Virus record (IMG/VR): IMGVR_UViG_3300027687_000081 | Coordinates: 1-22,773 of that record | Strand: one strand, 5' to 3' | Length of the DNA: 22,773 bases | From: a virus | In this document: positions 1-22,773 of the stretch, piece by piece | How the letters are laid out: every line of letters begins with the position of its first letter | Numbering within the stretch: the first letter of the stretch is position 1 | The notes under the pieces: model-generated | Seen by the model: the letters and a program-made list of their open reading frames with translations, nothing else | Told to the model about the DNA's origin: nothing | The model's database searches: none | Position numbers and translations under genes: made by a program

Positions 1-351
1 GGTATAGTATTTACGGGTAAATTAGATACTGGTAATAGTGCTAGTGCCTGTAGTATCCACGCAGAAGATGTGGTGATTAAGGGTAAGAGTGTTACTTGGA
101 ATATGAATGGTGATAAATACTCTAAACCACTACACAGAACTATCAAATTAATCAAACCAGAAGAGTCACGACCTGTCGTTTTAATGGATATAAACTTTTT
201 AAATATTACTTATAGAATGGAGGTGTCTTTAGACACTAATAGAAACAGGATACCGCTTCTCTTGAATAGGGACTTTATGCGAAGAGCTAATCTTATGATT
301 AATCCTGCTCGTAAATTTATGTTAACAGATATAAAAGAAGTGGAGCTATGA
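1..351 (+). CDS. Retropepsin-like (PF05618-type) protease, C-terminal part
   Basis: The reading frame is open from the first base, so the true start lies outside the window; 116 residues are visible. Near the visible N-terminus is K-L-D-T-G-N-S-A-S, which matches the D-T-G active-site turn of retropepsin-like aspartic proteases of the RimK-associated 'ATP-dependent zinc protease' family. The C-terminal part has R-I-P-L-L-L-N-R-D-F, like the conserved R-x-P-L-L-L-G-R-x-F block of that family. It is probably a soluble peptidase; its substrate is unknown. It overlaps the next gene by four bases (ATGA), so it is probably translated together with the capsid-targeted gene cluster that follows. The family call rests on these two motifs only. 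Confidence 0.6.
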   Translation, partial: GIVFTGKLDTGNSASACSIHAEDVVIKGKSVTWNMNGDKYSKPLHRTIKLIKPEESRPVVLMDINFLNITYRMEVSLDTNRNRIPLLLNRDFMRRANLMINPARKFMLTDIKEVEL

Positions 352-599
352 AGTCATTTTCCCAGTTTATCGAAGAGAGCTATGGTGGTCCAGGCATGTG
401 GATGCCGAAACAAAAAGACGGCAAGAACTGGATTGTCGCATACTCTATTACAATGAACGGCAAGACCACTGAGGTAGATAGAAAATTTAGAATCAAGTCA
501 GACGCATTGAATTTTATAAAAGATTCTATAAAAACTTTAAAGAAAGACGATAGGGTGACCTCTTTTAAATTTGACAAACCGAAAGAATATAAGAAATGA
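348..599 (+). CDS. Small internal-head protein with capsid-targeting leader
   Basis: An 83-residue protein beginning MKSFSQFIEES. This closely resembles the T4 capsid-targeting sequence MKTYQEFIAEA of internal proteins, which is removed by the prohead protease gp21 after an (I/L)-x-E motif; here I-E-E would be cut before S11. The mature 73-residue part is lysine-rich and ends in a basic tail, as expected of a DNA-binding capsid cargo. No known domain is recognised in it. The ATG overlaps the preceding stop (ATGA), and its own stop overlaps the next ATG in the same way. Its first 30 bases are almost identical to those of the next gene. Packaging is inferred from the leader, not shown. Confidence 0.75.
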   Translation: MKSFSQFIEESYGGPGMWMPKQKDGKNWIVAYSITMNGKTTEVDRKFRIKSDALNFIKDSIKTLKKDDRVTSFKFDKPKEYKK

Positions 600-1180
600 A
601 ATCATTTTCCCAGTTTATCGAAGAGGGTTTTCTCGATGACATATTAGCAGACTTCGAACCCGTCTCTAAGGCAGAGATCGATAAGGTGATGAAGAAGTCG
701 GACGCTGTACTCGCAAAGTATGCCAAGCCAAAGAGTCCGTACAAGTCATACAAACCTCGCAAGTACAGTGGGCAGAAACAAGAAGGGTTTTCTGAGTATG
801 TTCGTTCACAAGGCGAACTGAAGAAAGCATGTGGTGGTAAGGTGACTCTCGATAACATCATCAGGATATTCGCGAACGATAACATAAAGGTTGCCGATAA
901 CTTCCAACCCATGATCGACATAACAGAGTTGTGGAAGATAAGAGAATACGACCGCAAGATGATTGATGGTTACACTGGTAAGAACACTGAAGCAGAAATG
1001 AAGAAACTGACTGCTGACATTAAGAAGAACGGAATCAAAGAATACGGTTATGTAACCATCGACCGAAGAAAGAACGGTGACGTTGAAGTTCTTCTGGGCG
1101 AAGGCAATCATAGACTTGGAATTGCAAAGGCAGTCGGCATCAAGCAGATGCCCATAATGTTCTCATACGGAAACATATAA
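596..1180 (+). CDS. Capsid-targeted ParB/sulfiredoxin-like domain protein
   Basis: A 194-residue protein with the leader MKSFSQFIEE followed by G, an I-E-E prohead protease site. Residues 20-80 are basic and linker-like. Residues about 105-190 resemble the ParB N-terminal/sulfiredoxin-like fold: L-T-A-D-I-K-K-N-G-I at 138-147, then G-E-G-N-H-R-L-G-I-A-K-A-V-G-I at 168-182, matching the ParB G-x-x-R nucleotide-binding box, then a short hydrophobic strand. ParB-like domains bind CTP or act as nucleases or kinases depending on subfamily; which applies here cannot be told. The leader suggests the protein is packed in the head and delivered with the DNA. It lies in an ATGA/TAATG-coupled run of leader-bearing genes. 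Confidence 0.7.
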   Translation: MKSFSQFIEEGFLDDILADFEPVSKAEIDKVMKKSDAVLAKYAKPKSPYKSYKPRKYSGQKQEGFSEYVRSQGELKKACGGKVTLDNIIRIFANDNIKVADNFQPMIDITELWKIREYDRKMIDGYTGKNTEAEMKKLTADIKKNGIKEYGYVTIDRRKNGDVEVLLGEGNHRLGIAKAVGIKQMPIMFSYGNI

Positions 1181-1677
1181 TGTTAAAGTTCTCTCAATAC
1201 ATAGAAGAAGCGTTCAACTCTCCCTATAAGATTAAAATGAAGAGGATATACGAAAAGCAATATAAAGGGAAGACGAAACTCAAAGACGGTTCACAGTTGG
1301 ATGTGATTGCCACTCGCCATATGAGTGGTTCTACTGAGTTCTATTGGGAAATACTTTTCAAGAGGTCGGGATCAACTGATGTAACTGGTGAAGGCGACCA
1401 GATGAAAGTCTTTGCGACCGTCATTGATGCTATCAGACAGTTTATAGATCAGGAGGACCCCGAAGAATTCTTCTTCAGTGCCGACAAGTCATACGCCTCC
1501 TTTAAGGCGGCTGTCCTCAGGGCAGCCGGAAGCGACACAAGAGACAAAGGATGGCATGAAATGGAAAGTCGAGAGAAGTTATATAGCCGTTTGGTTAAGA
1601 GGTATTTGTCCAAAGGATATAAAGTAAAAGAGACTAGTAGTATTCATGGAACTGATTTTGTGCTGACAAAAAAATGA
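1180..1677 (+). CDS. Capsid-targeted internal protein, paralogue A
   Basis: A 165-residue protein starting MLKFSQYIEEAFNSPYK; I-E-E before A is a near-exact match to the T4 internal protein cleavage site I-A-E before A. The body is unrecognised but clearly paralogous to the next gene. Shared blocks include D-V-T-G-E-G-D, F-A-T-V-I near residues 69-85 and S-R-E-K-L-Y followed by a basic helix near the C-terminus. The start overlaps the upstream stop as TAATG, and the stop overlaps the next ATG. The first 51 bases are identical to those of the paralogue except one base. It is probably a virion-internal, host-directed or DNA-condensing protein; the specific activity is unknown. Confidence 0.7.
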   Translation: MLKFSQYIEEAFNSPYKIKMKRIYEKQYKGKTKLKDGSQLDVIATRHMSGSTEFYWEILFKRSGSTDVTGEGDQMKVFATVIDAIRQFIDQEDPEEFFFSADKSYASFKAAVLRAAGSDTRDKGWHEMESREKLYSRLVKRYLSKGYKVKETSSIHGTDFVLTKK

Positions 1678-2195
1678 TAAAGTTCTCTCAATACATAGAA
1701 GAAGCGTTCAACTCTCCCTATAAGTTTTCTGGTGGCCAGAGAGACAATGACCTCTATAGTTACAAGTTCGACACTCTTGATGTCAAGAAACAGGGTCGAC
1801 TTCTTTCAAAACAGGGTCTTCGAGGAAGTCGAGTTGATGTGATGATAACGGGATCAGAATCTCCAGAGGATGAAGATGAATATATGTGGGAGTTAAGTTT
1901 CAGTCGCCAGCATTATGGTTCAGATAAAACTAGATATGACGTGACAGGTGAAGGCGATGCAATGCGAATATTTGCCACTGTCATAGCAATTTCTAATGAT
2001 TTTATAAAAAGGGAAAACCCCAAATATGTCGTATTCGGGGCAGAGAAATCGAAAGACTCTGGTGGATCTAAAGAGTTACAGAGTCGCGAGAAGTTATACC
2101 TTAGAATGGCAAAAAAATACTTCGGCAACAAGTATAATATAAGGATGAATGCTGGTAGTAGAGAGTCTTTATTTTTCTTGGATAGAAAGAAATGA
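1674..2195 (+). CDS. Capsid-targeted internal protein, paralogue B
   Basis: A 173-residue paralogue of the preceding gene, starting MIKFSQYIEEAFNSPYK, with the same predicted prohead-protease site after I-E-E. Conserved blocks shared with its neighbour are D-V-T-G-E-G-D, F-A-T-V-I and S-R-E-K-L-Y; the middle and the extreme C-terminus have diverged. The ATGA overlap indicates translational coupling to paralogue A and to the following small gene. The strong 5' nucleotide identity combined with divergent bodies suggests recent recombination or duplication of the leader segment. No enzymatic motif is visible. Confidence 0.7.
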   Translation: MIKFSQYIEEAFNSPYKFSGGQRDNDLYSYKFDTLDVKKQGRLLSKQGLRGSRVDVMITGSESPEDEDEYMWELSFSRQHYGSDKTRYDVTGEGDAMRIFATVIAISNDFIKRENPKYVVFGAEKSKDSGGSKELQSREKLYLRMAKKYFGNKYNIRMNAGSRESLFFLDRKK

Positions 2196-2395
2196 TAAAG
2201 TTCTCTCAATACATCGAAGAGGCAAAGACCGAAAAGTCTCATCCGTGGTATGTTCACTCTCCCAGTTCGTTCAAGTCTCACAGAAATATGGGTAGGTTTG
2301 AATCAGAAGAAGATGCGAAAGCATACGTTAAACGGACACAAAAGCACATGCCCGATAATCTATTAAAGGTAGGAAAGGGAAAATTACCAAAATAG
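2192..2395 (+). CDS. Small capsid-targeted protein, last in the leader cluster
   Basis: A 67-residue protein starting MIKFSQYIEEAK, the same capsid-targeting leader with a predicted cut after I-E-E. The remaining 57 residues are basic, with several K, H and R, and carry W-Y-V-H-S and E-D-A-K-A-Y-V-K segments but no recognised domain. The start overlaps the previous stop (ATGA). It ends four bases before a consensus sigma70 promoter, so it marks the end of this virion-cargo unit. Small basic mature products of this type resemble T4 internal proteins. Confidence 0.65.
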   Translation: MIKFSQYIEEAKTEKSHPWYVHSPSSFKSHRNMGRFESEEDAKAYVKRTQKHMPDNLLKVGKGKLPK

Positions 2396-2398
2396 TGC

Positions 2399-2427
2399 TT
2401 GACATCCGTACTTAAATAGTGTATAAT
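2399..2427 (+). promoter_or_regulatory. Consensus sigma70 promoter
   Basis: TTGACA at 2399-2404 and TATAAT at 2422-2427 are both perfect consensus hexamers with 17 bases between them. It lies in the gap between the leader-bearing cluster and the small helix-turn-helix-like gene that starts at 2505, leaving a 5' leader of about 70 bases. T4-like phages use strong host sigma70 promoters for early genes, so the downstream gene is probably early. Confidence 0.85.
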
Positions 2428-2504
2428 ATGTACATATTCTGAAGAATAGAGCAATACAAACTATCCATCAGGGTATTTACTATTAATCTAATGAGGAAGT
2501 ATGT

Positions 2505-2771
2505 ATGAGTAAAGTGACTGTATCAAAAAAAGAGCAGGTACTAGGCGCACTGTTAGCTGGGCAACGTATCTCACCCGCTGAGATGTCAAGCCGCTTTGGT
2601 GTTAAAAACACTAGTGCAATGGCTTCAAGTCTTCGAATGGATGGATATCCTGTCTATCTAAATGAGGGCACCAAAGATGCTCGCGGTCGTGCGTTAGCTT
2701 CAAAGTACCGAATCGGCACTGCGTCTCGCAAAGTTATCGCTGCTGGTTATAAGGCACTAGCTACTGCATAA
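2505..2771 (+). CDS. Small winged-helix-like DNA-binding protein
   Basis: An 88-residue basic protein. Residues 8-45 read as a helix-turn-helix or winged-helix unit: K-E-Q-V-L-G-A-L-L, then S-P-A-E-M-S-S-R-F-G-V as the turn, then a recognition-type helix with S-A-M-A-S-S-L-R. A short beta region follows (Y-P-V-Y-L-N-E), then a basic C-terminal helix. The start is set by the ribosome binding site GAGGAAG about eight bases upstream. A perfect sigma70 promoter precedes it and a hairpin terminator follows, so it forms its own transcription unit, as expected of an early regulator. The target is unknown. Confidence 0.6.
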   Translation: MSKVTVSKKEQVLGALLAGQRISPAEMSSRFGVKNTSAMASSLRMDGYPVYLNEGTKDARGRALASKYRIGTASRKVIAAGYKALATA

Positions 2772-2785
2772 CTAATGCGGCATAT

Positions 2786-2816
2786 GGGGCGGGTGCAATG
2801 CTCGCCCCTTTATTTT
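2786..2816 (+). terminator. Rho-independent terminator
   Basis: GGGGCG at 2786-2791 pairs with CGCCCC at 2803-2808, extended by G-U pairs, and is followed by a T-rich run with one interrupting A. It closes the unit of the small regulator. Confidence 0.75.
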
Positions 2817-2820
2817 CATA

Positions 2821-3132
2821 ATGAGTTATAAGGTATATAGTGTGATATACGCCAGTGAGAATTACGACTTCCAAGGTCGAAAGCGAAAAAAACGCAAAGT
2901 GAAGGGTCTTCTGTATAAACGAAGAAAAGCTTCAGAGTTCGAAGAGATTGTCGATACACTGTATAATCATCGTAGTAGCAATCAAGAGTACCATTCTTCT
3001 CCAGATACTGTTGGAGCTGTTGGCTCTCTCGCGAGTCCGAAAAAGATAGAAGGATACACAGTATCTATACCCTACAATAAGGGTCCTTACCAAGTGATAC
3101 CTGATAACGAAATAGAATATATAGGAAAATAG
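2821..3132 (+). CDS. Hypothetical basic protein
   Basis: A 103-residue protein with no recognised domain. Residues 19-35 form a strongly basic stretch (GRKRKKRKVKG, then YKRRK), which suggests nucleic acid or membrane-phosphate contact. The remainder is mixed beta-like with Y-x-V-x-Y patterns. The ATG lies only a few bases after the terminator, with no visible ribosome binding site, so expression probably depends on read-through or a promoter not recognised here. The next gene starts two bases after its stop. Confidence 0.55.
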   Translation: MSYKVYSVIYASENYDFQGRKRKKRKVKGLLYKRRKASEFEEIVDTLYNHRSSNQEYHSSPDTVGAVGSLASPKKIEGYTVSIPYNKGPYQVIPDNEIEYIGK

Positions 3133-3134
3133 TC

Positions 3135-3476
3135 ATGAACACGCCATCTATACTCAGACTGTTTTCAAACAAACTGCTTCGATGTGGTGAGTTTAAAAGC
3201 ACCATAAACGGCGCTCCTTACTATGAAATAAAGGGAGTCGTAAGAGTCATGTGTCGCAAAGAACGTGACAGCAGCAAAAAAGGCACTTGGAGGTTTGTGC
3301 TGTACCAAGCCAATCTCAAGTCAGCCAATCACGGCAAAGTCATTCATAAAGATATGAGTTTTGAAGGAGCTTTAGCCTATGTAAAAGTGATGATGAAAAA
3401 CAGCTATTACTGGAGCTACAGTGAAGAGCTTAACATATATCAGCTCGGTCAAGAGTCAGAAAATAGGAGGATCTAA
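3135..3476 (+). CDS. Hypothetical protein
   Basis: A 113-residue protein, unrecognised. It is basic in the first half (two Cys, at 17 and 40) and rich in aromatic residues toward the C-terminus (Y-Y-W-S-Y). A possible ribosome binding site AGGAA lies eight bases before the ATG, inside the end of the preceding gene, so the two are probably co-translated. Its last codons contain the AGGAGG that serves the following acyl-carrier-like gene. No transmembrane segment or catalytic motif is apparent. Confidence 0.55.
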   Translation: MNTPSILRLFSNKLLRCGEFKSTINGAPYYEIKGVVRVMCRKERDSSKKGTWRFVLYQANLKSANHGKVIHKDMSFEGALAYVKVMMKNSYYWSYSEELNIYQLGQESENRRI

Positions 3477-3478
3477 AC

Positions 3479-3682
3479 ATGAAAAATGTTGTAGAATTAA
3501 TGATAGACAATATCATGGAAGATTACACGATAAAGTCTTTTGACGAAATCGACTCTCTGACAATGATGGATCTGATTATGGTTATCGAAGACGGATTTGA
3601 TGTATCGATACCCCTAAATGTCGTAGAGAATCTTTCTAGTAAAGATGACTTTCTAGAGAGGATACTTAAGGAATTGGGCTAG
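3479..3682 (+). CDS. Acyl carrier protein-like protein
   Basis: A 67-residue acidic protein. Residues 22-45 (E-I-D-S-L-T-M-M-D-L-I-M-V-I-E, then F-D-V-S-I-P) follow the acyl carrier pattern D-S-L-x-x-x-x-L-x-x-x-I-E-x-x-F-x-x-x-I-P. The Ser of D-S-L would carry 4'-phosphopantetheine. At 67 residues it is slightly shorter than typical ACPs (75-80), with a short first helix. The start is fixed by a strong AGGAGG about seven bases upstream. The partner enzyme is not in this window. It could modulate host fatty-acid or envelope metabolism, or act as a non-acylated adaptor. Attachment of the cofactor is inferred from D-S-L only. Confidence 0.65.
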   Translation: MKNVVELMIDNIMEDYTIKSFDEIDSLTMMDLIMVIEDGFDVSIPLNVVENLSSKDDFLERILKELG

Positions 3683-3685
3683 TAA

Positions 3686-4438
3686 ATGAGCAATGGATTT
3701 TTAGTATTAGGTGATATCCATAATGAGTATCTGCTGTTTGCCAGGGCGCACTCATATGCTGTTACCAACAACTTACACATCGTTAGTGTAGGTGATGTAG
3801 TTGACTATGGCACCGAAGCTGCATCTACCATCACATACTCGCACAGATTACTGCTCCGAAGTGAAGCAACGTTTATAGAAGGAAACCATGACAACAAAAT
3901 CTATAGGTATTTGAACGGTAATGATGTTAAGATATCTTATGGCATGACTTCAACAACACTGGCTGTTGAGGATGATGATGTGAAGAATGCATTCCTCTAT
4001 CTATACGACCACATGAAGACCCATGTTGTTATAGGAGATACACATATAACTCATGGTGCATTCACGTCTTCATATTGGACGGATGGACCAAGCGGTAAGA
4101 AGTTTGACAGATCAAGACTCTACGGCGAGGTAGATAAAAATAAGCCCAGCATAGAGTATAACGGTTCTAACTATCCTGCTAGAACATACGAGTGGGTTGA
4201 TGATATACCTTTCGGCAAGACTGTAATCGTTGGACATGATAGAAGCCCATTCAGTGATGTTCACGATAACATGGATGAAGTTGTGATTAGATTGAATGAT
4301 CAGGGTGGAACCGCTATATTTACAGACACGGGTGCGGGCAAAGGTGGATTTATCAGCGGAGTTGTTCTGAGCGAGTTTGGCTTAGTGCAAGAGATAGTTA
4401 AGTTTAAAGGCTTGAGTGATAAGGAAATAAGACTATGA
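3686..4438 (+). CDS. Calcineurin-like metallophosphoesterase
   Basis: A 250-residue soluble protein with the full metallophosphoesterase signature: G-D-I-H at 9-12, G-D-V-V-D-Y-G at 36-42, G-N-H-D at 66-69, then I-T-H-G in the second half and V-G-H-D near residue 190. These residues bind two metal ions in the PPP/Ap4A-hydrolase-like superfamily. The substrate (protein phosphate, dinucleotide polyphosphate or nucleotide) cannot be told from sequence. It starts three bases after the ACP-like gene and overlaps the next gene by ATGA, so it sits in one operon with the ACP-like and small membrane proteins. Confidence 0.85.
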   Translation: MSNGFLVLGDIHNEYLLFARAHSYAVTNNLHIVSVGDVVDYGTEAASTITYSHRLLLRSEATFIEGNHDNKIYRYLNGNDVKISYGMTSTTLAVEDDDVKNAFLYLYDHMKTHVVIGDTHITHGAFTSSYWTDGPSGKKFDRSRLYGEVDKNKPSIEYNGSNYPARTYEWVDDIPFGKTVIVGHDRSPFSDVHDNMDEVVIRLNDQGGTAIFTDTGAGKGGFISGVVLSEFGLVQEIVKFKGLSDKEIRL

Positions 4439-4581
4439 GTGGATGGCTAGTAGCTCTCACTGGAATCATATATTTCTATATTTGTGCAGAACAGTTATAT
4501 CATAGAAATATTCCAATGGCTCTATGTTACGCTGGATATGCTTTTGCTAACATAGGGTTATATATGGCAGTCAGCAAATGA
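4435..4581 (+). CDS. Small membrane protein (48 aa)
   Basis: A short 48-residue ORF beginning MSGWLVALTGIIYFYICAEQ and ending L-Y-M-A-V-S-K. Two hydrophobic stretches (residues 4-18 and about 29-45) suggest a small two-segment inner-membrane protein. It overlaps the phosphoesterase stop by ATGA and the next gene by ATGA, so translational coupling on both sides supports it as real. Proteins of this size and pattern recur in marine T4-like phages; no function is known to me. Confidence 0.7.
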   Translation: MSGWLVALTGIIYFYICAEQLYHRNIPMALCYAGYAFANIGLYMAVSK

Positions 4582-4823
4582 CTGGTAACTCTTATAATGA
4601 GAATCTGGTCTGGTACGTAAAATGGACAGCTACAATTTTAGTTCTCGTATCGGTAGCCTTTCGCTTTGCTGGCACTGATTTTTACGTATTCGATCTAGCT
4701 GTTGGCGGACTCGGTTCAGCCATGTGGCTATGGGTCTCAATTCTCTGGAATGACCGCGCACTGATAATACTGAACACCGTCATGTTTTTGATGCTATTCG
4801 CAGCCCTCCTAAAACATATCTGA
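4578..4823 (+). CDS. Small membrane protein (81 aa)
   Basis: An 81-residue protein with three hydrophobic segments at about 11-30, 35-55 and 60-80 (the last L-I-I-L-N-T-V-M-F-L-M-L-F-A-A-L-L), separated by short charged turns such as W-N-D-R. It is probably an inner-membrane protein. The start overlaps the preceding 48-residue membrane protein by ATGA, and the two may act together. No family function is recognised. The unit ends just before the first of the repeated early promoters. Confidence 0.65.
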   Translation: MTGNSYNENLVWYVKWTATILVLVSVAFRFAGTDFYVFDLAVGGLGSAMWLWVSILWNDRALIILNTVMFLMLFAALLKHI

Positions 4824-4833
4824 TTTTTCTCAC

Positions 4834-4900
4834 AAAATATCGAAAATAAAGCTTGACATTGCTGCCCAGTGTGATATAATGGTGTCTGAAATCGAGTAAT
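4834..4900 (+). promoter_or_regulatory. Early sigma70 promoter cassette, copy 1
   Basis: TTGACA at 4853-4858, 16-base spacer, TGA-TATAAT with the -10 at 4875-4880 (extended -10), preceded by an A-rich stretch (aaaatatcgaaaataaag) and followed by TCTGAAATCGAGTAAT. It differs from copy 2 at only three of 67 positions. It drives the gene at 4915. Confidence 0.85.
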
Positions 4901-4914
4901 AACAGAGAAAATCT

Positions 4915-5142
4915 ATGAAAAAGCAGAATTACATCCTAGAAGTAGAAGTTAACGAAGAAATTTCATATAAGCATGATCCCATTCGCATTGAGAATGTGTC
5001 GGAAAATTCTGCAATAGCGGAGGCATGTTCAATCATTAAGAAGATATCTAAGAACTTTCTTCTGCCTGGAAGTGTTCGTGTGATGGTCGTTAACGAAGAT
5101 AATGGCGAATCTATTCCAGTACAGTCAGAGAGTTGGTCATAA
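4915..5142 (+). CDS. Hypothetical small protein
   Basis: A 75-residue acidic protein with alternating hydrophobic and charged residues (Y-I-L-E-V-E-V-N, later S-V-R-V-M-V-V), suggesting a compact alpha/beta fold. No known domain is seen. It is the first gene after early promoter copy 1, and its stop is followed after one base by the next ATG. It has no membrane segment or catalytic signature. Confidence 0.6.
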   Translation: MKKQNYILEVEVNEEISYKHDPIRIENVSENSAIAEACSIIKKISKNFLLPGSVRVMVVNEDNGESIPVQSESWS

Positions 5143-5143
5143 T

Positions 5144-5566
5144 ATGCACGTAAAAATAGGAAACTATCCCAAGCATAGATTCTACCACAATTGGTTATAT
5201 GCGCTTGGCTGGACTAATGATGCGAAAGTCAATGTCCGTATTGACCCTTGGGATACGTGGTCTATGGACTCCACCCTTGCACTCATCATTGCGCCGATGC
5301 TAGAACAACTCCGTGATAGTACACACGGCGCACCGATAGTAGCCGACATTGATCGTCCAGAACATCTGATCGGCACTGTAGCAGATACTAGCAAGGGAGA
5401 CGTGGATGAGTTTCACTTTGAAGCGTGGGACTGGGTACTAACCGAAATGTTGTTTGCTTTTGCGAGTAAGCACAGTGGCGATGGCTGGGAAAGCGATGCG
5501 TCTCAGAAGCGCATCACCAATGGCTTTCGTTTGTTCGGAAAGTATTACGAGGGGTTATGGGACTAA
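5144..5566 (+). CDS. Conserved marine T4-like phage hypothetical protein
   Basis: A 140-residue protein. I chose the ATG at 5144, one base after the previous stop; the frame is open further upstream, but only inside the preceding gene. Characteristic segments are I-D-P-W-D-T-W-S-M-D near residues 29-38, H-G-A-P near 60, D-E-F-H-F-E-A-W-D near 85, and the C-terminal G-F-R-L-F-G-K-Y-Y-E-G-L-W-D. I recognise this pattern from conserved hypothetical proteins of marine T4-like phages, with no assigned function. The many Trp, His and Asp residues fit a soluble protein. It is cotranscribed with the gene at 4915, and its stop codon lies inside promoter copy 2. Confidence 0.7.
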   Translation: MHVKIGNYPKHRFYHNWLYALGWTNDAKVNVRIDPWDTWSMDSTLALIIAPMLEQLRDSTHGAPIVADIDRPEHLIGTVADTSKGDVDEFHFEAWDWVLTEMLFAFASKHSGDGWESDASQKRITNGFRLFGKYYEGLWD

Positions 5567-5631
5567 AATATCGAAAATAAAGCTTGACATTGCTGCTCAG
5601 TGTGCTATAATAGTGTCTGAAATCGAGTAAT
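5565..5631 (+). promoter_or_regulatory. Early sigma70 promoter cassette, copy 2
   Basis: TTGACA at 5584-5589, 16-base spacer, extended TGC-TATAAT with the -10 at 5606-5611, same flanks as copy 1. The stop codon of the upstream gene is part of the repeated segment. It drives the gene at 5646. Confidence 0.85.
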
Positions 5632-5645
5632 TAGAGAGAAAAAAA

Positions 5646-5876
5646 ATGAGTAACGAAGTAACAGCATTTGGTATCATAAAGGCTCTCAAAGTGAGTGGCG
5701 AATTTTGTAGTGCAAGGATGGTTGCGCGATTGGCGAACATTGACGCTTCTAGCGAGAACCTTCAGATGATCATTGATGAGATGTATGATTTCAAAGAGTT
5801 GGGATTTTTGGAAGTCAGCAAAGAAAATCCCTTTGGAGGAAAACGACCTTGGTTCAAGATCGCTGATATGTACTAA
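5646..5876 (+). CDS. Small hypothetical protein, possible winged helix
   Basis: A 76-residue protein, alone between two copies of the early promoter. Helical segments at residues 5-15 (A-F-G-I-I-K-A-L-K), 21-30 (S-A-R-M-V-A-R-L-A-N) and 36-50 are followed by a short wing-like end (L-E-V-S-K-E, then R-P-W-F-K-I). This is compatible with a small winged-helix regulator but not diagnostic. The ribosome binding site GAGAG lies a few bases upstream. No enzymatic motif. Confidence 0.55.
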   Translation: MSNEVTAFGIIKALKVSGEFCSARMVARLANIDASSENLQMIIDEMYDFKELGFLEVSKENPFGGKRPWFKIADMY

Positions 5877-5932
5877 AATAAAGGTTGACATTCCCCACCA
5901 GTGTGCTATAATAGAGTCTGAAATCGAGTAAT
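5875..5932 (+). promoter_or_regulatory. Early sigma70 promoter cassette, copy 3
   Basis: TTGACA at 5885-5890, 16-base spacer, extended TGC-TATAAT with the -10 at 5907-5912. It shares the downstream TCTGAAATCGAGTAAT with copies 1 and 2 but has a shorter A-rich upstream part and a diverged spacer. It overlaps the stop of the previous gene and drives the CobT-like gene at 5945. Confidence 0.85.
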
Positions 5933-5944
5933 AAGAGTATTCAA

Positions 5945-8161
5945 ATGTTAGAGAAAAAATCAGTTTTAGCCCGATTGTTAGCCAACGAGAATATTTCCGT
6001 ACAGCAGGGTAATTTTCAGTCTGCATCTTTTGATGTAGTTAATCGAGTATTACGCTTGCCCCTCTGGAAAGATGATATGTCGGCTGACGTGTATGATCTC
6101 TTCGTTGGACATGAAGTTGGTCACGCACTCTACACTCCTTCAGATCCCGATGTCTTGAAGATAGAGGGTGTGCCACATTCTTATATGAACGTGGTCGAAG
6201 ATATCCGAATTGAGGAAAAACAACTTGAGAAATATCCAGGTCTAGTCTCTAGCTTTAAACGTGGCTATAGCGAATTGATCGAGATGGATTTCTTTGGCAC
6301 TAAAGATCGAGACATTAACGATATGTCTTTTATGGATCGTCTGAACATTAAAGCAAAGGGTAGAGACTTGATTGAAGTAGAATTCTCCGAAGAGGAGATT
6401 CCCTACTTTAAGAAGGCAATGTCTGTAAAATCTTTCGATGATGTCGCTGCGGTCTGTAAAGAATTGGTCGCTTGGTTAGGGGGTGAAAAAGACCCTGAAG
6501 ATAAAGAGAATGAAAGTGGCGATGAGTCTTCTGATGAAGAAAACTCTCCTCCCATAGATCAGTCTGGCGATGAATCTGCCGATGATTTCGGTGACGATTT
6601 CGGCTATGATGAATCAGAAGAGTCTGGCGAATCTGGTGATGAATCAGAAGAGTCTGGTGATGAATCAGAAGAGTCTGGTGATGAATCTGATGACCAAGCT
6701 CAAGCTAGTGACCAAGCCGATTCATCTTCTGACGATGAAAAATCTGATGAAGAGTCTGCTCCAGATAATTTGAAAGCAGGATCGTCTAAGCCAAACGGAA
6801 AGAATATTGAAGATTCTCTGCCCGAGGTTGAGACTGATACAGCCCAGCAAAAAAACACGTCTTCTTTAAATGAGGGTGAAGAAAAGTTGTTCGCCCAAGG
6901 AATGAGTCGAGCCCAGTATGAAATTTCGCGAGTAGAATATAAGGAGGTTCTTAAAAACAGAGCCGAAATCCGCGAGAAAAATCATGATCAGTGTGAACAT
7001 ACATATAAGCGTGCCGATAATCGGTTCGATGCTTTTTTGACTGACACCAAAAGTGTTGTTACGCTGATGTCAAAAGAATTCGAAATGAGAAAGGCTGCTT
7101 ATCGTTCAGCTCGTGCCCGTCTCTCCACTAAGGGTTCTATTGACGTGAATAAACTTCACGCCTATAAGTATGACGACCAGTTATTCAAACAGGTTACTAC
7201 TCTTGCTGACGGTAAAAGCCACGGCATAGTTATGCTAGTCGATTACTCTGGCTCAATGTCTAGTGTACTCGAATCTGTCATCAAACAGACAATAACACTA
7301 GTACTCTTTTGTAAGCGGGTCAATATACCATTTCAAGTATACTCGTTCACTACTAATCAAAACCGAGATGGAATTTTCAGGGATATCACTAATGCGGGTA
7401 ATGGACTGACCGCTTTTAATGTCTCTAATCTTTCCCTGATTGAGTGTTTCAATAATAAGATGTCTAAGGGCGATCTACTCTATGCTATGCGAAGTATGTT
7501 TTACCATTCTCAATTGCCATATTGGGCTCAAGGTGATCTAGAGGCTCTAGGAAGCACCCCTCTGAACGGTGCGCTACTTGCATCTGAGTTTATTATCAAA
7601 GACTTTCTCAGGGTTAATCCAGTGGAAAAGTTGAACTTCATCACATTGACCGACGGTCACAGCAATCCCATAGACCTTACTGATGGGGCAGACGCTGACT
7701 GGAAAATGCAACGAATAGCTAAAAGGATTGTGATGAAAATCAACGGAAAGACTGTCGAGCTAGATAATGCTGCGTATGGCAGAGACGGCGAAAAAAACAC
7801 TATGACGATACTCGAAGCAATCAAAGGTACTAGAGTCCAGGCTTCTAATTTCTTCATATGTCAGAAGCGGCAGATTCGCTCGGAAATGTATCGTGTGTTG
7901 GGATTTGATGATTCGCCCGAGCGCACCAAGCTGTACAATAGCATTATAAAGTCTGGAGTTTGGGTCACTGATAATACTGATGGTTATGACCGTCGATTTG
8001 TAGTCATCAATGGTTCCGATAAAATGTCTGGATCGACCGGAGAATTCCAAACTCAGGAAGATGCTACACCAGCCCAGATCACTAAAGCCTTTAAAAAGTT
8101 CAGCGGTTCTAAGAAGGGCAACCGAGTATTGACCCAGAAGTTCGCTGAATTAATTGCATAA
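5945..8161 (+). CDS. cobT-like: CobT-like protein: zinc-peptidase-like motif plus VWA domain
   Basis: A 738-residue protein. Residues about 30-180 carry H-E-V-G-H at 56-60, a zinc metallopeptidase motif, followed by N-V-V-E-D-I-R-I-E at 82-90, which could give the third metal ligand. Residues about 185-290 are extremely acidic and repetitive (D-E-S-E-E-S-G). The C-terminal third is a von Willebrand A domain: the MIDAS motif D-Y-S-G-S starts at residue 433, followed by L-T-D-G-H-S-N. This layout matches the CobT-like proteins of T4-like marine phages. It is probably a partner of the downstream MoxR/CobS-like ATPase, as in metal-chelatase or MoxR-VWA pairs. A true cobaltochelatase role is unproven. 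It is driven by early promoter copy 3. Confidence 0.8.
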   Translation: MLEKKSVLARLLANENISVQQGNFQSASFDVVNRVLRLPLWKDDMSADVYDLFVGHEVGHALYTPSDPDVLKIEGVPHSYMNVVEDIRIEEKQLEKYPGLVSSFKRGYSELIEMDFFGTKDRDINDMSFMDRLNIKAKGRDLIEVEFSEEEIPYFKKAMSVKSFDDVAAVCKELVAWLGGEKDPEDKENESGDESSDEENSPPIDQSGDESADDFGDDFGYDESEESGESGDESEESGDESEESGDESDDQAQASDQADSSSDDEKSDEESAPDNLKAGSSKPNGKNIEDSLPEVETDTAQQKNTSSLNEGEEKLFAQGMSRAQYEISRVEYKEVLKNRAEIREKNHDQCEHTYKRADNRFDAFLTDTKSVVTLMSKEFEMRKAAYRSARARLSTKGSIDVNKLHAYKYDDQLFKQVTTLADGKSHGIVMLVDYSGSMSSVLESVIKQTITLVLFCKRVNIPFQVYSFTTNQNRDGIFRDITNAGNGLTAFNVSNLSLIECFNNKMSKGDLLYAMRSMFYHSQLPYWAQGDLEALGSTPLNGALLASEFIIKDFLRVNPVEKLNFITLTDGHSNPIDLTDGADADWKMQRIAKRIVMKINGKTVELDNAAYGRDGEKNTMTILEAIKGTRVQASNFFICQKRQIRSEMYRVLGFDDSPERTKLYNSIIKSGVWVTDNTDGYDRRFVVINGSDKMSGSTGEFQTQEDATPAQITKAFKKFSGSKKGNRVLTQKFAELIA
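6608..6679 (+). repeat. 21-base in-frame tandem repeat in the acidic linker
   Basis: The unit gatgaatcagaagagtctgg plus c/t occurs at 6608-6628, 6638-6658 and 6659-6679, the first two separated by nine bases. It encodes D-E-S-E-E-S-G and expands the acidic linker between the peptidase-like and VWA parts. Confidence 0.85.
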
Positions 8162-8205
8162 TATCGAAAATAAAGGTTGACTTTACCTTAAAAATCAAGT
8201 ATAAT
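8160..8205 (+). promoter_or_regulatory. Early sigma70 promoter, related to copies 1-3
   Basis: TTGACT at 8177-8182, 17-base spacer, TATAAT at 8200-8205. The upstream aatatcgaaaataaag is shared with copies 1 and 2, but the spacer and downstream leader are different. It drives the CobS/MoxR-like gene at 8248. Confidence 0.8.
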
Positions 8206-8247
8206 ACTTGTATAGAATGAAATAAACCACTGAGAGCGTACTAAACT

Positions 8248-9432
8248 ATGACTATATCTAAGACCCAAAGTGAACTGTTGGAGATGTTCGTGTCTGCTAA
8301 CCCAGAGAAAGAATCTTTTGAACGAGAAAAAATGTTCAAGTTTGCTCAAGAGCATGGCTTCTCTGGCTCTTGCGCTCATAATCTGCTGAAGAAAGTGCCA
8401 CGAGTTAGTCGAGGTGTCTATAAGATGGTATCTTCAGCAAACGTGGTTCCTATAGCGACTAGGGTGACTAAAGCGGTCAAAGCAGCACCATCGGTCAAAG
8501 TAGCACCAAAGCAAGCACCGATTCCTAAAGCAATCGCTAAGGTACAGTCAACTTCTTCTGATGAAGTTTACATTCCCCCTGCTGATAAAAGCTTCGTGAA
8601 ATGGGGCTACTTTAGTGATGTATCCAAGATCATTAAATCTAAGATGTTCTATCCAATGTATATCGCTGGTCTGTCTGGTAACGGCAAGACAATGATGGTA
8701 GAGCAAGCATGTGCCCTTGCCAAGCGTGAATATGTTCGCGTTCAGATTACTCCAGAAACTGATGAAGATGATCTGATTGGTGGTTTTCGCTTACTGAATG
8801 GCGAGACCGTCTTTGCAAAGGGTCCAGTCATCAAAGCGATGGAAGCCGGTGCGCTTCTCATGATCGATGAGATTGATCGAGGCTCTAATAAGCTTATGTG
8901 CTTGCAGGGTGTCTTAGAGGGTAAGCCAGTTCTGATTAAAAAGACTGGTGAAGTTGTGACCCCAGCGGCTGGATTTAATGTTATTGCTACCGCTAACACC
9001 AAGGGCCAGGGAGATGATGCTGGTCGCTTTATCGCTGCTACCATCATCGATGAGGCGTTCCTAGAGCGTTTCACAGTCACTCTAGATCAGCCATACCCTA
9101 CTGCATCTACTGAGAAGAAGATCATCGCCAATCACATGGCCAAGTTTGGTGTAGATGATGCAGAGTTTGGTGAGAAACTAGTGCAATGGGGTCAAGCAAT
9201 TCGCAAGACTTTCGAAGACGGTGGAATTGATGAAGTGATCTCTACTCGAAGGATCTGCCACATTGTACAGACCTATTCGATCTTCGGGTCGCGTATGAAG
9301 TCTATAGAGCTTTGTGTGAACCGCTTCGACAGTGATACCCGAGCAGCCTTCTTAGACCTCTACACTAAAATAGATGCTGATGCTGAGATCGAGGATGCCG
9401 CTGAGTTACCTGAAGAACTGAGTAATCCATAA
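8248..9432 (+). CDS. cobS-like: CobS/MoxR-like AAA+ ATPase
   Basis: A 394-residue protein. Residues 1-60 form a helix-turn-helix-like domain (F-A-Q-E-H-G-F-S-G-S-C-A-H-N-L-L), followed by an Ala/Pro/Lys linker at about 70-105. The AAA+ core has Walker A G-L-S-G-N-G-K-T at 141-148, Walker B A-L-L-M-I-D-E-I-D near 202-210, sensor-1 I-A-T-A-N-T near 248-253 and an arginine-finger-type E-R-F. This matches the CobS/MoxR ATPases common in T4-like marine phages. It probably remodels or loads metal or a client with the CobT-like VWA protein just upstream. The N-terminal domain could bind DNA or the partner. It has its own early promoter. Confidence 0.85.
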   Translation: MTISKTQSELLEMFVSANPEKESFEREKMFKFAQEHGFSGSCAHNLLKKVPRVSRGVYKMVSSANVVPIATRVTKAVKAAPSVKVAPKQAPIPKAIAKVQSTSSDEVYIPPADKSFVKWGYFSDVSKIIKSKMFYPMYIAGLSGNGKTMMVEQACALAKREYVRVQITPETDEDDLIGGFRLLNGETVFAKGPVIKAMEAGALLMIDEIDRGSNKLMCLQGVLEGKPVLIKKTGEVVTPAAGFNVIATANTKGQGDDAGRFIAATIIDEAFLERFTVTLDQPYPTASTEKKIIANHMAKFGVDDAEFGEKLVQWGQAIRKTFEDGGIDEVISTRRICHIVQTYSIFGSRMKSIELCVNRFDSDTRAAFLDLYTKIDADAEIEDAAELPEELSNP

Positions 9433-9459
9433 CGTCTACTATATACATTATAGTTAATC

Positions 9460-9490
9460 TTTCGGGGGCTTTGTTCCCCGAAATCTTATT
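9460..9490 (+). terminator. Hairpin terminator after the CobS-like gene
   Basis: TTTCGGGG at 9460-9467 pairs with CCCCGAAA at 9476-9483 around an eight-base loop; the trailing sequence is only moderately T-rich (tcttatttgg). It probably ends the early block. Confidence 0.65.
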
Positions 9491-9502
9491 TGGAGACTAA
9501 AC

Positions 9503-9865
9503 TTGATACACATTTACGCATTACTTTCGACAATGATAATAACTATATTATATTCTGCATCATGGTCAGAAGAGTTAATGGTTCTGATAATGATAATCTT
9601 GTCGACCATGTTCTACAGTATAATATTCTTCGTCATTATAGGTTTTAAAACCATGTCTATAGTGGAAGGTAGAATGAGTACTGTGTGGCAAGTACGTACT
9701 ATATTATTGTTAGCGTTGTATATGCTTTACGACTTAGGATATGCTGGTGCGTTCTACTACTCTTTGCCGTATATGCTTATGGGTTTATCAGCCGACTTAT
9801 TTGCCACAGCAATTTCATTGGGATTGATTGAATATGAATCGTATGAGGATGAAGACGATGAGTGA
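9503..9865 (+). CDS. Integral membrane protein, unknown function
   Basis: A 120-residue protein predicted to have about four membrane segments: residues 2-18, 24-47 (L-M-V-L-I-M-I-I-L-S), about 63-85 and 88-108, ending in a very acidic tail (Y-E-D-E-D-D-E). The start is a TTG at 9503, set by the ribosome binding site TGGAG about seven bases upstream; no ATG or GTG gives a comparable protein. It follows the hairpin terminator and precedes the late promoter of the kinase gene, so its own promoter is unclear. No family recognised. Confidence 0.6.
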   Translation: MIHIYALLSTMIITILYSASWSEELMVLIMIILSTMFYSIIFFVIIGFKTMSIVEGRMSTVWQVRTILLLALYMLYDLGYAGAFYYSLPYMLMGLSADLFATAISLGLIEYESYEDEDDE

Positions 9866-9903
9866 AGAGCCGTGGAAAATTTGTAAAGCTAAGAAGCGCG
9901 TAG

Positions 9904-9911
9904 TATAAATA
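9904..9911 (+). promoter_or_regulatory. T4-type late promoter
   Basis: The exact T4 late consensus TATAAATA at 9904-9911, 47 bases before the ATG of the kinase gene. T4 late promoters have only this -10 element and are read by gp55/gp33/gp45-modified RNA polymerase. A gene 33 homologue is present in this window. Confidence 0.8.
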
Positions 9912-9958
9912 GTGCTTATATATCACATTTTATACCACGCAATAGAGAGAGTTTAGGC

Positions 9959-10663
9959 ATGTTATCATTCGAAAATTTTATTAAGAAGCATGTTGAAGAG
10001 TTAGAAGAGGGTGTCAATGACCCGGCTATATTCAAAGCAGTCTTTCTTGCTGGTGGACCCGGTTCTGGTAAATCGTTCATTGTAGGTAAGACTGGTCTTC
10101 CAGCATTGGGATTTAAAGTCGTAAACTCTGATGATGCTTTTGAGAAGGGTATGGCTAAAGCCGGACTGGAGACTAATCCAGAGAACATATTCTCTGTACA
10201 GGGCCAAGAACTACGTGGTCGAGCAAAAGACTTTACTGCGCTTAAGCAGTCTATCTATCTTAAGGGTCGTCTTGGTTTAGTCATTGACGGCACAGGCAAG
10301 AACATCGATAAGCTAAAGAGACAGGCCACTATGCTGAAAGAGCTTGGTTATGATGTCTCTATGATGTTTGTCAATACTGATCTAGACACTGCACAAGATC
10401 GTAATCAGGCTCGATCTAGAACTTTACCGAGGGATGAGGTAGAGACTTATTGGAAAACTATTCAGTCGAATATTGGCTCTCTACAGACGTTTTTCGGTAA
10501 AGATAAATTTGTTGTTGTAGATAATTCTGAGGGCAAAGATTACAAAGCCGAAACTGTTCGCGCATATAGGGAAATTATTAAATTCTCCAAAAAGCCACCG
10601 ACTAGTATGAAAGCAAGAGAGTGGATTAAATTGCAGAAAGCTGGTTATACCAAAAGACGATAA
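9959..10663 (+). CDS. Zeta-toxin-like P-loop kinase with putative capsid-targeting leader
   Basis: A 234-residue protein. The P-loop G-G-P-G-S-G-K-S is at 32-39, followed by V-N-S-D-D-A-F near 55-61, D-G-T-G-K-N-I near 108-115 and an arginine-containing lid region (A-R-S-R-T). This fits zeta-toxin/polynucleotide-kinase-like P-loop kinases. The N-terminus MLSFENFIKKHVEELEEG resembles the capsid-targeting leaders earlier in this window, with L-E-E as a possible prohead-protease site just before the kinase fold. It has a late promoter 47 bases upstream, consistent with a virion protein delivered at infection. The substrate (UDP-sugar, RNA/DNA end or protein) is unknown. No antitoxin gene is adjacent. 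Confidence 0.75.
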   Translation: MLSFENFIKKHVEELEEGVNDPAIFKAVFLAGGPGSGKSFIVGKTGLPALGFKVVNSDDAFEKGMAKAGLETNPENIFSVQGQELRGRAKDFTALKQSIYLKGRLGLVIDGTGKNIDKLKRQATMLKELGYDVSMMFVNTDLDTAQDRNQARSRTLPRDEVETYWKTIQSNIGSLQTFFGKDKFVVVDNSEGKDYKAETVRAYREIIKFSKKPPTSMKAREWIKLQKAGYTKRR

Positions 10664-10688
10664 TTTTTCTATACAATGGAGATTAGAA

Positions 10689-11249
10689 TTGAATCTAAAA
10701 GAGTTAACTTGGGAAAACCATAAGTCTGCGGAAAGAAAAGAATTTGCTTCTATTCTACTCAGTGGTAGTATTGAACCGCAGATGTACTATACGTATCTCA
10801 ATAATCAGTTTCACAATTATCTAGCACTAGAGTCCAATTTGCCTCTTGAGAAACTTGGACTATCTGACATTGCAAGAACTGGATTGATAAGAGAAGATAT
10901 ACAGGAACTAGAAAGTATGTATGGATTTGAATCCGACTTTGGAGACATAACTGCGTCTACTGCTGAATATAAAGAACACGTTGAGATGCTTCGTAGAGAA
11001 CAGGACACAGACGGTCTCATAGCACACATGTATGTGCGACACTTTGGCGACATGTACGGTGGTTCCATTATCAGTAAGCGCACACCAGGTCAAGGCAAGA
11101 TGTATCAGTTTGACGATGTAGAAACACTAAAGACCGAGGTGCGGGCTATACTAAACGATAGCATGTCAACAGAAGCCAATCGGTGTTTCCAATTTGCTAT
11201 AAGACTATTCGAAGAGTTGTGTAGTGGAAAGGATACAGTTTCTAAATGA
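10689..11249 (+). CDS. hemO: Heme oxygenase (biliverdin-forming)
   Basis: A 186-residue soluble protein matching biliverdin-forming heme oxygenases. W-E-N-H-K-S-A-E at 8-15 gives the proximal heme ligand His11. Y-V-R-H-F-G-D-M-Y-G-G-S at 115-126 is the conserved distal-helix G-D-x-x-G-G motif. It would convert heme to biliverdin, CO and Fe2+ with ferredoxin as electron donor. It starts with TTG at 10689, supported by TGGAG upstream. The ATGA overlap with the bilin reductase gene makes a two-step heme to biliverdin to bilin pathway. Its length is somewhat shorter than cyanobacterial HO1 (about 240), as is usual for phage versions. Confidence 0.88.
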   Translation: MNLKELTWENHKSAERKEFASILLSGSIEPQMYYTYLNNQFHNYLALESNLPLEKLGLSDIARTGLIREDIQELESMYGFESDFGDITASTAEYKEHVEMLRREQDTDGLIAHMYVRHFGDMYGGSIISKRTPGQGKMYQFDDVETLKTEVRAILNDSMSTEANRCFQFAIRLFEELCSGKDTVSK

Positions 11250-11929
11250 GCTTAGTGTGGGACAGCCTTATCGATCTACAGAATATCTTCATAGATCAAT
11301 TCGCTTCTACTGGAACAGAGGTGCATGAAGCAGGAATGGAGAGATTCAATCAGCCTGGCTGGATCAATAGAGTCTGGTCGTGTGATGGATATCGAAGGGC
11401 ACACGTTGATGTGGTTGATATGCGCGAGTCTAAAAAGGTCTGGATGATGCATGTCTGTGTATTTCCACATCTCAACAGCGATGCTCCGATCTACGGATTC
11501 GATGTAGTGGCAGGCCCTAATAAGATGACTGGAGCATTCCACGACTTCTCTGCTACGACAAATCTAGAGCATGATATGATAGATCACTTTGGTAAGATTG
11601 CGTCCAGGCTGCACTGGAAGCGAGAGAGAGAGCTTCCTCCTTGGGCTAAAGCAATCTTCACTGATCATATGATAGCTGCTGGTATGATCAAGGAACCGAA
11701 CGAAATAGCGCAGATATGCAGTACTGCTGAAGAGACTCTAGGATACTATCTAGAGAATGTAGCCGACTACGCCGGATACTCTACAGTTGAAATGGGTGCA
11801 GCCGCACAGAATTATTATGCGTATAACCAGAAACAGAACCCCCATACTCCTAATGTTATGAAGAGTTTGGGTCTAAATGAAGATGACGTTGACTTGTTTG
11901 TTCAGCAGTCGTTGTTTCCAGAGATATAA
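11246..11929 (+). CDS. pcyX: Ferredoxin-dependent bilin reductase, PcyX-like
   Basis: A 227-residue FDBR-family protein. The core V-W-M-M-H-V-C-V-F-P at 65-74, followed by P-I-Y-G-F-D-V-V-A-G at 81-90, matches the bilin-binding site. His69 and Asp86 are 17 residues apart, exactly the spacing of catalytic His88/Asp105 in PcyA. L-P-P-W-A-K-A-I-F also fits the family. Having the His-Asp pair yet sitting beside a phage heme oxygenase, it best fits PcyX, the marine-viral reductase reported to take biliverdin to phycoerythrobilin; PcyA or PebS activity is not excluded. It needs host ferredoxin. The ATGA overlap with hemO shows coupling. A late promoter overlaps its stop. Confidence 0.85.
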   Translation: MSLVWDSLIDLQNIFIDQFASTGTEVHEAGMERFNQPGWINRVWSCDGYRRAHVDVVDMRESKKVWMMHVCVFPHLNSDAPIYGFDVVAGPNKMTGAFHDFSATTNLEHDMIDHFGKIASRLHWKRERELPPWAKAIFTDHMIAAGMIKEPNEIAQICSTAEETLGYYLENVADYAGYSTVEMGAAAQNYYAYNQKQNPHTPNVMKSLGLNEDDVDLFVQQSLFPEI

Positions 11930-11932
11930 ATA
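11925..11932 (+). promoter_or_regulatory. T4-type late promoter
   Basis: Exact TATAAATA at 11925-11932, overlapping the stop codon of the bilin reductase gene and 30 bases before the next ATG. It drives the virion-type gene at 11962. Confidence 0.8.
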
Positions 11933-11961
11933 TGTGTAATAGACTAGTCAAGGAATAGAAG

Positions 11962-13275
11962 ATGGGATGGCTTTTAATACCAAACAATCCGAATTGGCAA
12001 TATGATAATGCACCACCAGACCCAGGTGCGACTATTACTTCCGGCAGTTTTGCGATAGGTACTAGATATAAGATTACCAATCTAAGCGGCACATCTGCTG
12101 CCCAGTGGCACACTGCTGCTGGAACTCAAAGTGGAGATTCTTCAGCAGCCCTATATCACGCTGATTATGTAGTGGGTGATACCTTTAAAGCTGCCGCAGC
12201 AGGAGCAGGAACTGGAAAAGTTGTATTGGCAGACTCTTCATCAAGAGAATTATGGTTAAAGCAAACTGCGGGAGTTCGGATACATACAGATCCTGCCGGA
12301 AAAGAACACAAAGTTTACACGAAAGTTCGTATGGTTGGAAGCACTGTTGATACTATGGGCGAGATAAGTAAAACATATTGGGATGCTCAGGGTACTGAAG
12401 ATGATGATGTCTCATTCAGGACTTTATGGGAAACTACAGCAGACGGAGAAAGTATTACATGGCCATGTAATCAGGGTAGTGGATACACACCCACATTCGA
12501 TGCCGTTATTGATTGGGGTGACGGTACTACCAACACAACGATAACCGCATACAATGATTCTGGTCTTACACACACTTATGCTACTGCTGGTGAGTATACT
12601 GTTCGTATTACAGGAACTTTCCCGACAGTGATATTTGGTGGCACTGCCCCAAGCAAAGATAAAATCAAGAAGGTTCTACAGTTGGGTAATGTAGGATGGA
12701 AAAATCTGAAAAGAGGATTCAAGGGTTGTTCTAACCTAACAGACTTCGTCGTGGGTTCAACTACGATGAATTTGAATGGAGATGGATCGAATATAGGAGA
12801 ATGTTTGCGTGACTGCCCTTCATTGTCCAATGTCGACTTTTCTGGTGGCAACTTTGACACAAGTGGTGTCACCAATATGAACGCATTCTTGAGGTGTAGT
12901 GCCAGCGTTCCAGTCGGTGACACTGCCTTGACCACTATAGATGTTTCATATCTAAACACATCCAATGTAACGACTATGAATGGGTTTTTCAGGGATAATG
13001 ACAATATTGAGAACCTTACTGGAATAGAGACATGGGATATATCATCTCTTAATAATTCCAATTCGCTCGACAATCGCTTTTTAGACCCAAACTCAAAAAT
13101 GCCGACCGCAACATACGATGCCTTGTTAATTGCATGGGCAGCACAAGCACCGTTTGATGTAGACAACGTCAGGTTTGGTATCAGTACATATACTGGCGGT
13201 GGTGCAGCGGAAGCAGCGCGACAGACGCTGATAGACACTTATGGTTGGATTATTTCCGATGGCGGTGCAGCGTGA
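11962..13275 (+). CDS. Virion/tail fibre-like protein with PKD and BspA-type repeats
   Basis: A 437-residue protein. The start MGWLLIPNNPNW is typical of marine phage structural proteins. Residues about 25-100 are Gly/Ala/Ser/Thr-rich. Residues about 165-215 form a PKD-like beta domain (V-I-D-W-G-D-G-T-T then H-T-Y-A-T-A-G-E-Y-T-V). Residues about 250-370 carry leucine-rich BspA/DUF285-type turns (F-K-G-C-S-N-L-T, S-G-V-T-N-M-N-A-F, T-S-N-V-T-T-M-N). The end T-Y-G-W-I-I-S-D-G-G is common in BspA-like surface proteins. This suggests an exposed adhesin or fibre that contacts host glycans or protein. AAGGAA serves as ribosome binding site. A late promoter lies 30 bases upstream, consistent with a structural role. 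Confidence 0.7.
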   Translation: MGWLLIPNNPNWQYDNAPPDPGATITSGSFAIGTRYKITNLSGTSAAQWHTAAGTQSGDSSAALYHADYVVGDTFKAAAAGAGTGKVVLADSSSRELWLKQTAGVRIHTDPAGKEHKVYTKVRMVGSTVDTMGEISKTYWDAQGTEDDDVSFRTLWETTADGESITWPCNQGSGYTPTFDAVIDWGDGTTNTTITAYNDSGLTHTYATAGEYTVRITGTFPTVIFGGTAPSKDKIKKVLQLGNVGWKNLKRGFKGCSNLTDFVVGSTTMNLNGDGSNIGECLRDCPSLSNVDFSGGNFDTSGVTNMNAFLRCSASVPVGDTALTTIDVSYLNTSNVTTMNGFFRDNDNIENLTGIETWDISSLNNSNSLDNRFLDPNSKMPTATYDALLIAWAAQAPFDVDNVRFGISTYTGGGAAEAARQTLIDTYGWIISDGGAA

Positions 13276-13445
13276 TAACAAAAAATTCAGGTTCGGGATA
13301 TTACATAATAGGGACTGGATTATTTTTTGAAAATGATAATATGGTCGTTTCCTATCCCGATGACACACCCGTTCAACAGTTCACCACTGAAGAACTCTTG
13401 TTGATTGCACACAGAGAACAGTTTCCAGAAGAGTATACTGATTAA
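13272..13445 (+). CDS. Small protein following the fibre-like gene
   Basis: A 57-residue acidic protein. I chose the GTG at 13272 because it overlaps the upstream stop as GTGA; an upstream TTG at 13245 would lie deep inside the previous gene. The sequence has a beta-like first half (G-Y-Y-I-I-G-T-G-L-F-F) and a helical acidic second half (T-E-E-L-L-L-I-A-H-R-E). Coupling to the fibre-like gene suggests a chaperone or small virion partner; this is inference from position only. It ends just before the tmRNA. Confidence 0.55.
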   Translation: MITKNSGSGYYIIGTGLFFENDNMVVSYPDDTPVQQFTTEELLLIAHREQFPEEYTD

Positions 13446-13469
13446 AGGAAGATAAAATTTTTACAATAC

Positions 13470-13725
13470 AAAGAATTCGTTGACGTAACATTGAGGCTAG
13501 GCAAACACTGGGGTTCGAACCCCCACGCTTCCACCTATAATCATTCTAAGAGTGTTTATAGGGGGAGCGATTTGGATTCGACTTGCTGGTAATAGGTGTT
13601 ATTAGAATAGGTGATGTAAGCTACCTTAAACGCGAACAAACAATATAAATGCAAACGATGCGTTTTACGGTGATACAGCTATAGCAGCTTAAGACACCTG
13701 AGGTTTCGGTCCTCCCTTATTATCC
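13470..13725 (+). ncRNA. ssrA: Circularly permuted (two-piece) tmRNA
   Basis: Acceptor piece first. The T-arm is TGGGG at 13509-13513, loop TTCGAAC at 13514-13520 and CCCCA at 13521-13525, followed by the 3' acceptor strand CGCTTCC at 13526-13532 and A-C-C, then T. After a spacer of about 27 bases comes the coding piece. Its 5' acceptor strand GGGAGCG at 13563-13569 pairs fully with CGCTTCC, and the D-region TTTGGATTCGAC follows. Resume codon GCA is at 13651. GTGTTA in the coding piece can pair with TAACAT in the acceptor piece as part of helix P2. Permuted tmRNAs are matured by excision of the spacer. CCA is not fully encoded. The outer ends given here are approximate. Confidence 0.9.
13651..13692 (+). 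other. tmRNA proteolysis-tag reading frame
   Basis: GCA AAC GAT opens a frame encoding ANDAFYGDTAIAA, ending at TAA 13690-13692. Start A-N-D and end A-A match the general tmRNA tag design (E. coli tag ANDENYALAA; C-terminal A-A recognised by ClpXP). The middle FYGDTAI part is not one I recognise from host tags. Confidence 0.85.
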
Positions 13726-13762
13726 AATTGGGCCAACTTTAAAATTAAAAGGTGATTAAATT

Positions 13763-14020
13763 ATGACTAGTGTTATTATACCATCAACTGATGCAGACAA
13801 AAAACGAATTAAAGATTGTATGGACGAAATCAGTAATTCGTATCTCAGGCAGGAAGCCGAACGAGAATTCATCAAGGAAGCTATTGTGTCTCTAGAGGAC
13901 GATGTTGGGATACCTAAAAAATATCTAGCCAAAATGGCAAAAATCTATCATAAGCAGAATATGTCTGAGCTAGTATCAGAGATTGAAGAGATAGAGGCTT
14001 TACTTGAAAGCGTGAAATAG
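13763..14020 (+). CDS. dsbA: DsbA-like double-stranded DNA-binding protein
   Basis: An 85-residue mostly helical protein. The second half (I-K-E-A-I-V-S-L-E-D-D-V-G-I-P-K-K-Y, then A-K-I-Y-H-K-Q-N, then acidic E-I-E-E-I-E-A-L-L) aligns with T4 DsbA (D-E-L-G-V, L-Y-H-K-D-N, E-E-V-V-E-L-Y). T4 DsbA is 89 residues, binds dsDNA and stimulates late promoters. The gene stands in the T4 order dsbA-33-59-32. The ribosome binding site AAAGGTG lies upstream of ATG 13763. It lies directly after the tmRNA and may be read from the same transcript. Confidence 0.8.
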   Translation: MTSVIIPSTDADKKRIKDCMDEISNSYLRQEAEREFIKEAIVSLEDDVGIPKKYLAKMAKIYHKQNMSELVSEIEEIEALLESVK

Positions 14021-14023
14021 TAC

Positions 14024-14053
14024 TTGACATTTGTATAGTTACTATGCTATAAT
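14024..14053 (+). promoter_or_regulatory. sigma70 promoter with extended -10
   Basis: TTGACA at 14024-14029 and TGC-TATAAT with the -10 at 14048-14053, 18-base spacer. It lies directly after dsbA and drives the small gene at 14086 and probably genes 33 and 59. Confidence 0.8.
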
Positions 14054-14085
14054 ATACATCAAGAAATCAATATAGGAAATTGCCT

Positions 14086-14295
14086 ATGAAACATATCACA
14101 GTGTTCTACAAAGAAGATTCCGACTCCACAGACGTTAGAGCCGAAGTTGTTGTGGACTCGTCCGGCAAGTATGGTATCGAGTTCTATACGGGTTCTGGTA
14201 ATAATCCTAAGACAGAGTGGTACGAAAAAACTCTAAATGAAGTTAAAGATATTGCCGAAGACTGGGCTTGTAACGTTAAACTGTTGCGTGGTTAA
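14086..14295 (+). CDS. Hypothetical small protein between dsbA and 33
   Basis: A 69-residue acidic protein starting MKHITVFYKE. I chose ATG 14086 because AGGAA lies eight bases upstream; the TTG six bases earlier is too close to it. It has a beta-rich first half (H-I-T-V-F-Y, V-V-V-D-S-S-G-K-Y-G-I-E-F-Y) and a C-terminal helix (L-N-E-V-K-D-I-A-E-D-W). No family recognised. In T4 no gene lies between dsbA and 33, so this is an insertion relative to the T4 order. Gene 33 follows in the same frame directly after its stop. Confidence 0.6.
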   Translation: MKHITVFYKEDSDSTDVRAEVVVDSSGKYGIEFYTGSGNNPKTEWYEKTLNEVKDIAEDWACNVKLLRG

Positions 14296-14322
14296 GCTAT
14301 TCAATCATACGAGGGGAATCAA

Positions 14323-14574
14323 ATTACGAAATCTAAAGACGTTGGCATAGAATTGACTCAGTTAACTTCCGAGTCTATCATGAGAGAAATAAACTCGAAT
14401 ATCTTAAGAGGTGTTCCATACATCGATGCTGTTATTGCATATGCAGAATCGTATGGACTAGAGGTAGAATCAGTGGGGGAAATCATTCGAAAATCTCCTG
14501 TGCTAAAAGCTAAAATCTATCGAGAAGCCGAAGACTTGAATATGGTCGAAAAACTAACAAGGTTGCCTGTATGA
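14323..14574 (+). CDS. 33: Late promoter transcription coactivator gp33
   Basis: Residues from the ATT at 14323 give 83 amino acids. The conserved gp33 part is I-M-R-E-I-N-S-N-I-L-R-G-V-P-Y-I-D-A-V followed by a helical block and the C-terminal A-E-D-L-N-M-V-E-K-L-T-R-L-P-V. gp33 links the sliding clamp gp45 to RNA polymerase at late promoters, consistent with the TATAAATA promoters here. No ATG or GTG precedes the conserved region. GAGGGG at 14311-14316 is six bases from ATT 14323; TTG at 14353 has no ribosome binding site. The stop overlaps gene 59 by ATGA. It is shorter than T4 gp33 (112). Confidence 0.75.
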   Translation: MTKSKDVGIELTQLTSESIMREINSNILRGVPYIDAVIAYAESYGLEVESVGEIIRKSPVLKAKIYREAEDLNMVEKLTRLPV

Positions 14575-15167
14575 CAGAAACCTCTGTCTACACGACAAGA
14601 GATGCTTTTGACATATACAGCTACTATATGGCGTTGAGGAAGCACTTCACATCTAGTTATGATTTTGTTAAGTACGGCGGTAAGATGAGATTGAGTGTCG
14701 ATTCTTTCGAGAGAAGGCGAGATAAATATTTCTTCTATAAACTCTCTAAGCGAAAGGAAGCTAAAGAATTCGTGTTAGCAAATCTTATCGTCAAGCCTGA
14801 TATATGGATTGGTGATCTTGTAAGCGAAGAAGCGAATAAAGTTTATACTGAGTGGTCAAAGAGACAGCAGTCATTGTCTTACTTATTTAAGAATGATTTG
14901 GATGAATTGAATGATGATTTTAACTCAAACTTTATAGTTAACGATGGTCAGTATCCTCGCTTACTTCAGCTTTTCAATGCTAAGAATTTGTCTATAGAGA
15001 CACTGATAATACTGGGCGACATGACTGGCTGTTGGAACCACTGGGATAAGAAAATAAATGACACTATAATTTATCCCAGCATTTGTATGACTGCTAAGAA
15101 GTACGCGCCCTTCCTTTCATACGATAAGGGAAAAATGAAGTCTATCGTCACTGAGAAATTTATATGA
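14571..15167 (+). CDS. 59: Helicase loader gp59
   Basis: A 198-residue protein (T4 gp59 is 217). The N-terminal T-R-D-A-F-D-I-Y-S-Y-Y-M-A-L-R-K-H-F and Y-D-F-V-K-Y-G-G-K match the gp59 HMG-like domain, and the C-terminal Y-A-P-F-L-S-Y-D-K-G-K-M-K-S-I-V is the typical gp59 ending. gp59 binds forked DNA, contacts gp32 and loads the gp41 helicase for recombination-dependent replication. It overlaps gene 33 by four bases and precedes gene 32, exactly as in T4. The two Cys near the C-terminus (W-N and I-C-M regions) are not metal-site-like. Confidence 0.88.
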   Translation: MTETSVYTTRDAFDIYSYYMALRKHFTSSYDFVKYGGKMRLSVDSFERRRDKYFFYKLSKRKEAKEFVLANLIVKPDIWIGDLVSEEANKVYTEWSKRQQSLSYLFKNDLDELNDDFNSNFIVNDGQYPRLLQLFNAKNLSIETLIILGDMTGCWNHWDKKINDTIIYPSICMTAKKYAPFLSYDKGKMKSIVTEKFI

Positions 15168-15175
15168 TGTTTTAC

Positions 15176-15204
15176 TTGACAAACACGATAGAATGTAGTA
15201 TAAT
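15176..15204 (+). promoter_or_regulatory. sigma70 promoter of gene 32
   Basis: TTGACA at 15176-15181, TATAAT at 15199-15204, 17-base spacer: full consensus. The leader to gene 32 is about 105 bases and A-rich, and contains a strong ribosome binding site before a seven-codon ORF at 15225-15248. Confidence 0.85.
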
Positions 15205-15224
15205 TACTGTAACAAAAAAGGAGC

Positions 15225-15248
15225 ATGTCTATGATAACGACTTTATAA
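15225..15248 (+). promoter_or_regulatory. Seven-codon leader ORF upstream of gene 32
   Basis: ATG at 15225, spelling MSMITTL then TAA, is preceded by AAAAAGGAG, a better ribosome binding site than that of gene 32 itself. In T4 the gene 32 leader contains an RNA pseudoknot and an unstructured A-rich operator bound by gp32 for translational autoregulation. This minimal ORF could act in regulation here or be chance; its function is unproven. Confidence 0.35.
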
Positions 15249-15316
15249 TAATGGCAGTATAAAACGCAGTACAAAAACGTAACATAAATCGTATATTAAA
15301 ATTGAGGTATCACAAG

Positions 15317-16252
15317 ATGACAACATCTTTTGCAGCACTAAAAAAATCACGTAGTAGTTCTTTCGACAAACTGAATTCTGAACTACAGTCTATGGGCAAT
15401 AAAAGCAATAAAGGAGACGACCGTTACTGGAAGCCTGAAGTTGATAAAGCTGGAAATGGCTACGCAGTAATTCGTTTTTTGCCCGCACCAACCGGTGAAG
15501 ATGTACCTTTTGTTCGTGGATGGGATCACGGCTTTCAAGGACCAGGTGGATGGTATATCGAGAACTCTCTCACTACATTGGGTCAAGATGATCCAGTCTC
15601 TGAGCATAACTCTAAGTTGTGGAACTCTGGTCATGACGAAGATAAGGAAGTCGCTCGTAAGCAGAAGCGTAGATTATCCTACACTGCTAATATCTACATC
15701 GTACAAGATAGTTCAAACCCTTCGCGAGAAGGTCAAGTGTATCTATACAAGTTTGGCAAGAAAATCTTTGACAAACTAAACGATGCTATGAATCCACAGT
15801 TTGCCGATGAAGATCCGATCAACCCATTTGACTTTTGGGAAGGCGCTGACTTCAAACTTAAAATCCGTCAAGTCGAAGGCTATCGCAACTACGATAAGTC
15901 TGAATTTTCTTCTGTAGCTGCACTGTCAGATTCGTCTGGTACTGCACTGTCAGACGAGGCTATGGAAGAAGTTTGGAGTAAAGAGCATTCTCTTTCCGAG
16001 ATTGTTGATCCTAAAAACTTCAAAACCTATAATGAACTGAAGACTAAGTTGTACAAAGTTCTAGGTCTTGATGGCAGTAAACACGCACCCACGACTACTG
16101 CCGAGGATGACAATACGTGGATGGAAAGTACTAGCGCATCGAAAGAGCGAAAGGCTCCTGAAGTCGAAAGTACTCCATCCCCGTCTCTTGCAAGTGATGA
16201 CGGAGATGATGAATCTCTAGATTTCTTCAAGAGTCTAGCCGCTGATAGTTAA
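15317..16252 (+). CDS. 32: Single-stranded DNA-binding protein gp32
   Basis: A 311-residue protein from ATG 15317 (GAGG nine bases upstream; an in-frame TTG at 15302 is disfavoured). The N-terminal basic helix carries the LAST-like R-S-S-S-F motif. The core has A-G-N-G-Y-A-V-I-R-F-L-P, V-R-G-W-D-H-G-F, Y-K-F-G-K-K-I-F-D-K and G-Y-R-N-Y-D-K-S, all characteristic of gp32. The C-terminus is very acidic (D-D-G-D-D-E-S-L-D-F-F) for protein partners. The T4 zinc ligands (His64, Cys77, Cys87, Cys90) are not kept: the corresponding loop has no Cys. The gene follows gp59 in T4 order, with a strong promoter before and a strong terminator after. Confidence 0.93.
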   Translation: MTTSFAALKKSRSSSFDKLNSELQSMGNKSNKGDDRYWKPEVDKAGNGYAVIRFLPAPTGEDVPFVRGWDHGFQGPGGWYIENSLTTLGQDDPVSEHNSKLWNSGHDEDKEVARKQKRRLSYTANIYIVQDSSNPSREGQVYLYKFGKKIFDKLNDAMNPQFADEDPINPFDFWEGADFKLKIRQVEGYRNYDKSEFSSVAALSDSSGTALSDEAMEEVWSKEHSLSEIVDPKNFKTYNELKTKLYKVLGLDGSKHAPTTTAEDDNTWMESTSASKERKAPEVESTPSPSLASDDGDDESLDFFKSLAADS

Positions 16253-16272
16253 ACTATCTGGCTAGAGGGAAC

Positions 16273-16306
16273 GGGCAGCTCACGAGCGCGTGAGTTGCCC
16301 TTTTTT
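16273..16306 (+). terminator. Strong rho-independent terminator of gene 32
   Basis: GGGCAGCTCACG at 16273-16284 pairs with CGTGAGTTGCCC at 16289-16300 (twelve pairs, one G-U) around a four-base loop, followed by six T. It ends the rightward replication block just before the convergent tail genes. Confidence 0.92.
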
Positions 16307-16310
16307 ATGC

Positions 16311-18545
16311 TTAGAATCCACCGCCACCTTTACTTGCTAGATTGCCTGGCGGCTGTATGAAGATACTAGTGTTTTTCTGCTGATTTTGTCTATTAATTGT
16401 TGTCACTACAGGTCCAGGTGCTGACACTGCAATATTAGCTGCTTGTTGTTGCTGTTTAGCACTTTTTGCATCTTGATTGAGTATAGAGTGAGCTATTGCA
16501 GTTGCTGAAGAAGATGTCTCAGCGGGAGCGATTGATTGGGCTGTCGGAGAAACTCTAAGAACACCTACACTCCTATCCCTTTTAATTGCATCTGGCGTAG
16601 AGACAGTCTGTTCTTTTGCAATTGCATCTGGCGTAGAGGCTAGATTGTTCATATCTCCAAATATATCAACAGCCTTAGATACTTCATTCAATTGAATATT
16701 GGGATTATTTATTAGTCCTTTGCCAAAGTCTACATCAGCTTGTCCATCGAACTTTACCTTATTACCAACAGTCAGTCCTTCTAAGATAGGAATCGATTTG
16801 GATAGATTGACAGCCAATTTATGAAAGTTTACTTCTGAGTCTGAAATTTTAATAGTGGAAAATGTAGAGAGTGCTTTAGAAAACTTATCTAATGAGTCGG
16901 CAGCTTCATCTAGCTTATCGATTTCGTCTGTGATTGCGGTTATCTCAGAGATCATACTATTATCGCCGAAAGTGAATGCACTTTTTAATCCAGAGAAAAA
17001 GCCGTCGCTAGTGAATATACTTAATCCCTCACCGATGTTCTCCATTGTGGCAACAAAGTTACTGCCGTCATCTTTTACATTATCTGTTATTGACGTTAGT
17101 ATATCAACCTCATCTTTAATGCCTTGTGCGAAGTTTTCACTAGTGAATAGCTGGATGATTGACGCGAAGCCCTTACCCGCTCCAAATGCTACTAGACCAG
17201 CTCCTATACCAGCCATCACTTCCAAGAAACCGGCACTTCCTTCAGGTGTTTGCGCGCCAGGCAGATTAAGTATAGAGAGTAGGGTCCCGACTTCTTCCTT
17301 TATATCGTCTGCAAAATTGTCGCCTTTCGTAAAAAGTCCAACAGCCGAGCTTAATCCAGAAGCAGCAGCACCAGTCGCTTTACCTATACTAAATGCTACT
17401 AAACCTATTCCTATATTTGCGAGTACGTCTGCAAGCACTTTTGATTTCTGAGCGTTGACACCATCTATCTCAAGTATCTGTAGAAGAGATGTGACATTAG
17501 ATAGAATATCTGCTCCCCAATTATCACCACCAGCCGTAAGGGCACTAAGTCCGCCACCCACAGCAAAGGACGTTAGACCACCTCCAATTTTTTCCAGCAC
17601 TGCCGCAAGGGTATCCGCACCATCTTCACTCACGTCATTTATCTCAAGTATCTGTAGAAGGTTTCCTACGTTAGCTAGAATACTTTTGCTCCATTCAGTA
17701 CCATCGCTGAATTGGTTAACTGCTGCGCCTACTCCAAATGCCAGCAGACCTGCTCCTATAGCAGCCATTGCAGAAGTGAAGCCAGCAACATTTCCAATGG
17801 TAACACCCGGCAGGCTAGGTAGCTCTAGAAGAGATGTTACGTTATCTTTTATTGCGTCTACCCAGCTACCATCACCTTCAAATTTATTCAGCACTACTGC
17901 TGATCCTGCGCCAACACTAAACGCAAGTAGACCAGCACCCAAGCCAGTCATAGTGGCTATAAACGCGCCATTAGTCACAAAGAAGTCTCCAACTCCATCA
18001 AAATCGTCTGAGATTGCTAATAGCTCACCCACATTCTCTCGAATTTTTTTACCATCCAAATCGTTAAGTTGTTCTAGTAAAACTCCAGCGCCACCTAGAA
18101 GAGCGCCAGCGCCTGCCAGAACAGCACCCAGGCCTATACCGGCGCCAGCAGCCCCGAGTCCTACTCCACCACCCAGAAGACCACCCAGAAGACCACCTTT
18201 CTTTTTACCACCTGCTTCTACGGTGTCAGCGCCACCGCCATCACTCATGACACCTAGACCAGAACTGCCAACAGGCTCATCTTTCGCAGAAGACTGTCCG
18301 AGTTGTGCCAGTCGTGCGGCCTTTTCATCCGCATCTTCGTTATTCAATATAGTAGTATTAGCCGCGTCTACCAACCCTCTGAGAGACGTTGTTTGATCAA
18401 CCAAAGAAGATTGCATCGATTCTAATACAGGTGTTATTTTATCAAGAGTCTCTTTAGAGAGATTTACTGTCTTTGGTTTTCGAGTGAAGATGTTAGTGAG
18501 GGCATTCCCCTCCACATCTTTCTTTTTATTTTTCTTCTTTGCCAT
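16311..18545 (-). CDS. Large Gly-rich repeat protein, possible tape measure or virion protein
   Basis: A 744-residue protein. It has a strongly basic start (A-K-K-K-N-K-K-K), then a Gly/Ala/Leu-rich hydrophobic region at about 120-165 (G-L-L-G-G-L-L-G-G-G-V-G-L-G-A). About six repeats of 65-80 residues at about 190-540 follow, each with I-G-A-G-L-x-A-F-x-V-G and ending in D-I-x-x-x-V-x-x-L-L-x-I-L. A coiled-coil-like segment near 545-570 (D-E-I-D-K-L-D-E-A-A-D-S-L-D) and a Gln-rich tail complete it. It lies downstream of the 26-like baseplate gene and may be a tape-measure, hub or membrane-inserting virion protein; T4 gp29 shows no obvious sequence likeness. The late promoter is at 19015-19022. 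Confidence 0.55.
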   Translation of the reverse strand: MAKKKNKKKDVEGNALTNIFTRKPKTVNLSKETLDKITPVLESMQSSLVDQTTSLRGLVDAANTTILNNEDADEKAARLAQLGQSSAKDEPVGSSGLGVMSDGGGADTVEAGGKKKGGLLGGLLGGGVGLGAAGAGIGLGAVLAGAGALLGGAGVLLEQLNDLDGKKIRENVGELLAISDDFDGVGDFFVTNGAFIATMTGLGAGLLAFSVGAGSAVVLNKFEGDGSWVDAIKDNVTSLLELPSLPGVTIGNVAGFTSAMAAIGAGLLAFGVGAAVNQFSDGTEWSKSILANVGNLLQILEINDVSEDGADTLAAVLEKIGGGLTSFAVGGGLSALTAGGDNWGADILSNVTSLLQILEIDGVNAQKSKVLADVLANIGIGLVAFSIGKATGAAASGLSSAVGLFTKGDNFADDIKEEVGTLLSILNLPGAQTPEGSAGFLEVMAGIGAGLVAFGAGKGFASIIQLFTSENFAQGIKDEVDILTSITDNVKDDGSNFVATMENIGEGLSIFTSDGFFSGLKSAFTFGDNSMISEITAITDEIDKLDEAADSLDKFSKALSTFSTIKISDSEVNFHKLAVNLSKSIPILEGLTVGNKVKFDGQADVDFGKGLINNPNIQLNEVSKAVDIFGDMNNLASTPDAIAKEQTVSTPDAIKRDRSVGVLRVSPTAQSIAPAETSSSATAIAHSILNQDAKSAKQQQQAANIAVSAPGPVVTTINRQNQQKNTSIFIQPPGNLASKGGGGF

Positions 18546-18554
18546 GATCGTAAC

Positions 18555-18908
18555 CTATCTATCGTCTTTTTTATTGGAATATGCTTGAGTTGTGTAAAAT
18601 GCTGCAACTATAGCTGCAACTGATACGAAATATGTTGGAGCAATATCGCCTAACGTCTTAGATGCTTCATCTAATCCAAAACCAACTGTCACTATTACAG
18701 CAAATGGATATAACAGCATACCAAATAGTGCAAACCACGCCATTTGCCTCTGAGCGTCTTCTCGCTTATCCCTATTCTCAATCCTTTGACGTTCTTCATG
18801 TAGGGCTAAAGCGTTCTCTTGATCATCGACAGTTCCATCGATGTTTAAATCTGGATCAACGTCATGCACGTACTCGTCTTTATGAAACATGCGCCGGTTG
18901 GTTGACAT
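18555..18908 (-). CDS. Two-helix membrane protein with EF-hand-like loop
   Basis: A 117-residue protein. Residues 20-31 (D-L-N-I-D-G-T-V-D-D-Q-E) satisfy the EF-hand loop at positions 1, 3, 5, 6, 8, 9 and 12, suggesting calcium binding. Charged helix 32-50 (H-E-E-R-Q-R-I-E-N-R-D) leads to membrane segments at about 52-75 and 87-107, ending with a basic tail (S-N-K-K-D-D-R). The layout is compatible with a holin-like or virion-delivered membrane protein, but no holin family match is claimed. Ribosome binding site AAGGA precedes ATG. The late promoter TATAAATA at 19022-19015 lies about 107 bases upstream, inside the preceding ORF. Confidence 0.55.
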   Translation of the reverse strand: MSTNRRMFHKDEYVHDVDPDLNIDGTVDDQENALALHEERQRIENRDKREDAQRQMAWFALFGMLLYPFAVIVTVGFGLDEASKTLGDIAPTYFVSVAAIVAAFYTTQAYSNKKDDR

Positions 18909-18920
18909 TATACTATCCTT

Positions 18921-19088
18921 TTATTTCGACTTACTCTCTTCTATATAATGTAGCAACATACCAACATAGAGATCGCGCTCATATGGTATGAGATTTTCTA
19001 TCTCACTTATCTGGTATTTATAGTGTTGAGCCAGCGCGAAGACATTCTGATAATATAATGTCAAGCTATTATGACTCAACATTACGTA
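18921..19088 (-). CDS. -1-frame extension of the 26-like gene, or small reinitiated ORF
   Basis: A 55-codon frame opens at the 3' end of the 26-like gene in the -1 frame. It continues from the last T of a seven-T run (19088-19094 on this strand) without stop through L-Y-Y-Q-N-V-F-A-L-A-Q-H-Y, then E-N-L-I-P-Y-E-R-D-L-Y-V-G-M-L-L-H-Y-I, to TAA at 18921. Alternatively it starts at ATG 19082, overlapping the upstream stop as TAATG (53 residues). The pattern (aromatic/hydrophobic helix, then I-P-x-E-R-x-x-Y) resembles the C-terminal extension domains of tail assembly chaperones. It fills an otherwise empty 170-base gap. Confidence 0.65.
   Translation of the reverse strand, partial: YVMLSHNSLTLYYQNVFALAQHYKYQISEIENLIPYERDLYVGMLLHYIEESKSK
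19015..19022 (-). promoter_or_regulatory. T4-type late promoter (leftward)
   Basis: TATTTATA on the given strand, that is TATAAATA reading leftward, about 107 bases before the membrane protein gene at 18908. It lies inside the -1-frame extension ORF and probably drives the membrane protein and the 744-residue repeat protein. Confidence 0.65.
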
Positions 19089-19795
19089 AAAAAAGTGTCT
19101 ATACCCTCCATAGTAAACGTCTTTTCTTTCCCAGTATTGTCTTTATAGGGTATGGAGTACTTCATACGAGGTACTGTCTCAAAGAATTTTTGCATTGCTG
19201 TAACAGTTTCTTTAGTGAACTGGCCAACAAATTCATCAATCTCTTCTGAGGTAAAGTCCGAAAACTTTAGAACTTCATCTGTGGTCTTATTCACTAAACA
19301 GTCTATACATTGAACCATTGATCTAAATATTACTTCAGTCTCACTTTCGCCTTCATGTTCAGGGATTAATGCTTTAATTCCTTCTACTGTTGGATACCGC
19401 ATCATTAAATAGTAATCATCGTTTAAAACAACTTCCTTATTATGATCTTGATTGTGTGTGATCTCAATTTTATTGATGTCTATTGACAACGCAATCTCTT
19501 CTTCTGTGTCAGGATCTTTAACGCTGAAGGAAACTTTGTTATCAACAGACTTTGCGCGAATACATATAATAATATATTCTAGATCAAAGATTGGCATAGT
19601 ATCAACGTTAACGCCAATTACACAGTTGTTGATAATTTGCTTAATCGCTAAAATAATTTGATCAATATCCTTAGACTCTTGCGCTATTAGCAAAATCTTT
19701 TCTTCTTTAACTGTGAAGGGTCTATACTGTACCTTTTCTCCAGTAGATGGTACAATCAAATCAAATAAAGGCTGATCAATTTTTGGTAATCCCAT
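19082..19795 (-). CDS. 26: Baseplate protein of the T4 gp26 family
   Basis: A 237-residue protein (T4 gp26 is 208). The N-terminal P-L-F-D-L-I-V-P-S-T-G-E-K-V, F-T-V-K-E-E-K-I-L-L-I-A, then F-D-L-E-Y-I-I-I-C-I-R-A-K-S and F-S-V-K-D-P match the T4 baseplate hub-assembly family. The end C-I-D-x-L-V, F-T-K-E-T-V-T-A-M-Q-K-F-F-E-T-V-P completes the family pattern. The gene reads through a T TTT TTT heptamer at its last codons before TAA at 19082. A -1 slip there would add 55 residues. Ribosome binding site AGGAGAG precedes the ATG. It would act in assembly of the central hub. Confidence 0.75.
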   Translation of the reverse strand: MGLPKIDQPLFDLIVPSTGEKVQYRPFTVKEEKILLIAQESKDIDQIILAIKQIINNCVIGVNVDTMPIFDLEYIIICIRAKSVDNKVSFSVKDPDTEEEIALSIDINKIEITHNQDHNKEVVLNDDYYLMMRYPTVEGIKALIPEHEGESETEVIFRSMVQCIDCLVNKTTDEVLKFSDFTSEEIDEFVGQFTKETVTAMQKFFETVPRMKYSIPYKDNTGKEKTFTMEGIDTFFT

Positions 19796-19822
19796 GCTGT
19801 ACTCTCCTATAGTATAAAATAA

Positions 19823-20560
19823 TTAAAATGCGTTATATATTGTACTTACGTTAACTCCCTGATTTATTAAACTTTGTAGATCGGTTGGTCTGTCCAAGCC
19901 TCGAATTGCTTGAGCGAATGTATTTATTGCAGACAGATAACTCAGTAGTCCGTTAGTGCTTCCGTCTTGTCCGATTAATTGACCCCTAGATTCACCAGTT
20001 AGTTCTATTTTATCATAAGCAAACCCTACAGGAAGAGTCATAACTTCTCCACCATTTGCCCATGCTTGAGTTATGTTACCAACTTGTACAGGATATACTT
20101 CAGTCATTTTATATTGATACGTGATGACCTCTTGATGCCAAGAGTATACTGTTATGACAATTGTTGCTTTTCCATACTCCTCTTGATATCCTATTTCATA
20201 TGGCTGTAGTCCTCCACTGGAAGACAGATTGCCAGCTGCGGTAGAATAGTTTACGATTTTTTGAACCCAGGCGTGAAAAAACTTTAGCATTTCAAAGTTA
20301 CTGTCTACCATAAACACTGTGGGCAGAACGGGCAGTTCAAGCCCTATGGGTCGTCTAGTTGTAGCGCCAAATGCTTGCTTCTTATAATTCGTAGTCTGTA
20401 AATCTATTTCAGGTAGTGTGACGCTACGACAAAAAAAGTTCATGTCTTGCCCCATCTTATTATCAACGGGTGCGTTTTGAATTGATACCATAAAGAGGTT
20501 ATCTGCTGCTAAGCCGTGCTTACTTAAGACTCCTTTGAAATCTGCAATATTAAATCCCAT
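19823..20560 (-). CDS. 54: Baseplate tail-tube initiator, gp54-like
   Basis: A 245-residue protein (T4 gp54 is 320). D-N-L-F-M-V-S-I near 20-27, then C-R-S-V-T-L-P-E near 45 and L-P-V-L-P-T-V-F-M-V-D-S-N-F-E-M-L-K-F-F-H-A-W-V follow the tail-tube/initiator fold of gp54 and gp19 (beta barrel with a helix ending in W-V). The late part Y-K-M-T-E-V-Y-P-V-Q-V matches the second barrel strand. The gene starts four bases after the 2-like gene ends, with AGGATAAAG as its ribosome binding site, and is followed by the 26-like gene. A tail-tube protein proper (gp19) is a possible alternative, but the neighbours favour 54. Confidence 0.6.
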   Translation of the reverse strand: MGFNIADFKGVLSKHGLAADNLFMVSIQNAPVDNKMGQDMNFFCRSVTLPEIDLQTTNYKKQAFGATTRRPIGLELPVLPTVFMVDSNFEMLKFFHAWVQKIVNYSTAAGNLSSSGGLQPYEIGYQEEYGKATIVITVYSWHQEVITYQYKMTEVYPVQVGNITQAWANGGEVMTLPVGFAYDKIELTGESRGQLIGQDGSTNGLLSYLSAINTFAQAIRGLDRPTDLQSLINQGVNVSTIYNAF

Positions 20561-20564
20561 TACT

Positions 20565-21155
20565 TTATCCTATTTTTTTTCTTGAGTCAGTCCAGACTTG
20601 CTGCTTTGAAGCACCCTGGAATCTTTCGGTTGGTAGCCATATTGCTATGTCCCACTCTGTAGGATATATATACATAAACTGGCTCTTTACTTGAGTCGTA
20701 AGATATCTCTTAACACAGGGCTTGAAGGGTGCGAACTTAGCTGCACCGTCTAACATATTATAGTTCAATTTAAGTCTTGTAGTCTCATCATAGTTGTTAT
20801 TGTTCGAAGTTTCGTACAGCGCATCCATTAACTTAGCTCTAAGAACTAGCGGTAGATAGTGAAGATTTAGACCAAGAAATCCACCTGGCACCTTTTTAAA
20901 TGGAAAGACTAAAGGAAATCTATCGAAATAGGGTAGAGTTTTTTTATGTTTCGCATCATAGTAATACATGTATAGCTGACCCACCATGGGCTTAACTGTA
21001 AGTCTGGAAGCATCTTTTTTCAGAAGCCTAGCACTATTAACTTTTCCGTAGTCTCTAGCCGTCTGTCTATACCACTTTTTAGCAGCAGCAGATTGAGCGG
21101 GTACTTTACCACTATTAGCACCCTGTTTGAGAATTTTGTCGAAGACTGTGGCCAT
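20565..21155 (-). CDS. 2: DNA end protector gp2-like (tentative)
   Basis: A 196-residue basic protein. G-Q-L-Y-M-Y-Y-Y-D-A-K-H-K-K-T-L-P-Y-F-D at about 60-79, then F-P-L-V-F-P-F and G-F-L-G-L-N-L-H-Y-L-P at about 92-102, with the C-terminal W-T-D-S-R-K-K-I, are blocks I associate with the gp2 DNA-end protector of T4-like phages, here shorter than T4 gp2 (274). In T4, gp2 caps the packaged DNA ends and guards against host RecBCD; genes 2 and 4 are neighbours there, as here. The assignment is from memory of these motifs and is tentative. A leftward late promoter lies 25 bases upstream of the start. Confidence 0.5.
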   Translation of the reverse strand: MATVFDKILKQGANSGKVPAQSAAAKKWYRQTARDYGKVNSARLLKKDASRLTVKPMVGQLYMYYYDAKHKKTLPYFDRFPLVFPFKKVPGGFLGLNLHYLPLVLRAKLMDALYETSNNNNYDETTRLKLNYNMLDGAAKFAPFKPCVKRYLTTQVKSQFMYIYPTEWDIAIWLPTERFQGASKQQVWTDSRKKIG

Positions 21156-21179
21156 TTTGCTATCCGTATTATAATATAG

Positions 21180-21187
21180 TATTTATA
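21180..21187 (-). promoter_or_regulatory. T4-type late promoter (leftward)
   Basis: TATTTATA on the given strand, 25 bases upstream of the 2-like gene start; reads leftward as exact TATAAATA. Confidence 0.8.
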
Positions 21188-21205
21188 TCAATTCAGTTGA
21201 CTATC

Positions 21206-21664
21206 TTATTTAATACCTAACTCATTTTCAGTTATAATTTGCCACTTCCAGCCGCGATCTTTACAATATTCTTGAGCAGCTATCCATTTAGCTTCGTTTA
21301 CTCCCCAAGTCTTGACTTCGTTTATATAACGCTTAGTTGGCTTGTTACCACGCTTAGTGTTCTGAATTTTAGGAGGGTGTGTCTGAGCATAGGGCTTTAC
21401 CTCAATCAATATCTTCTCTTTCTTCTTATCTCGTGAGATTTGCTCAACATAAAAGTCTGGAAAATATCTATGCCATTTACCGTCAATGGGCGAAACGTAT
21501 GGTATAACTATCTCTTCGCTTGACCATTTCATAACATGTGGGTGACGATCTAAATACCTAGCCATCTTAAATTCCCACGAACTTCTATACACTATATTCT
21601 TTGGATCACCTAAATACTTATCAGGATTCTTAGGATTAAATTTACCTTTGTACGTTTTATACAT
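21206..21664 (-). CDS. 4: Head completion protein gp4 (nuclease-fold)
   Basis: A 152-residue protein. K-G-K-F-N-P-K-N-P-D-K-Y-L-G-D-P, Y-R-S-S-W-E-F-K-M-A-R-Y-L-D, then W-H-R-Y-F-P-D-F-Y-V, I-L-I-E-V-K-P and W-G-V-N-E-A-K-W match gp4/gp50 head-completion proteins of T4-like phages. The D/E-x-K triad (E of W-E-F, D of P-D-F, E-V-K) is that of a restriction-endonuclease-like fold, so it may trim packaged DNA ends as the head is finished before tail joining. T4 gp4 is about 150 residues. It starts opposite the 48-like gene, with overlapping divergent late promoters between them. Confidence 0.88.
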   Translation of the reverse strand: MYKTYKGKFNPKNPDKYLGDPKNIVYRSSWEFKMARYLDRHPHVMKWSSEEIVIPYVSPIDGKWHRYFPDFYVEQISRDKKKEKILIEVKPYAQTHPPKIQNTKRGNKPTKRYINEVKTWGVNEAKWIAAQEYCKDRGWKWQIITENELGIK

Positions 21665-21674
21665 CTCAAACTCA

Positions 21675-21682
21675 TATAAATA
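21675..21682 (+). promoter_or_regulatory. T4-type late promoter (rightward)
   Basis: Exact TATAAATA at 21675-21682, 32 bases before the 48-like gene. It lies downstream of the opposing leftward late promoter at 21695-21702, so the two point toward each other and their transcripts start in the same few bases. Confidence 0.8.
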
Positions 21683-21694
21683 TATCGTAGTTAC

Positions 21695-21702
21695 TATTTA
21701 TA
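21695..21702 (-). promoter_or_regulatory. T4-type late promoter (leftward)
   Basis: TATTTATA on the given strand, 30 bases upstream of gp4; reads leftward as exact TATAAATA. Confidence 0.8.
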
Positions 21703-21714
21703 ACAAGGATTAGT

Positions 21715-22644
21715 ATGTTAAGATTTCCAGAAGATATTGGCGCGCATTATATTGTGTTGATGTTTAAAGAGTACGTCTATACAGGCGGTGGTGTTCACTC
21801 AGAGTTTACCAGCGGCGGAGATATTGTACTACCTTTGCCAAAGTCACTACAAGACTCGTTAAACGTTAAAGTGGGAGCAGACGAGCTTGGCATACTGGGG
21901 TCGTTGTCGGCTGAGGGATCGGCAGCAATGGCAGGGCAATCTTTTAGCGATGTTGCAGGCAAGCTCAAAAGTATGATGTCTACAGTGTCTAATCAAGCCA
22001 CTGCCGCTGGAGAAACTGAATCGTTGGCAGAAGGGTTTTCTATGCTCGCGGATTCAGCCGGCTTTTTGGCTGCTGCTGGACTAGGAGTAATTGCTCCAGA
22101 TGTCGGAAAAGGTCTGTCTGCGGGAACAGGCACTGCTATTAATCCATATGCGACACTTGTATTCAGTGGAGTTGATCTTAAGACACATACGTTCGAGTGG
22201 ACATTATCGCCCAGTAGTGCAGATGAATCAAATACACTAAAAGAAATCATTAGAAAAATACAAGAAAATATCGTACCTGAAGTGAGTGGGGTCGCAGTAA
22301 CGGGAGGATCTACCACACTAGCTCGTGGTTTATTGCGATATCCATCTATGGTAGAGGTTAGATTTGCGGGAGTAGACTTCTACAAAATAAAGACGGGGAT
22401 GATCAGTGCATTTGCTGTTGATTATGCTCCAGAAGGTATTGCAATACACAAACAAGGTAAACCCGCTGTAGTGAGAATTACTATGACTATGACTGAAGCC
22501 GCGATTCATACAAAGGATGATTATAAAGCATCCTCAGCGCCAGGTGGAGCAGGTGCAGGACAAAATGGCATCGAATTAAATCTGCCAGATATTGACGTTG
22601 GTCAGTTTACGTCTAATCTGTTTGGCTCGTTGGGTGAGGACTAG
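21715..22644 (+). CDS. 48: Baseplate tail-tube cap, gp48-like
   Basis: A 309-residue protein (T4 gp48 is 364). The middle is Ala/Gly/Ser-rich with low-complexity helices (residues 60-130). The C-terminal half carries I-N-P-Y-A-T-L-V-F-S-G-V-D-L-K-T-H-T-F-E-W-T-L-S-P (about 142-166), then Y-P-S-M-V-E-V-R-F and I-S-A-F-A-V-D-Y-A-P-E-G, the tail-tube-like fold of gp48/gp54. It sits upstream of gene 53 with a late promoter of its own and AAGGA before the ATG. gp48 caps the baseplate centre so the tube can polymerise. Confidence 0.7.
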   Translation: MLRFPEDIGAHYIVLMFKEYVYTGGGVHSEFTSGGDIVLPLPKSLQDSLNVKVGADELGILGSLSAEGSAAMAGQSFSDVAGKLKSMMSTVSNQATAAGETESLAEGFSMLADSAGFLAAAGLGVIAPDVGKGLSAGTGTAINPYATLVFSGVDLKTHTFEWTLSPSSADESNTLKEIIRKIQENIVPEVSGVAVTGGSTTLARGLLRYPSMVEVRFAGVDFYKIKTGMISAFAVDYAPEGIAIHKQGKPAVVRITMTMTEAAIHTKDDYKASSAPGGAGAGQNGIELNLPDIDVGQFTSNLFGSLGED

Positions 22645-22646
22645 TC

Positions 22647-22773
22647 ATGAGTTATTTCAGTAAATTTCCGCAAATTAAATACAATAATGCAGACGTGCTT
22701 GATCTCACTCGGCGAGTTAAATTAGCAAATGCTACGAGAGCATTTAATTATCATCCCTATGTAATAGCAGAGG
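22647..22773 (+). CDS. 53: Baseplate wedge gp53, N-terminal fragment
   Basis: Forty-two codons starting ATG 22647, two bases after the 48-like stop, run off the window end. M-S-Y-F-S-K-F-P-Q-I-K-Y-N-N-A, then D-L-T-R-R-V-K-L-A-N, match the start of gp53-type wedge proteins in marine T4-like phages. gp53 belongs to the baseplate wedge. Only the N-terminal part is seen. Confidence 0.7.
   Translation, partial: MSYFSKFPQIKYNNADVLDLTRRVKLANATRAFNYHPYVIAE

Follow-up and report, generated by a model that had tools for sequence, protein, structure and literature searches.

Phage-encoded tmRNAs with permuted halves have been described before. ARAGORN suggested two-piece tmRNAs in 53 phages among 18,146 genomes, and permuted tmRNAs were reported in 17 of 47 contigs related to Methylophilales phage Melnitz, whose own ssrA was published in 2022 in a paper that treats phage tmRNA under the term 'two-piece tmRNA' (PMC9004378). 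Melnitz (MZ577096; OM43 host) is a T4-like phage, and its annotated permuted ssrA lies upstream of the genes for the late-transcription coactivator, the helicase loader and the ssDNA-binding protein. The permuted ssrA of Pelagibacter phage Mosig (MT647606; SAR11 host), likewise T4-like, is found by the late promoter accessory gene and upstream of the same three genes. The gene described here has the same kind of structure and the same placement.

A permuted tmRNA gene in a T4-like phage fragment

The window, by which we mean the whole stretch of DNA analysed (a record of 22,773 bases), is a fragment of a T4-like phage with the gene order tmRNA-gp33-gp59-gp32 (Table 1). Beyond the gp32-like gene, the opposite strand carries genes resembling gp26, gp2 and gp4 and one for a tail tube protein, followed by a tail-tube cap gene on the plus strand; upstream of the tmRNA are genes for a CobS-like ATPase, heme oxygenase and ferredoxin-dependent bilin reductase. 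The earlier note took the tmRNA to be phage-encoded, a reading that this neighbourhood and the presence of ssrA at the corresponding locus of two cultured phages support. Searches against phage records gave no match for the tmRNA region at the DNA level, and a tblastn search with the DsbA-like protein was likewise negative.

Table 1. Features of the tmRNA gene and its downstream neighbours (window coordinates)
Feature	Position	Strand	Evidence
Permuted tmRNA gene (ssrA), precursor; outer ends approximate	13470..13736	+	ARAGORN; RF04321; RF01850 (below cut-off); L109 match from 13470
Connecting helix joining both pieces, 5' side	13485..13492	+	Partner 13595-13602; minimum free energy fold
T-arm TGGGG-TTCGAAC-CCCCA, 5/5 pairs	13509..13525	+	RF04321 match; stem pairing
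3' acceptor strand CGCTTCC, then ACC (13533-13535), then T in place of A	13526..13532	+	Stem pairing
Intervening hairpin CCTATAATCATTC/GAGTGTTTATAGG	13534..13562	+	12/13 positions paired
5' acceptor strand GGGAGCG, third pair G-U	13563..13569	+	Stem pairing
Connecting helix, 3' side	13595..13602	+	Minimum free energy fold
Tag frame ANDAFYGDTAIAA + stop TAA	13651..13692	+	ARAGORN
Post-tag helix GGTCC/GGGCC, near 3' end of coding piece	13708..13734	+	Fold; matching helix in beta_tmRNA model
DsbA-like transcriptional regulator, directly downstream of tmRNA	13763..14020	+	PF11126, phrog_639
gp33-like late promoter coactivator	14353..14574	+	phrog_25387, phrog_254
gp59-like helicase loader	14571..15167	+	phrog_269
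gp32-like single-strand DNA binding protein	15302..16252	+	phrog_224

Several other features of the window deserve mention. The heme oxygenase and bilin reductase genes form a pair at 10689-11929, and the best isolate match of the bilin reductase is in phage Mosig (47% identity). Between this pair and the tmRNA (11962-13275) lies an ORF of 437 aa that includes a DUF285-like repeat region; its counterpart in the related contig L109 is clearly different in sequence, so the product may be a surface or tail protein that evolves rapidly. Five consecutive ORFs at 348-2395 have near-identical starts of the form M-K/I/L-K-F/S-F-S-Q-F/Y-I-E-E, with a similar start in the ORF at 9959; this common start would be a shared leader, possibly a cleaved signal of the head-protein type.

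ARAGORN calls a single tmRNA in the window, of the permuted type (13441-13783, plus strand), with the tag ANDAFYGDTAIAA. The Rfam model tmRNA_permuted (RF04321) matches 13474-13692 over all of its 213 positions (1-213) with 87.4 bits (E-value 7.6e-16) against a gathering cut-off of 47. The permuted tmRNA gene proposed in the earlier note is thus present and complete. The covariance-model check that the note suggested had a mixed outcome: the permuted order was upheld, while the match to beta_tmRNA (RF01850; 13429-13741, all 331 positions, top of its clan) reached 64 bits against a curated cut-off of 84. The 3'-terminal hairpin of the beta_tmRNA model is missing from the window tmRNA. A one-piece tmRNA or a chance structure can be rejected because ARAGORN and Rfam concur on the permuted order and ARAGORN made no tmRNA call when the whole window was dinucleotide-shuffled 200 times.

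As the note had read it, the piece with the 3' acceptor strand and T-arm precedes the piece with the 5' acceptor strand and tag, the T-arm lying upstream of GGGAGCG, and the two acceptor strands pair fully (7/7, the G3-U70 pair included). The locus at 13470-13725 was also correctly placed, with a 3' limit a little short, since the final predicted helix closes at 13734. An unconstrained fold recovers the acceptor stem, the intervening hairpin, the T stem and the connecting helix (energy z −1.9). Each of the 12 phage tmRNAs tested has a similar intervening hairpin (12/12); in the window tmRNA, maturation of the precursor should remove it. At its 3' end the gene encodes ACC-U instead of ACCA, which the note did not mention.

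Conservation, expression signals and tag

Among the 80 viral loci that a search by gp32 yielded, more than 30 have a permuted tmRNA called by ARAGORN upstream of gp32; its absence from the remaining loci says little because many of them are short. Twenty-nine phage tmRNAs comprise 17 distinct stem sets, and in these every acceptor and T-stem pair is standard (204/204); compensatory changes occur at T1-T3 and A4-A6, and G3-U70 never varies. The best of 2000 partner shuffles yielded 178 standard pairs against the real 204, a difference not to be read as a probability because the tmRNAs were located partly by good pairing and the rows are related. In one viral contig (L107, 1361-7264) a beta-type permuted tmRNA, which ARAGORN missed and Rfam found, lies in the midst of seven tRNA genes.

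Over 13470-20809 the window and contig L109 share 99.5% identity, which ends precisely where the tmRNA starts on its 5' side (13469/13470). Recombination or insertion may have occurred at this edge. At the break L109 has some 453 extra bases (968-1420) that contain an ORF of 111 aa; the 60 bases preceding the break recur upstream of the extra piece.

A sigma-70-like promoter (at least 10 of 12 matches) is situated just upstream of the tmRNA in 18 of the 30 loci examined and the T4 late motif TATAAATA in 16 of the 30. Eight loci, Melnitz included (L032, L033, L045, L048, L058, L076, L081 and L125), have the combined element TTGACA-17-TATAAATA, which, judging from its motifs, could serve as both a sigma-70 and a T4-type late promoter. 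Just upstream of the window tmRNA neither a sigma-70-like promoter nor the T4 late motif was recognised. A perfect 12/12 match to a TTGACA-18-TATAAT promoter is located at 14024-14053, in the gap that separates the DsbA-like gene from the small ORF following it.

The tag frame runs from the alanine resume codon GCA to the stop TAA, and the peptide has a small hydrophobic C-terminal end. The earlier note had called this tag unusual, a description that survives poorly. AND- is the usual start among the tags compared, AIAA ends occur in bacterial tags too (L145, L191, L198), and the core ANDAFYG is common to the window and the phage loci L070 (tag ANDAFYGEDRLAA) and L107 (which reads ANDAFYGEVRLAA); as a sequence, then, the tag appears not very unusual. 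It is identical in the near-identical contigs L083, L084 and L109. The start of the tag had no match in 84,980 species genomes, searched in one form (AAATGC prefix only). Tags have 13-15 residues in 25 of 29 phage rows and 10-13 in 33 of 34 bacterial rows, in sets that were not drawn to be comparable. It is conceivable, if doubtful, that the longer phage-specific tags of T4-like aquatic phages give stalled proteins another fate, so that the phage would replace rather than supplement host trans-translation.

Likely role and its alternatives

We consider it probable that 13470-13736 is an intact phage-borne permuted ssrA encoding a two-piece RNA that would act with host SmpB in ribosome rescue. 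In favour of this reading are the full-length model match, the conserved stem pairs, the open tag frame and the conserved locus; against it are a score lower than those of the cellular permuted tmRNAs, the shortfall with beta_tmRNA and the failure to recognise a promoter just upstream, where most relatives have one. The steps from processing to benefit, as we infer them, would be as follows. The precursor would be transcribed and the hairpin between the acceptor strands excised, leaving an acceptor piece and a coding piece, which base pairing in the connecting helix and acceptor stem would keep together. The acceptor end would be completed by the host CCA-adding enzyme. G3-U70 is the alanine identity pair, through which host AlaRS would charge the molecule with alanine. 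Host SmpB would then bring the charged RNA to ribosomes that have stalled on broken mRNA. Once ANDAFYGDTAIAA had been appended the ribosome would stop, and the tagged protein would pass to host proteases. For the phage the benefit is probably that ribosomes keep cycling in infection. Trans-translation, with ribosome rescue during infection, is the most likely role by analogy with the tmRNA family. A search for SmpB in the window, in Melnitz and Mosig and in seven further viral records, several of them fragments, found none; therefore the window tmRNA presumably uses host SmpB.

The gene might instead serve mainly for early breakdown of host proteins and recycling of their amino acids. Lytic T4-like phages are expected to shut off host gene expression, leaving truncated messages, which would favour such a role. 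We regard it as unlikely to be the main role, even though it was proposed for Melnitz, for whose tmRNA the authors envisaged early expression only (PMC9004378). No sequence feature targets host proteins, recycling is indistinguishable here from general ribosome rescue, and the T4 late motif at the promoter of several relatives argues against an early-only role in those relatives.

Slightly less likely still is a decaying or captured copy, non-functional and heading to a pseudogene. The window tmRNA has the lowest score of the set and a long branch (0.56 in a tree of 39 rows), an encoded ACC-U end and no clear promoter, all of which a decaying gene might show. Against decay, the acceptor and T-stem pairs are all intact, the tag frame is open and the gene is kept in near-identical contigs; the tmRNA of phage L048 and those of the bacterial L133, L145, L146 and L188 likewise lack the A after ACC. 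Very improbable is a decoy role, in which the RNA would sequester SmpB and so block trans-translation by the host: strong inhibition of tmRNA is reported for a molecule resembling the TLD-only tmRNA of mycobacteriophage DS6A (PMC4131195), but DS6A has little beyond the tRNA-like domain, while the tag frame is kept in the window and all relatives listed.

The region upstream of gp33-gp59-gp32 holds a two-piece tmRNA in many T4-like aquatic phages, and this recurrence suggests that ribosome rescue matters in their infections. The phage tmRNAs at this locus make a defined set for asking if phage tags differ functionally from host tags.

Comparison with phage and bacterial tmRNAs

Phage loci that pass a clade model mostly match the alpha model, while L070, L066, L107 and L048 match the beta model. 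In the 39-row tree the window groups with the tmRNAs of betaproteobacteria and the beta-type ones of phages (support 90/89, below the starred level). By score and tree the window tmRNA is closest to the betaproteobacterial type, as far as its sequence tells, though it stays under the beta_tmRNA cut-off. Its RF04321 score is also lower than that of every cellular permuted tmRNA in the Pseudomonadota sample (at least 96.7 bits), where 136 of 398 genomes have a permuted tmRNA above the cut-off. Such genes occur in five of the 150 sampled genomes of the Cupriavidus order; the many weak sub-cut-off matches given by the general model in the Burkholderiales search were left out of the counts. In Cupriavidus pinatubonensis HN-2, two chromosomes and a plasmid together carry five copies that pass the cut-off (L111, L116, L118, L120, L133).

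The earlier note had reasoned that a phage copy points to a host with permuted tmRNAs. The lean to the beta type, in score and at the 90/89 fork, is weakly in favour of this suggestion; the low count in the Cupriavidus order speaks against it, as does the observation that phage and host tmRNA types can differ, the type of Melnitz not matching that of its own host (PMC9004378). Sequence similarity names no host: when the window tmRNA was compared by BLAST with the 398 Pseudomonadota genomes, the sole match was one of 24 bases at the tmRNA edge.

The tmRNAs of the two cultured phages differ from that of the window in type and tag: the Melnitz ssrA matches the alpha model (106.7 bits) and has the tag ANDNYVPVDYALAA, and that of Mosig, also of the alpha model, has GEDNFALAA. 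Melnitz has a glutamine riboswitch just downstream of ssrA, whereas the glutamine (glnA) riboswitch model RF01739 had no match in the window at 13201-14100 even at an E-value of 10. Mosig shares with the window the heme oxygenase and bilin reductase genes, which in Mosig are far from ssrA. The beta-type phage tmRNAs of IMG/VR contigs L070, L066 and L107 are beta-like as is the window tmRNA, with ANDAFYG in the tags of the first and the last, and pass the beta_tmRNA cut-off that the window fails (149.3, 144.3 and 85.3 bits). The permuted tmRNAs of Cupriavidus and other Burkholderiales have the gene order, acceptor logic and tree clade of the window; their tags are ANDExFALAA or AIAA, and most full copies score ∼129-166 bits versus 87.4. 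Since Melnitz and Mosig have ssrA at the matching place and further cases have been counted in the Melnitz paper, the phage permuted tmRNA and its locus are already known, and the window gene is a new divergent member that adds a beta-like example to the phage two-piece tmRNAs.
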